Below, piece after piece: positions 1 to 64,000 of a stretch of 64,000 nucleotides of DNA. Location: positions 62,001 to 126,000 of the forward strand of contig NZ_MIEU01000014.1 of assembly GCF_001968825.1 (NCBI RefSeq), read 5' to 3'. The stretch is from Tersicoccus sp. Bi-70 (GTDB taxonomy: Bacteria > Actinomycetota > Actinomycetes > Actinomycetales > Micrococcaceae). Position numbers and translations under genes: made by a program. The number at the start of each line of letters is the position of its first letter. Positions within the stretch are counted from its first letter, which is position 1. A model generated the notes under the pieces. It was not told the DNA's origin. It worked only from the letters and a program-made list of their open reading frames with translations, and did not search any database.

Positions 1-639
1 CGCGCCGTGCGCCTGGCCGGTGCCACCCCGGTGTCCCTGTTCCACGCCGACGCGGACCTGCAGGGGGTCGACGCCGTGGTGCTGCCCGGCGGCTTCTCCT
101 ACGGCGACTACCTGCGCGCCGGCGCCATCGCCCGGTTCGCGCCGCTGATGGAACGCCTCGTCGACGCCGCGAGCGGCTCCGGCTCCTCCGCCGGCGGCCC
201 GCTGCCGGTGCTCGGCATCTGCAACGGTTTCCAGATGCTCACCGAGGCGCACCTGCTGCCCGGGTCGATGATCAAGAACGACCACCTGCACTTCGTCTGC
301 CGCGACCAGGCCCTGCGCGTCGAGAACACCGACACCGCCTGGACCGGTGCCTTCGAACGCGGCCAGCGCATCGTCGTGCCCCTGAAGAACCAGGACGGCC
401 AGTACGTCGCCGACGACGCCACCGTCGAGATGCTCGAGGGCGAGGGGCGGGTCGTGTTCCGCTACCTCGACGTCAACCCCAACGGCTCGCGCCGCGACAT
501 CGCCGGCATCACCAACGCCGCCGGCAACGTCGTCGGACTCATGCCCCACCCCGAGCACGCCGTGGAGGACGGGTACGGCCCGTCCCTGGACGGGCTCGGC
601 CTGTTCACCTCCGTGCTCACCACGCTCGTCCACGCCTGA
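1..639 (+). CDS. purQ: Phosphoribosylformylglycinamidine synthase subunit PurQ, 5' end missing
   Basis: Glutaminase subunit of FGAM synthase, the fourth step of purine synthesis. It releases ammonia from glutamine for PurL. The reading frame is open from the first base of the window, so the true start lies outside. The first GTG (position 7) is internal, because the residues before it continue the family sequence. The class I amidotransferase signature is visible: nucleophile Cys in GICNGFQM (codon near 220) and the His/Glu pair in MPHPEH near the C-terminus. The stop codon overlaps a GAGGAG ribosome site that serves purL 17 bases downstream, so the two genes form one operon. The product is a soluble cytoplasmic protein. 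Only the first 15-20 residues should be missing. Confidence 0.95.
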
Positions 640-656
640 GGAGAACCCGCTCCCCC

Positions 657-3047
657 ATGTCCGAAGACACTGCCGAGAACGTCACCGAGACCATCGCCGC
701 GGCGCCCGAGACCAGCGCGCCGGACACGTCCCGCGCCTTCAACCTGGACACCGTCGAGCACGCCGCCACCACCCCGGACACCGAGCTGCCCTGGGCCGAG
801 CTGGGCCTGAAGGAGGACGAGTTCGCGCGCATCGGGCAGATCCTCGGCCGCCGGCCCACCGCCGCCGAGCTGGCCATGTACTCGGTGATGTGGTCCGAGC
901 ACTGCTCCTACAAGTCCTCCAAGATCCACCTGCGCCAGTTCGGCGACAAGGTCACCGACGCCATGAAGGAGCACCTGCTCGTCGGCATCGGCGAGAACGC
1001 CGGCGTCGTCGACATCGGGGACGGCTGGGCGGTGACCTTCAAGGTCGAGTCGCACAACCACCCGTCGTTCGTCGAGCCCTACCAGGGCGCCGCGACCGGC
1101 GTCGGCGGGATCGTCCGCGACATCATCTCGATGGGTGCCCGCCCGGTCGCCGTGATGGACCCGCTGCGCTTCGGCGCCATCGACCACCCGGACACCGCCC
1201 GGCTGGTGCACGGCATCGTCGCCGGCATCGGCGGGTACGGCAACTCCCTCGGCCTGCCCAACATCGGCGGCGAGCTCGTGTTCGACCCGGTCTACCAGGG
1301 CAACCCGCTGGTCAACGCCCTCGCGGTCGGCGTGCTGCGGCACGAGGACATCCGCCTGGCCAACGCCTCGGGCAAGGGAAACAAAGTCGTCCTCTTCGGG
1401 GCACGGACGGGAGGCGACGGCATCGGCGGCGCCTCCGTGCTCGCCTCCGAGTCCTTCGAGGGCTCCGGCAAGCCGGCCAAGCGGCCCGCGGTGCAGGTCG
1501 GCGACCCGTTCGCCGAGAAGGTGCTCATCGAGTGCTGCCTCGAGCTGTTCGCCGGCGGCGTCGTCGAGGGCATCCAGGACCTCGGCGCGGCCGGGATCTC
1601 CTGCGCCACCAGCGAGCTGGCGTCCAACGGCGACGGCGGCATGCACGTCGAGCTGACCGACGTGCTGCTGCGCGACCCGTCCCTGACGCCCGGCGAGATC
1701 CTCATGAGCGAGTCGCAGGAACGCATGATGGCGGTCGTCGCGCCCGAGAACGTCGCCGCGTTCGAGGCGATCATGGGCCGCTGGGCCGTCGAGTACTCCT
1801 GGCTCGGCGAGGTGACCGACACCGGCCGGCTCGTGATCGAGTGGGACGGCGAGGTGATCGTCGACGTCGACCCGCGCACCGTCGCGCACGAGGGGCCCGT
1901 CTACGACCGGCCGCAGGCCCGTCCGGACTGGCAGGACGCGACCCAGGCCGACCGGTTCGCCGGCTCAGCCGCGGACACCGACCGGCCCACCGGTGCCGCG
2001 CTGGGTGACGCCGTCGTCGCGCTGATGTCCTCCCCGAACCTGTGCTCGCCCGACTGGGTCACCGACCAGTTCGACCGGTACGTGCAGGGCAACACGGCGC
2101 TGGCGATGCCCGACGACGCCGGCGTGGTCCGCGTCGACGAGGGCACCGGCCTCGGCGTCGCCATCGCGACCGACGCCAATGGCCGCTACGCGTACCTCGA
2201 CCCGTACGAGGGGGCGCGGCTGGCGCTGGCCGAGTCGTACCGCAACGTCGCCACCACCGGTGCGAGGCCGCTCGCGGTCACCGACTGCCTGAACTTCGGC
2301 TCGCCCGAGGACCCCGCCGTCATGTGGCAGTTCGTCCAGACCGTCACGGGCCTCTCCGACGCGTGCCGCGACCTCGGTGTGCCCGTGACCGGCGGCAACG
2401 TCTCCCTCTACAACCAGACCGGCGGCGTGCCGATCCACCCGACGCCCGTCGTCGGCGTCCTCGGCGTGTTCGACGACGTCGCCCGGCGCACCCCGTCCGG
2501 CTGGCGCGAGGACGGGCAGGCGATCTACCTGCTCGGCTCGACCCGCGACGAGCTCGACGGCTCGGCCTGGGCGGGTCTGCGCGGCCACCTCGGCGGCCGT
2601 CCCCCGGCCGTGGACCTGGCCACGGAGAAGACCCTCGGCGAGATCCTCATCAACGCCTCCCGCGACGGCATGGTCGACGCGGCGCACGACCTGTCCACCG
2701 GCGGGCTCGCGGCGGCGCTGTCCGAGTCGTGCCTGCGGTACGACGTCGGGGCGCGGATCGGGCTGGACGAGGCGGCCGAGCGCGACGGGGTCGACGTCTT
2801 CACCCTGCTGTTCTCGGAGTCGCAGGGCCGGGCGCTCGTCGCCGTCCCGCGGTCCGAGGAGGTGCGGTTCACCGACATGTGCACGGCCCGGGGTTACCCG
2901 GCGATCCGGATCGGCGTCGTCGACGCGGTCGGCGCCGGCACGGACGACGCCCCGGCGCCCGCGCTGGACGTGCAGGGCCACTTCGCCCTGCCGCTGGCGC
3001 AGTTGCGGGAGGCGTGGTCCGCCACGCTCCCGTCGCACTTCGCCTGA
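657..3047 (+). CDS. purL: Phosphoribosylformylglycinamidine synthase subunit PurL (small type)
   Basis: ATP-dependent synthetase subunit that converts FGAR to FGAM using ammonia supplied by PurQ, with PurS as the usual third partner (not in the window). It has 796 residues, which fits the separate-subunit PurL type rather than the 1,200-1,300-residue fused form. The catalytic [10 protein letters not shown] segment is at about residues 80-89, and the two AIR-synthase-like halves follow in tandem. The first ~40 residues (Thr/Ala/Glu-rich) are a low-complexity extension typical of actinobacterial PurL. The start is ATG at 657, preceded by GAGGAGA. A palindromic repeat element follows the stop within about 20 bases. 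Confidence 0.96.
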
Positions 3048-3067
3048 GCCCGTCCCCTTCCCCTTCC

Positions 3068-3139
3068 GCCAGCTCGTCAATAGATGTTCCATCCGGGCCT
3101 GAATCCGGGCCTCGGTGAGCATCTGTTGACGAGCTGACG
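3068..3139. repeat. Palindromic intergenic repeat, copy 1
   Basis: First of four well-conserved copies of a 72-73 bp element. The left arm reads CGCCAGCTCGTCAATAGATG and the right arm is nearly its reverse complement, with a short GC-rich core that can form an inner hairpin. Dyad symmetry extends outward here (CCCTTCC on the left, GGAAGGG on the right). It starts 20 bases after the purL stop and ends 22 bases before the DinB gene start, so it could end transcription or stabilise the purL mRNA 3' end. It contains no coding capacity. Confidence 0.9.
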
Positions 3140-3161
3140 TGGAAGGGCGAAGGATCGAACG

Positions 3162-3668
3162 ATGGATGCACGCGATGTCTACCGCACACTCTTCGACGCG
3201 ATCGCCGAGTCGGTCGAGCGCACCGTGGGCGGCCTGAGCGCCGACCAGCTCAATGCGCGGCCGTTCGACGAGGCGAACTCGATCTCCTGGCTCGTCTGGC
3301 ACCTGACCCGGGTCCAGGACGACCACCTGGCGGATGCCTTCGACCACCGGCAGGTGTGGCCCCAGCGATGGAGCGCGGAGCTGGCCCTCGGGCTGCCGGA
3401 GGGCGACACCGGGTACGGGCACTCGTCCGAGCAGGTCGCCCAGGTGCAGGTGACCTCGGCGGACCTTCTCATCGGCTACCACCGGGACGTCCACCAGCAG
3501 ACCCTCGTCGACCTGGAGAGCCTCACTGCGGACTCCCTCGACGAGGTGATCGACGAGCGGTGGGATCCGCCCGTCACCCGCGGGGTGCGGCTCGCCAGCG
3601 TCGTCGGCGACTGCTACCAGCACCTCGGTCAGGCCGGCTACGTCCGGGGCCTCCTGCCCCACCTCTGA
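3162..3668 (+). CDS. DinB-fold / DUF664-type enzyme
   Basis: A 168-residue protein of the DinB four-helix-bundle superfamily, which includes mycothiol- and bacillithiol-dependent metalloenzymes. The metal-binding histidine pattern is visible: WLVWHLTRVQDDH near residue 47 and a second site in GDCYQHLGQAGYV near residue 150. The motif WHLTR, with a long helix before it, is typical of the actinobacterial DUF664 subgroup, where mycothiol S-transferase activity is known for some members. The actual substrate cannot be told from sequence. It is a single gene lying between two copies of the palindromic repeat, with no shared operon. There is no signal peptide. Confidence 0.8.
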   Translation: MDARDVYRTLFDAIAESVERTVGGLSADQLNARPFDEANSISWLVWHLTRVQDDHLADAFDHRQVWPQRWSAELALGLPEGDTGYGHSSEQVAQVQVTSADLLIGYHRDVHQQTLVDLESLTADSLDEVIDERWDPPVTRGVRLASVVGDCYQHLGQAGYVRGLLPHL

Positions 3669-3690
3669 GCCACCCCCTCTCTTTTCCTCT

Positions 3691-3762
3691 CGCCAGCTCG
3701 TCAATAGATGTCTCATCCGGCCCCAGACAGGGCTCCGGTGAGCATCTTTTGACGAGCTGGCG
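3691..3762. repeat. Palindromic intergenic repeat, copy 2
   Basis: Same orientation as copy 1. The left arm CGCCAGCTCGTCAATAGATG is intact. The right arm ends GACGAGCTGGCG. The inner core GCCC-N6-GGGC forms its own small hairpin. It sits between the convergent DinB and AbiEi-like genes, 22 bases after one stop and 5 bases from the other, a position consistent with a bidirectional terminator. Confidence 0.9.
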
Positions 3763-3767
3763 ACGGG

Positions 3768-4697
3768 TCAGGGGCGCCAGCCGTGGGCGATCAACGCCCG
3801 ACGCACGACGGCGACGGCCGAGCGCCCGCCGCCGAGGAGGTCGGTGCGGCTGATGCGCACCTCGATCCATCCGGCATCCGCCGCACGACGGGCGCGCCGG
3901 ATGTCCCGATCGATCTGCAGCGGGTCGGCGTGATGGGCACCCTCGTACTCGACGGCCACGCGGTACCGGACCGACGACAAGTCAGGCTCGTGCAAGCGGC
4001 TTCCGTTCTCATCGTGAATGGGCACGTTCACCTCGAACGGTGGAAGGCCCGCACCCGCGAGCGCCAGCCGCAACCGGGTCTCCTGCGGAGAGTCGGCACC
4101 GACGCGGACGGCCTGCAGCGCCGTCCGGGCGAGGACGACACCCTTCCGACGCGGGTGGGCGTGCAACAGGTCCTGGAGATCGGCGACACTGGCCAGCGGA
4201 TCGGACCGGTCATCCAGCCCGGACCGCGGTATCCGGACGAGATGATCCCCGAGCACCACCAGTCCGACGAAACCTGCCTCCGGCGCGAGGTCCAACCAGG
4301 TGCGCGCCGGCGTCGTCACCCGCACGCCGCCGTCGAGAACCACCTCGTCCGCCAGCAATCGGGACTGGTGCGCCGCCACCCCCGGCCGCCGGACGCGGAC
4401 ACTGCGCTCCGGGACCGTCAGATGGATGACGTCGGATTCGACGGGCGGCCAGCCACTCGGGAATCCCCACCAGCGAGCCGCGGTGACGTGGGACAGCGCT
4501 GCCCGCGGGTGCGTCCGCGCCATCACCGCCGCGAGCTCCACGGCGTCGAGCCCGGCGCCGGCGACTGATCGAAGTCCCCGCCCGTGCCGTTCATAGACGA
4601 TGCCGCGCAGCTGTCCGCTGCTCAGTCCGGCGGCTCTTCCCTCGGTGACGCAGAAGCCTCGGGGCAGCTGTTCGGGCGGATGATGGCGCACTCCCAT
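3768..4697 (-). CDS. AbiEi-like antitoxin-domain protein with DUF559/Vsr-type nuclease-fold C-terminus
   Basis: A 309-residue protein of a large actinobacterial family usually annotated as AbiEi-domain or DUF559 proteins. The N-terminal part (about 20-150) has the winged-helix-like stretch with LSSGQLRGIVYERHGRGL, followed by ALSHVTAARWWG. The C-terminal part (about 205-305) carries LHEPDLSS and VAVEYEGAHH, which match the PD-(D/E)XK-like core of very-short-patch-repair-type proteins. No cognate AbiEii toxin gene is adjacent, so it is an orphan. Palindromic repeats in opposite orientation lie just outside both ends (3691-3762 and 4752-4824). Function is unproven. The family is often implicated in defence or regulation. 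Confidence 0.7.
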   Translation of the reverse strand: MGVRHHPPEQLPRGFCVTEGRAAGLSSGQLRGIVYERHGRGLRSVAGAGLDAVELAAVMARTHPRAALSHVTAARWWGFPSGWPPVESDVIHLTVPERSVRVRRPGVAAHQSRLLADEVVLDGGVRVTTPARTWLDLAPEAGFVGLVVLGDHLVRIPRSGLDDRSDPLASVADLQDLLHAHPRRKGVVLARTALQAVRVGADSPQETRLRLALAGAGLPPFEVNVPIHDENGSRLHEPDLSSVRYRVAVEYEGAHHADPLQIDRDIRRARRAADAGWIEVRISRTDLLGGGRSAVAVVRRALIAHGWRP

Positions 4698-4751
4698 GCC
4701 GGCATCGTGCCCGACCAGCGCTCCATCCGCGTCCAGTTGTCCACAGACGCA

Positions 4752-4824
4752 CGCCAGCTCGTCAATTGATGCTCACCGACGCCCGGTTTCGGGGCCTGAT
4801 GGAACATCTATTGACGAGCTGGCG
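4752..4824. repeat. Palindromic intergenic repeat, copy 3 (inverted orientation)
   Basis: Opposite orientation to copies 1 and 2, judged by the asymmetric inner part (GCTCACC on the left, GATGGAA on the right). The terminal arms are 19/20 complementary, the best of all copies. It lies upstream of the AbiEi-like gene and 18 bases downstream of the amylase stop. Confidence 0.9.
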
Positions 4825-4841
4825 TGTGAGTCCGGGATGGG

Positions 4842-7340
4842 TCAGTTGTTGGAGATGATGTGGGTGGCGTGGTCGTACGTGAACGTCACCGACCGGGTCG
4901 CGGCCACGTGCAGCGCGATGTTGCCGCCGTTGGGGGCGCCCCCGTCACCGTAGTTCTCGTCCCACTTCTTGTTCAGCGCCGCCTTGTACTCGTAGTCGCC
5001 GGCCGGCAGCGTGACGGTCAGCTTCCACAGGCCCGTCGCCGGGTCCTTGGTCATCTGCGCCTGGTCGCACGCCGGATCCCAGTCCCCCGCGCAGCCGATC
5101 TCCGAGTCGAGAGACCCGGCGACGGCGACGTTCGTCGGCTCCGGCGTCTGCACCGGCCCGGTCGGCGCCGGCGTCACCGGCGTCGGGACGGTGCCCGCCG
5201 CCGGGGCGCTCGTCGACACGTGCCGCGCGTTGTCCAGCACCAGGGCCCGGTACTCGACCCCGGTGCCCGGCGTCAGGGCGCTGGTGTCGTGGAACACCTG
5301 GTACGGCGCCGTGTCGTCGGTGCCGATGTTCTGCCAGTCCTTGCCCGGGGTCCGCGCCTGGAAGGTCACCTCGTAGAAGGAGGAGCCGGCGACGTCGGCC
5401 CGCACGTTCAGCCGGGTGTGGTCCGCGCCGGCGGTCTCGACGGCGCTGATCTGCGCCGTCGGGGCGACGTGCGACGGGAGGATGCGCCCGTTCGACGCGT
5501 ACACGGTGGCCGAGAGAGCCGGGGCCCCCAGCCGCACGCTGCCGCCGCCGTTGCTGAACGCGAGCTTCGGGCCGGATCCGTAGATGCGGGTGAAGGAGCT
5601 GCGCGGCAGGAACGTGGTGATCGGCGCCGTCTTCGCCGTGGTGCTGTTGTTCAGCACGACGACGTACTCCCGCTGGGTGGCGCGGTCGATCCGGGAGAAC
5701 GCGTAGATGCCCGGGCCGGTGTCGGCGTAGCGGTTCTGGTGGGCACCGTTGCGCAGCGCCGGGTACTGTTTGGTGAGCGCCGACAGCTCCGCGATGGAGC
5801 GGTACAGCGGGTGCGTGGTGACGTAGTTGTCCTTCGCGTGCGTGGCCGTCGTGCCGATCAGGTCGTCCGTGAGGTACTCAGGCACCTTCGAGGCGAACAT
5901 CGTCTGCCGCGCGGACTGGTCGCCGCCGGGGCCGGTGAAGCCCTGCTCGTCGCCGTAGTAGACCACCGGGTTGCCGCGCGAGAAGTACATCAGCTCGTGC
6001 GCCAGCCGGTCCTTCGCCAGCCACACGCCGTCGCCGGCGCCGGCGTTGTCCGCCTGGATGAAGGAACCGATGCGACCCATGTCGTGGTTCCCGAGGAACG
6101 TGGGCAGCTGGTAGACGTTCGAGTCCGCGTCCGTGTACCAGTCGTCACCGGCGAAGAACGTCTGCAGGTCCGCCGCCGAGGTGCCTTTCGAGGCGTAGTT
6201 GCGCGCGGCGTCCTGGAACGGGAAGTCCAGCACCGACTGCATCTTGTTGGTGGTCGTGTAGCGGCTGGTGAAGTCGCGGGAGGTGTCGAAGACCTCGCCG
6301 AACATGAAGAACTGGCTCTTGCCGGCCTCGTGCGCGAACTGCAGCACCTTCGGCCCGAACGTCTGCCAGAACTCGTCGTTGACGTGCTTCATCGTGTCGA
6401 TGCGGAAGCCGTCGACGCCGAAGTCCTTGATCCACGTCTCGTAGATGTCCATCATCCCGTTGACGACCTGCGGCTTCTCCGTGAACAGGTCGTCGAGGCC
6501 GGAGAAGTCGCCGTACGTCGAGTTCTCACCCTGGTAGGTGGTGTCGCCGCGGTTGTGGTAGTTCGTGACGTCGTTCAGCCAGGCCGGCACCTTCAGGTTC
6601 GTCTCCGCCGGGTCCAGGATCGGCCGGTACGGGAACGAGACGGCCGGGTCGAGCGGCGGGAACGTGTTCGTGCCCGCGTAGGCCTTGTCGTCGAACGCGT
6701 TCCCGTTGGCGTCCTTGTACGGGAACAGCGCCTTGGTGATGTACGGCATCCGGGCCTTGGGCTCGTAGCTGATCACGTCGGCCGTGTGGTTGGTGATGAT
6801 GTCGAAGTACACCTTCATGCCCCGCTGGTGGGCGGCGCTGATCAGGCTCTTCAGGTCGGCGTTGGTGCCCAGGTGCGGGTCGATGCGCGTGAAGTCCGTG
6901 ATCCAGTACCCGTGGTAGCCGGCCGAGGGGCCGTCCTCGAGCTGGACCGCCTTGTTCTTGAAGCTCGGGGTCAGCCAGATGGCCGTCGTCCCGAGCCCCT
7001 TGATGTAGTCGACCTTCGACGTCAGACCCTTGAGGTCACCGCCGTTGTAGAAGCCCTTGCTCGTGGGATCGAAGCCGGAGACCAGCCGGTTCGACCCGAG
7101 GCCGCCGGTGTCGTTGGCCGTCGTCCCGTTGGCGAACCGGTCCGCCATCACGAAGTAGAAGTTCTCGTTGGTGACGGGCGCCCGCAGTGAATGGTCGGCG
7201 ACGTCGGACACCGGGGGCGACGGCGGCGCGACCGGTGCGGCCTGGGCGGGGGCGACGGCCCCTCCGATCAGCGCGGTCGTGGTCAGAGCCGTCGTGAGCG
7301 CGGCCGCGAGGGCAGCGCGAGACAGGCGGGGTGGGAGCAC
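4842..7340 (-). CDS. Secreted multidomain GH13 alpha-amylase family enzyme
   Basis: An 832-residue extracellular alpha-glucan hydrolase. A Sec signal peptide covers about residues 1-35 (ending AQAAP). The GH13 barrel spans about 58-520 and keeps the full catalytic set: Asp315 in GFRIDTMKH, Glu349 in FMFGEVFD and Asp420 in FLGNHDMGR. A beta-sandwich module (about 625-720), a Pro/Thr linker and a C-terminal pullulanase-type starch-associated module (about 735-832, with GLWKLTV and GDYEYKAALN) follow. The start is GTG at 7340 with GGAGGT five bases upstream. It probably supplies malto-oligosaccharides to the importer at 57.8-61.1 kb. Exact specificity (amylase, neopullulanase, cyclomaltodextrinase) is open. 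Confidence 0.9.
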   Translation of the reverse strand: MLPPRLSRAALAAALTTALTTTALIGGAVAPAQAAPVAPPSPPVSDVADHSLRAPVTNENFYFVMADRFANGTTANDTGGLGSNRLVSGFDPTSKGFYNGGDLKGLTSKVDYIKGLGTTAIWLTPSFKNKAVQLEDGPSAGYHGYWITDFTRIDPHLGTNADLKSLISAAHQRGMKVYFDIITNHTADVISYEPKARMPYITKALFPYKDANGNAFDDKAYAGTNTFPPLDPAVSFPYRPILDPAETNLKVPAWLNDVTNYHNRGDTTYQGENSTYGDFSGLDDLFTEKPQVVNGMMDIYETWIKDFGVDGFRIDTMKHVNDEFWQTFGPKVLQFAHEAGKSQFFMFGEVFDTSRDFTSRYTTTNKMQSVLDFPFQDAARNYASKGTSAADLQTFFAGDDWYTDADSNVYQLPTFLGNHDMGRIGSFIQADNAGAGDGVWLAKDRLAHELMYFSRGNPVVYYGDEQGFTGPGGDQSARQTMFASKVPEYLTDDLIGTTATHAKDNYVTTHPLYRSIAELSALTKQYPALRNGAHQNRYADTGPGIYAFSRIDRATQREYVVVLNNSTTAKTAPITTFLPRSSFTRIYGSGPKLAFSNGGGSVRLGAPALSATVYASNGRILPSHVAPTAQISAVETAGADHTRLNVRADVAGSSFYEVTFQARTPGKDWQNIGTDDTAPYQVFHDTSALTPGTGVEYRALVLDNARHVSTSAPAAGTVPTPVTPAPTGPVQTPEPTNVAVAGSLDSEIGCAGDWDPACDQAQMTKDPATGLWKLTVTLPAGDYEYKAALNKKWDENYGDGGAPNGGNIALHVAATRSVTFTYDHATHIISNN

Positions 7341-7383
7341 GGGGGACCTCCGTGAGAGTGATGCCTGAGTGATGATGCCCCAG

Positions 7384-7399
7384 CGTGACCTGTATCACA
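7384..7399. promoter_or_regulatory. CRP/GlxR-type operator
   Basis: The site CGTGACCTGTATCACA matches the cAMP-receptor consensus TGTGA-N6-TCACA at every defined base but the first. It lies between the divergent amylase and cardiolipin synthase genes, 45 bases upstream of the amylase start and about 37 bases upstream of the cls -10 box. Similar boxes occur at 47457 and 61200. Confidence 0.65.
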
Positions 7400-7447
7400 G
7401 GCGGTGTCAAACCGTGTCGGTCGCGACGCCGCCGATACACTGCGGCT

Positions 7448-8926
7448 GTGTCTCCGTCGATCGTCAACCTCAACGCTCTGCCGCTGGGATGGGCGATTGC
7501 GGTGGCCGCCCTGGAGTTCCTCATCCGGCTGGCCGTGCTCGGCATCGTCCCCCACAAGCGCCGCCCGTCCGTCGCTCTGGGGTGGCTGCTGGCGATCTAC
7601 CTGATCCCCTTCGTCGGGCTGATCCTCTTCCTCGTCCTCGGCAACGACAAGTTGCCCAAGGCGCGGCGGGAGAAGCAGGTGCAGATGAACCGGTTGATCC
7701 GGCAGAACTCCCCCGCCGCGGCCGTCATCGGCGACGACCACCCGATGCCGGTGTGGGTGCGCTCCGCCGCCGTGCTGAACGACCGGCTCGGCGCCCTGCC
7801 CATGATCGCCGGCAACGACCTGACCCTGCTGGACGGCTACGACACCGCCTACACGGCGATGGCGGAGGACGTCCGCCGGGCGCAGCGGTACGTGCACGTC
7901 GAGTTCTACATCGCCGCGGACGACCCGACCACCGCCCCGCTGCTGGACGCGCTCGACGACGCCGTCGCCCGCGGGGTGCGGGTCCGCTTCCTCCTGGACC
8001 ACCTGGGGTCGGCGGGCTACCCCGGCTACCCGGAACTGGTCCGCCGGCTCGACGCGTCCGGCGTGGAGTGGGCCCGCATGCTGCCGTTCCGGCCGTGGAA
8101 GCTCGAGTACACGCGCCCGGATCTGCGCAACCACCGCAAGATCGTCGTCATCGACGGCGAGGTCGCGTTCACCGGCTCCCAGAACTGCATCGACCGCTCC
8201 TACAACAAGCGGCGGAACCGGCGGCGGGGCCTGCAGTGGGAGGACCTGTGGATCCGGGGCACCGGCCCGGTGGTCGACGCCCTGAACGCCCTCTTCGTGA
8301 CCGACTGGTACTCCGAGACGGAGGAGCTCGTCGTCGACGAGGCCCAGGACGCGCTGCCCGACGAGGCGTCGGGCGGGCTGATGTGCCAGGTGGTGCCGTC
8401 CGGGCCGGGGTTCGAGAACGAGAACAACCTGCGGATGATCAACACGGTGCTCTACCACGCCCTCGACCGGGTGGACATCGTCAGCCCCTACTTCGTACCG
8501 GACGAGTCGTCCCTGTCCGCCGTCACGAGTGCCGCCCAGCGCGGTGTGCGGATCAACCTGTACGTCAGCGAGATCAGCGACCAGTTCTTCGTCTACCACG
8601 CGCAGCGCTCGTACTACGAGGAGCTGCTGGAGGCGGGGGTGCGCATCTACCTGTACCGGTCCCCGACCGTCCTGCACACCAAGGCGATCGTGATCGACGA
8701 CGCCGTCGCCGTCGTCGGCTCCTCCAACATGGACATGCGCTCGTTCGCCCTCAACCTGGAGGTCTCGACGCTTGTCCACGGCCAGGAGTTCGTGACGGCG
8801 CTCGACGACGTCGTCGCCCGCTACCGTGCCAACAGTTCGACGCTCGACCTCGAGGAGTGGCGGAACCGCCCGCTCGGCGTCAAGTTCCTCGACAACGTCT
8901 GCCGGCTCACCAGCGCCCTGATGTGA
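7448..8926 (+). CDS. cls: Cardiolipin synthase (PLD superfamily)
   Basis: Membrane phospholipase-D-type synthase that joins phosphatidyl groups to make cardiolipin. It has 492 residues. Two N-terminal transmembrane helices (about 12-34 and 42-64) are followed by two HKD motifs: His229-Lys231-Asp236 in NHRKIVVID and His410-Lys412-Asp417 in LHTKAIVID, each followed by the usual GS-N segment. I chose the GTG at 7448 because it gives the family N-terminus and lies six bases after a TACACT -10 box, which suggests a leaderless mRNA. An upstream start at 7385 would only add an Arg-rich tail. It is convergent with acs, with 13 bases between the stop codons. Confidence 0.92.
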   Translation: MSPSIVNLNALPLGWAIAVAALEFLIRLAVLGIVPHKRRPSVALGWLLAIYLIPFVGLILFLVLGNDKLPKARREKQVQMNRLIRQNSPAAAVIGDDHPMPVWVRSAAVLNDRLGALPMIAGNDLTLLDGYDTAYTAMAEDVRRAQRYVHVEFYIAADDPTTAPLLDALDDAVARGVRVRFLLDHLGSAGYPGYPELVRRLDASGVEWARMLPFRPWKLEYTRPDLRNHRKIVVIDGEVAFTGSQNCIDRSYNKRRNRRRGLQWEDLWIRGTGPVVDALNALFVTDWYSETEELVVDEAQDALPDEASGGLMCQVVPSGPGFENENNLRMINTVLYHALDRVDIVSPYFVPDESSLSAVTSAAQRGVRINLYVSEISDQFFVYHAQRSYYEELLEAGVRIYLYRSPTVLHTKAIVIDDAVAVVGSSNMDMRSFALNLEVSTLVHGQEFVTALDDVVARYRANSSTLDLEEWRNRPLGVKFLDNVCRLTSALM

Positions 8927-8939
8927 GGCCCGGGCGGGG

Positions 8940-11093
8940 CTACGAACCCTGCTGGTGCGCGACCGCCCGGGCGATCGCGTCGACCGACGACTCGTCCTGC
9001 AGGCTCGTCGTGTCCCCGAGCGTCGTGCCCTCCCACAGCTGGGTGAGCAGCCGCCGCATGATCTTGCCCGAGCGGGTCTTGGACAGGTCCGGGACGGCGA
9101 CGACGACCTTCGGCTTGGCGATCGGCCCGATCACGGTGCCCACGTGGGCACGCAGCTCCTCGGCGTCGACCGCGGAACCGGGCCTCAGCACGACGAAGGC
9201 GGCGACGGCGTGGCCGGTGAGCGGATCCCCGACCGGGCAGCACCCCGCCTCGATCACGTCCGGGTGGGTGACGAGTGCGGACTCGATCTCGATGGTCGAG
9301 AGCCGGTGCCCGGAGATGTTGATGACGTCGTCCACGCGGCCGAGGATCCAGATGTCCCCGTCCTCGTCGTAGCGCCCGCCGTCGCCGGCGAAGAACCAGC
9401 CGCGGTCCGCGTACTGGCGCCAGTAGGAGTCGGCGTAGCGCTGCGGGTCCTTCCACACGGTCCGCGCGATGGACGGGCCGATCGCGTCGACGACGACGAA
9501 GCCCTGCTCCCCCGGCGCGGTGCGGTTGCCGTCCTCGTCGACCACCGACGCGTCGACGCCGGGCAGAGCGCGGGTCGCGCAACCGGGCTTCGGGCCGCCG
9601 GGCTCGCCGTCCTCCCGGTCGAACGCCGCGTCGTGCGGGCGGGGCGAGAGGATGGTCGACCCGGTCTCGGACTGCCACCAGGTGTCGATCACCGACGCCG
9701 CGCCGCCGCCGATGTTCTGCCGGAACCAGCGCCACGCCTCGGGGTTGGTCGCCTCCCCGACGGTGCCGATCAGCCGGACCGAGTCGAGGTTGTAGGTGGC
9801 CGGGACACCGTCCGGGAACGCGCCCATCAGGGAGCGGACCAGGGTGGGCGCCGTGTAGTAGGTGGTGACGCCGTAGCGCTCGATGATCTCCAGGTGCCGG
9901 CCGAAGTGCGGGGTGTTCGGCGTGCCCTCGTAGATCACCTCGGTGACGCCGTTGACCAGCGGCCCGTAGATCTCGTAGGTATGCGCCGTGACCCACGCCA
10001 GGTCCGCGGTGCACCAGTGCACGGTCGCGTCCCGCCGCGCCGGGTCGACCTCGGTGGAGAGCTCGTCGACCCGCCCGTCCACACCTGCGGGCAGCAGGTC
10101 GAACAGCAGGGCGTGCGTGTAGGCGGTCTGAACGAGGTACCCGCCCATGGTGTGCACGAGCCCCTTGGGCCGGCCGGTGGTACCGGAGGTGTACATGATG
10201 AACAGCGGCGACTCGGCGTCGAAGGCCACCGGCTCGTGGGTGTCCGGCACGGTGTCCAGCAGCTCGTGCCACCACACGTCCCGGCCCTCGGTCCACGGCA
10301 CGGCGCTCTCGGCGCTGGACCGGGCGCCGCGCGCACCGATCGGGACGACGCCGGCGCGCCCGCGCGAGGCGCCGGGCTTGGACGTGCGGCGCACGACGAC
10401 GACGTGCTCGATCGCGTTGGTCCCGCTCACCGCCTCGTCGGCGTTCTTCTTGACCGGGACGGCGGCACCCCGGCGGTACTGCCCGTCGGAGGTGACGAGC
10501 ACCTTCGCCCCGGTGTCCTCGACCCGGAAGCGCAGGGCCTCGGCGGAGAACCCGCCGAACACGAGGGAGTGCACGGCGCCGATCCGGGCGCACGCCAGGG
10601 TGATGATCACGGTCTCGGGGATGACGGGCAGGTAGATGACCACCCGGTCCCCCGCGACGACGCCGAGCTTCTCGAGCGCGTTGGCGGCGCGGCTGACCTC
10701 CCGCTGCAGATCCGCGTACGTGTAGGTGCTCCGGTCGCCGGGCTCGCCCTCGAAGTGCAGGGCGACGTGGCTTCCGCGGCCGGCCTCGACGTGCCGGTCC
10801 ACGCAGTTGTACGCGACGTTCAGCTTCCCGCCGGCAAACCACTCGATCACCGGCGGCGCGTACACGGGCTCGCCGTCATCGGTGGCCTGCCCGGGACGGG
10901 CCACGGCCGGCTCGAACCGGTGCGTCGTGTGCCAGGGCTGCGCCCAGTCCAGGCGCTGCGCCTGTCGCTCCCAGAACGCGACCCGCGCGTCGTCGCCCTC
11001 GTGGGCCGGGTTGACGACGTCGCCGCGCCGCTCGTCCGCGCTGGTCAGGGCGGCTCGCACCGCGTCGTCCATCTCGATCACTCCCCGCGTCAT
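8940..11093 (-). CDS. acs: Acetyl-CoA synthetase
   Basis: AMP-forming acetate-CoA ligase, 717 residues. Typical features are the ATP-binding YTSGTTGRPKG motif, the WWQSETG region, and the C-terminal SGKIMRR motif carrying the lysine that is acetylated in this family. An insertion rich in Arg/Gly/Ala (about residues 200-235) makes it longer than the usual 650. The ATG at 11093 overlaps the ssuC stop (ATGA), so it is translationally coupled as the last gene of the SAM-I-controlled ssuB-ssuA-ssuC-acs operon, an unusual home for acs. A possible role is recovery of acetate released by MetY. A second in-frame ATG at 11072 could also serve. Confidence 0.93.
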   Translation of the reverse strand: MTRGVIEMDDAVRAALTSADERRGDVVNPAHEGDDARVAFWERQAQRLDWAQPWHTTHRFEPAVARPGQATDDGEPVYAPPVIEWFAGGKLNVAYNCVDRHVEAGRGSHVALHFEGEPGDRSTYTYADLQREVSRAANALEKLGVVAGDRVVIYLPVIPETVIITLACARIGAVHSLVFGGFSAEALRFRVEDTGAKVLVTSDGQYRRGAAVPVKKNADEAVSGTNAIEHVVVVRRTSKPGASRGRAGVVPIGARGARSSAESAVPWTEGRDVWWHELLDTVPDTHEPVAFDAESPLFIMYTSGTTGRPKGLVHTMGGYLVQTAYTHALLFDLLPAGVDGRVDELSTEVDPARRDATVHWCTADLAWVTAHTYEIYGPLVNGVTEVIYEGTPNTPHFGRHLEIIERYGVTTYYTAPTLVRSLMGAFPDGVPATYNLDSVRLIGTVGEATNPEAWRWFRQNIGGGAASVIDTWWQSETGSTILSPRPHDAAFDREDGEPGGPKPGCATRALPGVDASVVDEDGNRTAPGEQGFVVVDAIGPSIARTVWKDPQRYADSYWRQYADRGWFFAGDGGRYDEDGDIWILGRVDDVINISGHRLSTIEIESALVTHPDVIEAGCCPVGDPLTGHAVAAFVVLRPGSAVDAEELRAHVGTVIGPIAKPKVVVAVPDLSKTRSGKIMRRLLTQLWEGTTLGDTTSLQDESSVDAIARAVAHQQGS

Positions 11094-11935
11094 GCCCACT
11101 TCCGTTCCGCGGCCCGCTGGGCGAGACCCAGCACCGCGTCGGTCACCTTGCCGAGGATCGCGAGCAGCACGATCGCGAGCAGCAGCCGGTCCGTCCGTCC
11201 ATTGTTCTGCGAATCGATGAGCAGGAACCCCAGTCCCATCGACGAGGCGAGCAGTTCGGCGGCGACGAGGAACAGCCATGCCTGTGCGAGCGCGAGCCGC
11301 AGACCGGAGACGACGGCGGGCAGGATGGCCGGCAGCTGCACGGTCAGCAGCAACCGCACGCCGCCGTAGCCGAAGGCACGGCCGGCCTCGACCAGGTGCG
11401 GGTCGACGTGCCGCAGGGCGAGCGCGACCGTCGTGTACACCGGGAAGAACGAGCCGATGGCGATCAGCAGCACCTTGGAGTTCTCGCCGATGCCGACCCA
11501 CAGCAGCAGCAGCGGCACCCACGCCAGGGACGGCACCGCCCGGAACGCGCCGATGGTCGGCGCGAACAACAGGGCGGAGAGCCGGGACAGCCCGACGAGG
11601 GCGCCCGCGGCGAGGCCGACGACGGCCCCGAGCAGGAACCCGAGCAGCACGCGCTGGGTGGAGATCCACACATGGGTACCCAGCTGTCCGCGTCGGAGCA
11701 GGTCCACGCCGGCGGCGAGGACGTCCGCAGGCGGAGGCAGCTGCACGGGGGTGAAGACGCCGAGAGCGGTCGTCGCCTGCCACAGGGCGAGCAGCAGCAG
11801 CGGGACGACCAGGCCGGCGGCCCAGCGGACCGGTGCCGGGACGCGCCGGCGGCCGGGAGCCGCCGCACCGGGCGCCGCGTGAGAACGCGAGGCCGGAGGC
11901 GCGTCGACGCGGGTGTCCGGAGGGGACGCGCTCAC
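11090..11935 (-). CDS. ssuC: ABC transporter permease, sulfonate (SsuC) type
   Basis: Inner-membrane permease of the nitrate/sulfonate/taurine importer family, 281 residues. About six transmembrane helices start near residue 37. The EAA loop is recognisable as EAGRAFGYGGVRLLLTVQLPAILP, the contact surface for the ATPase SsuB. It overlaps the binding-protein gene by four bases on the 5' side and acs by four on the 3' side, so all are coupled. Regulation by SAM through the upstream riboswitch implies a sulfur-compound substrate, probably alkanesulfonate, sulfate ester or dimethyl-sulfone-derived sulfonate. Confidence 0.85.
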   Translation of the reverse strand: MSASPPDTRVDAPPASRSHAAPGAAAPGRRRVPAPVRWAAGLVVPLLLLALWQATTALGVFTPVQLPPPADVLAAGVDLLRRGQLGTHVWISTQRVLLGFLLGAVVGLAAGALVGLSRLSALLFAPTIGAFRAVPSLAWVPLLLLWVGIGENSKVLLIAIGSFFPVYTTVALALRHVDPHLVEAGRAFGYGGVRLLLTVQLPAILPAVVSGLRLALAQAWLFLVAAELLASSMGLGFLLIDSQNNGRTDRLLLAIVLLAILGKVTDAVLGLAQRAAERKWA

Positions 11936-12981
11936 TTGGTGGACACCGCCGAGGGATCGGCCTTGGTCACGAGGTCGGCGTCGAGCAGGCCGTTCAGCGC
12001 GGTGTCGACGGTGCCGGCGTCCTTCACGTCACCGGAGTCGACGATGATCGTGCCGACCTTCTCCAGCACGGCCCGCTGCTTCGCCCCGGGCGCCGGGTCG
12101 ACGCCGAGGTTGGTCCGCGCGATCACCTTCGTGGCCACGGTCGTGTCGATGCTCGCGACGTCGGCGAGGATTGCGGCCGTCTCCGCGGTGTGCCCCTTCG
12201 CCCAGGCCCGGGCCGCCTCGTAGGTGTTCACCACAGTCTGGGCGATCTCCGGCTGGTTCTTCAGGAAGTCCTCGCGAGCGTTGAGGAAGCCGTAGGTGTT
12301 GAAGCCGACGTTGCGGTAGAAGAGCTTCGCGCCGTTCTTCTCGGCGGCGGCCATGATCGGGTCGAGGCCGGCCCAGGCCTGCACGGAGCCGTTCTCCAGC
12401 GCGGTACGGCCGTCGGCGTGCTGCAGGTTCTGCACGGTGACGTCGGACGCTTTTAGGCCGTTCGCGGCGAGGGACTGCAGCAGGAAGAAGTAGGGGTCGG
12501 TGCCCTTGGTCGCGGCCACCGACTTGCCCTTCAGGTCCGCCACCGAGGTGATGCCGGTCTTCGGGGTGGTGACAAGCGCGGACCACTCGGGCTGGGAGTA
12601 GATGTCGACGGTGCGGATGGGTGAGCCGTTGGCGCGTGCCAGCAGGGCGGCCGATCCGGCGGTGGATCCGACGTCGATGGCACCGGAACGCAGCGCCTCG
12701 TTCGCCTTGTTGGAGCCGGCGGACTGCACCCAGTTCACGGTCACGCCCTTCTCCTTCAGCGCCGCCTCGAGCCAGCCCTTCTTCTTGATCACCAGGGAGA
12801 GCGGGTTGTAGGTGGCGAAGTCGATGTTCAGCGTCTTCCCGTCGCCGCCGCCACCCGCGGCGGCGGCGGTCGAGGAGCCGGAGCCCTCCCCCGCGCAGCC
12901 GGTCAGGGTCAGGGTCGCGGCGGTGACGACGGCGACGGCGGTGAGGGCGGAGCGGACGAGGCGGGCGGGGCGGCGGGTCAT
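11932..12981 (-). CDS. ssuA: Sulfonate-type ABC transporter substrate-binding lipoprotein (SsuA-like)
   Basis: A 349-residue extracellular solute-binding protein. The N-terminus has a signal peptide with a lipobox (LTLTGC, Cys near residue 30), so it is anchored to the membrane lipid and captures ligand for SsuC. The mature part has the NMT1/SsuA fold: SAGSNKANEALRSGAIDVG, then SVAATKGTDPYFF. The start is ATG at 12981, preceded by GAGG. An upstream open frame to 13299 is only Arg/Pro-rich readthrough and has no family similarity. A gap of about 157 bases separates it from ssuB. Substrate class is inferred from family and SAM control, not proven. Confidence 0.85.
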   Translation of the reverse strand: MTRRPARLVRSALTAVAVVTAATLTLTGCAGEGSGSSTAAAAGGGGDGKTLNIDFATYNPLSLVIKKKGWLEAALKEKGVTVNWVQSAGSNKANEALRSGAIDVGSTAGSAALLARANGSPIRTVDIYSQPEWSALVTTPKTGITSVADLKGKSVAATKGTDPYFFLLQSLAANGLKASDVTVQNLQHADGRTALENGSVQAWAGLDPIMAAAEKNGAKLFYRNVGFNTYGFLNAREDFLKNQPEIAQTVVNTYEAARAWAKGHTAETAAILADVASIDTTVATKVIARTNLGVDPAPGAKQRAVLEKVGTIIVDSGDVKDAGTVDTALNGLLDADLVTKADPSAVSTK

Positions 12982-13138
12982 GGTGATCCTCTGCGAGTGG
13001 TGACGACGGGTGACGGAACGGAAAGAACGAGGAAAGAACGGGGTGAACCGGCGGAGCAGGTCGAGCGGGCGCTGATCCGCGCGATCCGGCGGCCGGCGCT
13101 CCGGAAGCGCGGGACGCCGGCGCGGGCCGGCCGGGCGG

Positions 13139-14008
13139 TCAGTGGGCGTCGACGCCCAGCGCGGTGAACAGGTCGACGCGCATGCGGGCCAGGTCGGCCG
13201 AACCGCGGTGGCGAGGACGAGCGCCGGGAACCGTGTGCACGGAGCGCACCCCGGCGGGCGCGGCGCCGGAGCGGGCCGGACCCGGGGCACCCGCGCCATC
13301 GTCGTCAGGACCCAGGAGCACGATCCGGTCGGCGAGCTGGAGGGCCTCGTCGACGTCGTGGGTGACGAGCAGGATGGTGGCCGGGGAGGCGGCGTGCACG
13401 GAGAGCAGGAGGTCCTGCATCTTCAGCCGGGTCAGGGCGTCGAGGGCGCCGAAGGGCTCGTCGAGCAGTAGCACGTGCGGGTCGCGGGCCAGGGCCCGGG
13501 CGAGGGAGGTGCGCTGCGCCATGCCGCCGGAGACGGCGCGCGGCCGGTGCCCGGCGAACCCGGACAGGCCGACCAGCTCGAGCAGCTCGTCGATCCGGGC
13601 GTCCTGCGCCGCGGTGCGGCGGCGGCCGGTGCGGGGCAGCCCGAGGGCGACGTTCTCGCGCAGGGTCCGCCACGGCAGCAGCCGCGGCTCCTGGAAGGCG
13701 ACCGCGCAGCGCGGGTCCCAGGCCCGGACCGGAGCGTCACCGATGACGAGGGAGCCGCCGGTCGGGGCGTCCAGCCCGGCGGCGAGGCGCAGCAGCGTCG
13801 ACTTGCCGCACCCGCTCGGACCCAGGATCGCGATCACCTCGCCGGGTGCCACCGTCAGGTCGACCCCCGCGATGACGTCGTGCGCGCCGAAGCTGCGGCC
13901 CACGCCGGTGAAGGTGATCCCGGCGTCGCCGTCACTCCAGAAGTGCGGGGAATCCGCCGGGTCGGCGACACCGGAGGCGGCATGGCGCGCGGGCGAGAAC
14001 AGAGACAC
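13139..14008 (-). CDS. ssuB: ABC transporter ATPase, sulfonate (SsuB) type
   Basis: ATPase of the sulfonate importer, 289 residues, first gene of the operon. Walker A (GPSGCGKST) is at about 63-71. The ABC signature VSGGMAQR, Walker B VLLLDEPFG and the H-loop THD follow in order. The last ~50 residues after the ATPase core are Arg/Pro/Ala-rich and unlike the family. The start is GTG at 14008. Its ribosome site (ATGGAG, 12 to 17 bases upstream) is formed by the 3' strand of the SAM-I riboswitch P1 stem, so SAM binding should hide it directly. Confidence 0.88.
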   Translation of the reverse strand: MSLFSPARHAASGVADPADSPHFWSDGDAGITFTGVGRSFGAHDVIAGVDLTVAPGEVIAILGPSGCGKSTLLRLAAGLDAPTGGSLVIGDAPVRAWDPRCAVAFQEPRLLPWRTLRENVALGLPRTGRRRTAAQDARIDELLELVGLSGFAGHRPRAVSGGMAQRTSLARALARDPHVLLLDEPFGALDALTRLKMQDLLLSVHAASPATILLVTHDVDEALQLADRIVLLGPDDDGAGAPGPARSGAAPAGVRSVHTVPGARPRHRGSADLARMRVDLFTALGVDAH

Positions 14009-14020
14009 GTGAGATCAACT

Positions 14021-14107
14021 CCATCGATCCTGGCGGTAGCACCCTTCCGACGGATCGGTGGGTTGCTGCGGCGTCGACGAGCCAGATCTCTCGGCCGCTC
14101 GGGATGG
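14021..14107 (-). ncRNA. SAM-I (S-box) riboswitch upstream of ssuB
   Basis: Read on the minus strand, the element opens with CCATC and closes with GATGG (stem P1). It carries the SAM-I core pieces GAGCGGCCGAGAGATCTGG, GACGCCGCAGCAACC and GGTGCTACCGCCAG in the right order. The closing P1 strand contains the ssuB ribosome-binding sequence, about 12 bases before the GTG start, which suggests direct translational repression when SAM is bound. It is closely similar to the element at 14815-14909 and points the other way. Confidence 0.9.
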
Positions 14108-14210
14108 TATGCCGCCCACTGTAACGGCACGACGGGGCCGCTGGGCAACTCGGGGACGCCGCCGGCGCCACGCACCGTCATACTTCGCCGCCCCCTCTGC
14201 GCCGCCTCCT

Positions 14211-14272
14211 GCTCGTCGACACATGCTCCGGACGCGGCTCGTCGAGGCCGGATCGAGCATCGGGTGACGAGC
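14211..14272. repeat. Palindromic intergenic repeat, degenerate copy 4
   Basis: A decayed relative of the 72-bp family. GCTCGTC at the left and GACGAGC at the right are kept, with ATGCTC and GAGCAT inside them. The AATAG part and the outer CGCCA arm have changed. It lies 30 bases upstream of the CoA-binding protein gene, between the two riboswitches. Confidence 0.6.
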
Positions 14273-14302
14273 CGGCGAGGGACCGGGGCGGAGAATGAGG
14301 GC

Positions 14303-14728
14303 ATGAGCCACCGGAACGACCCGGACACGATCCGTCGCCTGCTGACCACCCCCGGCCGCTGGGCGGTGGTCGGGCTGAGCGAGAATCCGCGACGGGTCGC
14401 GCCCCGCATCGCGGCGTTGCTGCGGGACCACCTCGGCATGGCCATCGTGCCCGTCAATCCGCGCGGGGAGGCGGCGCTCGGCGAGCCCGGCTTCCGGACG
14501 CTGGCCGAGGCGGCGCAGGCCGGCGGCCATCTCGACGTCGTCGACTGCTTCGTCAACTCCGGCCGGGTGGGCGACGTCGTGGACCAGGCCATCGCCGCCG
14601 GCGCGGGTGCGGTGTGGTTGCAGCTCGGGGTGGTCGACGAGGCTGCCGCCGCCCGTGCCGCCGCGGCCGACCTCGACGTCGTGATGGACACCTGCCCGGC
14701 GATCGAGGCGCCGCGGTTCGGCCTGTAG
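14303..14728 (+). CDS. CoA-binding (YccU-type Rossmann) protein 1
   Basis: A 141-residue single-domain CoA_binding_2 protein. The Rossmann glycine pattern is modified (VVGLSENPRRVAPRIA). Further family marks are IVPVNPRGE, a conserved DVVDCFVNSGRV segment, GAVWLQLGVVDE, and the C-terminal VMDTCPAIE motif with a conserved Cys. Members bind CoA or a related nucleotide. A precise role is unknown. It lies alone between the two SAM-I riboswitches and has a paralogue at 17574 inside the metY operon. It probably takes part in sulfur or acyl-CoA homeostasis. Start ATG 14303 has a weak GAGGG site. Confidence 0.8.
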   Translation: MSHRNDPDTIRRLLTTPGRWAVVGLSENPRRVAPRIAALLRDHLGMAIVPVNPRGEAALGEPGFRTLAEAAQAGGHLDVVDCFVNSGRVGDVVDQAIAAGAGAVWLQLGVVDEAAAARAAAADLDVVMDTCPAIEAPRFGL

Positions 14729-14814
14729 ACGCCGCTCGTCGACAGCGCGCGACGTGACGCCGGATGGCGGACGCGGGTTGCCCCGGGCCGCGCGGGCGTC
14801 GCAGAATGGCAGCG

Positions 14815-14909
14815 CCATCCCGAGCGGCCGAGAGATCTGGATCGATGACGCCGCAGCAACCGTGGTCGAAGAACCGCTGACCACACGGTGCTACCGCCAG
14901 AAGCGATGG
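14815..14909 (+). ncRNA. SAM-I (S-box) riboswitch upstream of sfnG-metY
   Basis: The element has the P1 pairing CCATC/GATGG, the core GAGCGGCCGAGAGATCTGG, the GACGCCGCAGCAACC segment and GGTGCTACCGCCAG. About 100 bases separate it from the sfnG start, unlike the ssuB copy. This spacer holds CAGGG-N5-CCCTG (14940-14954) and further GC-rich hairpins that could form a terminator or an anti-SD structure, so the mode of control may differ. There is no clear U-tract. Confidence 0.9.
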
Positions 14910-15012
14910 AAGAGAGCGCACAGCAATCTTGAGCATCGGACAGGGCCGTTCCCTGCCCGGGCCGCACATTGCCGGGACCCGACAGCGGTATGTCTCCCCG
15001 AAGGAGATCCCG

Positions 15013-16182
15013 ATGAGCAGCATCGACGCGCGAGTCAATCTCGCCGAGCCCCTGAAGTTCGCGTACTGGGTGCCCAACGTCTCCGGTGGCCTCGTCGTCT
15101 CGACGATCGAGCAGCGCACCAGCTGGGACTTCGACTACAACAAGAAGCTCGCCCGGATCGCCGAGGACGCCGGCTTCGAGTACGCCCTCTCCCAGACCCG
15201 GTACGCCGCCAGCTACGGCGCGGACAAGCAGCACGAGGCGACGTCGTTCTCCCTGGCCCTGCTCGCCGCGACGGAGAAGCTCAAGGTGATCGCCGCGGTC
15301 CACCCGGGCATGTGGCACCCCGGCGTGCTGGCGAAGTACATCATCACCGCCGACCACATCTCGAACGGCCGGGCCGCCGTGAACATCGTCTCCGGCTGGC
15401 TGCGCGCCGAGTTCGACGGCTTCGGCCTGCCGTGGCTCGATCACGACGACCGGTACGCCCGCACCGAGGAGTTCATCTCGATCCTGCGCGGCCTGTGGAC
15501 CGAGCAGGACTTCTCCTTCCACGGGGCGTACTACGACATCAGCGACTTCACCCTCTCCCCCGCCCCCGTGGACGTGCCCGGCCGGGCGCACCCGGACATC
15601 TTCTTCGGCGGCAACTCGACCGCCGCGCGGATCGCCGCGGGGCACGTCGCCGACTGGTACTTCTCCAACGGCAAGGACTTCGACGGGTTCGACGAGCAGT
15701 TCAACGACGTGCACGCCTCCGCCGCCGCGATCGGCCGTACGGCCCCGCGGTTCGGGCTCAACGGGTTCGTCATCGCGAGGGACTCCGAGAAGGAGGCCCG
15801 GGACACCCTGCGGGAGATCGTGGAGAAGGCGCACCGGCCCGCCGTCGAGGGCTTCCGCGACGCCGTCCAGGAGGCCGGGCCGGCCACGAAGGACGGCAAG
15901 GGCATGTGGGCCGACTCCTCCTTCGAGGACCTGGTCCAGTACAACGACGGGTTCCGCACCCAGCTGATCGGCACGCCCGAGCAGATCGCCGAGCGGATCG
16001 TCGCCTACAAGCAGCGCGGGGTGAACCTGCTGCTGACCTGCTACCTGCACTTCCAGGAGGAGGTCGCCGCGTTCGGCCGGGACATCCTCCCGATCGTGCG
16101 CGAACTCGAGGCCGACCTGGCCCGCAAGCACGGCGTCGAGCTCGGAGATCCCGAGCTGGCCGCCACGACGACAGGACGCTGA
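15013..16182 (+). CDS. sfnG: FMNH2-dependent dimethyl sulfone monooxygenase
   Basis: A 389-residue bacterial-luciferase-like flavin monooxygenase closest in pattern to SfnG, which converts dimethyl sulfone to methanesulfinate. Diagnostic stretches are FAYWVPNVSGGLVVSTIE near the N-terminus, ALSQTRYAASYG, HPGMWHPGVLAKY and VNIVSGWLRAEF. ATG 15013 is chosen because AAGGAG lies seven bases upstream. An earlier in-frame ATG (14929) has no ribosome site. It needs a separate NADH:FMN reductase, and none is visible in the window. metY follows after three bases, both under the SAM-I riboswitch, so the enzyme scavenges sulfur for methionine. Neighbouring substrates such as other C1 organosulfur compounds are possible. 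Confidence 0.88.
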   Translation: MSSIDARVNLAEPLKFAYWVPNVSGGLVVSTIEQRTSWDFDYNKKLARIAEDAGFEYALSQTRYAASYGADKQHEATSFSLALLAATEKLKVIAAVHPGMWHPGVLAKYIITADHISNGRAAVNIVSGWLRAEFDGFGLPWLDHDDRYARTEEFISILRGLWTEQDFSFHGAYYDISDFTLSPAPVDVPGRAHPDIFFGGNSTAARIAAGHVADWYFSNGKDFDGFDEQFNDVHASAAAIGRTAPRFGLNGFVIARDSEKEARDTLREIVEKAHRPAVEGFRDAVQEAGPATKDGKGMWADSSFEDLVQYNDGFRTQLIGTPEQIAERIVAYKQRGVNLLLTCYLHFQEEVAAFGRDILPIVRELEADLARKHGVELGDPELAATTTGR

Positions 16183-16185
16183 CCC

Positions 16186-17577
16186 ATGGCAGACCACCGT
16201 TTCGGATTCCGCACCCGCGCGCTGCACGCGGGCGGCACCCCCGACGCCGAGCACGGCGCCCGGGCCGTGCCGATCTACCAGTCGACGTCGTTCGTGTTCA
16301 AGGACACCGCCGACGCCGCCAACCTCTTCGCGCTGCAGAAGTACGGCAACATCTACTCGCGGATCGGCAACCCGACGGTCGCCGCGTTCGAGGAGCGGAT
16401 CGCGTCGCTGGAGGGCGGCATCGGCGCCGTCGCCACGTCCTCGGGCATGGCCGCCGAGTTCGTCACCTTTGCCGCCCTCACCGGGGCCGGGGACCACATC
16501 GTCGCCTCCTCCCAGCTCTACGGCGGCACCGTCACCCAGCTCGACGTGACGCTGCGCCGGTTCGGGGTCGACACGACGTTCGTCTCCGGTACCGACCCGG
16601 CCGACTACGCCGCGGCGATCCGCCCGGAGACGAAGGCCGTCTACACCGAGGTCGTCGCCAACCCGTCCGGCCAGGTGGCCGACCTGGCCGGCCTCGCCGC
16701 GGTGGCCCACGAGGCGGGCGTGCCGCTCGTCGTGGACGCGACGCTGTCCACCCCGTACCTGATCCGGCCACTGGAGCACGGTGCGGACATCGTCATCCAC
16801 TCGGCGACCAAGTTCCTCGGCGGGCACGGCACCACCCTCGGCGGCGTCGTCGTCGAGAGCGGCCGGTTCGACTGGGGCAACGGGAAGTTTCCGACGATGA
16901 CGGAGCCCGTGCCCTCGTACGGCAACGTCTCCTGGTGGGGCAACTTCGGCGAGTACGGGTTCCTGACCAAGCTGCGGTCCGAGCAGCTGCGCGACATCGG
17001 TCCGTCCCTGTCCGCGCAGTCCGCGTTCCAGCTCCTGCAGGGCGTCGAGACGCTGCCGCAGCGGATGGACGCGCACCTGGCCAACGCCCGTGCGGTCGCC
17101 GAGTGGCTCGACGCCGACGAGCGGGTCTCCTACGTCAACTGGGCCGGCCTGCCGTCCCACCCGCACCACGAGCGGGCCGAGCGCTACCTGCCGCTCGGCC
17201 CCGGCTCGGTGTTCAGCTTCGGCGTGCGCGGTGGCCGGGCGACCGGCGAGCGGTTCATCGAGGCGCTGCAGCTGGCCAGCCACCTGGCCAACGTCGGCGA
17301 CTCCCGCACGCTCGTCCTGCACCCGGGCTCGACCACCCACCGGCAGCTGACCGCGGAGCAGCTGGCCGCCGGCGGGGTGAACGAGGACCTGATCCGCATC
17401 TCGGTGGGCCTGGAGGACCTCGAGGACATCCTGTGGGATCTGGACCAGGCGCTCACCGCCGCCCAGGAGGTCGCGGCGAAAACCGGTGAGCTGGAGGAGA
17501 ACGACGACACGTTCGTCACGCCGGAGGCGGGCGCCGCCGACGGCGGGGCGGCCTGCGAGATCGGAGCCCGCGCATGA
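16186..17577 (+). CDS. metY: O-acetylhomoserine sulfhydrylase (O-acetylhomoserine aminocarboxypropyltransferase)
   Basis: PLP enzyme that makes homocysteine from O-acetylhomoserine and sulfide, releasing acetate. It has 463 residues. The pyridoxal lysine is Lys209 in HSATKFLGGHGT. Other family marks are YGNIYSRIGNPT near residues 53-64, TSSGMAAEF and DATLSTPYLIRPL. It belongs to the long MetY type rather than the cystathionine gamma-synthase type. A ~25-residue acidic/Ala-rich tail follows the fold. The gene is three bases after sfnG and overlaps the next gene by four (ATGA), giving a coupled operon. Confidence 0.94.
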   Translation: MADHRFGFRTRALHAGGTPDAEHGARAVPIYQSTSFVFKDTADAANLFALQKYGNIYSRIGNPTVAAFEERIASLEGGIGAVATSSGMAAEFVTFAALTGAGDHIVASSQLYGGTVTQLDVTLRRFGVDTTFVSGTDPADYAAAIRPETKAVYTEVVANPSGQVADLAGLAAVAHEAGVPLVVDATLSTPYLIRPLEHGADIVIHSATKFLGGHGTTLGGVVVESGRFDWGNGKFPTMTEPVPSYGNVSWWGNFGEYGFLTKLRSEQLRDIGPSLSAQSAFQLLQGVETLPQRMDAHLANARAVAEWLDADERVSYVNWAGLPSHPHHERAERYLPLGPGSVFSFGVRGGRATGERFIEALQLASHLANVGDSRTLVLHPGSTTHRQLTAEQLAAGGVNEDLIRISVGLEDLEDILWDLDQALTAAQEVAAKTGELEENDDTFVTPEAGAADGGAACEIGARA

Positions 17578-18101
17578 GTACCACCACGAACACCAACGCG
17601 ACGCAGCAGCAGCAGCCCGGCCGTACCTGGGTCGGGCCCACCGCCCCGGAGCGGCTGTCCATCCTGCGCGACGCCAAGGTCATCGCCATCGTCGGTGCCT
17701 CCGACAAGCCGTCCCGCGCCTCCTACTTCGTGGCGACCTACCTGCTCTCCTCGTCGCCGTACCGGGTCTACTTCGTCAACCCGGTCGCGAAGGAGATCCT
17801 CGGCCAGCCGGTCTACGTGTCCCTGGCGGACCTGCCGGAGAAGCCGGACATCGTCGACGTGTTCCGCAAGCACGACGACCTGCCCGGGGTGCTGACCGAG
17901 GCCGTCGACGCCGGTGCGGGCACCATCTGGCTCCAGTTGGGCTCCTGGCACGAGGGCGTGGCCGCCGACGCGGAGGCCGCGGGGCTGAACGTGGTCATGG
18001 ACCGGTGCGTGAAGATCGAGCACGCGCGCTTCCACGGTGGCCTGCACCTGGCCGGCTTCGACACCGGGGTGATCTCCTCCAAGCGGCAGGTCGTCGCCTG
18101 A
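17574..18101 (+). CDS. CoA-binding (YccU-type Rossmann) protein 2
   Basis: A 175-residue CoA_binding_2 protein, paralogue of the 14303 product but with a Gln-rich N-terminal extension (about 30 residues). Family marks are IAIVGASDKPSRASYFVA, YFVNPVAKEILGQPVY, DIVDVFRKHDDLPG, TIWLQLGSWHE and the conserved Cys in VMDRCVKIEHAR. It overlaps metY by four bases, so it is co-translated with the sulfhydrylase under SAM control. Such proteins often accompany MetX/MetY genes in Actinobacteria. A role in handling CoA esters or the PLP enzyme is possible but unproven. Confidence 0.82.
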   Translation: MSTTTNTNATQQQQPGRTWVGPTAPERLSILRDAKVIAIVGASDKPSRASYFVATYLLSSSPYRVYFVNPVAKEILGQPVYVSLADLPEKPDIVDVFRKHDDLPGVLTEAVDAGAGTIWLQLGSWHEGVAADAEAAGLNVVMDRCVKIEHARFHGGLHLAGFDTGVISSKRQVVA

Positions 18102-18139
18102 CGGACCCCGCTCGTCGTCGCCCCCGCGAGCAGTGTCAG
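18098..18139. terminator. Hairpin between convergent CoA-binding protein and ArsR genes
   Basis: CTGAC pairs with GTCAG and, inside it, GCTCG with CGAGC, across a Cys/Asp-coding-free 35-base gap. It overlaps both stop regions. There is no U-tract on either side, so the call rests on position and pairing only. Confidence 0.45.
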
Positions 18140-18753
18140 GTGTCGTCGCGGGCGGCCATGAACGTGTAGTCCCAGACCCGGACGCCGGCGGCCTCGTCGG
18201 CGTCCGTGGACTCGTGGTGCAGCGAGCGGGCGCGGTCCAGGACCGCCTCGACGTCGTCGAACACCTGCCGGGCCTCCTGCGTCGTCAGGCGCAGGGATCC
18301 GATGCTGATCTCGCCGCGCGGCTCGCGATCGCGTCCGGCGGCGCGCTCCTGTGCCCAGGCGGCCAGCCGCGCCATCATGTCCTGCTGGTCGAGCGTCACC
18401 TGGTGCAGGTACGCCGCCAGGGTGCCCTCCTCCTCCGGGCGCAGCGGTCGCTGCGGACTGCCCGCCTGCCACGACTGGTTGACCGCCTTCCACACGCGGT
18501 CCCGGCGATCGCGGGCGAACTCCGGCGCCTCCTCCACGAACCCGGCGTCGGCGAGCGTGCGCAGGTGGAAGCTGACCGCGTTGGCGGGGATGTCGAGTTG
18601 CCGGGCGAGGTCCGCGGCCCTGGCGTGGTCGACGGCGCCGAGCACCGAGACGATCCGACGGCGCACGGGGTGCGCCATCGCCTTGAGCATCGGCGAGGTC
18701 ATCACCGTGGGCACCAGGGCGGGAGCGGTGCGTGTCGGTTCGTAGGCGTCCAT
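18136..18753 (-). CDS. ArsR-family winged-helix repressor
   Basis: A 205-residue transcription factor. The HTH domain is at about 18-95, with MLKAMAHPVRRRIVSVL, then DLARQLDIPANAVSFHLRTLADAGFVEE. The remainder is an effector or dimerisation region of DUF4177-like or unknown type, without the CxC metal site of the arsenic sensors. It therefore probably senses an organic ligand. It is divergent from an MFS pump and lies next to a three-unit operator (18801-18844), so it probably represses both. Its start lies six bases after TAGAGT, which suggests a leaderless mRNA. Confidence 0.85.
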   Translation of the reverse strand: MDAYEPTRTAPALVPTVMTSPMLKAMAHPVRRRIVSVLGAVDHARAADLARQLDIPANAVSFHLRTLADAGFVEEAPEFARDRRDRVWKAVNQSWQAGSPQRPLRPEEEGTLAAYLHQVTLDQQDMMARLAAWAQERAAGRDREPRGEISIGSLRLTTQEARQVFDDVEAVLDRARSLHHESTDADEAAGVRVWDYTFMAARDDT

Positions 18754-18800
18754 GCCACCACTCTAGGAACGCCGGAGTCGTCCCGACCCGCCGGACGCGC

Positions 18801-18844
18801 ATCCGCAGTTGCGCAAATACTCTTGCGCACCATCTCTTGCGGAT
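18801..18844. promoter_or_regulatory. Operator array for the ArsR regulator
   Basis: Three copies of TTGCGCA/TTGCGGA occur at exact 14-bp spacing (18809, 18823, 18837). The whole block is flanked by the inverted pair ATCCGCA (18801) and TGCGGAT (18838). The middle copy supplies the -35 of the MFS promoter (TTGCGC, then 17 bases, then TACGCT at 18846), so bound repressor would block RNA polymerase. Confidence 0.75.
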
Positions 18845-18845
18845 C

Positions 18846-18851
18846 TACGCT
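18846..18851 (+). promoter_or_regulatory. -10 box of the MFS gene promoter
   Basis: TACGCT, 17 bases after the -35 TTGCGC at 18823-18828, and only seven bases before the ATG. Transcription would start at or next to the start codon, giving a leaderless mRNA. Confidence 0.6.
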
Positions 18852-18858
18852 GACGGCC

Positions 18859-20193
18859 ATGCCGCTCGTTCACCGGAAACCTCGCCCCTCCGCACCCGCC
18901 GGCCTGTGGCGCAGCACCGACTATCGCTGGTGGCTCGCCGCCGACACCGCGCCGGCACTGGGCCGCTCTCTGCTCACCCTCGCCGTGCCCCTGCTCGCCC
19001 TGTCCGTGACGGGCAGTCCCGCGCAGGCCGGTGTGGTGACGGCGATCGGCGCGGTGGGCCGCGTCCTGGCGGTACTCCCGGGCGGCGTCCTGACGGACCG
19101 GTACGACCGGCGCGTCCTCGTCCTCGCCGGAGCGGGCGCCGGCGTGGTCACCGCCGGCGTGCTCGCCGTCCTGCTGGCGGCCGACCTCATGGACTTCTGG
19201 CTCCTCACCGTCCTGAACCTCGTGCTCAATGTGCGCAGCGGTCTCGTCGACGCCACCACGAACGCCGCGCTGCCGTCCGTCGTCGACGCGTCCCGGCTGG
19301 GTTCCGCCGTGGCCGCGAACCAGGGTCGCGATGCGGTGGTCAGTCTGGCGGGCGGTCCGATCGGTGGTCTGCTGATGGCCGTCGGCCACGCGATCCCCTT
19401 CGTCGCGACGGCGGTGCTGCACGCGATCAGCGCGGTCGCCGTGCTGCGGATCCGCGCCGATCTGCGGCCCGGCGCCGGCGCGGCTACCGATGCCGATGCC
19501 GATGCCGACGAGTCGTCGCAGCCGGGGACCCCTGCTTCCGTTGCTCGGGCCGGCTGGGTCCGGGAGGCGTGGGAGGGGTTCGCCTGGCTCGCCCGGCGAC
19601 CCGACCTGCGCGGGGTGATGGCCGTGTCCACGATCGTCAACCTCGGCATCGGAGCGGCGATGACCTCGGTCGTCATCGGGCTGCAGCAGCGCGGCGAGTC
19701 CCCGGCGACCATCGGGCTGACGTCGGCGTCCGTCGGCGTCGGCCTGCTGGTCGGGTCGCTGGCCGCGCCGAGGCTGGTGCAGCGGGTGCCCACCGGGGTG
19801 CTCAGCGGCGCCGGCCTGGTGATGATGGCGGCCGCGCTGGCGGTGCTGCCGTTCGTGCGGGCGCTACCGGCCGTCTGCGCCGCGCTGGCCGCCGGCATGG
19901 TGGCGGTCCCGGCGATCAACGCCGGCCTGCTCGGCTACTACCTGGTCGCCGTGCCCTCCCGGTTGCTGGGCCGGGCCAACAGCGCCCTGGACCTGCTCGC
20001 CCTGGGAGCCGTCCCGCTCGCTCCCCTGCTCGCCGGCTTCGGATACGCCGCATGGGGGTGGTCCGGCGTGCTGGCGTTGTGCGCAGGCATCGCGGGGTTC
20101 GCAGTCGTCCTCGCTCTCGGCAACCGCGGGATGCGGAGCCTGCCCGCCGCACCGTTCTGGCCGGAGCACGCCGCCCGTTCCGAGGCCGCCTGA
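18859..20193 (+). CDS. MFS transporter (drug-efflux-like)
   Basis: A 444-residue membrane protein with about 12 transmembrane helices and the MFS motif-A-like segment GVLTDRYDRRVLVLAG after helix 2. It resembles the EntS/MFS_3 group of multidrug or siderophore exporters. A central loop has a run of Asp/Ala (DADADADESS) between the two six-helix halves. It is divergent from the ArsR regulator, with the shared operator overlapping its promoter. The pair is therefore a repressor plus efflux pump. The inducing compound is unknown. Confidence 0.85.
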   Translation: MPLVHRKPRPSAPAGLWRSTDYRWWLAADTAPALGRSLLTLAVPLLALSVTGSPAQAGVVTAIGAVGRVLAVLPGGVLTDRYDRRVLVLAGAGAGVVTAGVLAVLLAADLMDFWLLTVLNLVLNVRSGLVDATTNAALPSVVDASRLGSAVAANQGRDAVVSLAGGPIGGLLMAVGHAIPFVATAVLHAISAVAVLRIRADLRPGAGAATDADADADESSQPGTPASVARAGWVREAWEGFAWLARRPDLRGVMAVSTIVNLGIGAAMTSVVIGLQQRGESPATIGLTSASVGVGLLVGSLAAPRLVQRVPTGVLSGAGLVMMAAALAVLPFVRALPAVCAALAAGMVAVPAINAGLLGYYLVAVPSRLLGRANSALDLLALGAVPLAPLLAGFGYAAWGWSGVLALCAGIAGFAVVLALGNRGMRSLPAAPFWPEHAARSEAA

Positions 20194-20276
20194 CCCGACC
20201 ACGGGGTCACGGTCCGTCGCGCGACGCGCCGAAGCTTAACGTGTAAGGCCGCGGCTGGGGAACGACCGGTGGTGTC

Positions 20277-20289
20277 CCCCATAATGGGG
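20277..20289 (+). promoter_or_regulatory. Palindromic -10 region of the GNAT gene
   Basis: CCCCAT-A-ATGGGG is a perfect dyad, and its centre forms CATAAT, a -10-like box six bases before the ATG. This could be a leaderless promoter or a binding site. No convincing -35 is seen. Confidence 0.4.
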
Positions 20290-20291
20290 CC

Positions 20292-20825
20292 ATGCAGATC
20301 AGCCCCGGGGATCTCGATCCCGCCATCGGCGTGGGAACGGAGCGCCTCATCCTCCGTCCCATGACCGCAAGTGACGTCGCCGCCATCCTCGCGGGGGCGC
20401 ACCCCGTCGAGTGGGCGGAGGATTTCCCCCAGCCCGGTGACGTGGACACCGCCCGCCTGCTCGAGGTCGGCGGGGGCGCGTTCGACGTCTCGACGTCCTT
20501 CGGGCACCTGGCCATCGTCGAACGCGGGTCCGGCTTCGTGGTCGGGCTGATCGGCTTCGAGGGGCCGCCGATCGACGGGGTGGGTGAGCTCATCTGCAGC
20601 ATCAGCCCGTCCCGCCGCAACCAGGGGTACGCCACGGAGGCCACGACCGCCCTCGTCGACTTCGCCTTCTCCTTCCCGGAGATCGGCGCCGTGCAGGCGA
20701 GCACCCCATGGGAGGACGAGGCCGCCCAGCGGGTGCTGGTCAAGTGCGGCTTCACGGCCGAGGACGACGACGCCGAGGAGACGTTCGAGCGCGGCTACCG
20801 CCGGGAGCGCCCCGCCACCGTCTGA
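20292..20825 (+). CDS. GNAT-family N-acetyltransferase
   Basis: A 177-residue RimJ/RimL-like acetyltransferase. Early residues show TERLILRPMTASDVAAIL. The acetyl-CoA loop is SISPSRRNQGYATEATTALVDFAF. Late residues give QASTPWEDEAAQRVLVKCGF. This is the pattern of enzymes acting on small molecules or protein N-termini. The substrate is not predictable. Its 3' end overlaps the convergent DUF1990 gene by 31 bases. The start lies six bases after CATAAT, so it may be leaderless. Confidence 0.85.
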   Translation: MQISPGDLDPAIGVGTERLILRPMTASDVAAILAGAHPVEWAEDFPQPGDVDTARLLEVGGGAFDVSTSFGHLAIVERGSGFVVGLIGFEGPPIDGVGELICSISPSRRNQGYATEATTALVDFAFSFPEIGAVQASTPWEDEAAQRVLVKCGFTAEDDDAEETFERGYRRERPATV

Positions 20826-21451
20826 GCGGCGGCGCGGGCCGCGTCGACGTACCGGTCGGTGATCAGTCGCTGCACCCGCCGGCTGACCGGGGACCCGAGC
20901 GCGAGCAGCGTCGTCGCGGGCCGGCTGAAGGCCCGTATCTCGAACTCGACGTCGCCGTCCCTCTGCAGGTGGGCGAGGAACGCCTCCTCCCCGCGCTCGG
21001 GGTGGCCGGGCAGCGTGCCGTAGCCGAAGCCGGCGCTCGCCACCGGGATCCGGCCGGCCAGGGGGACGACCGGTGCGCTCCCCGCCACCCACACCACCCG
21101 GCAGGGTGCGGTGACGCCCGCCGTCAGCAGTCCGCCGAGCGGGCCAGGCAGGTGGTCGCGGACGGGAGCCAGCGCACGGACCAGGGTCTCCGCCCCGACG
21201 GTGCTGCGCACCTCGACGCCGGGCCGGGCGATGTCCTCGTCGGCATCCACGGTCAGCCCGGCACCGGCGAGGATGCCCCAGCGGGCGATGGCTCCCCCGA
21301 GCGCGGCGAACGCCTCGTCCCCGCGTCCGACGACATGCCGGCGGCGCACGGAGAACCAGCCCGGCGGCCACCAGCCGGTGGCCGTCCATCCCACCTGCCG
21401 GTAGGTCAGGCCACGGGCCAGCTCCTCCGGGACACGCGCCGCCTCGCTCAT
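20795..21451 (-). CDS. DUF1990 family protein
   Basis: A 218-residue protein of the DUF1990 family, whose members adopt an SRPBCC-like lipid- or ligand-binding fold. Marks are TYRQVGWTATGWWPPGWF near the N-terminus, then VRRRHVVGRGDEAF and a C-terminal RPATTLLALGSPVSRRVQ. I chose ATG 21451 because it overlaps the upstream YjbR gene by four bases (ATGA). A longer frame exists upstream but is the shadow of that gene. Function unknown. It is the last gene of a three-gene leftward operon. Confidence 0.8.
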   Translation of the reverse strand: MSEAARVPEELARGLTYRQVGWTATGWWPPGWFSVRRRHVVGRGDEAFAALGGAIARWGILAGAGLTVDADEDIARPGVEVRSTVGAETLVRALAPVRDHLPGPLGGLLTAGVTAPCRVVWVAGSAPVVPLAGRIPVASAGFGYGTLPGHPERGEEAFLAHLQRDGDVEFEIRAFSRPATTLLALGSPVSRRVQRLITDRYVDAARAAAQTVAGRSRR

Positions 21452-21849
21452 TCGGAATCCGCCGCCCGCTCCCGCCACGCCAGCAGCTCCCGGTCCCGCC
21501 GCGGCAGTCCGGCGACGACGAGATCCCACGAGTCCTCGATCAGGTCGGCCACCATCGCCTCCTCCAGCTCGCCGTCGAGCGCGACGCCGTTCCAGTGGGT
21601 CTTGTTCAGGTGCCAGGCCCCGGTGATCTCCGGGTGGGCGGCGCGCAGCGCGACGGCGAGCGCGGGCTCGCACTTCAGGCTGATGCTCAGCGGGGTCGCG
21701 GCCAGGGTGGTCAGCGCGAACATCCGGGCCACGCCGCCACCGGCGCGGACCTTGAACACGCTGGTCTCCGGACCGAACGGGAAGTCCTCCCAGGTCCCCG
21801 GCAGTCGCAGGCACAGCTCCCGGACGCGTTCCGGTCGCAGCGCCGGCAC
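21448..21849 (-). CDS. MmcQ/YjbR-family DNA-binding-fold protein
   Basis: A 133-residue MmcQ/YjbR protein with the usual features: LCLRLPGTWEDFPFGPETSVFKV, LSISLKCEPALAVAL and WHLNKTHWNGVALDG. It has a double-wing fold seen in some DNA-binding proteins, with no established function. The start is GTG 21849, two bases after the nitrilase stop, and the gene is in the middle of the operon. Confidence 0.85.
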   Translation of the reverse strand: MPALRPERVRELCLRLPGTWEDFPFGPETSVFKVRAGGGVARMFALTTLAATPLSISLKCEPALAVALRAAHPEITGAWHLNKTHWNGVALDGELEEAMVADLIEDSWDLVVAGLPRRDRELLAWRERAADSE

Positions 21850-21851
21850 GG

Positions 21852-22667
21852 TCAGTCCCCGTTCGGGGCGGGCACGAGCGTGCGGGAGGACAGCAGCCGG
21901 CGGTTGCGCAGCACCGGGAGGAACTCGCGCACCTCGTCGATCCGCCGCCGGGTGACGTCGACGGTCACCAGTCCCTGCGTCTCCCCCTCGAGGAAGTCCT
22001 GCGGCACACCCATCGGGTCGATGATCGCCGAGTGTCCGATGGTGTGCGCGCTCGCGGTGCCCGCGGCGGCCACCCAGCAGGTGTTCTCGATGGCCCGCGC
22101 CTTGAGCAGCGTCTCCCAGTGGTCGACCTTGTGGTCGCCCGTGAACCAGGCGGACGGCACCGCGATGAGGTCGGCGCCCTCCTCGGCGAGTACGCGCGCC
22201 ATCTCGGGGAACCGCAGGTCGTAGCAGGTCATCACGCCGACGTTCAGGCCGCCGAGGTTGACGTTCTTCGGGCCCTCGTCCCCCGCGGCGATGCGGTTGG
22301 ACTCGCGGTAGGAGAACGCGTCGTACAGGTGGAGCTTCCGGTAGGTCTCGACCACGCGGCCCTCGGCGTCGATGACGACGAGCGTGTTGTACGGCCGGTG
22401 ATCGCTCGACGGCTCGTACCCGCCGGCGATGACGGCGATCTGCAGGTCCTGGGCGACGGCGGTGAGATCACGGACGAAAGAGGACCAGTGCGCCGCGACG
22501 GTCGCGGCGAACTCGCCCGCGACCTTGCCGATGCTGCACATCGACTCCTCGGGGAAGATGACGAGCTGGGCGCCCGCGGCACGGGCCTGCCCGGCCAGGG
22601 TGCGCATCACCGTGACGTTGGCCTCCGGCGATCCCGCCGGGTCGAACTGACCGACACTGACCAGCAT
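21852..22667 (-). CDS. Carbon-nitrogen hydrolase (nitrilase/omega-amidase superfamily)
   Basis: A 271-residue amidase of the nitrilase superfamily, cytoplasmic. The Glu-Lys-Cys triad is visible: Glu40 in VIFPEE, Lys111 in YRKLHLYD and Cys148 in MTCYDLRFPE. The pattern is nearest the Nit1/omega-amidase branch acting on short-chain or deaminated glutathione-type amides. The gene has a strong ribosome site (GAGGAGGAGG) and a TACTGT -10-like box about 40 bases upstream. It is the first gene of the nitrilase-YjbR-DUF1990 operon. Confidence 0.9.
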   Translation of the reverse strand: MLVSVGQFDPAGSPEANVTVMRTLAGQARAAGAQLVIFPEESMCSIGKVAGEFAATVAAHWSSFVRDLTAVAQDLQIAVIAGGYEPSSDHRPYNTLVVIDAEGRVVETYRKLHLYDAFSYRESNRIAAGDEGPKNVNLGGLNVGVMTCYDLRFPEMARVLAEEGADLIAVPSAWFTGDHKVDHWETLLKARAIENTCWVAAAGTASAHTIGHSAIIDPMGVPQDFLEGETQGLVTVDVTRRRIDEVREFLPVLRNRRLLSSRTLVPAPNGD

Positions 22668-22689
22668 GTGCCCTCCTCCTCCTCGAGCT

Positions 22690-22963
22690 CGGGGACTGCT
22701 CCCACAGTAGAGGATGGTCGCGGGCTCCGAGCTCGTTCGTTCCCCGCCCTGTGCGTCCGGGCGACCAGCCCGCTCTCGTCGAGTCGCGTGAGCAGCGAAG
22801 CGACGGTGAAAGGTTCGAGAACGAGCGTCGCGCTGATGTCCTTGACGGTGCGGGGCTCGCTCGCTCCCCCAGGGCCAGCATGACGCGGTACTGCGGGTGC
22901 GTCAGTCCCATCGGCTCGAGCACGGGTCGGTAGGCAGCGACGATCCTCCGTACGATAGGAGTT
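22690..22963 (-). pseudogene. Decayed MarR-family regulator
   Basis: Two adjacent frames together spell a MarR HTH. One gives VAAYRPVLEPMGLTHPQYRV and then MLALGE. After a shift at a GAGCGAGCGAGC run, another gives PRTVKDISATLVLEPFTVAS and LLTRLDESGLV. The N-terminal helix before residue AYRP is replaced by an in-frame stop, and the usual wing and C-terminal helix are degraded. The shift is explained by loss of one GAGC unit. It resembles an OhrR/MarR gene upstream of the nitrilase operon that is no longer functional. Confidence 0.75.
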
Positions 22964-22988
22964 CACGCCGAGAGGAAGGCTCCGGGCC

Positions 22989-23228
22989 ATGGCCGACCAG
23001 GGTTTCGTCCATCGATTCATGCGTGCCACTGGCAGGCTGCGGACCGTCTTCGGCCCGGCCGACCGTGGGACGACCGAGGGTGAGTTGACGGCCCAGAGCA
23101 GGGCTCAACTCGCCCGGCTCGAGGCAGAGGCGCGACAGTGGACGCGAGTGCAGCGCCCCGATGGCAGCACGTACCTCGTGCGAGAGACGCCGGTCCCCGG
23201 CCCCAATCAGCCCGACTCCACCCCCTGA
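22989..23228 (+). CDS. Small hypothetical protein (79 aa)
   Basis: Not recognised. A 79-residue product with a good ribosome site (GAGAGGAAGG, about 9 bases before ATG). The sequence has a basic N-terminal half (FMRATGRLRTVFGPADRG), then a Glu/Ala/Gln helix (LTAQSRAQLARLEAEARQW), and a Pro-rich end. No signal peptide or membrane segment. Base composition resembles real genes. It lies between the MarR remnant and purA and may be lineage-specific. Confidence 0.5.
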   Translation: MADQGFVHRFMRATGRLRTVFGPADRGTTEGELTAQSRAQLARLEAEARQWTRVQRPDGSTYLVRETPVPGPNQPDSTP

Positions 23229-23354
23229 TCCCGCCCGTCGTCACGTACGCCGGTGGCGGTCAGGCGAGGAGCGGTGCGGTGGCAGCGCGGACGCTCAGCG
23301 CCTCCGGCTCGCCCACGAACTCCTGACCCACGGGGTGCTGCGGCCGGCCGGGGC

Positions 23355-24641
23355 TCAGCCGATCAGGTCGTGGACCACGATCGTCTGCTCTCGGTCCGGG
23401 CCGACGCCGACGGCCGAGAACCGAGTGCCGCTCATGGACTCGAGCGCCGCGACGTAGGCCCGGGCGTTGGCCGGCAGGTCCTCCAGCGAACGGGCGCCCG
23501 AGATGTCCTCGGTCCACCCGTCGAAGTACTCGAACACGGGCTTGGCGTGGTGGAACTCGGTCTGGGTCACGGGCATCTCGTCGTGCCGGACGCCGTCGAC
23601 GTCGTACGCGACGCACACCGGGATCCGCTCGATGCCGGTCAGGACGTCGAGCTTGGTGAGGAAGTAGTCGGTGAAGCCGTTGATGCGGGAGGCCTGCCGG
23701 GCCAGCACGGCGTCGTACCAGCCGCAGCGGCGCGGCCGGCCGGTGTTGACGCCGAACTCGCCGCCGGTCTTCTGCAGGTAGGTGCCCCACTCGTCGAACA
23801 GCTCGGTGGGGAACGGGCCGGCGCCGACGCGCGTCGTGTAGGCCTTGATGATGCCGACCACCCGGCTGATCCGGGTGGGCCCGATGCCCGAGCCGACGGA
23901 CGCGCCGCCCGCCGTCGGGTTCGAGGAGGTGACGAACGGGTAGGTGCCGTGGTCGACGTCGAGGAACGTGGCCTGACCGCCCTCCATCAGCACCACCTTG
24001 CCGGCGTCGAGCGCGTTGTTCAGCACGTGGGTGGTGTCGACCATCATCGGTTCGAGCCGGTCGGCGAACCCGCGGAAGTACGCGACGACCTCCTCGACGT
24101 CGATGCTGCGCCGGTTGTACAGCTTGACCAGCAGCTCGTTCTTCTGCCGCAGCGACCCCTCGACCTTCTGCCGCAGGATCGACTCGTCGAACACGTCCTG
24201 CACGCGGATGCCGAGCCGGCCGATCTTGTCCATGTACGCCGGGCCGATGCCGCGGCCGGTCGTGCCGATCGCCCGCTTGCCGAGGAAGCGCTCGGTGACC
24301 TTGTCCATCGTCTGGTGGAACGGCGCCACGAGGTGCGCGTTGGCGGAGACCAGCAGTCGCGAGGTGTCGGCGCCGCGCCTGGTCAGCCCGTCGATCTCCT
24401 CGAACAGGGCCTCGAGGTTGATCACGACGCCGTTGCCGATCACGGGGACGACGTTCGGGGAGAGGATGCCGGCGGGAAGGAGTTTCAGCTCGTACTTCTC
24501 GCCACCGACGACGACGGTGTGCCCGGCGTTGTTGCCGCCGTTGGGCTTGACCACGTAGTCGACCCGTCCGCCGAGCAGGTCGACGGCCTTGCCCTTGCCC
24601 TCGTCGCCCCACTGGGCCCCGACCACGACGATCGCTGGCAT
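23355..24641 (-). CDS. purA: Adenylosuccinate synthetase
   Basis: Makes adenylosuccinate from IMP, aspartate and GTP, the first committed step to AMP. It has 428 residues, the normal length. The GTP loop is [11 protein letters not shown] at 8-18. Asp13 and His41 (GGNNAGHT) are the catalytic pair. [10 protein letters not shown] and the GSGIGPTR region bind IMP and GTP. The start is ATG 24641 with AAGGAG upstream. A longer open frame to 25133 is the shadow of tdk. It is leftward, followed by an apparently gene-free gap of about 125 bases. Confidence 0.97.
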
Positions 24642-24700
24642 CGGATCACTCCTTCGTTGCGATGCGGGTGACGCCGATGCCGCTCGGCGGCCACACATGA

Positions 24701-24743
24701 GAAAGCCCCTCGTGCACTGCGGGAACCGCAGACCAGGGGGCGC
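24701..24743 (-). terminator. Intrinsic terminator downstream of tdk
   Basis: On the minus strand, GCGCCCCCT pairs with AGGGGC, with CTGCGG/CCGCAG inside, followed by TTTCTC. It lies 48-90 bases beyond the tdk stop and 60 bases before purA, so it should separate the two transcription units. It could instead be a purA leader attenuator. Confidence 0.65.
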
Positions 24744-24790
24744 TTCGGGCCCGAGTCTACCGGACCGGGCCTTCCCCGCCGCCGGGAGGG

Positions 24791-25420
24791 TCAACTCAGC
24801 CGTCCTCCGGACTCGGTCAGATAGCAGTTCGCGCAGAGCGACTCGTAGGTGACCGCGACACCGTCGATGGCCACCTGGTCCCCCTCGAAGACGAACCGGT
24901 CGCCGATGCGGCGGGCGTTGAACATCGCCTTCCGGCCGCACCGGCAGATGGTCTTGAGCTCCTCGAGGGCGTGCGCCAGTTCCAGCAGCCGAGCCGATCC
25001 GGGGAAGGACCGGGTGCGGAAGTCGGTGCGGATGCCGTAGGCCATCACGGGCACGTTCTGCTCGACGGCGATGCGGAGCAGGTCGTCGACCTGGGCCGGT
25101 TCGAGGAACTGCGCCTCGTCGACGAGCAGGCACGCGACCGGTTTGATCACCGTGTCCACGTGCTGCAGCAGGGCCGACGGGTCGTCACCGACGGCGTGCC
25201 GGTGGAAGAGCTCCCCGACGTCGGCGCCGGCGGGGACGAGGAAGTCCACGGACCGAGCGACACCGAGCCGGGAGAGGATCTGGTCCTCGCCCTTGACGTC
25301 GATCTGCGGCTTGGCGAGCAGCACCCGCTGCCCGCGCTCCTCGTAGTTGAACGCCGCCTGCAGCAGACCGGTCGACTTGCCGGAGTTCATCGCCCCGTAG
25401 CGGAAATACAGCTTGGCCAC
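24791..25420 (-). CDS. tdk: Thymidine kinase
   Basis: Type II thymidine kinase, 209 residues, cytoplasmic nucleotide salvage enzyme. The P-loop is GAMNSGKST at 9-17. The Walker-B-like DEAQFL carries the catalytic Glu. The lasso is near [19 protein letters not shown]. Zinc cysteines occur in CRCGRK and CANCY. The start is GTG 25420. It is divergent from the DUF72 gene across a 71-base gap. Confidence 0.95.
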
Positions 25421-25491
25421 GATGGATCATCGTATCCGCGGCCACCGGTCTTCGACTGACGGGCGGGCCGGACGGCCGGTAGCGTTCGAGC

Positions 25492-26256
25492 ATGCGAGAC
25501 GGGTCGGCGGCAGCGGGAGCGGGAACCGGGACGGCGCGCGTCGGCATCTCCGGCTGGCGGTACGCCCCCTGGCGCGGCTCGTTCTACCCGAAGGGACTGC
25601 CCCAGCGCCGGGAACTGGAGTACGCCGCCGCGCACCTGCGCACCATCGAGATCAACGGCTCCTTCTACTCACTGCAGCGGCCCTCCAGCTACCGGCAGTG
25701 GTACGCGGACACCCCGGAGGACTTCGTCTTCTCGGTCAAGGGCGGCCGCTACATCACCCACCTGCTCCGGCTGCGCAACGTGCACCGTGCGCTGGCCAAC
25801 TTCTTCGCCTCCGGCGTGCTGGCCCTCGAGGAGAAGCTGGGACCGGTGCTGTGGCAGCTGCCCGAGCGGGTGGAGTACGACGCCGGGACGCTGGAGCAGT
25901 TCCTCGCGCAGTTGCCGCGCACGACGGCCGAGGCCGCCCGGCTCGGCGCGGACCACGACGAGAAGCTGACGACGGAGCGTACCTGGCTCGACGTCGATGT
26001 CGACCGTCCGCTGCGCCACGCCCTCGAGATCCGCCACCCCGGTCACGACACCCCGGCGTTCGTGGAGCAGGTGCGCCGGCACGGCGTCGCCCTCGTCGTC
26101 GCGGACACCGCGGGACGCTGGCCGGACCTGCGGCACGTGACCGCGGGCGTCGGTCCCGACCCCGCGCACGTCGTCGGCGTCACCGGTCCCGGCACTCGCC
26201 GCTCCTGCGCACCCCGACGACGAGTAGCGTGCAGAGGGAGAGCACGCTTCCGATGA
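25492..26256 (+). CDS. DUF72 (YecE-like) TIM-barrel protein, C-terminally truncated
   Basis: The first ~220 residues follow the DUF72 barrel well (VGISGWRYAPWRGSFYP, TIEINGSFYSLQRPSSYRQW, ALEIRHPGH, VVADTAGRWPDLRHVTA). After residue ~222 the product departs into an Arg/Gly-rich tail ending at 254. The expected final strand and helix with YVRLHG and YFDND are absent in all frames before 26269. Family length is usually about 250-300. The protein is therefore probably broken or in decay. Start ATG 25492 is six bases after TAGCGT, suggesting a leaderless transcript. Confidence 0.75.
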   Translation: MRDGSAAAGAGTGTARVGISGWRYAPWRGSFYPKGLPQRRELEYAAAHLRTIEINGSFYSLQRPSSYRQWYADTPEDFVFSVKGGRYITHLLRLRNVHRALANFFASGVLALEEKLGPVLWQLPERVEYDAGTLEQFLAQLPRTTAEAARLGADHDEKLTTERTWLDVDVDRPLRHALEIRHPGHDTPAFVEQVRRHGVALVVADTAGRWPDLRHVTAGVGPDPAHVVGVTGPGTRRSCAPRRRVACRGRARFR

Positions 26257-26268
26257 AAGGGCGAGACC

Positions 26269-26931
26269 ATGGCGGACACCGCGATCTTCGACGTCGACGG
26301 GACCCTGGTCGACACCAACTACCAGCACGCGCTGGCCTGGTACCAGGCGTTCCGGCGGTTCGACATCACCCTGCCCGTGTGGCGCCTGCACCGCGCGATC
26401 GGCATGGGCGGTGATCAACTCGTGCCCCACGTCGCCGGCGACGCCGTCGAGAAGGAGCACGGTGACGCGCTGCGGGACACCTGGGTGGAGGAGTTCGACG
26501 GCATGATCGACTCCGTCGCCGCGTTCGAGGGTGCCCGCGAGCTGCTCGCCGAGGTCAAGGACCGCGGCTTCCGGCTGGTTCTCGCCAGTTCGGGCAAGAA
26601 GAAGCACGTCGAGCATTTCCTCGACCTCGTCGGCGGCAGGGACATCACGGACGCCTGGACGACCTCCGAGGACGCCGAGCAGTCCAAACCCGCGCCCGAC
26701 CTCGTGCAGGTGGCACTGGAGAAGGTCGGCGGGAACGACGCCGTCATGATCGGCGACTCGACGTGGGACGCGATCGCCGCCGGCAAGGCCGACATCCCGA
26801 CCATCGCCGTGCGCACCGGGGGTTTCTCCGTCGAGGAGCTGACCGAGGCGGGCGCCATCACGGTGGTCGACTCCCTGACCGACCTGCGGGACGGCCTCGA
26901 CGACACGCCGCTGGGTCGGCCCGGCCGATGA
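26269..26931 (+). CDS. HAD-superfamily phosphatase (PGM/beta-phosphoglucomutase-like)
   Basis: A 220-residue HAD hydrolase. Motif I is FDVDGTLVDTN (two Asp). A capping helical domain follows. Motif II is LASSGKKKH, motif III Lys is in SKPAPDLV, and motif IV is MIGDSTWDAIAAGKA. It resembles phosphoglycolate phosphatase or beta-phosphoglucomutase types, without a defining substrate. The start is ATG 26269, 12 bases after the DUF72 stop. It overlaps the next gene by four bases (ATGA). Confidence 0.88.
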   Translation: MADTAIFDVDGTLVDTNYQHALAWYQAFRRFDITLPVWRLHRAIGMGGDQLVPHVAGDAVEKEHGDALRDTWVEEFDGMIDSVAAFEGARELLAEVKDRGFRLVLASSGKKKHVEHFLDLVGGRDITDAWTTSEDAEQSKPAPDLVQVALEKVGGNDAVMIGDSTWDAIAAGKADIPTIAVRTGGFSVEELTEAGAITVVDSLTDLRDGLDDTPLGRPGR

Positions 26932-27749
26932 GCGACAGCGGAGCGATTCAGCCCGGCACACCGGACGACGGCGTGGCGACCCGGTCGGCCGAGGCGGCCG
27001 CCGCGGACGAGCAGCGCGCCCTGACGGCGCTGAACGCGGACACCGGGCCGGCCGGCTCGACGTGGTCCTACGGATCGGAGCCGGACCAGCTGGCCGAGCT
27101 GTTCGGGCCCGACGACGGGCCGCTCGTCGTCGTCGTGCACGGCGGCTACTTCCGACCGGGTACGGACCGCGCCCACGCCCGTCCCCAGGCACGAGCCCTC
27201 GCGGCGGAGGGGTATCACGTGGCGCTCGCCGAGTACCGGCGGGTTCCAGGTACGCCCGATGTCACGGTCGAGGACCTGCGGGCGCTCGACGTCGCCCTCA
27301 CCGGAGACCACGGGCCCGCTGCCGCCTGGGTGGGTCACTCCGCCGGTGGCGCCCTCGTCCTGCTGCGCGCGCTCGCCGACGACGCCGCCCCGGTACCGGT
27401 CCTGGCGCTGGCGCCGGTCGCGGATCTCGCGGTCGCGTACCGCGACCATCTCGGGTCGGACGCCGTGCCGGACTGGATCGGCGGGTCCCCCACCGCCCAC
27501 CCGGACCGCTATGCGCGCCTGGATCCGCAGGCGCTGCTGGAGTCCGGCGCCGAGCCGACCGCCCCCGTGACCGTCCTGCACGGGGACCTCGACACGCTGG
27601 TGCCGGTCGGTCTGACCACGGGACTGCCCGCGAACCCGCGGCTGCACACGCGGATCCTGTCGGGAGCGCACCACCTCGACTTGATCGACCCGGACAGCCC
27701 GTACTGGCCGACCGTGCTCGAGGAGTTGCGGCAGCTCACCGGCCGCTGA
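26928..27749 (+). CDS. Alpha/beta hydrolase, probable kynurenine formamidase
   Basis: A 273-residue serine hydrolase. An oxyanion HGGYFRPG motif is near residue 66, the nucleophile is in GHSAGGALVLLRAL, the Asp is in HGDLDTLVP and the His is in GAHHLDLIDP. The HGG-Y/W motif, the RAHARPQARALAAEGYHVAL stretch and the chain length match the arylformamidase/kynurenine formamidase group. A kynureninase gene lies 1.1 kb away. The first ~40 residues are low-complexity. The start ATG overlaps the HAD gene stop. The specific substrate remains inferred. Confidence 0.7.
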   Translation: MSDSGAIQPGTPDDGVATRSAEAAAADEQRALTALNADTGPAGSTWSYGSEPDQLAELFGPDDGPLVVVVHGGYFRPGTDRAHARPQARALAAEGYHVALAEYRRVPGTPDVTVEDLRALDVALTGDHGPAAAWVGHSAGGALVLLRALADDAAPVPVLALAPVADLAVAYRDHLGSDAVPDWIGGSPTAHPDRYARLDPQALLESGAEPTAPVTVLHGDLDTLVPVGLTTGLPANPRLHTRILSGAHHLDLIDPDSPYWPTVLEELRQLTGR

Positions 27750-27814
27750 GGTTCTCGGGCGTTTCTCCGAATCCGTCAGCTCCGCGCCGTTCGTCAGGCT
27801 GTGCCCTGACGCGT

Positions 27815-27920
27815 CGCTGAGTCCGCCGGTTGCAGCCGCGCGGATCGCTGAGTCCGCCGGTTCCGCCCTTCCGCCCCGGTCATTGACCACCCGCTGAGGG
27901 TGGAAGTGGCGGACTCAGCG
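27815..27920. repeat. Composite palindromic element downstream of the hydrolase gene
   Basis: CGCTGAGTCCGCCGGTT occurs at 27815 and again at 27846. The reverse complement of its first 13 bases, GGCGGACTCAGCG, occurs at 27908. The pair 27846/27908 makes a 75-bp palindrome very like the 72-73 bp family in size and layout but different in sequence. It sits between convergent genes. Confidence 0.65.
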
Positions 27921-27980
27921 GAGTCTCGGCCGGGCGCAGGACAGCTCAGCCGTCCGTCTGCCCCGTCGCTCCTGTCCGGG

Positions 27981-28748
27981 TCACCAGGGCAGAATGCCGT
28001 ACCCGCCGTCGCCGTCGCCCTCGGTGGTCCACAGGTGTCCGTAGAGCACACCGGAGGGCCCGTCGTCGGGCAGCGTCGCCAGGTACACGCTGGGCTCGGC
28101 GCCCTGCTCGACCGGCCGGATGCCCCGGTGGCCGTTGAACTCGGTGTCGGTGAAGCCCGGGTTCGCGGCGTTGACCTTGATCGGGGTGCCGGCCAGTTCC
28201 TTGGCGTACTGGGCGGTGAGCATGTTGACCGCGGCCTTCGACGACGGGTACTGCGCCGACGCCGGCATCGTGCTCAGGGGCGAACCCGGATTGGACGTCG
28301 CGTCGATCGACCCGACCTCACTCGACACCTGCACGATCCGCGCGGCGGGAGCCTTGCGCAGCAGCGGCAGCATCGCGTTGGTCACGCGCACCAGACCGAA
28401 CACATTCACCTCGAAGACGGCGCGCATGTCCTCGATCGACGTCTCGCCGGGGGTGGCGCGGCGGCCGCTCGCGCTGGGGATGCCCGCGTTGTTGACCAGC
28501 ACGTCGAGGTGGCCGAAGTCCTTCTCGATCTGCTCCGCGGCGGCGGTCACTGACGCGTCGTCGGTGACGTCGAGGCTGATGAACCGCGCGTCGATGCCCT
28601 CCTGCGTCAGTGTCCGCTCGGCCTCGGCGCCCCGGTCGGCGTCCCGCGCACCCACGAGCACGGTCATGCCGCGCTTCCCGAGCTGCCGGGCGGTCTCCAG
28701 TCCGATTCCCTTGTTCGCTCCGGTGATCAGAGCCACGGTGTCCGTCAT
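27981..28748 (-). CDS. Short-chain dehydrogenase/reductase
   Basis: A 255-residue SDR. The cofactor loop GANKGIG is at residues 10-16, NNAG near 88, the catalytic Tyr-Lys in YPSSKAAV near 168, and a catalytic Ser near VQVSSEVGSID. It resembles carbonyl reductase-type (SDR21-like) enzymes using NADPH. The start is ATG 28748. An open frame before it is Cys/Ser-rich and not part of the fold. The substrate is unknown, but the gene lies between two tryptophan-catabolism candidates. Confidence 0.88.
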   Translation of the reverse strand: MTDTVALITGANKGIGLETARQLGKRGMTVLVGARDADRGAEAERTLTQEGIDARFISLDVTDDASVTAAAEQIEKDFGHLDVLVNNAGIPSASGRRATPGETSIEDMRAVFEVNVFGLVRVTNAMLPLLRKAPAARIVQVSSEVGSIDATSNPGSPLSTMPASAQYPSSKAAVNMLTAQYAKELAGTPIKVNAANPGFTDTEFNGHRGIRPVEQGAEPSVYLATLPDDGPSGVLYGHLWTTEGDGDGGYGILPW

Positions 28749-28886
28749 CGTCCCAGTATGCGCGGGGTGAGGGACGACCGCGCCCGACGCAGACACCGTG
28801 CTCACGGCACACCAGGCTGCCGCGCAGGACGACGCGACGAGGTCCGAACCCGCTGACTCGGGTGCCAACGCGACACCCGGCAGGTG

Positions 28887-30248
28887 TCAGCCGAGCAGCT
28901 CGTCGATCCGCAGGAGCGCGGCGGCGACCTCGGCGAACGACGTCGAGAGCGGGGCCAGTCCGAGCCGGATTCCGTCGGGCTCCCGGAAGTCCGGCACGAT
29001 GCCCTCGCCCCACAGCTGCCGGTAGAGCTCCCGGCACCGGGGGTGGGCGATCGTCACGTGTGCGCCGCGCTGCGCCGGGTCCCGCGGGCTGACCACCCGG
29101 ACGCCGTGCCGGGACAGCAGACCGTCGACCACGGCGATGACGAACGCACCGAGGTCCACCGCCTTGTCCCGGACGGCGGTCAGCCCGACCTCGTCGATCA
29201 GGTCGACGGTGTCCTCGATGCCGACCATGCCGAGGACGGCGGGCGTGCCCGAGACGAATCGCCGCATCCCGTTCCCCGCGGCGTAGTCCGGTCCCATGGT
29301 GAACGGCTCGGCGTGCCCCATCCAGCCGGTGATCGGCGAGGCGAGATCCGCCTGCAGCCGCGCGGCCACGTAGCCGAACGCGGGCGCGCCGGGCCCGCCG
29401 TTGAGGAACTTGTAGGAGCAGCCGACGGCGAGGTCGACGTCGTGCTCGTCCAGTCCCTCCTCGACGACGCCGGCGGAGTGGCAGAGGTCCCACAGCACGA
29501 GGGCCCCGGCGTCGTGCACGGCCGCGGTGATCGCCGGCAGGTCCGCGAGCCAGGCCGACTTGTACGCCACATGGGAGAGCAGGACGACGGCGGTCCGCTC
29601 ACCGACGGCGTCACGCACCTGCTCGACGGTCACGCCCGCGGCCGGGTCCGGCTCGATCCAGACGAGCTCCACGTCCAGCGCGTCGGCGAGCGTCGCGGCG
29701 ACATACCGGTCGGTCGGGAAGTTCTCCGAGTCGAGGACCAGTTCGGTGCGGCGACCGTCGCTGGCCGCCCGCTGGTGGACCAGCGCGGCGTGCAGCAACT
29801 TGTAGAGCATGACGGTGGTCGAGTCCCCGACCACGGTCTGCCCGGCGGCGGCACCGAGGCACACGGCGCCGAGCCGGTCCCCCAGCCGGTACGGCAGCGC
29901 CATCCACTGCTCGTCCCAGGAGCGGATCAGTCCGGTTCCCCAGGCGCCGCGCACGAGATCGTGCAGCCGGGCCTCGGTCGCGCGGAGCGGGCGCCCGAGC
30001 GAGTTCCCGTCCAGGTACGCGGTCACGGGGACACCGGCGCCCGGCGCGTCGGCGGGCGCGAAGAGGTCCCGGCAGGCGGCGAGCGCGTCGGCGGCATCGA
30101 GCGCGGCCGCGGCGTCACGGACGGCGGCGGCCGAGGTCAACCCGGCCGCGCCGGGCGTGGGGGCGGTCGACGCGAGGCCGGCGGGGTGGGTATCGCTCGG
30201 GGTGTCCTGGATGGCAGGCTCGGGGATGCGGGAGGTCACACGGACCAT
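28887..30248 (-). CDS. kynU: Kynureninase
   Basis: PLP enzyme that cleaves kynurenine to anthranilate and alanine, 453 residues, full length. Marks are the early NSLGRPLRATEARL segment, the tight PLP-phosphate site near GDSTTVMLYKLLHAAL, DLCHSAGVV with the ring-stacking Asp, and the Schiff-base Lys in GCSYKFLNGGPGAP. The start codon is ATG 30248. A longer frame overlaps the divergent gene and is not used. Tryptophan 2,3-dioxygenase is not in the window, so the pathway must be completed elsewhere. Confidence 0.93.
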   Translation of the reverse strand: MVRVTSRIPEPAIQDTPSDTHPAGLASTAPTPGAAGLTSAAAVRDAAAALDAADALAACRDLFAPADAPGAGVPVTAYLDGNSLGRPLRATEARLHDLVRGAWGTGLIRSWDEQWMALPYRLGDRLGAVCLGAAAGQTVVGDSTTVMLYKLLHAALVHQRAASDGRRTELVLDSENFPTDRYVAATLADALDVELVWIEPDPAAGVTVEQVRDAVGERTAVVLLSHVAYKSAWLADLPAITAAVHDAGALVLWDLCHSAGVVEEGLDEHDVDLAVGCSYKFLNGGPGAPAFGYVAARLQADLASPITGWMGHAEPFTMGPDYAAGNGMRRFVSGTPAVLGMVGIEDTVDLIDEVGLTAVRDKAVDLGAFVIAVVDGLLSRHGVRVVSPRDPAQRGAHVTIAHPRCRELYRQLWGEGIVPDFREPDGIRLGLAPLSTSFAEVAAALLRIDELLG

Positions 30249-30297
30249 CCTGCGGCAGTCGGGGCCGCTCGTGCCACCGACACCCGAGGGAGGAACC

Positions 30298-30948
30298 GTG
30301 CCGGAACCCGTCCGCGACCGCTTCGACGGACACATCGCCGGTTTCGGCACGGGCAGCGGCCTGCGCGTCGTCGTCGGCCACTGGCACGCCTCGCCGTTCG
30401 GCGCCTTCACCGACGTCATGCTCCAGGCGGCGGACGGCACCCGCACGCTGCTGGCCCCCGACCGCGCGATCGCCGACTACGTCGGTGCCACCTACCGGTT
30501 CGACGAGGTGCGCATCGAGGCCGTCTCCTGCGCGATCGCCCCCGTGATCCGGACCCGTGGCGAACCGCGCGACGGGGTTCTGACCGCGACGCTCGACCTC
30601 GCGGCCGCCGGCCTGACGGTGACCGTGGGCATCGGTGGCCGCACCGGGTGGGGCCGTCTGCTCCGCCTGGTGCCGGGGCCGCTCGCGGCCGCTCCCCCGT
30701 GGCTGCAGCTGATCGACCCGGTCGCGGGGCGGCTGGTGCGCGGGGTCCACACCGCGGGGACCGCGGGCGCGGGCCGTCGCGAGTACTACGGCGTCCGCGA
30801 CCTGCACCACGTCGTGTCGGTCGACGGAGACGACGCCGGCACGGACCTCGGGGGCCTGCGCCCGCTCGATCCGCCCGTGACGTTCGGCTTCTCCTCGGCC
30901 CCGGCCGCGCCGTCCCTCGCTCGCGTCACCACGACCATCGTGCGCTGA
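30298..30948 (+). CDS. Hypothetical protein
   Basis: Not recognised. A 216-residue soluble protein, divergent from kynU with 49 bases between starts. The start is GTG 30298 with GAGGGAGGA upstream. It has repeated beta-strand patterns (RVVVGHWHASPFGAF, VMLQAADGTRTLLAP) and a conserved-looking GVHTAGTAGAGRREYYGVRDLHH segment. There are no signal peptides or membrane segments. Base use matches neighbours, so it is probably a real actinobacterial gene of unknown function. Confidence 0.6.
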   Translation: MPEPVRDRFDGHIAGFGTGSGLRVVVGHWHASPFGAFTDVMLQAADGTRTLLAPDRAIADYVGATYRFDEVRIEAVSCAIAPVIRTRGEPRDGVLTATLDLAAAGLTVTVGIGGRTGWGRLLRLVPGPLAAAPPWLQLIDPVAGRLVRGVHTAGTAGAGRREYYGVRDLHHVVSVDGDDAGTDLGGLRPLDPPVTFGFSSAPAAPSLARVTTTIVR

Positions 30949-30972
30949 CGCGTCCCGGTGGCGGAGCCGCGG

Positions 30973-31500
30973 TCAGGACTGCTGCTGCTCGGCCGCCCAC
31001 ACGTCGACGCGTCGGGCGCTCTCCTGCTCGGAGAGGTCCTCGACCCGGCTGAGGATCGACCAGCGCACGCCGAACGGATCGCGGATGCTGGCGAACCGGT
31101 CGCCGGAGACGAACGTGGTGAGCGGTTCGCGGATCGTGGCCCCGGCCGCCTCGGCGCGGCGGGTCACCTCGTCGGCGTCCTCGACGTAGAGGCCCAGGGA
31201 GTAGCAGTCGTCCTCCCCCTCGGGTGAGGGAACGAGGTGGTAGTCGGGCATCGGCTCGCCGAGCTGCAGGTGGCCCTGCCCGAAGTCGAGTTCGGCGTGC
31301 GCGACGACGCCGCCCATCTCGGTGACGCCGACGACGCGGGCGCCGAAGACATCGCGGTAGAAGTCGATCGCCTCGCCCGCCCGCGGCACCGAGAGGAACG
31401 GGGTGAGGCTGGTGACGCCGTGCGGGACGCCGGCGGTCGTGTGCTGGCCGGTGACGCCCTTCGCGGCCGCCGATTCCTGGGTGCTCGTGTTCTCGCTCAT
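30973..31500 (-). CDS. VOC-family (glyoxalase/bleomycin-resistance-like) protein
   Basis: A 175-residue vicinal-oxygen-chelate protein. The two beta-alpha-beta-beta-beta modules are visible: TPFLSVPRAGEAIDFYRDVF and later GLYVEDADEVTRRAEAAG, ending FGVRWSILSRVEDLSE. It resembles the PhnB/3-demethylubiquinone-like subgroup. Substrate and metal are uncertain. The start ATG 31500 is six bases downstream of TACCGT (leaderless). It is divergent from the AraC gene across 84 bases. Confidence 0.85.
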   Translation of the reverse strand: MSENTSTQESAAAKGVTGQHTTAGVPHGVTSLTPFLSVPRAGEAIDFYRDVFGARVVGVTEMGGVVAHAELDFGQGHLQLGEPMPDYHLVPSPEGEDDCYSLGLYVEDADEVTRRAEAAGATIREPLTTFVSGDRFASIRDPFGVRWSILSRVEDLSEQESARRVDVWAAEQQQS

Positions 31501-31584
31501 GGCACGACGGTAGGGGCAGATGGATGCCCGGCGCTTGCAGATTCCCGCCACCGGAGCAGCGGATCGCGGCGCTAGGGTGTGGCC

Positions 31585-32436
31585 ATGACGGCGACCACGC
31601 GCGGGGTGCTCTACCCGGCCCGCCTGCCGCGGTTCACGCGGATCCCGGCGCCCTCACCGGTGGCGGATCTGGTGCGCTGGTTCTGGATCCCCGAATGGGA
31701 CATCGCCCCCGGCCGATCCTCCCGGCAGCACGTGGTGGCGTTCCCGGCGTCCAACCTCGTGGTCGAGCACGACGGTGTGGGCCTGGCCGGCCCGACGACG
31801 CGCCGTTCCCACCGGGACCTGCACGGCCGCGGCTGGGCGGTCGGGGCGATGCTGCGGCCGGCGGCCGTCCCCGCGTTCACGGACCATCCGACCGACCTGC
31901 GCGACACCTACCGTCCCGTCGACGCCGAGGACCTGCACACCGCGGTGGCGGCGGCGATGGACCTGGTCACCACGGATCCGGGCTCCCGGCACGACGCGGC
32001 CGTCGCCACCTTCACGTCCTGGTTGTGCGCCCGGGTTCCGGTCGTCACGGACACGGGGCGGACGGCCAACGCCCTCGCCGAGCTGATCGAGGCCGATGCG
32101 TCGATCAGCCGGGTCGAGGACGCCGCGGATCGGCTCGGCATCTCGGTGCGGACGGTCCAGCGCCTGTGCGCCGTGTACGTGGGGCTGACGCCGGCGGCGA
32201 TGATCCGTCGTCGCCGGCTGCAGGAGGCCGCCGAGCGGCTGCGGACCGTTCCCTCCACCTCCCTCGCCGATCTCGCCGCGGATCTGGGCTACGCCGATCA
32301 TGCGCACCTGACCAACGAGTTCCGTCGCGTGCTCGGCGTCACCCCGAGCGGTTACCGGCGCGAAGTAGCGCAGCCGGCACCGGCCGGACCCGGGCAGGAA
32401 GGCACGGACCGGGAGGGATCGGACGGCAGGGCGTGA
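31585..32436 (+). CDS. AraC-family transcriptional regulator
   Basis: A 283-residue regulator. The N-terminal ~150 residues (LVRWFWIPEWD, FPASNLVVEHDGVGL, RGWAVGAMLRP) match the DUF6597-type sensor domain. The C-terminal two-helix AraC DNA-binding domain is at about 185-265, with VEDAADRLGISVRTVQRL and DLAADLGYADHAHLTNEFRRVLG. The ATG at 31585 lies six bases after TAGGGT. A GTG two codons earlier is also possible. It is divergent from the VOC gene, which may be its target. Confidence 0.87.
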   Translation: MTATTRGVLYPARLPRFTRIPAPSPVADLVRWFWIPEWDIAPGRSSRQHVVAFPASNLVVEHDGVGLAGPTTRRSHRDLHGRGWAVGAMLRPAAVPAFTDHPTDLRDTYRPVDAEDLHTAVAAAMDLVTTDPGSRHDAAVATFTSWLCARVPVVTDTGRTANALAELIEADASISRVEDAADRLGISVRTVQRLCAVYVGLTPAAMIRRRRLQEAAERLRTVPSTSLADLAADLGYADHAHLTNEFRRVLGVTPSGYRREVAQPAPAGPGQEGTDREGSDGRA

Positions 32437-32517
32437 AGCCCAACCCGAACGACGGGACGTCGATCGGGTGAGGGCCGCTCGGGACGGACCTGAGTCCTCC
32501 GGGCCAGGGCGGACGAC

Positions 32518-33162
32518 TCAGGCGGAGACGGGACGTTCCGCGTGCTCGCAGGAGTTCACGGCGACGGTGAGCGGCACAGCGGTGCTCACCGACGCGCTCT
32601 CGGCCGCCGCGATCCCGGTCACGCCGTGCCGGTGCAGCAGGTCGGCGATCTCGCTCTCCTCGATGCCGGCGTCGCGAGCCAGGTCGGCCCCGGGCACCCG
32701 GTTGCCCAGCGCCAGCAGCAGTTCGGCCTCCAACGCGCGGGTGGCGTCGTCGAACTCGGCCACGAGCGCGTCGTCGACGGGTCCCTGACCGCTCGCACCG
32801 CCGTCACGGCTCTGGTCCAGACTCCATTCCAGGGACTCGGCGTGCCCGGCGGCGGCCAGCACGCGGCGGCCGAAGAAGCCGACGAACAGGCGCGGGTCGA
32901 CGTCGTCCGGCACGAGGACGGCCTCGCCGCTCACCGGCTGTTCGTGGAGGAAGCCGCACTCGCAGGCGAGCACCCGACGACCCTCGAGAGCAGCCTGGGC
33001 GATGACGTGGTTGGCCCGGTCGTGCATGGCGCCGAACTCGAGGCGCCGCTGCCGCATGGGGCGACCGCAGTGTGACGGGACGGAACTCTCCGCCGCCGCG
33101 GTGGGAAGGACGAGCAGGTCACCGAGTTCCTCGTGCTGGGGTTCCATCAGTCCGCTCTCCAT
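32518..33162 (-). CDS. Hypothetical protein with possible Cys/His metal knuckles
   Basis: Not recognised. A 214-residue protein. A first knuckle (SHCGRPM) near residue 31 and a second (ACECGFLHE) near residue 67 would place His, Cys, Cys and Cys to bind zinc. Between them is a basic segment (RQRRLEFGAMHDRANH). The C-terminal third has GADLARDAGIEESEIADLLHRHG, which resembles a helix-turn-helix. A ribosome site AAGGA precedes ATG 33162. It is divergent from a MarR gene and may be regulated by it. Confidence 0.55.
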   Translation of the reverse strand: MESGLMEPQHEELGDLLVLPTAAAESSVPSHCGRPMRQRRLEFGAMHDRANHVIAQAALEGRRVLACECGFLHEQPVSGEAVLVPDDVDPRLFVGFFGRRVLAAAGHAESLEWSLDQSRDGGASGQGPVDDALVAEFDDATRALEAELLLALGNRVPGADLARDAGIEESEIADLLHRHGVTGIAAAESASVSTAVPLTVAVNSCEHAERPVSA

Positions 33163-33267
33163 CGTCTGCCGTCCTTCTGTTCATGCTGGGCGGCTGGACG
33201 TTCCCGTCGATCCGCTGTGTCTGGCTTCACTCAACACGACTGACTATTAGTTTGTCTAGTTATTCGG

Positions 33268-33295
33268 ATGACGTGATGCATGAGAGACGTATGAT
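33268..33295 (+). promoter_or_regulatory. Promoter of the MarR gene (leaderless)
   Basis: ATGACG (-35), 16 bases, TATGAT (-10), then six bases to the ATG at 33302, with no ribosome site. The AT-rich stretch just upstream (33243-33263) stands out from the GC-rich background and carries TAGTT repeated ten bases apart, a possible MarR site. Confidence 0.55.
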
Positions 33296-33301
33296 TGCTT
33301 C

Positions 33302-33961
33302 ATGCAGCACGACGATCGCGCCTCTTCCGGCTACTGGTACGGCTCCACGCAGCCCGCCGCAGCCCCGGCATCGTCGACTCCCGCCCCGCTCGCACCGGTC
33401 GACACCAGCACTCGGCCCGACGCCGCCGAACCGGGCCGCCCCCGACCGGAGCATGCCGAGCCGGCGGTCCGCGTGTTGAACGCGCTCCGGGACTACCGGA
33501 CCGCCGAGTCCGCCATGCGCCGCCGCTCGCGGGAGGCCATGGGCATGGGCGAGAAGGACATGCTCGCGCTGCGCTATCTGCTGGAGGCCAACCGCGCCGG
33601 CACGCCGCTGACGCCCGGCGACCTCGCGCGCCGGCTCAGCATCTCGACCGCCTCGACGACGACGCTGCTCGACCGGCTGACGCGCAGCGGCCACGTCCGC
33701 CGGGCACCCCACCCGACGGACCGGCGCGCCCTGGTGGTGCTGCCGACGGCGGACACCGACGGCGAGGTGCGCAGCACGCTCGGCAGCATGCACGAACGGA
33801 TGCTGGGCGTCGCCCGCTCCCTCGACCCGGCGCAGGCCGAGATCGTCACCGACTTCCTCACCGCGATGGCCGACCAGGTCGCCGCGCCGCTGGATCCGCC
33901 GCACCCCGCCGGTCACGACCAGCACGATCACGCCGCACCGCGAGCCTCCCGGCGCGGCTGA
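33302..33961 (+). CDS. MarR-family transcriptional regulator
   Basis: A 219-residue MarR protein. The HTH is in the middle (LTPGDLARRLSISTASTTTLLDRLTRSGHVRRAPHPTDRRA), after an unusually long, Pro/Ala-rich, low-complexity N-terminal region of about 55 residues. The tail has HPAGHDQHDHAAP, a His-rich segment that could bind a metal. It is divergent from the metal-knuckle protein and shares its AT-rich control region. The start codon lies six bases after a good -10 box. Confidence 0.85.
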   Translation: MQHDDRASSGYWYGSTQPAAAPASSTPAPLAPVDTSTRPDAAEPGRPRPEHAEPAVRVLNALRDYRTAESAMRRRSREAMGMGEKDMLALRYLLEANRAGTPLTPGDLARRLSISTASTTTLLDRLTRSGHVRRAPHPTDRRALVVLPTADTDGEVRSTLGSMHERMLGVARSLDPAQAEIVTDFLTAMADQVAAPLDPPHPAGHDQHDHAAPRASRRG

Positions 33962-34119
33962 ACGCCGGCAGACCGGGACCTCACCGAACCTGATCGGTTG
34001 CGCAGAGCCGATCCACCTGTTCCGTCCCGCCTCCCCGCCGCCGGCTCGAGCGAGCAGCACAGCGGCAGGGTCGGCGTGGCGACCGCGCCGACGGTCAGCG
34101 GCCGGGCGTCGTCACCGGA

Positions 34120-35235
34120 TCAGCCGGCCGCGGAGAGCTGACGCAGGGACGCCGGCAGGTCCCGGAACGCCGCCGCGACGCCGGGGTGGGCGATGCGCCC
34201 GTCGGCCACGTTGAGTCCGCGCGCCAGCGCCGGATCGGCCCGCAGCGCCTCCTCGGTGCCGAGGCGCGCGAGCCGCTGCACGTACGGCAGGGTCGCGTTG
34301 ATCAGCGCCTTCGTCGAGGTCCACGGCACGGCGCCGGGCATGTTCGCGACGCAGTAGTGCTGGATGCCGTCCACCTCGAACACGGGGTCGTCGTAGGTCG
34401 TCGGGTGGGACGTCTCGAAGCAGCCGCCCTGGTCGATGGCGACGTCGACGAGCAGCGAGTGCGGCTTGAGCAGGCGCAGGTGCTCGCGGCGGATGACCTT
34501 CGGCGCCGCGGAGCCGGGCACGAGCACGGCGCCGATGACGGCGTCCGCGTCGGCCAGTTCGGCCTCCAGGGTGTGCGGGTCGTTCATCAGCACGCGCACC
34601 CGGCCGCCGAAGAACTCCTCGAGCTGGCGGATCCGGGTGGGGCTGGTGTCCAGCACGGTGACCTCGGCCCGCAGCCCCAGCGACATCAGCGCTGCCTGGG
34701 TGCCGACCACCCCACCGCCGATGACGACGACGCGCGCGGGCCGCACGCCGGGGACGCCGCCCATCAGGATGCCGGCACCGCCGAACGGGGCCTGGAGATA
34801 CATGGCGGCGGCCTGCCCGGCGAGCCGCCCGGCGACCTCGCTCATGGGGGCGAGCAGCGGCAGGCCGGTGTGGTCCTGCACCGTCTCGTAGGCGATGGCG
34901 GTGGCGCCGGAGCGCAGCAGCGCCTCGGTGAGCGGCCGGTCGGCGGCCAGGTGCAGGTAGGTGAAGAGGGTCTGGCCGGCGTGCAGGTGCGGGTACTCCG
35001 CCTCGACCGGCTCCTTGACCTTGACCAGCAGGTCCGACTCGGCCCAGACGCGCTCGACGTCGGCGATGCTCGCGCCGGCGGCCTCGTAGTCCGCGTCGGT
35101 GTGGCCGGCACCGGTGCCGGAACCGGGTTCGACGAACACGCGGTGGCCCTCGTCGGTCAGGGCTCGGGCACCCGAGGGGTCCAGCCCCACGCGCCGCTCC
35201 GCTGGTTTGATCTCCTTGACGACTCCGACGCGCAT
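34120..35235 (-). CDS. ald: Alanine dehydrogenase
   Basis: NAD-dependent enzyme interconverting L-alanine and pyruvate plus ammonia, 371 residues, normal length. Marks are the N-terminal RVGVVKEIKPAERRVGL (substrate Arg/Lys), His near YLHLAADRPL, VIGGGVVGTQAALMSLGL NAD loop, and the C-terminal NMPGAVPWTSTKALINAT. The ATG 35235 has GGAG upstream. An upstream frame is Arg/Pro-rich and not used. About 160 bases separate it from MarR, with no other gene. Confidence 0.95.
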   Translation of the reverse strand: MRVGVVKEIKPAERRVGLDPSGARALTDEGHRVFVEPGSGTGAGHTDADYEAAGASIADVERVWAESDLLVKVKEPVEAEYPHLHAGQTLFTYLHLAADRPLTEALLRSGATAIAYETVQDHTGLPLLAPMSEVAGRLAGQAAAMYLQAPFGGAGILMGGVPGVRPARVVVIGGGVVGTQAALMSLGLRAEVTVLDTSPTRIRQLEEFFGGRVRVLMNDPHTLEAELADADAVIGAVLVPGSAAPKVIRREHLRLLKPHSLLVDVAIDQGGCFETSHPTTYDDPVFEVDGIQHYCVANMPGAVPWTSTKALINATLPYVQRLARLGTEEALRADPALARGLNVADGRIAHPGVAAAFRDLPASLRQLSAAG

Positions 35236-35365
35236 GACGCTCCGTTCTGACGGTGCCGCGCCGAACGGATCTCGCCGGCGCGAAGACCGGCTCCGCGGGG
35301 TTGGCGCGCCGGCCCCTCCAGCGTGGAGGGACCGGGTCGGAAAGTCCAGAGGTCGCGGCGCCCGG

Positions 35366-35680
35366 TCAGCTCCGGACGGCGGCCAGCGCGGCCTCGGCGA
35401 GCCGGTTCCACTCGGAGACCTGCTCGACGGGGACGGCGACCCAGCCGGGCTCGACCGTCCCGTCACCGGCCGGCGAGAAGTCGCCCGCGCCGTCGATGCG
35501 CAGGGCGTCCTGCGCCGCCGGGGTGTCCTCGCCGAGCCGGAACGCCATGGTGTCCCGCTTCAGGCAGGCGAAGGGGACGCCGCCCACGAACAGACCGGAT
35601 CCGCCGAACAGCTCGCCGGTGATCGCTCCCTCACTCTCCAGGTCGACCGCCAACTGGGTGAACAGGGCTTCGACGTCCAT
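35366..35680 (-). CDS. TfoX N-terminal domain protein
   Basis: A 104-residue protein with the TfoX_N pattern: ITGELFGGSGLFVGGVPFACLKRDTMAFRLGE, then a final helix. Stand-alone TfoX_N proteins are common in Actinobacteria and have no proven role. Competence is not implied. It is 3 bases after the DUF3151 gene, so co-transcribed. The start is ATG 35680. Confidence 0.8.
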   Translation of the reverse strand: MDVEALFTQLAVDLESEGAITGELFGGSGLFVGGVPFACLKRDTMAFRLGEDTPAAQDALRIDGAGDFSPAGDGTVEPGWVAVPVEQVSEWNRLAEAALAAVRS

Positions 35681-35683
35681 CGC

Positions 35684-36127
35684 TCAGCCCGCCGTGCCGT
35701 GGTGGCCGGCGTCGCGGATGGCGTCCGTGGCGGTCGGATCCGAGTCGCGCAGGAACACGGTGACGCGCTCCGCCTCGTCGATCTCCCCGATCTGCGCGGC
35801 GGCCGAACCGAGCGCCGCCAGGGAACGCAGGAAGCCGCGGTTGGGCTCGTGCCGGTACGGGACGGGCCCGGCGCCACGCCAGCCGGCCCGGCGCAGGGCG
35901 TCGAGCCCCCGGTGGTAGCCAACCCGGGCGTAGGCGTAGCCCTCGATCACCCGTCCGTCGGCGAGGGCGTCCTCGGCGAGCAGGGCCCAGGGCAGTGAGG
36001 TGGCGGGGAACTGGCGGGCCAGGTCGTCGGCCTCGTCACCGGCCTCGATCCGTGCGTCGAGCTCGGGCTGCTCGGGCAGGAGCGTCGGCTCGGGTTCGAG
36101 CAGGTTGCGGTGCGGGTTCTCGCTCAT
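35684..36127 (-). CDS. DUF3151 family protein
   Basis: A 147-residue actinobacterial protein, recognised by the NLLEPEPTLLPEQPE start and the WALLAEDALADGRVIEGYAYARVGYHRGLDALRRAGW core. It resembles a TPR-like helical protein. Genes of this family regularly lie beside fba, as here. Function unknown. The ATG 36127 follows a hairpin (36149-36193). It is leftward and lies downstream of fba. Confidence 0.85.
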   Translation of the reverse strand: MSENPHRNLLEPEPTLLPEQPELDARIEAGDEADDLARQFPATSLPWALLAEDALADGRVIEGYAYARVGYHRGLDALRRAGWRGAGPVPYRHEPNRGFLRSLAALGSAAAQIGEIDEAERVTVFLRDSDPTATDAIRDAGHHGTAG

Positions 36128-36148
36128 GTGTTCCTCTCGGGACGGGCA

Positions 36149-36193
36149 GACGCCGGGCCCGCGCCGCGGATATCGCGGTGCGGGCCCGGCGTC
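36149..36193 (-). terminator. Strong hairpin between fba and DUF3151
   Basis: GACGCCGGGCCCGC and its perfect 14-base complement flank a 17-base loop with CCGCG/CGCGG inside. It has no U-tract and 21 bases separate it from the next start, so it may be a partial terminator or an RNA-stability element rather than a full stop. Confidence 0.55.
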
Positions 36194-36230
36194 CTGGCGT
36201 TGCTGCTGACGGTGACCTCGGGTGAGCGGC

Positions 36231-37250
<1,020 letters not shown>

Positions 37251-37443
37251 GACCGTCTCCTTGATCCGTCGGGGCGACGGCCGTCGTGCCGTCGCGGCTG
37301 TGCTGGCGGGCCGGTGGCACCGGCCTCCGCCCAGGACTTCCGCCCCCATCCTAGTCAGCAGGCGAGGTCCGCCGCCGGGCGTGACGGCACCGGCCGGGCG
37401 TGGTCCTGACGTGCCCCGGCCCCGAGGCACCCCGGGCGTGGAA

Positions 37444-37488
37444 GCGCCCCGGCACGCCCGTCCCGTCGAGGACGTCGTGCCGGGGCGC
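37444..37488 (-). terminator. Terminator-like hairpin downstream of the S53 peptidase gene
   Basis: GCGCCCCGGCAC pairs perfectly with GTGCCGGGGCGC over a 21-base loop, 57 bases after the stop of the leftward peptidase gene and well before the fba start. No U-tract is present. Confidence 0.5.
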
Positions 37489-37544
37489 CGAGGAGCGACC
37501 ACCGCGTCACCCGGCTCCGTCGGGAGCCTGGTGACGCGCCGTCA

Positions 37545-39515
37545 TCATCGCCGCAGCAGGGTGGCCGCCACGTTCAGCGAGAGGCTCCCGACCCCGGTCA
37601 CGTCGTCGTACCCGCGCTTCGTGGTCAGGGAGGTGTCGGTGTCCAGGCTGATCAGGTAGCTGGACCCCGTGGTCTCGCTGGTGAAGGCGAGCGCCTGCCG
37701 CGGGTTCTGCGGCAGCACATCACGGAACAGGCTCGGCGCGTACCGGTCGGTCAGGTAGATGGTCGGGTTCGCGAAACCGAGCGTGCGGTGGGTCAGCTGC
37801 TGGGCGATCGCCATCTGGGCCGCCACGACCGGGGAGGCCAGCGAGGTGCCGCCGTACGTCTCGTTGATGTAGTCGCCCGTCTGCAGGGTGGCGTCGTCGA
37901 CAATCGGCCGGTACCCGATCTGGTAGCCGGTGTAGGGGTCGGCGACGGCGGCGAGGTCCGGGGAGACGCGGTGGCCGTTCGCCAGGGACGACGGCACCAC
38001 CCCGCGCTGGTACGCGGGTTCGGGGAACAGCAGGCTGGGCCCGCCACCGGCACCGAACCGGAACGTGCCCGGCAGCGCTCCGGCGTAGGCCAGCCCACCG
38101 GTCGAGGTCGTGACGATCTGCTGGCGCGACGAACCCCAGCCCGTCTCGAACAGGTAGTTCCCGTTCCGGCCGACGGCGAGACTCGTGCCGCCGATCGACG
38201 TCACCCACGGGGAGCTGGCGGGGAAGTCCGGGTCCGGGTAGCCCAGGGCGGCCGCCTCGTCACCGGAGTCACCGCTCGAGAAGTACAGGCCGATGCCCTC
38301 GGCGGCGGCCTGCATCTGCTCGTTCACCTCGCCGGCGATCGCGTCGGCGGGCAGGTTCTCGCCCTGGTTGCCGTAGCTGTTGCTGACGATGGTCGCGAGC
38401 TTGCGGTCGAGGATCTTCGCCATCGCGACGTCGAGCCCGCCACCGCAGTTCGTGCCGCCGACGTAGAGGATCGACGCGCCGGGAGCGACGCCGTGCACGG
38501 ACTCGACGTCCAGCGTCTCCTCACCCTGCCAACCGCTCGGCTGCGCGCAGAGGGCCTGATCGGTGAACTGGGAGGGCGACGGGACGATCTCCCGGTAGGT
38601 GGAGGCCGTCAGCTGCGGCAGTCCCGCCGCGGCCGAGAACCTGTTGGCGTCCTGCCGCATGGTCGGGGACGCGTAGGCGTCGATGATGGCGACCGTCTGG
38701 CCGTGCCCGTCGACGCCGTGCTTCGTGTAGGTGGTCAGGCCGTACGCGGACTGCAGCTGGCTGGGCTGGTACCCGCAGATGTAGGTCCCGTACCGGGTGT
38801 TGCCGCCGTACGCGGGCGGCACCGTGACCTGGTGCTCGTTCCAGTAGGTGCTGCAGGGCGTCTGCACGGCCGGGGTGGCGGCCGCCGCCTTGCGGGGCGC
38901 GGGCGACGGCGCGTCCGGCTTGACCAGGTCGGGGTGGGTGAGCAGACGGCCCTGGTCGAGGCTGACGCCCGCGACCTTGCCGGCGAGCGCGGCCGGTACG
39001 GACGCGGCGGTCGAGGGCGCCACGACGGACCTGCCGCCGTGGACGTACCGGTGCAGCTGGGTGCCGAAGGCCGTCCCCGCCTGCGCGGCGGTGGTGCGGA
39101 AGACGACGAACTGCCGGCTCTCCGGGACGGCGGTGATGGTGGCGTGGTGCGCCTTCAGGTAGGCCAGCACGCTGTTCAGGTCCGCCTGCGTCGGCGAGAA
39201 CCGCTGGATCCACTGCTGCGGGCTGAGCCAGTGACGGTAGTTCGGGGACGTCGGCGTGGAGACCGACGTCGCGAGCGCCCGGGCCTGATCCGCGTTCCGC
39301 AGGGGCAGGTAGATCTCCCCCTCGACCGTCGTGTCGGTCGCCGCGGCACCCTGATCGTTGGCCGCGGTGGCCCAGGAGGGGACGGACCCGGCGAGGGTGT
39401 GAGGGCCGGGTGGTGCGGCCACCGCGCCGGTCGCGCCGATGGTCAACAGGCAGGTGATGCCTGCGGCGAGTGCAGCGGCTCGCCCGGATCCTGTGGAGCG
39501 TCGTAGGGCTCTCAT
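37545..39515 (-). CDS. Secreted S53-family (sedolisin) serine peptidase
   Basis: A 656-residue exported peptidase. A signal peptide ends near VAAPPG (about residue 35). Then comes a pro-kumamolisin activation domain (about 70-220; PLRNADQARALATSV, WLSPQQW, AFGTQLHRY) and the peptidase domain. The catalytic Glu and Asp are in GEETLDVESVHGVAPGA, the oxyanion Asp near SGDSGDE, and the Ser in YGGTSLASPVVAAQ. Calcium-binding residues follow near the C-terminus (DVTGVGSL). Sedolisins are acid-active endopeptidases. Start ATG 39515 has AAGAGG upstream. Confidence 0.92.
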   Translation of the reverse strand: MRALRRSTGSGRAAALAAGITCLLTIGATGAVAAPPGPHTLAGSVPSWATAANDQGAAATDTTVEGEIYLPLRNADQARALATSVSTPTSPNYRHWLSPQQWIQRFSPTQADLNSVLAYLKAHHATITAVPESRQFVVFRTTAAQAGTAFGTQLHRYVHGGRSVVAPSTAASVPAALAGKVAGVSLDQGRLLTHPDLVKPDAPSPAPRKAAAATPAVQTPCSTYWNEHQVTVPPAYGGNTRYGTYICGYQPSQLQSAYGLTTYTKHGVDGHGQTVAIIDAYASPTMRQDANRFSAAAGLPQLTASTYREIVPSPSQFTDQALCAQPSGWQGEETLDVESVHGVAPGASILYVGGTNCGGGLDVAMAKILDRKLATIVSNSYGNQGENLPADAIAGEVNEQMQAAAEGIGLYFSSGDSGDEAAALGYPDPDFPASSPWVTSIGGTSLAVGRNGNYLFETGWGSSRQQIVTTSTGGLAYAGALPGTFRFGAGGGPSLLFPEPAYQRGVVPSSLANGHRVSPDLAAVADPYTGYQIGYRPIVDDATLQTGDYINETYGGTSLASPVVAAQMAIAQQLTHRTLGFANPTIYLTDRYAPSLFRDVLPQNPRQALAFTSETTGSSYLISLDTDTSLTTKRGYDDVTGVGSLSLNVAATLLRR

Positions 39516-39836
39516 GGGATACCTCTTCGCTTGGCGGGCGCCCTGTGCGCCCACATGGGCGGGAGCCTAGAGCGATAGTGAGGTTTCCGAAAGATCTCGA
39601 CAGACCGTCGGTGGTGTGCTTGGGAAGGCGAGCGTCGGTGGCGCCCGATCGACGCGCCGAATCTCTCTCGTTTTTCGAGATTCAGCGCTATGCTGATGCC
39701 ATCTCCCGGGCGGCGACACGTCCCCCATTCCCTGCTCGGTCGAGATGAATGAGTGGCTGGTATCGACCTCGTCCCCCCGGGTGCCGGTGCCAGCCGCTTC
39801 ACGTGCGGGGCGGTCCCGGCCGCACCGCCGATCCCG
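39516..39836. promoter_or_regulatory. Gene-free control region upstream of the S53 gene
   Basis: About 320 bases with no credible gene. It holds GGGCGC-N5-GCGCCC (39536-39552) and an AT-richer tract near 39650-39700 with a dyad, GAATCTC (39659) and GAGATTC (39677), around a TTTTT core. This is the likely promoter and regulator-binding area. No known box is matched. Confidence 0.4.
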
Positions 39837-40595
39837 TCACCGCGGACGTTGCTGGAAGCGGTGCCGGCGCACCCACGCGTGCATGGTGATCGCCGCCGCC
39901 GCGGAGGCGTTGATGGATCGCGTCGACCCGTACTGGGCGATCGAGAGGGTCGCCGCCGCGGCGTCGTGCGCGGCGTCGGTCAGGCCCGGGCCCTCCTGGC
40001 CGAACACGAGCACGCAGGCCCGGGGCAGGTCGGCGGTCTCGAGCGGAACGGAACCGGGACCGTTGTCGATCGCGAGCACCGTGAGGCCGGCATCCTGCGC
40101 CCAGGCGAGGAAGTCGGCGAGCGTCTCGTGATGGCGGACGTGCTGGTAGCGGTCGGTGACCATGGCGCCGCGACGGTTCCAGCGACGCCGGCCGATGATG
40201 TGCACCTCAGCGGCGAGGAACGCGTTGGCGGTCCGGACGATCGAGCCGATGTTGGCGTCGTGCTGCCAGTTCTCGATCGCGACGTGGAACGGGTTCCGCT
40301 GCTCGTCGAGGTCCGCGACGATGGCCTCGTGCCGCCAGTACCGGTAGGCGTCGACCACGTTGCGGGCGTCACCGTGTCGCAGCAGCTCCGGGTCCCAGTG
40401 CTCTCCCTCCGGCCACGGCCCCTCCCACGGGCCGACCCCCACCGGCAGCACCGGCTCCGCGTCGTCGGCCGCGCCGGACGCAGCGCCGGACGGGTCGGCG
40501 GGCGGGTCGGCGTCAGGCGGGAGGGTCACCGTCTCACCGTAGTGGGCCACCGGCGGCTCTCCGCGCCGTCCGCGACCCGTCGCCGTCATCGGCAT
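39837..40595 (-). CDS. SpoU-family RNA 2'-O-methyltransferase
   Basis: SPOUT-fold methyltransferase acting on rRNA or tRNA ribose, about 252 residues. The three motifs are in order: NIGSIVRTANAF (motif 1), VLVFGQEGPGL (motif 2) and SIAQYGSTRSINASAAAAI (motif 3, knot). The first ~50 residues are Pro/Ala/Gly-rich. The exact start is uncertain (GTG 40598, ATG 40595 or 40589). It is divergent from the HAD-IIA gene at 40679. Confidence 0.88.
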   Translation of the reverse strand: MPMTATGRGRRGEPPVAHYGETVTLPPDADPPADPSGAASGAADDAEPVLPVGVGPWEGPWPEGEHWDPELLRHGDARNVVDAYRYWRHEAIVADLDEQRNPFHVAIENWQHDANIGSIVRTANAFLAAEVHIIGRRRWNRRGAMVTDRYQHVRHHETLADFLAWAQDAGLTVLAIDNGPGSVPLETADLPRACVLVFGQEGPGLTDAAHDAAAATLSIAQYGSTRSINASAAAAITMHAWVRRHRFQQRPR

Positions 40596-40678
40596 CACAC
40601 CGCCGAAGCCTCGCGTGGGGGCGGCAACGGTGGCAGGATCGGGGCATCCGCCCTTGCCACCGCGCTGAGGAGGCCACC

Positions 40679-41458
40679 ATCAGAAACCCCCAGGACATCG
40701 AGTGCTGGCTCACCGACATGGACGGGGTCCTGGTGCACGAGAACCAGGCCATCCCCGGTGCCGCCGAACTGATCGAGCGCTGGGTCGACACGTCGCGGCG
40801 CTTCCTCGTGCTGACCAACAACTCGATCTACACGCCGCGGGACCTCGCGGCCCGGCTCTCCTGGTCCGGCCTGGCCGTGCCGGAGGAGAACATCTGGACG
40901 TCGGCGCTGGCCACGGCCCAGTTCCTGGCGAATCAGGCGCCCGGCGGTCGCGCCTTCGTGATCGGCGAGGCGGGCCTGACGACGGCCCTGCACGAGGCGG
41001 GCTTCATCCTCACGGACAGCGAGCCGGACTACGTGGTCCTCGGGGAGACCCGGACCTACTCGTTCGAGGCGATCACGTCCGCGATCCGGCTCATCATGGA
41101 CGGCGCCAAGTTCATCGCGACCAACCCGGACGTCACCGGTCCCTCCCCGCAGGGCGTGCTGCCCGCGACGGGGGCGGTGGCCGCGTTGATCTCGCAGGCC
41201 ACCGGCCTGCAGCCGTACATCGTCGGCAAGCCCAACCCGATGATGTTCCGATCCGCGATGAACCGGATCGAGGCGCACTCGGAGACGACGGCGATGATCG
41301 GCGACCGGATGGACACCGACATCATCGCCGGCATGGAGGCGGGCCTGCTGACCGTCCTCGTCCTCAGCGGCATCACCACCCGGGAGGACCTGGGCACCTT
41401 CCCGTTCCGGCCGAACCGCATCTACGACCACGTCGGGGCCCTGCTCAAGGACCTGTGA
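40679..41458 (+). CDS. HAD-IIA (NagD-like) phosphatase with apparent ATC start
   Basis: A 259-residue HAD-IIA hydrolase. Motif I, WLTDMDGVLVHEN, carries the nucleophile Asp before the Met at 40718, so starting there would remove it. The only upstream start with a ribosome site is ATC at 40679, five bases after GGAGG. No ATG, GTG or TTG is in frame above it. The N-terminus then reads IRNPQDIECWLTDMDG, where families have MRNPQDIECW. Motif II is FLVLTNNSIYTPRDL, and motif IV is MIGDRMDTDIIAGMEAG. The family commonly dephosphorylates UMP/AMP or sugar phosphates. Confidence 0.82.
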   Translation: MRNPQDIECWLTDMDGVLVHENQAIPGAAELIERWVDTSRRFLVLTNNSIYTPRDLAARLSWSGLAVPEENIWTSALATAQFLANQAPGGRAFVIGEAGLTTALHEAGFILTDSEPDYVVLGETRTYSFEAITSAIRLIMDGAKFIATNPDVTGPSPQGVLPATGAVAALISQATGLQPYIVGKPNPMMFRSAMNRIEAHSETTAMIGDRMDTDIIAGMEAGLLTVLVLSGITTREDLGTFPFRPNRIYDHVGALLKDL

Positions 41459-41481
41459 CGGCGGGCAGACGCGCGACGGCG

Positions 41482-42513
41482 TCAGGGCCCGGGGCTCGCG
41501 GTTCCCGACGTCGTGCCGATCGCGCGGGGCACCGGCAGGCACTGCCAGCACAGCCGGTCCAGCGCCTGCTGGTACAGCTGCGGGTTCCACTGGGGGCTGG
41601 CGTGCGCCGGCCGGGCACCGGCGGTCGAGATCAGCGGCGGCACGAGGTTGCGGGGCAGGGTGTCCGCCCAGCCGGCGGCGGCGTTGACCGCATCGACGGT
41701 GTCGTCGCCGGCGTTGCCGAGGTAACCGACGGCGGTCGAGCCGAGGTCGTTCGCGAACACGCCGGCGTCGTAGTTGTAGATGTACGCGGACTCGGACTGG
41801 ATCAGCGTGTTCGACGGCGCGAGCGGGCTCAGCTGGGCCGCGGTCTGATCGGCGATCTGCTGCCAGGTCCGCTCGTTCTTGTTCGCCACCCGTTCCCCGA
41901 ACTCCATCGCCGCGCGCACGGTGGACGGGATCGCGTAACCGAGCTCGTACGAGTAGGCCAGGCCGTCGAACCACCGGGAGTTGAGCACGTCCAGCCGGCT
42001 GTGCGGGGTGGAGTCGAGGACGATCAGGGGCACCGCGAGACCCGCCCGACGCAACCGCACCGCGAGCTGGACGGCGACCATGCCGCCGAAGCTGTGCCCG
42101 TAGAGCAGCATCGACGTGATGCCGCGTTCGGTCGCGTACGCGAGCGCCGCCCGGGTCAGCGCGGCGATCTCGAGGCCCTCGTTGGAGTAGCCCGCCCACG
42201 CCAGCCGGCCGCGGGTGACCATCGCCGGCGCGAGGGAGGCGAGCACCCACTGGCTCTCCTCCCAGCTGAGCTTGAAGCCGGGCAGCACCAGCCAGCTGGT
42301 GGTCGGGTGCAGGGCGTCCGCCTCGGCCGAGCCGACCCCCTGGACGGTGTGGGTCGACCGCTCGTGGGCGATGCGGCCGGTGATCCCCAGGTCGGTGGCG
42401 AGCACGGCGCCGACGGCCGCCGTGCGCAGGAAGGCCCGCCGCGACATCGCCCGCGTCCGGGCGATGAACCGCAGCTGTTCCGCGGTCCCCGTCAGATCCG
42501 GCAGACCGTCCAC
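41482..42513 (-). CDS. Alpha/beta hydrolase with Tat-type signal
   Basis: A 343-residue alpha/beta hydrolase. The N-terminus has a twin-arginine motif, SRRAFLRTAAVGAVLA, so it is probably exported folded. The nucleophile is in YGHSFGGMVAV, the usual lipase/esterase elbow. A PGFKLSWEESQWV segment and a Trp-rich C-terminus follow. The start GTG 42513 is four bases after the pyrE stop, so it is co-transcribed, with a ~22-residue stretch before the Arg-Arg. An ATG at 42447 (directly before the Arg pair) is an alternative. Substrate unknown. Confidence 0.75.
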   Translation of the reverse strand: MDGLPDLTGTAEQLRFIARTRAMSRRAFLRTAAVGAVLATDLGITGRIAHERSTHTVQGVGSAEADALHPTTSWLVLPGFKLSWEESQWVLASLAPAMVTRGRLAWAGYSNEGLEIAALTRAALAYATERGITSMLLYGHSFGGMVAVQLAVRLRRAGLAVPLIVLDSTPHSRLDVLNSRWFDGLAYSYELGYAIPSTVRAAMEFGERVANKNERTWQQIADQTAAQLSPLAPSNTLIQSESAYIYNYDAGVFANDLGSTAVGYLGNAGDDTVDAVNAAAGWADTLPRNLVPPLISTAGARPAHASPQWNPQLYQQALDRLCWQCLPVPRAIGTTSGTASPGP

Positions 42514-42517
42514 GGCG

Positions 42518-43090
42518 CTACAACCCGAGATCGTCCTTGCTGAAGGCCGCCAGGCACGGGACGCCGGCGGTCTGCTCGATGCGCTCGCGCGCCCCGGTGT
42601 TGCGGTCAACGATGACGAGCACCGCGACCACCTCGGCGCCCGCGGCGACCAGCGCCTCGACCGCGGTCAGGGCCGATCCGCCGGTGGTCGACGTGTCCTC
42701 GACGACCACGACGCGACGCCCGGCGACGTCGGGCCCCTCCACCTGCCGGCTCATCCCGTAGGACTTCTGCGCCTTGCGGACGACGAAGGCGTCGATCTGC
42801 CGGTCGGAGGCGGCGGCGACGTGCATGATCGACGTGGCCACCGGATCTGCGCCCATGGTCAGGCCGCCGACGGCGTCGACGTCGCCCAGGTCGTTGCGGT
42901 CCATCAGGTCCAGCAGCACCCGGCCCACCAGCGGGGAGGCCTCGTGGTGCAGCGTGACGCGGCGCAGGTCGATGTAGTAGTCGGCCTCCATCCCGCTGGC
43001 CAGCGTGACCCGGCCGCGCACGACGGCCAGCGCGCTGATCAGTTCCTGCAGGCGCGCGCGGGCGTCGTCGAGGGAAGGGGGTGTGCTCAT
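42518..43090 (-). CDS. pyrE: Orotate phosphoribosyltransferase
   Basis: Pyrimidine biosynthesis enzyme joining orotate and PRPP to OMP, 190 residues, normal length for bacterial PyrE. The PRPP loop is VVVVEDTSTTGGSALTAVEAL, and GMEADYYIDLRRVTLH and VGGLTMGADPVA occur earlier. The start is ATG 43090, with a TAGACT box seven bases before it, so perhaps leaderless. A hydrolase gene follows after four bases. Confidence 0.95.
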   Translation of the reverse strand: MSTPPSLDDARARLQELISALAVVRGRVTLASGMEADYYIDLRRVTLHHEASPLVGRVLLDLMDRNDLGDVDAVGGLTMGADPVATSIMHVAAASDRQIDAFVVRKAQKSYGMSRQVEGPDVAGRRVVVVEDTSTTGGSALTAVEALVAAGAEVVAVLVIVDRNTGARERIEQTAGVPCLAAFSKDDLGL

Positions 43091-43198
43091 GCACGCCAGT
43101 CTATCCAGCGCGGTCGCGGCCCCCGTCAGCACGGGTGCGGCGCCCGCGGGTACCGCGAGGACCTATCATGGCCGCGAGACCGTCCAGGAAAGGATGCT

Positions 43199-44863
43199 GT
43201 GAATCCCACCGTCACGCCCACCGACGTCTATCACGCGACCGCGGAGGACGAGACCTATCTGACCACGGTCCAGGAGGTCACCTCCGCGGCGGCCGGGCGG
43301 CGGCTCGCGGACCGGCCCGACGTCGTGCACAGTGCCCGCGGGTACGCGCTGGTGAACGAGGGGCTGACGCCGCACGAGGCGATGGTCGAGGATCTCCTGT
43401 TCGTCCGGGACGCGCTGGACCGGGCCGGGATCTCCCTGCTGCTGGTGCGCGGCAACGACGCGCGGCCGGTGATCGCGGTGCCGTGGACGGAGCGGAAGAA
43501 GCTGCGGGAGGCGCTCGTCGCCGCGTGCCAGGACGAGCCGTTCTACTCGGTGACCGTCGACGCGCGGAAGAACCGCGCGCTGCTGGTGGCGGACGGCAAG
43601 CTGGCCGAGAGCACCAAGGCGCGCATGTTCCGTCTCTACCGGCCACGGGTGGTCACGCACGGCGGGCTGCTGTACGGGCACGAGACCGGCGTGCAGATCG
43701 AATTGTGGAAGTGGGAGGGCGCGACCCTCCAGCTGCCGATCGAGAACTCGATCACGCGGCGCACCCTGCCGTCCGACGAGGCGGTGCGCGGCACCGTCGA
43801 TCGGTTCGGCCGGACCTGGCCGACCATCGAGAACATGTTCGCCGACCACGCGACGGACATCGCCTTCCCCATCGACATCGTCTTCTCGTGGGTGAACGGT
43901 TCGGACGCCGAGCTGCTGGCCCGCCGCGCGTCCTACCTGCCGGGTGCCGTGCTCGGCGAGGGCGACGACGCCGAGGCCCGGTACCGGCAGATCGACGAAT
44001 TGCGGTACGCGCTGCGGTCCGTGCACATGTTCGCGCCCTGGATCCGCCGCATCTTCCTGTGCACCGACTCGGCCCTGCCGGAGTGGCTCGACGCCGAGAA
44101 CCCGGCGATCACCGTCGTGCGCGCCGAGGACCACTTCGCCGACCCGTCCGTGCTGCCGGTGTTCAACTCGCAGGCCATCGAGGCGCAGCTGCAGAACATC
44201 GAGGGACTGAGCGAGTACTTCCTCTACTCCAACGACGACATGTTCTTCGGCCGCCCGATCAGCCCGGACCTCTTCTTCTCCCCCGGCGGGATCACGAAGT
44301 TCATCGAGGCGAGCACCCGCATCGGGCTCGGCGACAACCACCTGGACCGCTCCGGCTTCGAGAACGCCGCCCGGGTGAACCGCCGCCTGCTGTACGAGAA
44401 GTTCGGCCGGATCACCACCCGCCACCTCGAGCACACGGCCGCGCCGATGCGCAAGAGCGTGCTGCGGGAGATGGAGCACGAGTTCAGCACGGACTTCGCC
44501 GAGACCGCGGCCAGCCGGTTCCGGGCGAAGGACAACATCTCGGTGACCAATTCGCTGTATCACTACTACGCGCTGCTGACCGGGCGCGCGGTGACCAAGG
44601 TGGGCGCGAAGGTGAAGTACGTGGACACCACGGTGCCGAGCGGCCTGAACCAGCTGGACAAGCTGCTGCGCAAGCGCAATCAGGACTTCTTCTGCCTCAA
44701 CGACGGGTCCTTCCCCGAGGTGAGCGCCGCCGAGCGGCAGCAGCGGGTGACCGACTTCCTCACCCGGTACTTCCCGATCCCGGCCCCCTGGGAGAAGCCC
44801 TCCGCCGACGACGCCGTCAGCGGCGTCGTGCCCGCTCCGGAGGCCCCCGCAGCGTCGAATTGA
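43199..44863 (+). CDS. Stealth-family sugar-phosphate transferase
   Basis: A 554-residue Stealth protein, a family of D-hexose-1-phosphate transferases that build capsule-like polysaccharides. All conserved regions are visible: CR1 DIVFSWVNGSDAELL, CR2 RYRQIDELRYALRSVHMF and FLYSNDDMFFGR, CR3 HTAAPMRKSVLREMEHEF and SVTNSLYHYYALL, CR4 QDFFCLNDGSF. A 200-residue N-terminal region with a beta-alpha fold precedes CR1. GTG 43199 has AAGGA upstream and a TATCAT box near 43165. There are no partner polysaccharide genes in the window, so it may be a single-gene product. Confidence 0.9.
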   Translation: MNPTVTPTDVYHATAEDETYLTTVQEVTSAAAGRRLADRPDVVHSARGYALVNEGLTPHEAMVEDLLFVRDALDRAGISLLLVRGNDARPVIAVPWTERKKLREALVAACQDEPFYSVTVDARKNRALLVADGKLAESTKARMFRLYRPRVVTHGGLLYGHETGVQIELWKWEGATLQLPIENSITRRTLPSDEAVRGTVDRFGRTWPTIENMFADHATDIAFPIDIVFSWVNGSDAELLARRASYLPGAVLGEGDDAEARYRQIDELRYALRSVHMFAPWIRRIFLCTDSALPEWLDAENPAITVVRAEDHFADPSVLPVFNSQAIEAQLQNIEGLSEYFLYSNDDMFFGRPISPDLFFSPGGITKFIEASTRIGLGDNHLDRSGFENAARVNRRLLYEKFGRITTRHLEHTAAPMRKSVLREMEHEFSTDFAETAASRFRAKDNISVTNSLYHYYALLTGRAVTKVGAKVKYVDTTVPSGLNQLDKLLRKRNQDFFCLNDGSFPEVSAAERQQRVTDFLTRYFPIPAPWEKPSADDAVSGVVPAPEAPAASN

Positions 44864-44874
44864 CGCGCCGAACG

Positions 44875-44920
44875 CCGGCATCCCCGTGAGGCCGGCGGTG
44901 CGCCGGCGCGGGGTGTGCCG
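44875..44920. terminator. Bidirectional hairpin between Stealth and metallophosphoesterase genes
   Basis: CGGCA plus CCCC on the left pairs with GGGG plus TGCCG on the right, with an inner perfect CCGGCG-GTG-CGCCGG stem. It sits in the 72-base gap between convergent stop codons, 12 and 15 bases from each. Confidence 0.55.
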
Positions 44921-44935
44921 ACGCTGCGAGTCGCC

Positions 44936-45874
44936 CTACGCCCGCAGTCCGGAGGAGGCGAGGGTGTGGGTCGCGGGGGCGGTGCGCACGTCGTGCCCGG
45001 CGGCGGCGAGGCGGCGCGCCACCTCCTCGGCGTCCACGCGCTCCCCGACCAGGTCGCCACCGGCGGCGGGGACCACGGTGTGCAGCACGGTGTCCGGGTA
45101 GACGTGCACCATGTTGTAGGTCTGCGCCGCGTCGCGGCCCATGGTCGGCCGGATGCCGCTCTCGGCGTCCACGGCGCGGGTGAGGTCCTGCGTGTAGCAG
45201 GTGGCGGAGGCCACCGAGACGGGGATGCCCGCGAAGGTCGCCGTCGTCGAGTAGTGCAGGTGCCCGGCGATGATCGAGACGATGTCGGTGCCGCGGACCA
45301 CGTCGGCGAGCCGGGACTGGCCGCGCAGCTCGACGAGGGCGGCGAGGTCCTGCACGCACGGCACGGGCGGGTGGTGCATGGCGAGCAGGGTGCCGTCGGG
45401 TGCGGGCACGGCCAGCTCGTCGGCGAGCCAGCGCAGCTGCTCGTCGGAGAGCTCGCCGTGGTGGTAGCCCGGCACCGTGGTGTCCAGGACGATGATCCGC
45501 AGGCCTCCGACCCAGTGCACCTCGTCCATCGGCTCGGTGGTGCGGGCGTCGCCGCGCAGGTGCTCCCGCAGGTTCGCGCGGTCGTCGTGGTTGCCCATCA
45601 CCCAGATCATCCGCGTGCCGAGGCTCTCGGCGACCGGGTCGACCATCGCGCGCAGGGCCGCGTACGCGTCGGCCTCGCCGTGGTCGGCGAGGTCGCCGGT
45701 GACGACGATCGCGTCGGGAGATCCCCCGGCCGTCCGGATCTGCTCGAACACCCCCCGGGTGCGCTCCTCGGCGTCGAGGACGCCGCCCACGCGGCCCTCG
45801 GCTCGCAGGTGGGTATCGCTGAGGTGGAGCAGGAAATAGGAAGGATCGGGGTGTTCGGACCGGATCGTGGTCAT
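44936..45874 (-). CDS. Calcineurin-like metallophosphoesterase (CpdA-like)
   Basis: A 312-residue metallophosphoesterase with all five motifs: HLSDTHL, VVTGDLADHGE, GNHDDRA, AMHHPPVP and IIAGHLHYS. It resembles 3',5'-cyclic AMP phosphodiesterase (CpdA/Icc) and mycobacterial Rv0805. Other phosphodiesters are also possible. The ATG 45874 is leftward. A three-unit GTGAA array at 11-bp spacing lies upstream (46012-46039), which suggests phosphate-starvation control. The final ~45 residues are Ala/Val-rich. Confidence 0.88.
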   Translation of the reverse strand: MTTIRSEHPDPSYFLLHLSDTHLRAEGRVGGVLDAEERTRGVFEQIRTAGGSPDAIVVTGDLADHGEADAYAALRAMVDPVAESLGTRMIWVMGNHDDRANLREHLRGDARTTEPMDEVHWVGGLRIIVLDTTVPGYHHGELSDEQLRWLADELAVPAPDGTLLAMHHPPVPCVQDLAALVELRGQSRLADVVRGTDIVSIIAGHLHYSTTATFAGIPVSVASATCYTQDLTRAVDAESGIRPTMGRDAAQTYNMVHVYPDTVLHTVVPAAGGDLVGERVDAEEVARRLAAAGHDVRTAPATHTLASSGLRA

Positions 45875-46113
45875 CGGTCGGCTCTCTCGTGAGACGTGTC
45901 TGCGTGGCGTTCCCGGGTGTCGATTCACCCGGCCCGACGGAACGATCGTCACATGATCGAGACCGACCCGTCGGTAACGACACCAGTCAACAAGTCTGAA
46001 ACCGACGCCGCGTGAATGTCCAGTGAACGCCTCGTGATGTGAGGTATTCGACGGCGTGACGGCATCCGGATGGGTCCGTCCGGCAGCAGGGGCAGCGGTC
46101 TCACCACCGCCGC
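45875..46113. promoter_or_regulatory. Intergenic control region upstream of the metallophosphoesterase
   Basis: About 240 bases without a gene between the leftward metallophosphoesterase and the end of the acyl-CoA dehydrogenase gene. It includes the PHO-box-like array at 46012, the small dyad CGATC-N7-GATCG at 45943, and CCTC-N7-GAGG near 46030. Other parts show nothing recognisable. Confidence 0.5.
46012..46039 (-). promoter_or_regulatory. PHO-box-like direct repeat array
   Basis: GTGAAT (46012), GTGAAC (46023) and GTGATG (46034) lie exactly 11 bases apart. On the transcribed strand this reads CATCAC, GTTCAC, ATTCAC. Actinobacterial PhoP boxes are GTTCACC-like units in 11-base periods. The array is about 140 bases upstream of the phosphoesterase start. 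Confidence 0.55.
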
Positions 46114-47364
46114 TCAGACGAACGCCGAGAGGCCCGTGGCGGCACGGCCGACGATGAGGGTGTTGATCTCGAAGGTGCCCTCGTAGGTGTGCAGCACCTC
46201 GACGTCGGCGAGCAGCTTGGCCATCTCGTGGTCGACGAGGATGCCGTTGCCGCCGAGCAGGTTGCGCCCCAGCGACACGGTCTCCCGAGCGAGCCGGGTG
46301 AGCGTGGACTTGGCCAGGGCGGCCTGCGGCATCGTCAGCCGGCCCTCCTCCTGGGTGCGGGCGATCTGCGTCATCAGCCCGAGGCTGAGGGTGACGTTGC
46401 CGAACATCTCGACCAGGGAGGCCTGCACGAGCTGGAACGCCCCGAGGGGCCGCCCGAACTGCTCGCGCTCCAGGACGTACCGGCGCGCGATGTCGACGGC
46501 CGCCAGTTGGGCGCCCACGGCCTGCCAGCCGACCCAGGCGCGCGAGTCGCACAGCAGCCGGTTGGCCGCGGCGAAGCCGTGGGCCCCGGGCAGACGGTTG
46601 GCGTCGGGCACGCGCACCGCGTCGAACGTCAGGTCCGCGTTCTGCATGATCCGCAGGCCGAGCTTGTGCTCGATCTTCGTGGCGGCGAAGCCGGGCCGGT
46701 CGGTCTCGACGATGAAGGCCTTGATCACGCCGTCGGCCTCGTCGCGGGCCCACGTGAGGATGATGTCGGCGACGGTGCCGGCCCCGATCCACCGCTTGGC
46801 GCCCGAGATGATCCACTCGTCGCCGTCACGCCGGGCCGTCGTGGCCAGGCCCCCGGCGATGTCCGAACCGTGGTCGGGTTCGGTGAGGGCGAAGGAGCCG
46901 AGCGTGGTGAAGCGGGAGAGGCCGGGGATCAGCCGCGCGCGCTGCTCCGCGGAGCCGAGGGCGTCGATCATGCCGACGACCAGCTCGTTGTGGATGCCGA
47001 CGAACGAGGAGAGGGAGACGTCCGCCCGGGCGATCTGGGCGTGCAGCAGCCCCGTGAACAGCCGGCTGCCGGGCTGCAGACCCAGGTTCCCGTAACCGCG
47101 CTCACCGAGGTCGGCGACCAGGTCCCGCGGGAACGCCTCGTCGCGCCACGGCGCGATGCTGGCCGGCCGGAGATGGTCCTGCAGCCACACGGTGGCCTCG
47201 GCCAGGCGGCGCTGCTCGTCCGCGGGCAGGGACCCGGCGACGTCGAGCGCGTCGAGGGGAAGCAGCCCCGCGAGCAGGTCGGACGGGGCGCTGCCCTCGA
47301 CGGAGGACGACGCGGTGGAGGACGACGCGGTGGCGGGGACGACGGGGGTGGCGATGGGGCGCAC
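46114..47364 (-). CDS. Acyl-CoA dehydrogenase family protein
   Basis: A 416-residue FAD flavoprotein of the acyl-CoA dehydrogenase family. FAD-binding stretches are FALTEPDHGSDIAGG and the WIISGAKRWIGAGT segment. The catalytic Glu lies in HTYEGTFEINTLIVGRA, a position typical of glutaryl-CoA and short-chain dehydrogenases. The first ~40 residues are Ser/Ala/Pro-rich. GTG 47364 has GAGGAG upstream. It is divergent from an acyl-CoA synthetase gene, with shared control. Substrate unknown, possibly isobutyryl- or another short-chain acyl-CoA. Confidence 0.88.
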   Translation of the reverse strand: MRPIATPVVPATASSSTASSSVEGSAPSDLLAGLLPLDALDVAGSLPADEQRRLAEATVWLQDHLRPASIAPWRDEAFPRDLVADLGERGYGNLGLQPGSRLFTGLLHAQIARADVSLSSFVGIHNELVVGMIDALGSAEQRARLIPGLSRFTTLGSFALTEPDHGSDIAGGLATTARRDGDEWIISGAKRWIGAGTVADIILTWARDEADGVIKAFIVETDRPGFAATKIEHKLGLRIMQNADLTFDAVRVPDANRLPGAHGFAAANRLLCDSRAWVGWQAVGAQLAAVDIARRYVLEREQFGRPLGAFQLVQASLVEMFGNVTLSLGLMTQIARTQEEGRLTMPQAALAKSTLTRLARETVSLGRNLLGGNGILVDHEMAKLLADVEVLHTYEGTFEINTLIVGRAATGLSAFV

Positions 47365-47433
47365 GGGGCGGGCTCCTCGGTGTGGAGACGGGTACGGCCA
47401 CGTCAGCGGAGTCTGATCGAGACTTCCACATGG

Positions 47434-47472
47434 TTGGATGTCCAAGTATAGTCCGATGTGACCTGAATCACG
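47434..47472. promoter_or_regulatory. Bidirectional promoter with dyad operator and CRP/GlxR-like site
   Basis: TTGGATGTCCAA (47434) is a perfect dyad. It abuts AGTATAGT, which reads as TATAGT on one strand and TATACT on the other, so both genes may start from it. TGTGACCTGAATCACG (47457) follows and matches the CRP/GlxR consensus. This site would overlap the transcription start of the synthetase gene. Confidence 0.6.
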
Positions 47473-47498
47473 AACAGCCCGTACCGACGGAGGTTCTC

Positions 47499-49418
47499 AT
47501 GACCACAGCGCCCGACGCTCCCGGCACGGTCACCGAGCGCTTCCGCGCCGCGCGGGACCACCTCGTGGAGCTGCGCGAGGACGCCGCGACCGCGGTCGCC
47601 TCCTTCACCTGGCCCCGCTTCGAGCACTTCAACTTCGCGCTCGACTGGTTCGACGCCGTCGCCGCCGGGCCGCGCGGGGACACGGACGCGCTCGTCCTCG
47701 TCGAGGAGGACGGGGAGGCGACCCACCACACGTGGACCGACCTGTCGCGCCGGTCCGCGCAGGTGGCGACCTGGCTGCGGGAGCAGGGGGTGCAACGCGG
47801 CGACCGGATGATCCTCATGCTCGGCAACCGCGTCGAGCTGTGGGAGCTGATGCTCGCGGGCATCAAGCTCGGCGTCGTCCTGATCCCCACGACGACGCAG
47901 ATGGGTCCGGCCGACCTGCGAGACCGGGTGGCCCGCGGCGAGGCCCGGTGGGCGGTCGCCGCCGGGGACGCGACGACGACGCCGGGCACGGCCGGTGGCG
48001 GGCGCCAGGACGCGGACAAGTTCGACGACGTGCCCGGGGACTACCGCATCATCCAGGTCGGTGGGACGGTAGCGGCCGGTCGGCTCGACTACGCCGACTC
48101 CCGTACCGCGCCCGAGACCTTCGCCCCCGACGGCCCGACGGACGCCGACGAGCTGCTGCTGCTCTACTTCACCACCGGGACGACGACGAAGGCCAAGCTC
48201 GTCGAGCACACCCACACGTCCTACCCGGTGGGCCATCTGTCGACGATGTACTGGATCGGCCTGGAGCCGGGCGACGTGCACCTGAACGTCGCCTCGCCGG
48301 GTTGGGCGAAACACGCGTGGTCCAACGTCTTCGCGCCGTGGATCGCCGAGGCCACCGTGTTCATCCACAACTACTCGCGGTTCGACCCGGTCGCTCTGAT
48401 GGCGAGCATGGACCGCCACGGCGTGACGAGCTTCTGCGCGCCGCCGACCGTGTGGCGCTATCTGATCCAGGCCGACCTGACCCAGCTGCGCACGCCGCCG
48501 CGCAAGCTGGTCTCCGCGGGTGAACCGCTCAACGCCGAGGTGATCGACCGGGTGGCCGCCGCCTGGGGGACGACCATCCGCGACGGGTTCGGGCAGACCG
48601 AGACGACGGTGCAGGTGGGCAACGCGCCCGCCCAGCGGGTGACGCTCGGCGCGATGGGACGCCCGCTGCCCGGCTACGACGTCGTCCTGCTCGACCCGGC
48701 GACCGGCGCGGAGGCCGACGAGGGCGAGCTGGCCCTCCGACTCGACCCGCGCCCGGTGGGGCTGATGCGCGGGTACCACGGCGACCCCGAGCGCACCGCC
48801 GACGTGTTCCGGGACGGCTACTACCGCACCGGGGACATCGCCTCCCGCGACGAGCGGGGGGTGCTGACCTATGTCGGCCGCAGCGACGACGTGTTCAAGT
48901 CCAGCGACTACCGGCTCAGCCCGTTCGAGCTGGAGAGCGTGCTGATCGAGCACCCGGCGGTCGCCGAGGCGGCGGTCGTGCCGTCCCCGGACGAGCTGCG
49001 TCTCTCGGTGCCGAAGGCGTTCGTGGTGCTCGTGGGCGGACACGAGCCGTCCGCGACGCTCGCCGAGGACATCCTGCGGTACTGCCGGGAGCACCTGCCC
49101 GCGTACAAGCGGATCCGGCGGCTGGAGTTCGCCGAGCTGCCGAAGACCATCTCCGGCAAGATCCGCCGGGTCGAACTGCGCGCGGCTGAGGTGGCGCGGC
49201 ACGGATCGGGCGCGTCGACGCCTCAGGACACGACGTCGCTGGAGGGCCTCGGCGTCGAGTACGCCGACACGGACTTCCCGTCCCTGCGCGGAGCCTCCGC
49301 CGACGATGCCGGTTCCGGCGGCGATGCAGGCGGCACCGTCGCCGATGCCGGCGCCGGCTCGGGGACCGGTGAGGGAGGCGAGGATGGATCAGCCGCTGCC
49401 GCGGGATCCGATCGCTGA
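47499..49418 (+). CDS. Medium-chain-type acyl-CoA synthetase (AMP-forming)
   Basis: A 639-residue AMP-binding ligase. Motifs are YFTTGTTTKAKLV, the variable ATP loop DGFGQTETTVQVG, and the C-terminal lysine motif PKTISGKIRRVELR. It resembles MACS (butyrate-benzoate-type) synthetases rather than long-chain FadD. The C-terminal ~70 residues are Asp/Gly/Ala-rich and low-complexity, and overlap the start of the MarR gene by 35 bases. ATG 47499 has GGAGG upstream. It is divergent from the acyl-CoA dehydrogenase and probably functions with it. Confidence 0.9.
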   Translation: MTTAPDAPGTVTERFRAARDHLVELREDAATAVASFTWPRFEHFNFALDWFDAVAAGPRGDTDALVLVEEDGEATHHTWTDLSRRSAQVATWLREQGVQRGDRMILMLGNRVELWELMLAGIKLGVVLIPTTTQMGPADLRDRVARGEARWAVAAGDATTTPGTAGGGRQDADKFDDVPGDYRIIQVGGTVAAGRLDYADSRTAPETFAPDGPTDADELLLLYFTTGTTTKAKLVEHTHTSYPVGHLSTMYWIGLEPGDVHLNVASPGWAKHAWSNVFAPWIAEATVFIHNYSRFDPVALMASMDRHGVTSFCAPPTVWRYLIQADLTQLRTPPRKLVSAGEPLNAEVIDRVAAAWGTTIRDGFGQTETTVQVGNAPAQRVTLGAMGRPLPGYDVVLLDPATGAEADEGELALRLDPRPVGLMRGYHGDPERTADVFRDGYYRTGDIASRDERGVLTYVGRSDDVFKSSDYRLSPFELESVLIEHPAVAEAAVVPSPDELRLSVPKAFVVLVGGHEPSATLAEDILRYCREHLPAYKRIRRLEFAELPKTISGKIRRVELRAAEVARHGSGASTPQDTTSLEGLGVEYADTDFPSLRGASADDAGSGGDAGGTVADAGAGSGTGEGGEDGSAAAAGSDR

Positions 49419-49893
49419 GGCTCAGCGGAACTGGGTGCGTCGGGGCTGGGAGGCTCAGGCGGCGCCGATGGCGGCGATCACCGCCATCATGCGCACGCAG
49501 CAGCTGCTCATGTTGCGCATCGAGGGGGTGCTCAAGCCGTTCGCCCTGACGTTCTCCCGGTACGAACTGCTGACGCTGCTCGCGTTCACGCGCCGCGGGG
49601 AGCTGCCGATGAGCCGGGCGAGCTCGCTGCTGCAGGTGCACCCGACGTCGGTCACGAACGCCGTCGACCGGCTGCAGGCCGCCGGGCTGGTGGACCGGGC
49701 GCCGCACCCGCTGGACCGGAGGACGACCCTGGTGCGCCTGACCACCGACGGCCGGGACCTCGCCCGCCGGGCCACCGACGCGTTGAACCGCGAGGTGTTC
49801 ACCGACACCGGTTTCGAGGCCGACGACGTCGACGCACTGATCGGCATCCTCGCCCGGTTCCGCCAGCAGGCGGGCGACTTCGACCCCGCCTGA
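49384..49893 (+). CDS. MarR-family transcriptional regulator
   Basis: A 169-residue MarR protein. The HTH is in FTRRGELPMSRASSLLQVHPTSVTNAVDRLQAAGLVDRAPH, followed by the wing DRRTTLVRLTTDGR. ATG 49384 with GGGAGGCGAGG upstream overlaps the synthetase gene by 35 bases, so it is coupled to it. It probably represses this acyl-CoA gene cluster, with the dyad at 47434 as a candidate site. It could also act on the valine operon beyond. Confidence 0.87.
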   Translation: MDQPLPRDPIAEAQRNWVRRGWEAQAAPMAAITAIMRTQQLLMLRIEGVLKPFALTFSRYELLTLLAFTRRGELPMSRASSLLQVHPTSVTNAVDRLQAAGLVDRAPHPLDRRTTLVRLTTDGRDLARRATDALNREVFTDTGFEADDVDALIGILARFRQQAGDFDPA

Positions 49894-49905
49894 ACCCGAT
49901 CTCAG

Positions 49906-49978
49906 CGCCAGCTCGTCAATAGATGCTCACCGTGACCCCGGATCGGGCCCGGATGGGACATCTGGTGACGAGCTGGCG
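49906..49978. repeat. Palindromic intergenic repeat, copy 5
   Basis: Same orientation as copy 3 (GCTCACC left, GATGGGA right). It fills the gap between the convergent MarR and echA genes, 12 bases after one stop and 14 bases from the other. The left arm matches CGCCAGCTCGTCAATAGATG fully. The right arm has lost one base of the AT pair next to GATG. Confidence 0.9.
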
Positions 49979-49992
49979 GGAAGAGGCGGAAT

Positions 49993-50769
49993 TCAGCGGT
50001 GGTGGAAGTCGGGCGTCCGCTTCTCGACGAAGGCGGCCATGCCCTCCTTCTGGTCCTCCGTGGCGAAGGCGGAGTGGAACAGACGGCGCTCGATCTGCAC
50101 CCCGTGCGTCACGCCGGTCTCGAACGCCGTGCTGACGGCCTCCTTGGCGAGCATCGCGACGGGCTTGGACTTGCTCGCGATCGTCCCGGCTGCCTCGAGG
50201 GCCTCGTCGAGCAGCCGGTCGGCGGGCACGACGCGCGAGACGAGGCCGGCGCGCAGGGCCTCCTCGGCGTCGATCTGCCGCCCCGTGAGGATCATGTCCA
50301 TCGCGAGCGCCTTGCCGACGGCGTGGGTGAGCCGCTGGGTGCCGCCCATCCCGGGGAGCACCCCGAGGGAGATCTCGGGCTGACCGAAGCGGGCGGTGTC
50401 CGCGGCGATGATCAGGTCGCACATCATCGCCAGTTCGCAGCCGCCGCCGAGCGCGTAGCCGGACACAGCGGCGACGAGCGGGATCCGCAGCCGGGTCAGG
50501 TCCTCCCAGTGCCGGAACCAGTCCACGGCGTACATGTCCATGTAGGACTGCCCGGCCATCTCCTTGATGTCCGCGCCGGCGGCGAACGCCTTCGCCGAGC
50601 CGGTGATGACGACGGCGCCGACGTCGGGGTCGGCGTCGAAGGCGGTCACGGCGGCCACCAGCTCGTCCATCGTGGCCTTGTTCAGGGCGTTGAGCGCCTT
50701 CGGCCGGTTCAGGGTGATGAGGCCGGTCCGGCCGCGGGTCTCGATCAGCACGTTCGCGTCGTCGCTCAT
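49993..50769 (-). CDS. echA: Enoyl-CoA hydratase
   Basis: A 258-residue crotonase. The oxyanion-hole Gly pairs are in [14 protein letters not shown] and [16 protein letters not shown], the catalytic Glu in [18 protein letters not shown], and the second in the same strand after. This is the short-chain enoyl-CoA hydratase type. It is the fourth gene of the leftward mmsA-hibch-mmsB-echA operon, where it would hydrate methacrylyl-CoA to 3-hydroxyisobutyryl-CoA. ATG 50769, four bases after the mmsB stop. Confidence 0.92.
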
Positions 50770-50773
50770 GTCC

Positions 50774-51826
50774 TCACCCTCCCACGGTGGCGTCGCCGGC
50801 TGCGGCATCATCCCCGGCGGAGTCACCGGCAGCAGTACCGGCATCGGCCGGGGCGCCCGCCGAGGCGTCCCGGATGTCCGTGATGATGCCCGAGAAGTCC
50901 CGGGTGGCGCCCTCGCCCGCGGCGTACCGCTGGTAGATGGCGGCCGCGGCGGGACCGATCTCCGCGGCGACACCCGTGCTCTGCAGGGCGGCGAGCGCGA
51001 GCCCGAGGTCCTTGGCCATCAGCGCCCCGGCGAAGCCCGGCCGGTAGTCCCGATTGGCGGGGCTCGTCGGCACGGGACCGGGCACGGGGCAGTTCGTCGT
51101 CACGGACCAGCACTGCCCGGAGGCGGTCGAGACGACGTCGAAGAGCGCCTGGTGGGACAGGCCGAGCTTCTCCCCGAGCACGAACGCCTCGGCGGAGACG
51201 ATCATGCTGGCGCCGAGGATCATGTTGTTGCAGATCTTGGCCGCCTGGCCGGCGCCGTGACCACCGCAGTGCACGATCTTTCGGCCCATCACCTCGAGCA
51301 GCGGCACCAGCTGCGGCAGATCGGCCTCGTCCGCGCCGACCATGAAGGTCAGGGTGCCGGCCTCGGCGCCGACGACGCCGCCGGAGACGGGCGCGTCCGC
51401 ACTGCGGTGCCCGGCGGCGAGCGCGGCGTCGGCGGCCTCCCGGGACTCCTCGACGGTGATGGTCGAGCAGTCCAGGAACAGCGTGTCGGACTCGGCCGCG
51501 GCGAGCAGCCCGGACCCGTCCGCCCCGCCACGGTAGGCCTGCAGCAGGTGGGCGCCGCTCGGGAACATGGTGAGGACGATGCGGGCGCCGGCGGCGGCGT
51601 CGAGGGCACTGTCCGCGACCGGGATGCCGGCGGTGCGGGCGGCGTCGATCGCGGCGGGCACGACGTCGAACCCGGCGACGTCGTAGCCCGCGGCCACGAG
51701 GTTCGCGGCCATCGGCAGGCCCATGTGGCCCAGCCCGAGGAAGGCGATCCGGCCCGCCGAGCTCGGATCGGTCGGGGCTGGATCGCCGGGGGCCGGGTCG
51801 CCGGAGGGGGTGGGGGTGTCGGTCAT
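50774..51826 (-). CDS. mmsB: 3-hydroxyisobutyrate dehydrogenase
   Basis: A 350-residue beta-hydroxyacid dehydrogenase. The NAD loop is [18 protein letters not shown] at about 27-44, then [14 protein letters not shown], the substrate loop [18 protein letters not shown] and the catalytic Lys in [14 protein letters not shown]. It oxidises 3-hydroxyisobutyrate to methylmalonate semialdehyde, the substrate of MmsA. A low-complexity N-terminal ~25 residues and an Ala/Gly/Asp tail are extra to the fold. ATG 51826 overlaps the hydrolase gene by four bases. Confidence 0.93.
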
Positions 51827-52965
51827 GATGCGTCCTTCGTTGCCGTCTCGTCGACCGCGGTCAGGTCCAGCTCGTCCTCGCCGAGACCCGCGAAGCAGGC
51901 CTCGACGGTGGCCGGTTCCACCTCCGCCAGCGTCGGCGGTTCCCAGTGCGGGGTGCGGTCCTTGTCGATCACCTGGGCGCGGACGCCCTCCGGGAAGTCG
52001 TGACCCTGGAGCAGGCGCAGCCCCACCCGGTACTCGCTCGCCAGCGCGTCCTCGAGCCGAGGCAGGTCCCGGGCCCGGCGGATGCCCTCGAACGTCACGG
52101 TCACCGAGGTCGGCGACTTCTCCCGGATGGTCGCCGCGGTGCCGGCGGCCTCCTCGTGCCCGGTCCGGCCGAGCTCGTCCAGCCGGTCCAGGACGGCGGC
52201 CGGGGAGTCCTGGCCGTACGCGTCGTCGATCCATGTCCTGCCGTCGGCGAGCGCCGAGGCCGGGACCGCCTCGGCCGCGAAGCGCGCGACGACGTCGTCG
52301 GCCGGCTCGGTCTCCAGCGCCGTCGCGATCGCGTCCAGGTCCTCGGCGGCCACCAGATGATCCGCGAGGCCGAGGTGCAGCGCATCGGCGGCGTCCAGGT
52401 GGGCGCCGGTCAGCGCGGCGTGCAGGCCCGCGCCGCCGTCGGGCCGGGAGAGCAACCAGGTGCCGCCGACGTCGGGCGCGAACCCGATGGTCGTCTCCGG
52501 CATCCCGCTGCGGGTGCGCTCGGTGACCAGCCGGTGGCTGCCGTGCGCGGAGATGCCGATGCCGCCGCCGAGCACGAGCCCGTCCATGAACGCCACGTAC
52601 GGCTTGGGGTACTCCGCGATGATGGCGTTCAGCAGGTACTCCCGCGCCCAGAACCGCTCGCTCGCGGAGGTGTCCCGTCGGCCGTCCTGCCGGATCGCAC
52701 CGGCGTCGCCGGCCGTCATGTCCCGGTAGATGGCGACGATGTCGCCGCCCGCGCACAGCCCGCGCTCCCCCGCGCCGCGCACCAGCACCTGCGCGACGGT
52801 GTCGTCGTCACGCCACCGCGCCAGCGCGTCCAGCATCAGCTCGACCATCGGCTCCGTCAGGGCGTTGACGGCACGCGGCCGGTTGAGCGTGATGACGCCC
52901 AGGTGACCGCGGACCTCGGTGAGGACGGGAGCCTCCTCCGCGCCGGGAGCCTGCTCCGGCGTCAT
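51823..52965 (-). CDS. 3-hydroxyisobutyryl-CoA hydrolase
   Basis: A 380-residue crotonase-fold hydrolase. Marks of the HIBCH type are SGERGLCAGGDIVAIYRD-like GERGLCAGGDIV, GLVLGGGIGISAHGSHR, the catalytic Glu in MPETTIGFAPDVGGTW and the later CTTVSLA-like EKSPTSVTVTFEGIRRA. It releases CoA from 3-hydroxyisobutyryl-CoA in valine breakdown. The family is longer than simple hydratases, as here. The start overlaps the mmsA stop by one base (TGATG), so translation is coupled. Confidence 0.92.
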   Translation of the reverse strand: MTPEQAPGAEEAPVLTEVRGHLGVITLNRPRAVNALTEPMVELMLDALARWRDDDTVAQVLVRGAGERGLCAGGDIVAIYRDMTAGDAGAIRQDGRRDTSASERFWAREYLLNAIIAEYPKPYVAFMDGLVLGGGIGISAHGSHRLVTERTRSGMPETTIGFAPDVGGTWLLSRPDGGAGLHAALTGAHLDAADALHLGLADHLVAAEDLDAIATALETEPADDVVARFAAEAVPASALADGRTWIDDAYGQDSPAAVLDRLDELGRTGHEEAAGTAATIREKSPTSVTVTFEGIRRARDLPRLEDALASEYRVGLRLLQGHDFPEGVRAQVIDKDRTPHWEPPTLAEVEPATVEACFAGLGEDELDLTAVDETATKDAS

Positions 52966-54464
52966 CAGCTGCCCTCAGGCATCACGAAGCTGGCACCGGA
53001 GCGGATGCCGGAGGGCCAGCGGGTGGTGACCGTCTTGGTGCGCGTGTAGAAGCGGAACGCGTCCGCCCCGTGCTGGTTGAGGTCGCCGAAACCGGAGGCC
53101 TTCCAGCCACCGAACGTGTAGTAGGCGATCGGGACGGGGATCGGCACGTTGACGCCGACCATGCCGACCTCGACGCGGGAGGCGAAGTCCCGGGCGGCGT
53201 CCCCGTCGCGGGTGAAGATCGCCACGCCGTTGCCGTACTGGTGCTCGCTGGGCAGGCGGAGAGCCTCCTCGTAGTCCGCGGCGCGGATCACGGAGAGCAC
53301 CGGACCGAAGATCTCCTCGCGGTAGAGCTCCATCTCGGGCCGGACCCGGTCGAACAGGGTCGGGCCGACCCAGAAGCCGTCCGGGTACCCCTCGACGGTG
53401 CGCCCCCGGCCGTCGGCCACCAGCTCGGCACCCTCCTCGACGCCGGTGGCGATGGCCGCCTCGATGCGTTCCTTCGCCGCGGCGCTGACCACGGGGCCGA
53501 AGTCGGCGTCCGGGTCAGTGGCCTCGCCGAGGCGCAGCCCGTCGATCCGCTCCTTCAGTCGGGCGACGAGCGCGTCCGCCGTCTGCTCCCCCACGGGCAC
53601 GGCGACCGAGATCGCCATGCAGCGCTCCCCGGCCGATCCGTAGCCGGCGCCGATCAGCGCATCCGCGGCCATGTCCAGGTCCGCGTCCGGGAGGATGATC
53701 ATGTGGTTCTTCGCCCCGCCGAAGCACTGGGCGCGTTTGCCGTTCGCGGCGGCGTGGGCGTAGATGCTCTGCGCGATCGGCGTGGACCCGACGAAGCCGA
53801 CGGCCTTGATCCGCGGGTCGTCGAGCAGGGCATCGACCGCGACCTTGTCGCCGTTGACGACGCTGAAGACGCCGTCCGGCAGTCCCGCCTCGGTCAGCAG
53901 CTCGGCCAGGCGCAGCGGCACGGAGGGGTCCCGCTCCGACGGCTTGAGCACGAAGGCGTTGCCGGCGGCCAGCGCGGGGCCGGCCTTCCACAGCGGGATC
54001 ATCGCGGGGAAGTTGAACGGGGTGATGCCGGCGACGACGCCGAGCGGCTGCCGCAGCGAGTGCACGTCGATGCCGGTGCCCACACTGTCGGAGAACTCGC
54101 CCTTGAGCAGGTGCGGCGCGGCCGCGCAGAACTCGACCACCTCGATGCCGCGGGCGATGTCGCCCTTCGCGTCGGCCAGGGTCTTGCCGTGCTCGGAGGA
54201 GAGCAGAGCGGCCAGCTCGTCGACGTGCTCGTTGACCAGGTCGACGAAGCGCAGCAGGACCCGTGCCCGCCGCTGCGGGTTGGTCGCGGCCCAGCCGGGC
54301 TGGGCCGCGGCAGCGACGCCGATGATGTCGGCGACCTCGTCCGCGTCGGCCAGCGGCACGCGGGACGTCACCTGCCCGGTGGCCGGGTCGTGGACGTCGC
54401 TGAAGCGGCCGGACGTTCCGTCCCGGTGGGCACCGCCGCTGTAGTGGGTGAGATCGCGCGTCAC
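52965..54464 (-). CDS. mmsA: Methylmalonate-semialdehyde dehydrogenase (acylating)
   Basis: A 499-residue CoA-acylating aldehyde dehydrogenase. Marks are PFNFPAMIPLWKAGPALAAGN, VGFVGSTPIAQSIY, the catalytic Cys in GSAGERCMAISVAV, and IYREEIFGPVLSV-like ELYREEIFGPVLSV. It lacks the general-base Glu of ordinary dehydrogenases in its expected place, consistent with CoA-dependent chemistry. It converts methylmalonate semialdehyde to propionyl-CoA, last step of the valine route. It is the first gene of the operon. GGAGCT precedes ATG 54464. Confidence 0.94.
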   Translation of the reverse strand: MTRDLTHYSGGAHRDGTSGRFSDVHDPATGQVTSRVPLADADEVADIIGVAAAAQPGWAATNPQRRARVLLRFVDLVNEHVDELAALLSSEHGKTLADAKGDIARGIEVVEFCAAAPHLLKGEFSDSVGTGIDVHSLRQPLGVVAGITPFNFPAMIPLWKAGPALAAGNAFVLKPSERDPSVPLRLAELLTEAGLPDGVFSVVNGDKVAVDALLDDPRIKAVGFVGSTPIAQSIYAHAAANGKRAQCFGGAKNHMIILPDADLDMAADALIGAGYGSAGERCMAISVAVPVGEQTADALVARLKERIDGLRLGEATDPDADFGPVVSAAAKERIEAAIATGVEEGAELVADGRGRTVEGYPDGFWVGPTLFDRVRPEMELYREEIFGPVLSVIRAADYEEALRLPSEHQYGNGVAIFTRDGDAARDFASRVEVGMVGVNVPIPVPIAYYTFGGWKASGFGDLNQHGADAFRFYTRTKTVTTRWPSGIRSGASFVMPEGS

Positions 54465-54547
54465 CGGAGCTCCTTCGCATCGAATACCGAGGGACCGCGG
54501 ACCGCCGCTCGGATCCGAGCCGGGTGTGATCCACGTCTCCTCAGAGA

Positions 54548-54567
54548 TTACTCGGACATCCTAGTAA
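54548..54567. promoter_or_regulatory. TetR-type dyad between mmsA and xthA
   Basis: TTACTcGGacatCCtAGTAA: eight of ten base pairs of a 20-base dyad, with extra outer A/T on each side. It lies 84 bases upstream of mmsA, in the only AT-rich patch of the divergent region. TetR operators for acyl-CoA-degradation regulators look like this. No TetR gene is nearby. Confidence 0.6.
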
Positions 54568-54627
54568 ATGACCAGCCGGGCCGCCGCGGGCCGCCGGTGC
54601 CCTCGGCCCTCTTGGTACGTTGGAGCG

Positions 54628-55431
54628 GTGAGGATCGCGACGTGGAATGTGAACTCCCTGCGTGCCCGTGCCGACCGCGTGGAGGCCTGGCTGGACCGCT
54701 CCGACGTGGACGTGCTGGCCATCCAGGAGACCAAGTGCAAGGACGAGAACTTCCCCTGGGACCTGTTCGAACGGATGGGCTACGATGTCGCCCACTTCGG
54801 CGTGAGCCAGTGGAACGGGGTGGCCATCGCCTCCCGCGTCGGACTGGCGGACGTCCAGCGCACCTTCGACGGCCAGCCCACCTTCGGCAAGGACGGGCAG
54901 GACGCCGTCCAGGAGTCCCGGGCGATCGCGGCCACCTGCGGCGGCGTGCGGGTGTGGAGCCTCTACGTGCCCAACGGCCGTGACCGGAACGACCCGCACA
55001 TGCAGTACAAGATCGACTGGCTCGGCGTGCTGAAGGACCAGGCCGCCGGCTGGATCGCCGCGGACCCGGACGCCCAGGTGGCCCTCGTCGGGGACTGGAA
55101 CGTGGCCCCGCGCGACGAGGACGTGTGGGACATCGAGCTGTTCGAGCGGGAGGAGTCCACCCACGTCAGCGCGCCCGAGCGGGCCGCCTTCCACGCCTTC
55201 GAGGAGGCCGGGTTCACCGACGTCGTCCGCCCGTACACGCCCGGACCCGGCGTCTACACGTACTGGGACTACAAGCAGCTGCGCTTCCCGCGCCGGGAGG
55301 GCATGCGCATCGACTTCGTGCTCGGCTCCCCTGCCCTGGCGGCACGGGTCACGGGCGCCTCGATCGACCGGCAGGAACGCAAGGGCAAGGGCGCGTCGGA
55401 CCACGCCCCCGTGGTGGTGGAGCTGGCGTGA
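54628..55431 (+). CDS. xthA: Exodeoxyribonuclease III
   Basis: A 267-residue AP endonuclease/exonuclease III. Marks are ATWNVNSLRAR, the metal Glu in AIQETKCKDE (Glu34), YVPNGRDRNDPHM, GDWNVAPRDEDVW, DFVLGSPALA and SDHAPVVVEL. It acts in base excision repair at abasic sites. The GTG 54628 is six bases after TACGTT, suggesting a leaderless transcript; the weak GGAG there is too close to be a good ribosome site. It is divergent from mmsA. Confidence 0.95.
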   Translation: MRIATWNVNSLRARADRVEAWLDRSDVDVLAIQETKCKDENFPWDLFERMGYDVAHFGVSQWNGVAIASRVGLADVQRTFDGQPTFGKDGQDAVQESRAIAATCGGVRVWSLYVPNGRDRNDPHMQYKIDWLGVLKDQAAGWIAADPDAQVALVGDWNVAPRDEDVWDIELFEREESTHVSAPERAAFHAFEEAGFTDVVRPYTPGPGVYTYWDYKQLRFPRREGMRIDFVLGSPALAARVTGASIDRQERKGKGASDHAPVVVELA

Positions 55432-55452
55432 CCGCGGGTCTACGCTGACCCC

Positions 55453-56295
55453 ATGGTCGGCATCGTGGCGGTCGGAGGGACGTACGACGTCGCCGCCGGC
55501 CTTCCCTTCCAGTCGCACCTGCGGGTGTACGAGCCGCTGCGCGCCTTCGAGCCGCACGGGTTGATCGGTGACGCCGAGGACCCCGCCGCGGCGGACCGGC
55601 AGGAGATGCTGGCCTCCCTCGCGCGGGCCTGCGAACCGCGGTACCAGCCGTTCCCGGTCGGCCCCGAGCACGTCCGCGCGCTCGACGTGACCGACGAGGC
55701 GGGCACCACCCGCACCCTGTTCAACCCGGGCCAGCTCGGCGTGCGCGCCCTGCTCGCCGCGGAGAAGCTCAGCAACGCCGTCTCCACCGACCTCGCCGAA
55801 CTCGTGGTGCCGGGCGAGGCGCTCGAACGCCACCTCGACGACCTGCGGACCTCGGACGGGACGGATCGGTTGCACACCCGCACCGCCACCTGGGGCGTTC
55901 CACTCGCCTGGTTCGCCCTGTTCAGCGACGAGGACCCCGTGCAGGTGTTCCGCTCCGGCGGCCGGATCCGCAACTGCCGCCTGTGCGCGGGCATCGGGGA
56001 GGCCCGCGAGCGGCTGCAGTTCGCGGCGACCAGCCTCGCCGCCGTCGTCCCGGAGATGGATCTGCTCACCGAGCTCGCCGACCTGTCCGAGTGGCTGGAC
56101 GGGTTCGACGACGGCGCCGCGATCGCCCTCGACTACGGCCAGGTCGCGGAGTCCGTGTACCCGGACGACTCGCCCTCCGACCTGCGGCTGGGCATCGAGT
56201 GCCTGGCCGAGGCGGACATGACCGGTGCGGCGGCCGCCTACCGGCGCCTGGCCGGCCGGTGGCTGCCGATCAAGCAGCTCGCCCGCGCCTCCTGA
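55453..56295 (+). CDS. Hypothetical actinobacterial protein (DUF8083-like)
   Basis: A 280-residue protein, common in Actinobacteria without assigned function. The N-terminal part (GTYDVAAGLPFQSHLRVYEPLRAF) and the middle (RTATWGVPLAWFALFSDEDPV) are strongly patterned. It contains a conserved CRLCAGIGEAR. There is no signal or membrane segment. The start is six bases after TACGCT, 21 bases beyond the xthA stop, so it could be a leaderless transcript of its own. Its last residues come close to the convergent lacI-type gene. Confidence 0.65.
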   Translation: MVGIVAVGGTYDVAAGLPFQSHLRVYEPLRAFEPHGLIGDAEDPAAADRQEMLASLARACEPRYQPFPVGPEHVRALDVTDEAGTTRTLFNPGQLGVRALLAAEKLSNAVSTDLAELVVPGEALERHLDDLRTSDGTDRLHTRTATWGVPLAWFALFSDEDPVQVFRSGGRIRNCRLCAGIGEARERLQFAATSLAAVVPEMDLLTELADLSEWLDGFDDGAAIALDYGQVAESVYPDDSPSDLRLGIECLAEADMTGAAAAYRRLAGRWLPIKQLARAS

Positions 56296-56323
56296 AGGGG
56301 CACCCGCGCCGGCGGGGAGATCG

Positions 56324-57481
56324 CTACGCCCGCGACCGGGTCCGGCTGAGTCCGGCGCCGACGGGCCGGGACGGGATCCGGCTGCCCGTCCGGTCGATCG
56401 GACCACGGGCGGCCCGTTCGCCGGACCCGGAGCCGGAACCGGCTCCCTGAGCGGCGCCGGCCAGCACGGGTGCCCGTCCGGTGCTGCGGCGGACGACGAG
56501 TTCGTGCGGCTCCGTCGCGGGCTGGTCGATCGGGACGGCCGCGTCCTTCTCGAGCGCGGCGAGCAGCAGGCCGGCGGCCCGCTCCCCCGCCGCGATCGGA
56601 TCCTGCCGGATGGTGGTCAACCCGAACACCTCGGAGAAATCGTGATCGTCGACCCCGATCACCGAGACGTCCTCGGGTACGCGCAGACCGGCCTCTGCGG
56701 CCGCCAGCAGCGCACCGAACGCCATCTCGTCCGAGGACGCGACCACCCCGGTGGGCCGCTGCGCGGGATCGCCGGCGAGAGCCCGGGCGACGACGTCCTT
56801 CGACGTCCTCGCCTCGTAGTCGCCGAACAGCGTGGAGGCCGGACCCACCGGCAGGCCGGCCGCCGTCATCGCATCCTCGAAACCGGCGGCCCGGAGCCGC
56901 GGCACGGAGAAGTCGATGCCGAAGGAGCCGCCGCCGGCCAGGTGCACGATCCGCTCGTGACCGAGGCCGATCAGGTGCTCGGTCGCGTCCCGCAGCGCCG
57001 CCCGGTCGTCGATGCTGATGTGCCGGCAGCCCTCGACGGGTCCGCCGACGACGATCACCGGCTGCTCCAGCGCGTGCAGCGCCGCGAGCTCGTCGTCGGT
57101 CAGCGCCATGCACAGGACGACCAGGCCGTCGATGCGTTTGCGCAGCATCGACCGGTGGAAGACCCGCTCCCGGTTGGTGCCGTGGCCGCCGAGGCTGTAG
57201 AGGTCGAGGTCGTAGCCGCGAGCGCGCAACTGCCGGTCCACGCCCTCGATGGCGCTGGCGAAGAACCAGCGGTGCACCACCGGCACGAGCACGCCGATGG
57301 CCATGTTCCGGCCGGTGGCCAGGCCCGCCGCCGAGGAGGACGCGACGTAGCCCATGTCATCGGCGATCGCCAGGACCCGGTCCCGGGTCTCGGGCGAGAC
57401 CCCGGACCGGCCACGCAGGGCACGGGACACGGTCGCGGTGGAGACACCCGCGCGCGCCGCGACCTCGTCGATGCTGGGCAT
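56324..57481 (-). CDS. LacI-family transcriptional regulator
   Basis: A 385-residue repressor. The HTH is at 3-25 (IDEVAARAGVSTATVSRALRG), with the hinge helix near residue 50. The periplasmic-binding-protein-type sugar domain spans about 60-330. The last ~50 residues are Gly/Ser/Arg-rich and unusual. It is transcribed with malG-side genes but separated from them by a small membrane gene. The palindrome at 61237 is its most likely operator, so it probably senses an alpha-glucoside such as trehalose or maltose. Confidence 0.9.
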   Translation of the reverse strand: MPSIDEVAARAGVSTATVSRALRGRSGVSPETRDRVLAIADDMGYVASSSAAGLATGRNMAIGVLVPVVHRWFFASAIEGVDRQLRARGYDLDLYSLGGHGTNRERVFHRSMLRKRIDGLVVLCMALTDDELAALHALEQPVIVVGGPVEGCRHISIDDRAALRDATEHLIGLGHERIVHLAGGGSFGIDFSVPRLRAAGFEDAMTAAGLPVGPASTLFGDYEARTSKDVVARALAGDPAQRPTGVVASSDEMAFGALLAAAEAGLRVPEDVSVIGVDDHDFSEVFGLTTIRQDPIAAGERAAGLLLAALEKDAAVPIDQPATEPHELVVRRSTGRAPVLAGAAQGAGSGSGSGERAARGPIDRTGSRIPSRPVGAGLSRTRSRA

Positions 57482-57536
57482 GAGGGAGTGACCTTCTGGA
57501 GAGACCGGTGGAGGGGGATGGAGGGCGGCGTCGTCG

Positions 57537-57806
57537 TCAGGACGGGCGACGCCGCACCTCGACCCGGGGGAGCCGCCGTCGGAACCGCCACAGGGCGACC
57601 ACGACGGCGGCGAGGACGACGGCGCCGACGAACCACGTCCACGCCTGCTGGCCGGTCACCGCCGTGTAGACGCCGATGCCGGCGACGGCGAGGACGGCGA
57701 AGGCGAGGAACCCGATCACCGCTTCCAGGTGCTCGGCGATCCGGACCCGACGCAGGTGATCCTCTGCGTCGAGATCGTCCTCGTCGTCGTCGTCCTCGTA
57801 CCGCAC
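57537..57806 (-). CDS. Small membrane protein (two TM helices)
   Basis: An 89-residue protein with an acidic N-terminus (RYEDDDDEDDLDAEDHLRR) and two transmembrane helices (about 32-50 and 57-75), ending in an Arg-rich tail. Not recognised. It sits between malG and the LacI-type gene. It may be part of this operon, with 19 bases to malG. Function unknown. Confidence 0.55.
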   Translation of the reverse strand: MRYEDDDDEDDLDAEDHLRRVRIAEHLEAVIGFLAFAVLAVAGIGVYTAVTGQQAWTWFVGAVVLAAVVVALWRFRRRLPRVEVRRRPS

Positions 57807-57825
57807 GTCGTTCGAAACCCGCCGG

Positions 57826-58725
57826 CTACTTCACGCCACCGGCCGTGAGGCCGTCGACGATCCGCCGCTGGAAGATGAGCACGAGGATGACCAGCGGAAT
57901 GGTCACGATCGTGCCCGCCGCCATCACCGTGGTGTAGGGCTCCTGCCGCGGGATGGCGCCGGCGAAGTACGCGATCGCCACCGTCACCGTCCGGGTGGAC
58001 TCGTTGGAGAGCTGGCTCGCGATGAGGAACTCGTTCCACGCCGAGATGAACGCCAGGATCGCCGTGGTGAACACCGCCGGCGCCGCCAGCGGCATGATCA
58101 CCTTCCGGAACGCCTCGCCCGGGGTGCACCCGTCCATCCGCGCCGCCTCCTCGAGCTCCCACGGCATCTCGCGGAAGAAGGAGGTGAGGGTGTAGACAGT
58201 CAGCGGGAGCACGAACGAGATGCTCGGGATGATCAGCGCCTGGTAGGTGCCGATCCACTCGATACGCGTGAACAGCTGGAACAGCGGCGTCACCAGGGCC
58301 ACACCGGGGAACATCGAGGCCCCCAGGATGAAGCCGAGGATGAGGAACTTGCCGCGGAAGTTCAGCCGCGCCAGCGCGTACGCCGCGAAGACACCGACGA
58401 TCAGTGAGATCACCGTGGTCACGGTCGAGACGAGCAGGCTGTTGCCGAGCGCGAGCAGGAAGTGGTTGCCGGTGCTCTCGTCGAACGCGGCCCGGAAGTT
58501 GTCCATGGTCACGTGCGTCGGCCAGGGCGTGTTGTCGAACGTGTAGTTCACGTCCCGGAACGCGGTGACCACCATCCAGTAGAACGGGGCCAGGCACCAC
58601 AGCAGGATGATCACCGCACTGATGTACGTGCGGATGTTCGCCCACCGGTCGCGCCGGCTCGCCGAGTTGTTCGGGATCTGTTCCTGCGCGGCCTCGCCGG
58701 CCGCCGGGCCTGCGACGACGGTCAT
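57826..58725 (-). CDS. Alpha-glucoside ABC transporter permease (MalG type)
   Basis: A 299-residue MalG-type permease with six predicted transmembrane helices. The EAA loop is EEAARMDGCTPGEAFRKVIMPLAAP. It forms the importer channel with MalF-type partner, with which it overlaps four bases. Substrate is inferred from the neighbouring alpha-glucosidase and binding protein. No dedicated ATPase is in the operon; a shared MsiK-like ATPase elsewhere is expected in Actinobacteria. Confidence 0.9.
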   Translation of the reverse strand: MTVVAGPAAGEAAQEQIPNNSASRRDRWANIRTYISAVIILLWCLAPFYWMVVTAFRDVNYTFDNTPWPTHVTMDNFRAAFDESTGNHFLLALGNSLLVSTVTTVISLIVGVFAAYALARLNFRGKFLILGFILGASMFPGVALVTPLFQLFTRIEWIGTYQALIIPSISFVLPLTVYTLTSFFREMPWELEEAARMDGCTPGEAFRKVIMPLAAPAVFTTAILAFISAWNEFLIASQLSNESTRTVTVAIAYFAGAIPRQEPYTTVMAAGTIVTIPLVILVLIFQRRIVDGLTAGGVK

Positions 58726-59747
58726 GCCGCTGCCACCTTCTTCCGCTTCCGGCGCTTCGGGCCTGCGCCCTCGACGACGTTGGCTCCCAGGAACTTCACG
58801 AAGATGAAGGCCACCAGGAAGATGATGATGAAGGTGATCGTCGACAGGGCGGCGGCACTGTTGACACCGGCCCGCATCTGCTGGATCACCAGGATGGACA
58901 GCGTCGTCGTGCCGTTGGCGCCGCCGGTGAGGATGGCCGGCAGGTCGTACATGCGCAGCGCGTCCAGCACGCGGAACAGGATCGCGACCATCAGCGCCGG
59001 CTTGACCAGCGGCAGCGTGATCTGCATGAACCGCTGCCAGGCGGTGGTGCCGTCGACCTTGGCGGCCTCGTACACCTCGGCGGGGATGAGCTGCAGGCCC
59101 GCGAGGATGAGCAGCGCCATGAACGGCGTCGTCTTCCACGTGTCCGCGATGATGATCGCCCAGCGGGCCGGCCACTCACTGCCGGTCCAGAGGATCGTCT
59201 GTCCGATCAGATGATTGAGGATGCCGTCGGAGGCGAAGATGAAGTACCACAGCTTCGCGGTGACCGCGGTGGGAATGGCCCACGGCACGAGGACGGCCGC
59301 CCGCAGGAGGCCACGGCCCTTGAACTTGCGGGCCATGATGGTTGCCATCCAGAAGCCGAGGACGGTCTCCAGGGCCACGGTGACGATGGTGAAGAGGAAG
59401 GTGACGCCCGTCGCCGACCAGAACTGGCCGCCGATGCTGCCGTCCGGGCACGTGAACGCGCCGGCACCGGCGGGGCACTGCTGGAGCAGCCACGCCGTGT
59501 AGTTGCTGAAGCCCGCCGGGCCGCCCTCGACGAAGAGGCCGGTCGCGGGGTCGAGTCCCTGGTCCTTCTGGAAGGACAGGGTGATGGCGCTGATCACCGG
59601 ATACAGGATCACGATGGCCAGCAGGATCAGGGTCGGGGCCAGCAGCAGGACTGCCTGCCGCCCCTGGGTCTTCTCCGCTCGTTCTTCGAGCGGAGCGGGC
59701 GCCGTGCCGCCGCCGTTGAGGTCGGTCTCGTCCACAGCCGTCGACAT
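58722..59747 (-). CDS. Alpha-glucoside ABC transporter permease (MalF type)
   Basis: A 341-residue MalF-type permease. The N-terminal ~30 residues are hydrophilic, then about six to seven helices with a periplasmic loop containing CPAGAGAFTCPDGSIGG, whose two cysteines may form a disulfide. The EAA loop is YEAAKVDGTTAWQRFMQITLPLVKP. The C-terminus is Lys/Arg-rich. It follows malE by about 107 bases and overlaps malG by four. Confidence 0.9.
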   Translation of the reverse strand: MSTAVDETDLNGGGTAPAPLEERAEKTQGRQAVLLLAPTLILLAIVILYPVISAITLSFQKDQGLDPATGLFVEGGPAGFSNYTAWLLQQCPAGAGAFTCPDGSIGGQFWSATGVTFLFTIVTVALETVLGFWMATIMARKFKGRGLLRAAVLVPWAIPTAVTAKLWYFIFASDGILNHLIGQTILWTGSEWPARWAIIIADTWKTTPFMALLILAGLQLIPAEVYEAAKVDGTTAWQRFMQITLPLVKPALMVAILFRVLDALRMYDLPAILTGGANGTTTLSILVIQQMRAGVNSAAALSTITFIIIFLVAFIFVKFLGANVVEGAGPKRRKRKKVAAA

Positions 59748-59854
59748 GGTCCCTCCTTTCGTGCGCGCCCGGTCGGAACCGGGACACCGAGTGATGATGA
59801 GAGAAAAAGGGACCGGGGGCGGGACCGGCTATCCGTGCCCGCCCCCGGCGTCGA

Positions 59855-61147
59855 TCACTGGGAGCCGGCGGTGGCGGCCGTCAGTGCCTTGTTCATGTCG
59901 TCGACCGCGGTGCTGACATCCTTCTCACCCTTGATCGCGGCGTAGGCGTTGTCCTGGATCGCCTTGGTCACCGCGGGGTAGAACGGCGTCACCGGACGCG
60001 GCACGGCGTTGTCGATCGAGGTCTTCAGCACCGGCAGGTACGGAAGCTCCTTGACCACGGCGGCGTCGGTGTAGAGGGAGCCGAGCACCGGGGCGAGCGA
60101 GCCGTTGACGGCGAAGGCCTTCTGCTGCTCCTCGCTCGTCACGAAGGCCAGGAAGTCCTTGGCCGTGGCCTTGTTCTTCGAGTAGACGCTGATGGCCGAG
60201 CTGTGACCGCCGAGCGAGGACGCGCCGGGGCCGTCCTTGCCGGGCAGCGGCGCCATGCCGAACTTGTCCGCGACCTTCGAGCCCTCACCCTTGAGCAGGT
60301 TGTAGACGTAGGGCCAGTTGCGCAGGAACAGCAGGTTGCCGTTCTGGAACGCGGCCCGCGACTGCTCCTCCTGGAAGGTGATGCCCTCCTTGGGGATGTC
60401 CCCGTTCTTGTAGGCGTCGACCAGGTTCTGCAGGCCCTTCTTCGCCTCGTCCGAGTTGACGGCGGGCTTGCCGCTGTCGTCGAGGATCTTGCCGCCGGCC
60501 GAGTTGATCGCCTCGGACGCGTTCACGGTCAGGCCCTCGTACTTGGCGAACTGACCGGCGTAGCAACCGATGTTGTTCTTCTTCGCGACGTCGCAGTCCT
60601 TGATCATCTCGTCCCACGTCTTCGGCGGGGTCGGGACGAGATCCTTGCGGTACCAGAGGATGCCGCCGTCCGAGGACTGCGGAGCCGCGTACAGCGTGTT
60701 GTTGTAGGTCGCCGCCTTGACGGTCGACGGGATCATCTTGGACGTGTCGAGCGCCATCGAGTCCTTGAGCGGCTGCAGCCAGCCCTTGGCCGCGAACTCG
60801 GCGGTCCACACCACGTCGACGCTGACGACGTCGTAGTTGGGGTTCTTCACCTGGAAGTTCTTCACCAGGTCGTCGTGCTGCTGGTCGGCGTTGTCCGACT
60901 GCTCCTTGAAGGTGACCTTCTCGTTCGGGTGCGCCGCGTTCCACTTGGCGACCATCGGCGCCACCACATTGGAGTTGTCCTTGCCCTGGACGTAGGTGAT
61001 GGGGCCGCGCCCTTCCATGTTGGCGGCCGCGTCGCTGTTCTGCTGCCCGCCCCCGCCGGAGCTGGACCCCCCGCCCCCGCAGGCCGCCAGCGAGAGCGCC
61101 AGCGCGCTCGCCATTGCCAGGGGGACGATCTTCTTCCGCATTCCCAT
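59855..61147 (-). CDS. Trehalose/maltose-type ABC transporter substrate-binding lipoprotein
   Basis: A 430-residue lipoprotein with lipobox LSLAAC (Cys near residue 23), then a Gly/Ser/Gln-rich tether of about 20 residues. The mature part matches the ThuE/AglE-type binding proteins (ITYVQGKDNSNVV, YDVVSVDVVWTAEFAAKGWL, LRNWPYVYNLLKGEG). It binds an alpha-glucoside. ATG 61147 has GAGGAG upstream. It is the first gene of malE-malF-malG, divergent from the glucosidase. Confidence 0.9.
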   Translation of the reverse strand: MGMRKKIVPLAMASALALSLAACGGGGSSSGGGGQQNSDAAANMEGRGPITYVQGKDNSNVVAPMVAKWNAAHPNEKVTFKEQSDNADQQHDDLVKNFQVKNPNYDVVSVDVVWTAEFAAKGWLQPLKDSMALDTSKMIPSTVKAATYNNTLYAAPQSSDGGILWYRKDLVPTPPKTWDEMIKDCDVAKKNNIGCYAGQFAKYEGLTVNASEAINSAGGKILDDSGKPAVNSDEAKKGLQNLVDAYKNGDIPKEGITFQEEQSRAAFQNGNLLFLRNWPYVYNLLKGEGSKVADKFGMAPLPGKDGPGASSLGGHSSAISVYSKNKATAKDFLAFVTSEEQQKAFAVNGSLAPVLGSLYTDAAVVKELPYLPVLKTSIDNAVPRPVTPFYPAVTKAIQDNAYAAIKGEKDVSTAVDDMNKALTAATAGSQ

Positions 61148-61199
61148 GCCGGTTCTCCTCGTTGAGACGGTGCCACGAACGGACAGGCCCGACGCCTCC

Positions 61200-61215
61200 C
61201 GTGACCTGCGTCATA
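61200..61215. promoter_or_regulatory. Degenerate CRP/GlxR-like box
   Basis: CGTGACCTGCGTCATA. The left half and the CCTG core equal those of the boxes at 7384 and 47457. The right half is weaker (TCATA, not TCACA). It lies 53 bases upstream of malE. Confidence 0.4.
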
Positions 61216-61236
61216 GTAGTTATGCGGCGACGCCCT

Positions 61237-61252
61237 TCGCAAGCGCTTACGC
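61237..61252. promoter_or_regulatory. LacI-family operator
   Basis: TCGCAAGCGCTTACGC: the central AAGCGCTT is a perfect dyad and the CG steps outside it also pair, as in LacI/MalR/AglR-type sites. It lies between the divergent malE and glucosidase genes, so it can control both. The LacI-type regulator gene ends 4.9 kb away in the same gene cluster. Confidence 0.75.
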
Positions 61253-61357
61253 CCGTGAGAGAGTGGGTGGCGCCGAATCGTTATCGGCCGTCCCGCGACC
61301 GGGCCCCGGACGGAGAGACCTCCGATGGGCCCGGCCGCCCACCCTGGAGAGGAACCC

Positions 61358-63046
61358 GTGACCCTCGAACCCGCCCAGGCCGACACCCGGACCACCCCCT
61401 GGTGGGCCGACGCCGTCATCTATCAGGTGTACCCCCGGTCCTTCGCGGACGCGGACGGAGACGGCATGGGCGATCTGCCCGGCATCACGGCCCGCCTGGA
61501 CCACCTGGCCTCGCTCGGCGTCGACGCGCTGTGGCTCTCCCCGTTCTACCTGTCACCCCAGCACGACGCGGGCTACGACGTCGCCGACTACCGGCAGGTC
61601 GACCCCCGGTTCGGCACGCTGGCGGACTTCGACGCGCTGCGGGAGAAGGCGGACGGCCTGGGCATCCGCACGATCGTCGACCTGGTGCCCAACCACACCT
61701 CCAACGAGCACGCCTGGTTCCAGGCGGCGCTGACCGCGGCGCCGGGCTCTCCCGAGCGGGACCGCTACCTGTTCCGCGACGGCCGCGGCCCGGACGGCAG
61801 CGAACCCCCGAACAACTGGACGTCCGTGTTCGGCGGCCCCGGCTGGACCCGGGTATCGGACGGGCAGTGGTATCTGCACCTGTTCGACGTCACCCAGCCG
61901 GACCTGAACTGGCACAACCCCGAGGTCGTCGCGGAGTTCGACGACGTCCTGCGGTTCTGGCTGGACCGCGGCGTGGCCGGGTTCCGCGTCGACGTCGCCC
62001 ATGGCCTGGTCAAGCACCCCGACCTGCCGGACTGGGACGGGCACACGGCGATGGTCGAGGGCACGAAGCGGGCCGAGGGCGCGGACCCGATCGAGGAGCA
62101 CGTGCCCGCGCCCATGTTCGACCAGGAGGGCGTGCACGAGATCTACCGCCACTGGAACGAGGTGCTCGGGGAGTACGACGGCGACCGCATGATGGTCGCC
62201 GAGGCCTGGGTCGAGCCCGCGCCCCGGCTGGCCAAGTACGTCCGCCCGGACGAGATGCAGCAGGCCTTCAACTTCGAGTTCCTGATCGAGGGCTGGGACG
62301 CGGCCGGGATGGCCCGCGCCGTCGACAGCGTGATGAGCGCGAACGGCGCGGTCGGCGCCCCCACCACGTGGGTGCTGTCCAACCACGACGTGGTGCGGCA
62401 CACGAGCCGCTTCGGCCTGGCCGACCCGACCGGTCGTTCCGCCGGCATCGGCGCCGAGGACGAGCAGCCCGACGCCGGGATCGGCCTGCGGCGGGCTCGC
62501 GCGGCGACGCTCGCCATGCTGGCGCTGCCCGGATCCGCGTACCTGTATCAGGGCGAGGAGCTCGGGCTGCCGGAGGCCACGCAGTTGCCGGCCGACGTGC
62601 GGGAGGACCCGACGTTCGTGCGCAGCGGCGGAGCCGACGTCGGCCGTGACGGCTGCCGGGTGCCGCTGCCGTGGCAGGCCGGGGCTCCGGCCTACGGATT
62701 CTCCCCCACCGGCGCCAGCTGGCTGCCGCAACCGGCGTCCTTCGCCGACCACGCCGCCGACGTGCAGGAGGGTGTGCCCGGCTCGACGCTGGAGCTGTAC
62801 CGGCAGATGATCGCCCTGCGGCGGGAACTGCGCCTCGGCACCGGGACGATGGCCTGGGCCGACGTGCACGCGCCGGCCGAGGGCATCCTCGCCTTCACCA
62901 CCGGGGACATGCTCGTGGTGCTCAACACCTCGGACCGCGCCTTCGAGCTGCCCGCCGGCGCCGAGCTGCTGCTGGGGAGCGTTCCGGACGCGATCGACGG
63001 CGGCGCCCTGGTGCCGGACGCGGCCGTGTGGGTGCGCCTGCCCTGA
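61358..63046 (+). CDS. Intracellular alpha-glucosidase (GH13)
   Basis: A 562-residue GH13 enzyme of the oligo-1,6-glucosidase/alpha-glucosidase group. The catalytic residues are Asp212 in GFRVDVAHG, Glu282 in MMVAEAWVEP and Asp344 in VLSNHDVVRH. WWADAVIYQVYPRSFAD marks the N-terminus. No signal peptide, so it is cytoplasmic and acts on imported alpha-glucosides. GTG 61358 with GAGAGGAAC upstream is preferred over an earlier GTG/ATG at 61325. It is divergent from malE and shares the operator at 61237. Confidence 0.93.
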   Translation: MTLEPAQADTRTTPWWADAVIYQVYPRSFADADGDGMGDLPGITARLDHLASLGVDALWLSPFYLSPQHDAGYDVADYRQVDPRFGTLADFDALREKADGLGIRTIVDLVPNHTSNEHAWFQAALTAAPGSPERDRYLFRDGRGPDGSEPPNNWTSVFGGPGWTRVSDGQWYLHLFDVTQPDLNWHNPEVVAEFDDVLRFWLDRGVAGFRVDVAHGLVKHPDLPDWDGHTAMVEGTKRAEGADPIEEHVPAPMFDQEGVHEIYRHWNEVLGEYDGDRMMVAEAWVEPAPRLAKYVRPDEMQQAFNFEFLIEGWDAAGMARAVDSVMSANGAVGAPTTWVLSNHDVVRHTSRFGLADPTGRSAGIGAEDEQPDAGIGLRRARAATLAMLALPGSAYLYQGEELGLPEATQLPADVREDPTFVRSGGADVGRDGCRVPLPWQAGAPAYGFSPTGASWLPQPASFADHAADVQEGVPGSTLELYRQMIALRRELRLGTGTMAWADVHAPAEGILAFTTGDMLVVLNTSDRAFELPAGAELLLGSVPDAIDGGALVPDAAVWVRLP

Positions 63047-63059
63047 CCTCGGTCGTCAC

Positions 63060-63099
63060 CGCGCGTGGCCGGCACCCTTCCGGGTGCCGGCCATGCGCG
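63060..63099. terminator. Bidirectional terminator hairpin
   Basis: GGCCGGCACCC and GGGTGCCGGCC flank a TTCC loop, and the pairing extends to 18 base pairs with one G-U (63060-63077 with 82-99). It occupies the gap between the convergent glucosidase and Asp23 genes. Confidence 0.85.
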
Positions 63100-63108
63100 T
63101 CTCGGGGC

Positions 63109-63552
63109 TCAGTCGCCCTCGGGGCGCTCCGCCCGCTCCAGGCGACCGTCCGGCACGTGCACGTCGGCGACCTCGACGTTGACCTCGGTCACCTGCAGGC
63201 CCACGAGCCGCTCGACGTCGTGATGCACCGCGGCGCGGACCCGTTCGGCGGTCTCGCGCAGGTGCTCACCGAACTCGGCGATCAACACGACGTCGACGGC
63301 GATCTGCCGGCTGCCGACCTCGACGCGGACACCGCTGCGGGTGTCGTCGGCGCCCACGGCCTCCCGGATCGCTCCGATCGCCCGCGGCGTCCCGGCTCCG
63401 AGGGCGTGGACGCCGGGCACCCGGCGGGCGGCGAGCGCGGCAACGCGCGCGGCGGCGATGTCGGCGATGTGCGTGGCGCCGGCCATGTCCTCGTCGCGGC
63501 GGTCCCGGTGCGGGACGGCCGGTGCGGTCGCGCGGCTCTCGAGCGAGGTCAC
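63109..63552 (-). CDS. Asp23/Gls24 family protein
   Basis: A 147-residue Asp23/Gls24 (DUF322) protein: ADIAAARVAALAARRVPGVHAL, VGSRQIAVDVVLIAEFGEHL, RETAERVRAAVHHDVERL and VTEVNVEVADVHVPD. In Gram-positive bacteria such proteins attach to the membrane and take part in envelope-stress response. The GTG 63552 is chosen for its GGAGGAG site nine bases upstream. A longer frame beyond is not supported. Confidence 0.85.
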   Translation of the reverse strand: MTSLESRATAPAVPHRDRRDEDMAGATHIADIAAARVAALAARRVPGVHALGAGTPRAIGAIREAVGADDTRSGVRVEVGSRQIAVDVVLIAEFGEHLRETAERVRAAVHHDVERLVGLQVTEVNVEVADVHVPDGRLERAERPEGD

Positions 63553-63888
63553 GAATGCTCCTCCGGGTCGGTGCGGATGACGGCTCGCCCCAGCGTATCG
63601 ATCAGGCGGTGCAGACGGGCCCAACGCCCGCACCGTCGTCGCTCCCGTCAGTCGGCCGCCGGGGTGCGCAGGCCCGCGAGCAGCAACAGCACCATGCGCA
63701 CCTCCCTACCGGAACCCGGACCCGTCGGCCCGGTGCCGTGGCATGGAGTCGCGACCGCCCCGAGGAACTCAGCCACGTCGACCCGGTGGAAGACCAGCCC
63801 GCTGCTGCACCTGGGCGGGCCGCCACCCCCGCCGTGCGATCGGGCCGGGGACGACAGAAGCCCCCAGAGATTCCGGGGGCTTCTTCGA
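63553..63888. other. Gene-free stretch between Asp23 gene and tRNA-Phe
   Basis: About 335 bases. A tRNA terminator sits at its right end. The open frames here end in runs of Arg/Pro or read through the tRNA, and none has a ribosome site or family pattern. I see no other feature. Confidence 0.6.
63856..63884 (-). terminator. Terminator of tRNA-Phe
   Basis: AGAAGCCCCC pairs perfectly with GGGGGCTTCT over a 9-base loop, five bases beyond the encoded CCA on the minus strand. The following U content is low. Confidence 0.85.
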
Positions 63889-63964
63889 TGGTGGCTCCGA
63901 CCGGCGTCGATCCGGTGACCTTTCGATTTTCAGTCGAACGCTCTACCAACTGAGCTACAGAGCC
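63889..63964 (-). tRNA. tRNA-Phe (GAA)
   Basis: 76 bases including an encoded CCA. The acceptor GGCTCTG pairs with CGGAGCC (one G-U) and discriminator A. The D-arm is AGCTCAGTTGGTAGAGC, the anticodon loop is CTGAAAA with stem TTCGA/TCGAA, and the T-arm has the usual GGTTCGA-equivalent CCGG-ATCGACGCCGG. Transcribed leftward with a terminator just downstream. Confidence 0.97.
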
Positions 63965-64000
63965 CGGCACCGCTCCGGCGAACCGAGGGCGATATGCCGC

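Follow-up and report, generated by a model that had tools for sequence, protein, structure and literature searches.

Palindromes in the window

The window (the whole stretch of 64,000 nucleotides analysed here, C14:62001-126000 of the Tersicoccus sp. Bi-70 genome, which comprises 3,479,503 bases in 18 contigs with an N50 of 556,029) contains four palindromes of 72-73 bp, as claimed in the initial annotation, the first of which starts at 3067 and had been placed at 3068 (Table 1). The arm reported to be shared by them was confirmed, since CGCCAGCTCGTCAATAGATG (≤ 3 mismatches) gave eight matches in the window, all within the four copies, against none in 100 dinucleotide shuffles of the window, and so was the closeness to stop codons. 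As the outer part of the element is a near-perfect palindrome, orientation could be assigned from the halves of the core only; the core of copy 3, once reverse-complemented, matches that of copy 1 at 85%. The ORF separating copies 2 and 3 had no match in an NCBIfam search. Rfam at gathering score gave no family at the copies over the whole window, and its E-value mode applied to 3000-4900 returned only sub-gathering matches (best mir-549, E 0.0017). The weak fifth copy was excluded from the anatomy (102 copies), folding, tract and cleaned placement figures given below, and was kept in the Bi-70 gene-context count (49 copies) and in the mapping of sites between species.

Table 1. Features of the window, with the complete insertion element of contig C11 in the last row
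Feature	Position	Strand	Length (bp)	Arms	Nearest called stop (nt)	MFE (kcal/mol)	Setting or assignment
purL-like gene	657..3047	+					AIR synthase and FGAR-AT linker domains; upstream of copy 1
Copy 1	3067..3139		73	3067-3086, 3120-3139	19	-51.9	purL stop before it; following gene 22 nt away
Mycothiol transferase gene	3162..3668	+					DinB superfamily; flanked by copies 1 and 2
Copy 2	3691..3762		72	3691-3710, 3743-3762	5	-51.2	convergent gene pair around
ORF	3768..4697	-					weak match to REase_MTES_1575, under curated cut-off
Copy 3	4752..4824		73	4752-4771, 4805-4824	17	-42.4	nearest stop is that of the minus-strand amylase gene
Alpha-amylase/pullulanase-like gene	4842..7340	-					stop codon towards copy 3
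SAM riboswitch	14018-14110	-					divergent from the next
Weak fifth copy	about 14206-14277						F1 type, decayed-looking, flanked by the two riboswitches
SAM riboswitch	14812-14912	+					about 700 bp from the previous
Copy 4	49906..49978		73	49906-49925, 49959-49978	12	-47.8	convergent MarR-like and enoyl-CoA hydratase-like genes on either side
Complete IS481-family element	L187:627-1741 (G000:C11)		about 1,115				GCTAGC duplication

Copy number in Tersicoccus

Further copies exist genome-wide, so that their absence, which the initial annotation had named as refuting it, is excluded. The 17-nt arm (≤ 3 mismatches) had 53 forward and 50 reverse matches across the Bi-70 genome, compared with 0 and 1 matches of the reversed-control arm. 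Three Tersicoccus genomes were compared, namely Bi-70 (G000), T. solisilvae (G045), and G015, which fits T. phoenicis DSM 30849. A covariance model run on both strands gave 114, 132, and 19 matches, corresponding to at least about 57 (Bi-70), 66 (T. solisilvae), and 10 (G015) places; 150 candidates were scored per genome, and the Bi-70 figure may be low. Among 245 genomes of the family, these three were the only ones with more than two occurrences of the F1 arm (≤ 2 mismatches), and a search with the two-arm pattern in a contig database, in which records close to the window's genome may be missing, returned 23 stretches, all from T. solisilvae. The Bi-70 copies are clustered, 14 of 54 having a neighbour copy within 2.5 kb (uniform placement: mean 4.05, maximum 16 in 5000 simulations), and their density is uneven among contigs (chi-square p 2.9e-4), which is partly explained by this clustering.

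Anatomy of the unit

The alignment of 48 Bi-70 copies runs from CGCCAGCTCGTCAATAGATG through the core to the mirror arm. Together with 54 copies from 40 T. solisilvae stretches they form a set of 102, of which 100 measure 72-73 bp (47/48 in Bi-70 and 53/54 in T. solisilvae) in a search that allowed 66-81 bp. Identity among copies is 0.875 (Bi-70) and 0.926 (T. solisilvae) in the arms, and 0.535 and 0.532, respectively, in the core. The unit consists of an outer arm (11 bp), an inner arm (9 bp), a core of 32-33 bp and then the mirror, 73 bp altogether; the outer arm can change provided pairing holds, the inner arm CAATAGATG is retained across genera, and the core has a fixed length and an almost free sequence.

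Whole elements fold at -48.4 kcal/mol compared with -22.1 for shuffles. The Bi-70 cores, at -12.56 kcal/mol, also fold far more strongly than their mononucleotide shuffles at -8.54, as is due to the palindromic consensus common to the copies, but equal chimeras of unrelated halves both in Bi-70 (-12.42, p 0.53) and in T. solisilvae (-12.40 vs. -12.02, p 0.54), and the 34 pairs of the Bi-70 alignment are paired in 78.5% of cases vs. 78.7% in shuffles, i.e., without excess. The match of core energies with chimeras gives no support for selection on the inner hairpin as part of the fold on which the initial annotation had suggested selection; covariation in the core was rejected because of this match and that of the pair counts with shuffles. 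Constraint on the arms, also suggested there, was supported; the features that stay constant in the family are the sequence of the arms, their pairing, and the length of the whole element. Arm pairing is modestly above that of chimeras (0.919 vs. 0.908, p 0.014 in Bi-70; 0.953 vs. 0.939, p 0.0015 in T. solisilvae), arm position 7 in the 54 T. solisilvae copies is C/C in 34, G/G in 10, mixed in 9, and other in 1 (p 1e-4), and 13 of the 20 arm pairs are altered on both sides across subfamilies and species, a number reached in 0/500 shuffles, with 30 rows hand-picked to span subfamilies and shuffles that ignore relatedness.

Position relative to genes

Gene ends were taken from a home-made codon-usage caller retrained on GC3, for which reason single gene calls may err. 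A copy typically lies 10-25 nt downstream of a stop codon. In Bi-70 (n = 49, weak copy included) 23 gaps are convergent, 20 tandem, and 1 divergent (the weak copy), with 5 copies inside genes as called, while in T. solisilvae (n = 54) the corresponding numbers are 22, 26, 1, and 4, plus 1 at an edge. The placement behind genes noted in the window was thus borne out in the pooled set without the weak copy (n = 102), where 45 convergent and 46 tandem positions stand against 1 divergent among the 92 classified, the other 10 being inside or at an edge. Gaps ≥ 90 bp without a copy (n = 267) comprise 23 convergent, 158 tandem, and 86 divergent ones, giving a convergent excess of p 1.6e-15 and a divergent deficit of p 4e-12 for the copies (Fisher). 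The stop side is the closer one in 37 of the 46 tandem gaps (medians 16 and 46 nt). At L057:1970-2042, an F1 copy apparently lies within an ORF, and the T. solisilvae orthologue has a different sequence there.

The stretches between stop codon and element (n = 133) contain 0.55 C and 0.20 G, compared with 0.43 and 0.35 at element-free gene ends (n = 429), and their pyrimidine share is 0.71 vs. 0.54 (p 3e-27). This C-rich, G-poor tract presumably resembles rut-like leaders. Compared with its unoccupied orthologue, the occupied site has the stronger tract in 7 of 8 cases, a small set based on per-site means made by hand after dropping 2 of 10 rows (no gene end; apparent mis-call); "unoccupied" denotes here the lack of an intact F1 element, and in 3 of the 8 cases there is a palindrome that is decayed or of another kind.

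History and mobility

When the flanks of Bi-70 copies could be mapped to T. solisilvae stretches, a copy was present there in 24 of 27 cases, a figure that is biased because these stretches were selected around copies. Two-way mapping used 864 kb of Bi-70 (C14 and C16, the copy-richest contigs): from Bi-70 to T. solisilvae (n = 28), 12 sites were present, 3 absent, and 13 unmapped, and in the other direction (n = 54), 11 were present, 7 absent, and 36 unmapped. By eye, 3 of the 7 "absent" Bi-70 sites carry a decayed or different-arm palindrome, so that 14 of the 18 mapped T. solisilvae sites hold some palindrome in both species. Differences in presence and absence between relatives, which the initial annotation had proposed to look for, were found between the two species. 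Neither clean empty sites nor target duplications of the palindrome were seen in the orthologous gaps, which are too diverged for a footprint.

In 24 orthologous rows (from 23 sites, since one T. solisilvae copy is counted twice), arms agree at 0.88-0.89 and flanks at 0.70-0.73, while cores agree at 0.72 vs. 0.66 for unrelated copies; 7 of the 24 cores exceed the 95th percentile of unrelated cores, hence part of the core sequence is inherited. The length differs by 0 or 1 in 23 of the 24 rows, and the distance from stop codon to element by a median of 9 nt. The T. solisilvae loci L167 and L169 share 97% of their cores within unrelated flanks, the likeness ends exactly at 73 bp, and the Bi-70 site matching L169 is without an element; this is a recent copying of the whole 73-bp unit, and the single clear case. 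At L041:1677-2477 of Bi-70, two F1 copies bracket about 650 bp missing from T. solisilvae, whose counterpart has one F1 copy, and recombination between copies is possible. At L153:18982-20000 of T. solisilvae, adjacent genes with similar C-termini, which we take to be DsbA/FrnE-like, form an apparent tandem duplication in which each gene has an F1 copy behind it, the second gene being cut at the stretch end.

A purely selfish, MITE-like element devoid of any host role, with a gene-end bias produced by the loss of insertions in ORFs and promoters, would account for the whole-unit copying, the species-specific sites, the clustering, the decayed copies, and the copy within an ORF. It is at odds with most mappable sites being common to both species and with the stronger pyrimidine tract at occupied sites; moreover, the conserved arms and fixed length beside flanks of only about 0.7 imply that old copies are not decaying freely. 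We regard this explanation as unlikely, albeit the least so among the alternatives considered here.

As to the mover, 12 intervals bounded by closely spaced copies contain genes that look ordinary by eye, which gives no support for an autonomous element there, and no mobilising enzyme was identified among these genes. Movement of a REP element by a RAYT (Y1) transposase would fit the REPIN/BIME-like location, the palindromy, and the use as an IS target, but Y1_Tnp (PF01797) had no match in the Bi-70 genome in a search that was positive in 5 of 14 control genomes, and the arm consensus, inspected by eye, is without a GTAG-tagged short hairpin; already disfavoured, this explanation appears very improbable.

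An IS481-family element in the palindromes

In Bi-70, the assembly is broken at an IS inside palindromes at two pairs of contig ends. The complete element on C11 (Table 1) is 96% like the IS ends found in these palindromes, and its transposase matches NF033577 (IS481 family) at 3e-103. In Bi-70, 2 of 3 insertions lie in palindromes, and the matching of contig ends gives TCTATC and TCTATT as their probable duplications. For T. solisilvae, the IS is known from its ends alone (93-94% alike over 95 bases); the 4 left ends and the 2 right ends, which represent at least 4 insertions, each lie within a palindrome at the same hexamer, and in both species together the element is inside a palindrome in 6 of 7 distinguishable insertions. 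TCTATY occurs 21 times within copies and 44 times outside them in 864 kb of Bi-70, so its rarity accounts for part, but probably not all, of the preference for palindromes. The landing site of the IS481-family element is the inner arm. The ends of the resident IS481 element differ from those of the palindrome.

Other arm types and other genera

A second arm type, F2 (CGWCTGGTCAATAGATG-like), with the same architecture occurs in G015 and at a few places of T. solisilvae. The gap between purL and the mycothiol transferase gene has F1 arms in Bi-70 (copy 1) and F2 arms in T. solisilvae. An F1+F2 model, run with stricter filters and 20 candidates scored per genome, matched 8 of the 245 family genomes, 5 of them outside Tersicoccus; by eye, the inner arm is present in G132, G142, and G192, and absent from G090 and G104. 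The exact pattern CAATAGATGN{18,48}CATCTATTG was found in 7 of the 245 genomes (reversed control 0), with 8 places in G000, 44 in G045, 3 in G075, 2 in G132, 1 each in G147, G181, and G192, and none in G015, which extends the distribution to three Micrococcaceae genera besides Tersicoccus. Outside Tersicoccus, the outer arms vary (AACTGGCCCG, AACTAACCCG, AACTGCCCCG, CTGGAGGT, and others) yet match themselves within an element; of the 8 exact-pattern places, 7 have an inner-arm span of 50, and the one in G192 has a span of 40. A called stop codon lies within 25 nt in 10 of 11 outside places, L322 being without a called neighbour; these calls were made with the Tersicoccus-trained caller, and several gene scores are low.

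An order-wide search of 396 genomes (50-bp span, 2 mismatches) matched three, i.e., two Tersicoccus and G468, whose match looks like chance; this sample includes 35 genomes of the family, the other-genus positives not being among them. The arm variant CCAGCTCGCGGAGAT was not accepted as a family despite a few G015 palindromes carrying it, its counts on both strands vs. the reversed control being 65 vs. 69 (G000), 58 vs. 52 (G045), and 60 vs. 34 (G015). Matches in viral contigs (23 exact, CAATAGATGN{21,34}CATCTATTG) were read as chance; their loci all have a GC of 0.21-0.46, a varied span, and no matching outer arm.

The constancy of length and span might also reflect a duplex DNA site, with a protein touching both arms on one helix face in fixed phasing and the core as a spacer. 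Copies of 72-73 bp despite cores only about 53% alike, the near-constant length as against the variable stop distance at orthologous sites, and the inner-arm span outside the genus, where the one exception is about one helical turn shorter, would all fit, although this 40-bp class is known from a single genome. A sequence-reading dimer does not explain outer arms that vary among elements of one genome and still self-match, nor does such a site require placement behind stop codons, and we think that this explanation is improbable.

A broader proposal, which we consider possible but doubtful, is a Micrococcaceae superfamily of palindromic mobile repeats, in which CAATAGATG at a 50-bp (or 40-bp) span would be read by a putative non-RAYT mobiliser, outer arms would be rewritten lineage by lineage via paired changes, and old sites would be re-armed in place, the last point resting on the different arms of the two species in the purL/mycothiol transferase gap. 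No description of these Micrococcaceae palindromes was found in the open-licence literature searched, preprints excluded.

A REP-like repeat as a putative 3'-end hairpin

The type proposed in the initial annotation, REP/BIME-like or a non-autonomous element, agrees with the many copies behind genes, the differences between species, and the constraint on the arms. The explanation that we favour, and to which we give an even chance, is a REP-like non-autonomous repeat that would act as a 3'-end hairpin and would be spread by a putative enzyme in trans. Upon transcription of the upstream gene, the arms would form a long RNA hairpin directly behind the stop codon, which would define or protect the 3' terminus of the mRNA, either together with Rho or by itself as a U-poor terminator, and would serve from both sides between convergent genes. 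The enzyme would recognise the inner arms, and copies would persist chiefly at places where such a hairpin does no harm or is of use. This reading is favoured by the location at gene ends, the C-rich tract before the element, the strong folding of whole elements, the pairing and paired changes of the arms, and the copied pair L167/L169. At least 4 T within the next 8 nt follow only 13 of 133 element ends, therefore the element is not a canonical intrinsic terminator. Further points stand against the 3'-hairpin reading: a plain hairpin requires neither a fixed core length nor an inner arm common to several genera, about 57 places are there for some 3,100 genes, and the location at gene ends may reflect tolerance only.

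Structured U-poor 3' ends make up 353 of 1,427 mapped ends in the GC-rich Streptomyces clavuligerus (PMC8269248). The Tersicoccus stems share with U-poor (I-shaped) terminators and Rho 3' ends of GC-rich actinobacteria, as described there, a strong stem without a U-tract after a stop codon, but, unlike them, form a family of related sequences that is dispersed and keeps its arms. With GTAG-REP, REPIN, and BIME they have in common the dispersal of palindromes, a preference for positions behind genes where the gap is convergent or tandem, and paired inverted units that are targeted by IS (PMC3733652; PMC1525189); unlike these, the Tersicoccus element is a single unit of 73 bp, in which arms of 20 bp enclose a fixed-length core of nearly free sequence, it is without the GTAG-tagged hairpin unit, and a Y1 transposase was not found in Bi-70. 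CGTC-REP, including Neisseria dRS3, are similar in having no known dedicated transposase, head-to-head dimers, and heterogeneous stems, and consist of CGTC followed by a stem of 8-9 bp and a loop of 4-5 nt (PMC3733652). In contrast, the partner of the bases that follow CGTC in the window's four copies is the far arm, on the other side of the core of 32-33 bp, and F2 and the arms of other genera are without CGTC. Because the defining features were tested and do not hold, the palindromes were classed neither as RAYT-REP nor as CGTC-REP; the terms Arthrobacter, actinobacteri, and Micrococc are absent from the main text of PMC3733652. Insertion at one point of a dispersed palindrome is shared with REP-targeting IS (IS1397, ISKpn1, IS621, ISPpu9/10, and others), for which the families IS3, IS110, IS4, IS256, and IS5 are given in PMC1525189, the main text of which does not contain IS481, the family found in the Tersicoccus palindromes.

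Dispersed palindromes of high-GC actinobacteria, with no Y1 found in Bi-70, a cross-genus inner arm, self-matching outer arms, and IS481 landing, would be an independent case for how such repeats move, and would let one ask whether they shape mRNA 3' ends. What is known of REP biology comes mostly from proteobacteria and from RAYT enzymes.

Further palindromes

A different family of 69-75 bp, with arms near TGAGTCCGCCGGTTCCGCCCT and a centre near GGTCTTTGACC, is present at 27846-27920 of the window, in a convergent gap, as well as at L145:6103 and L176:11033. Another palindrome, of 63-64 bp and with ATCGGGACCGTTGTTGCCAT-like arms, has three copies in Bi-70 (G000:C16:216467, 232337, and 232525).
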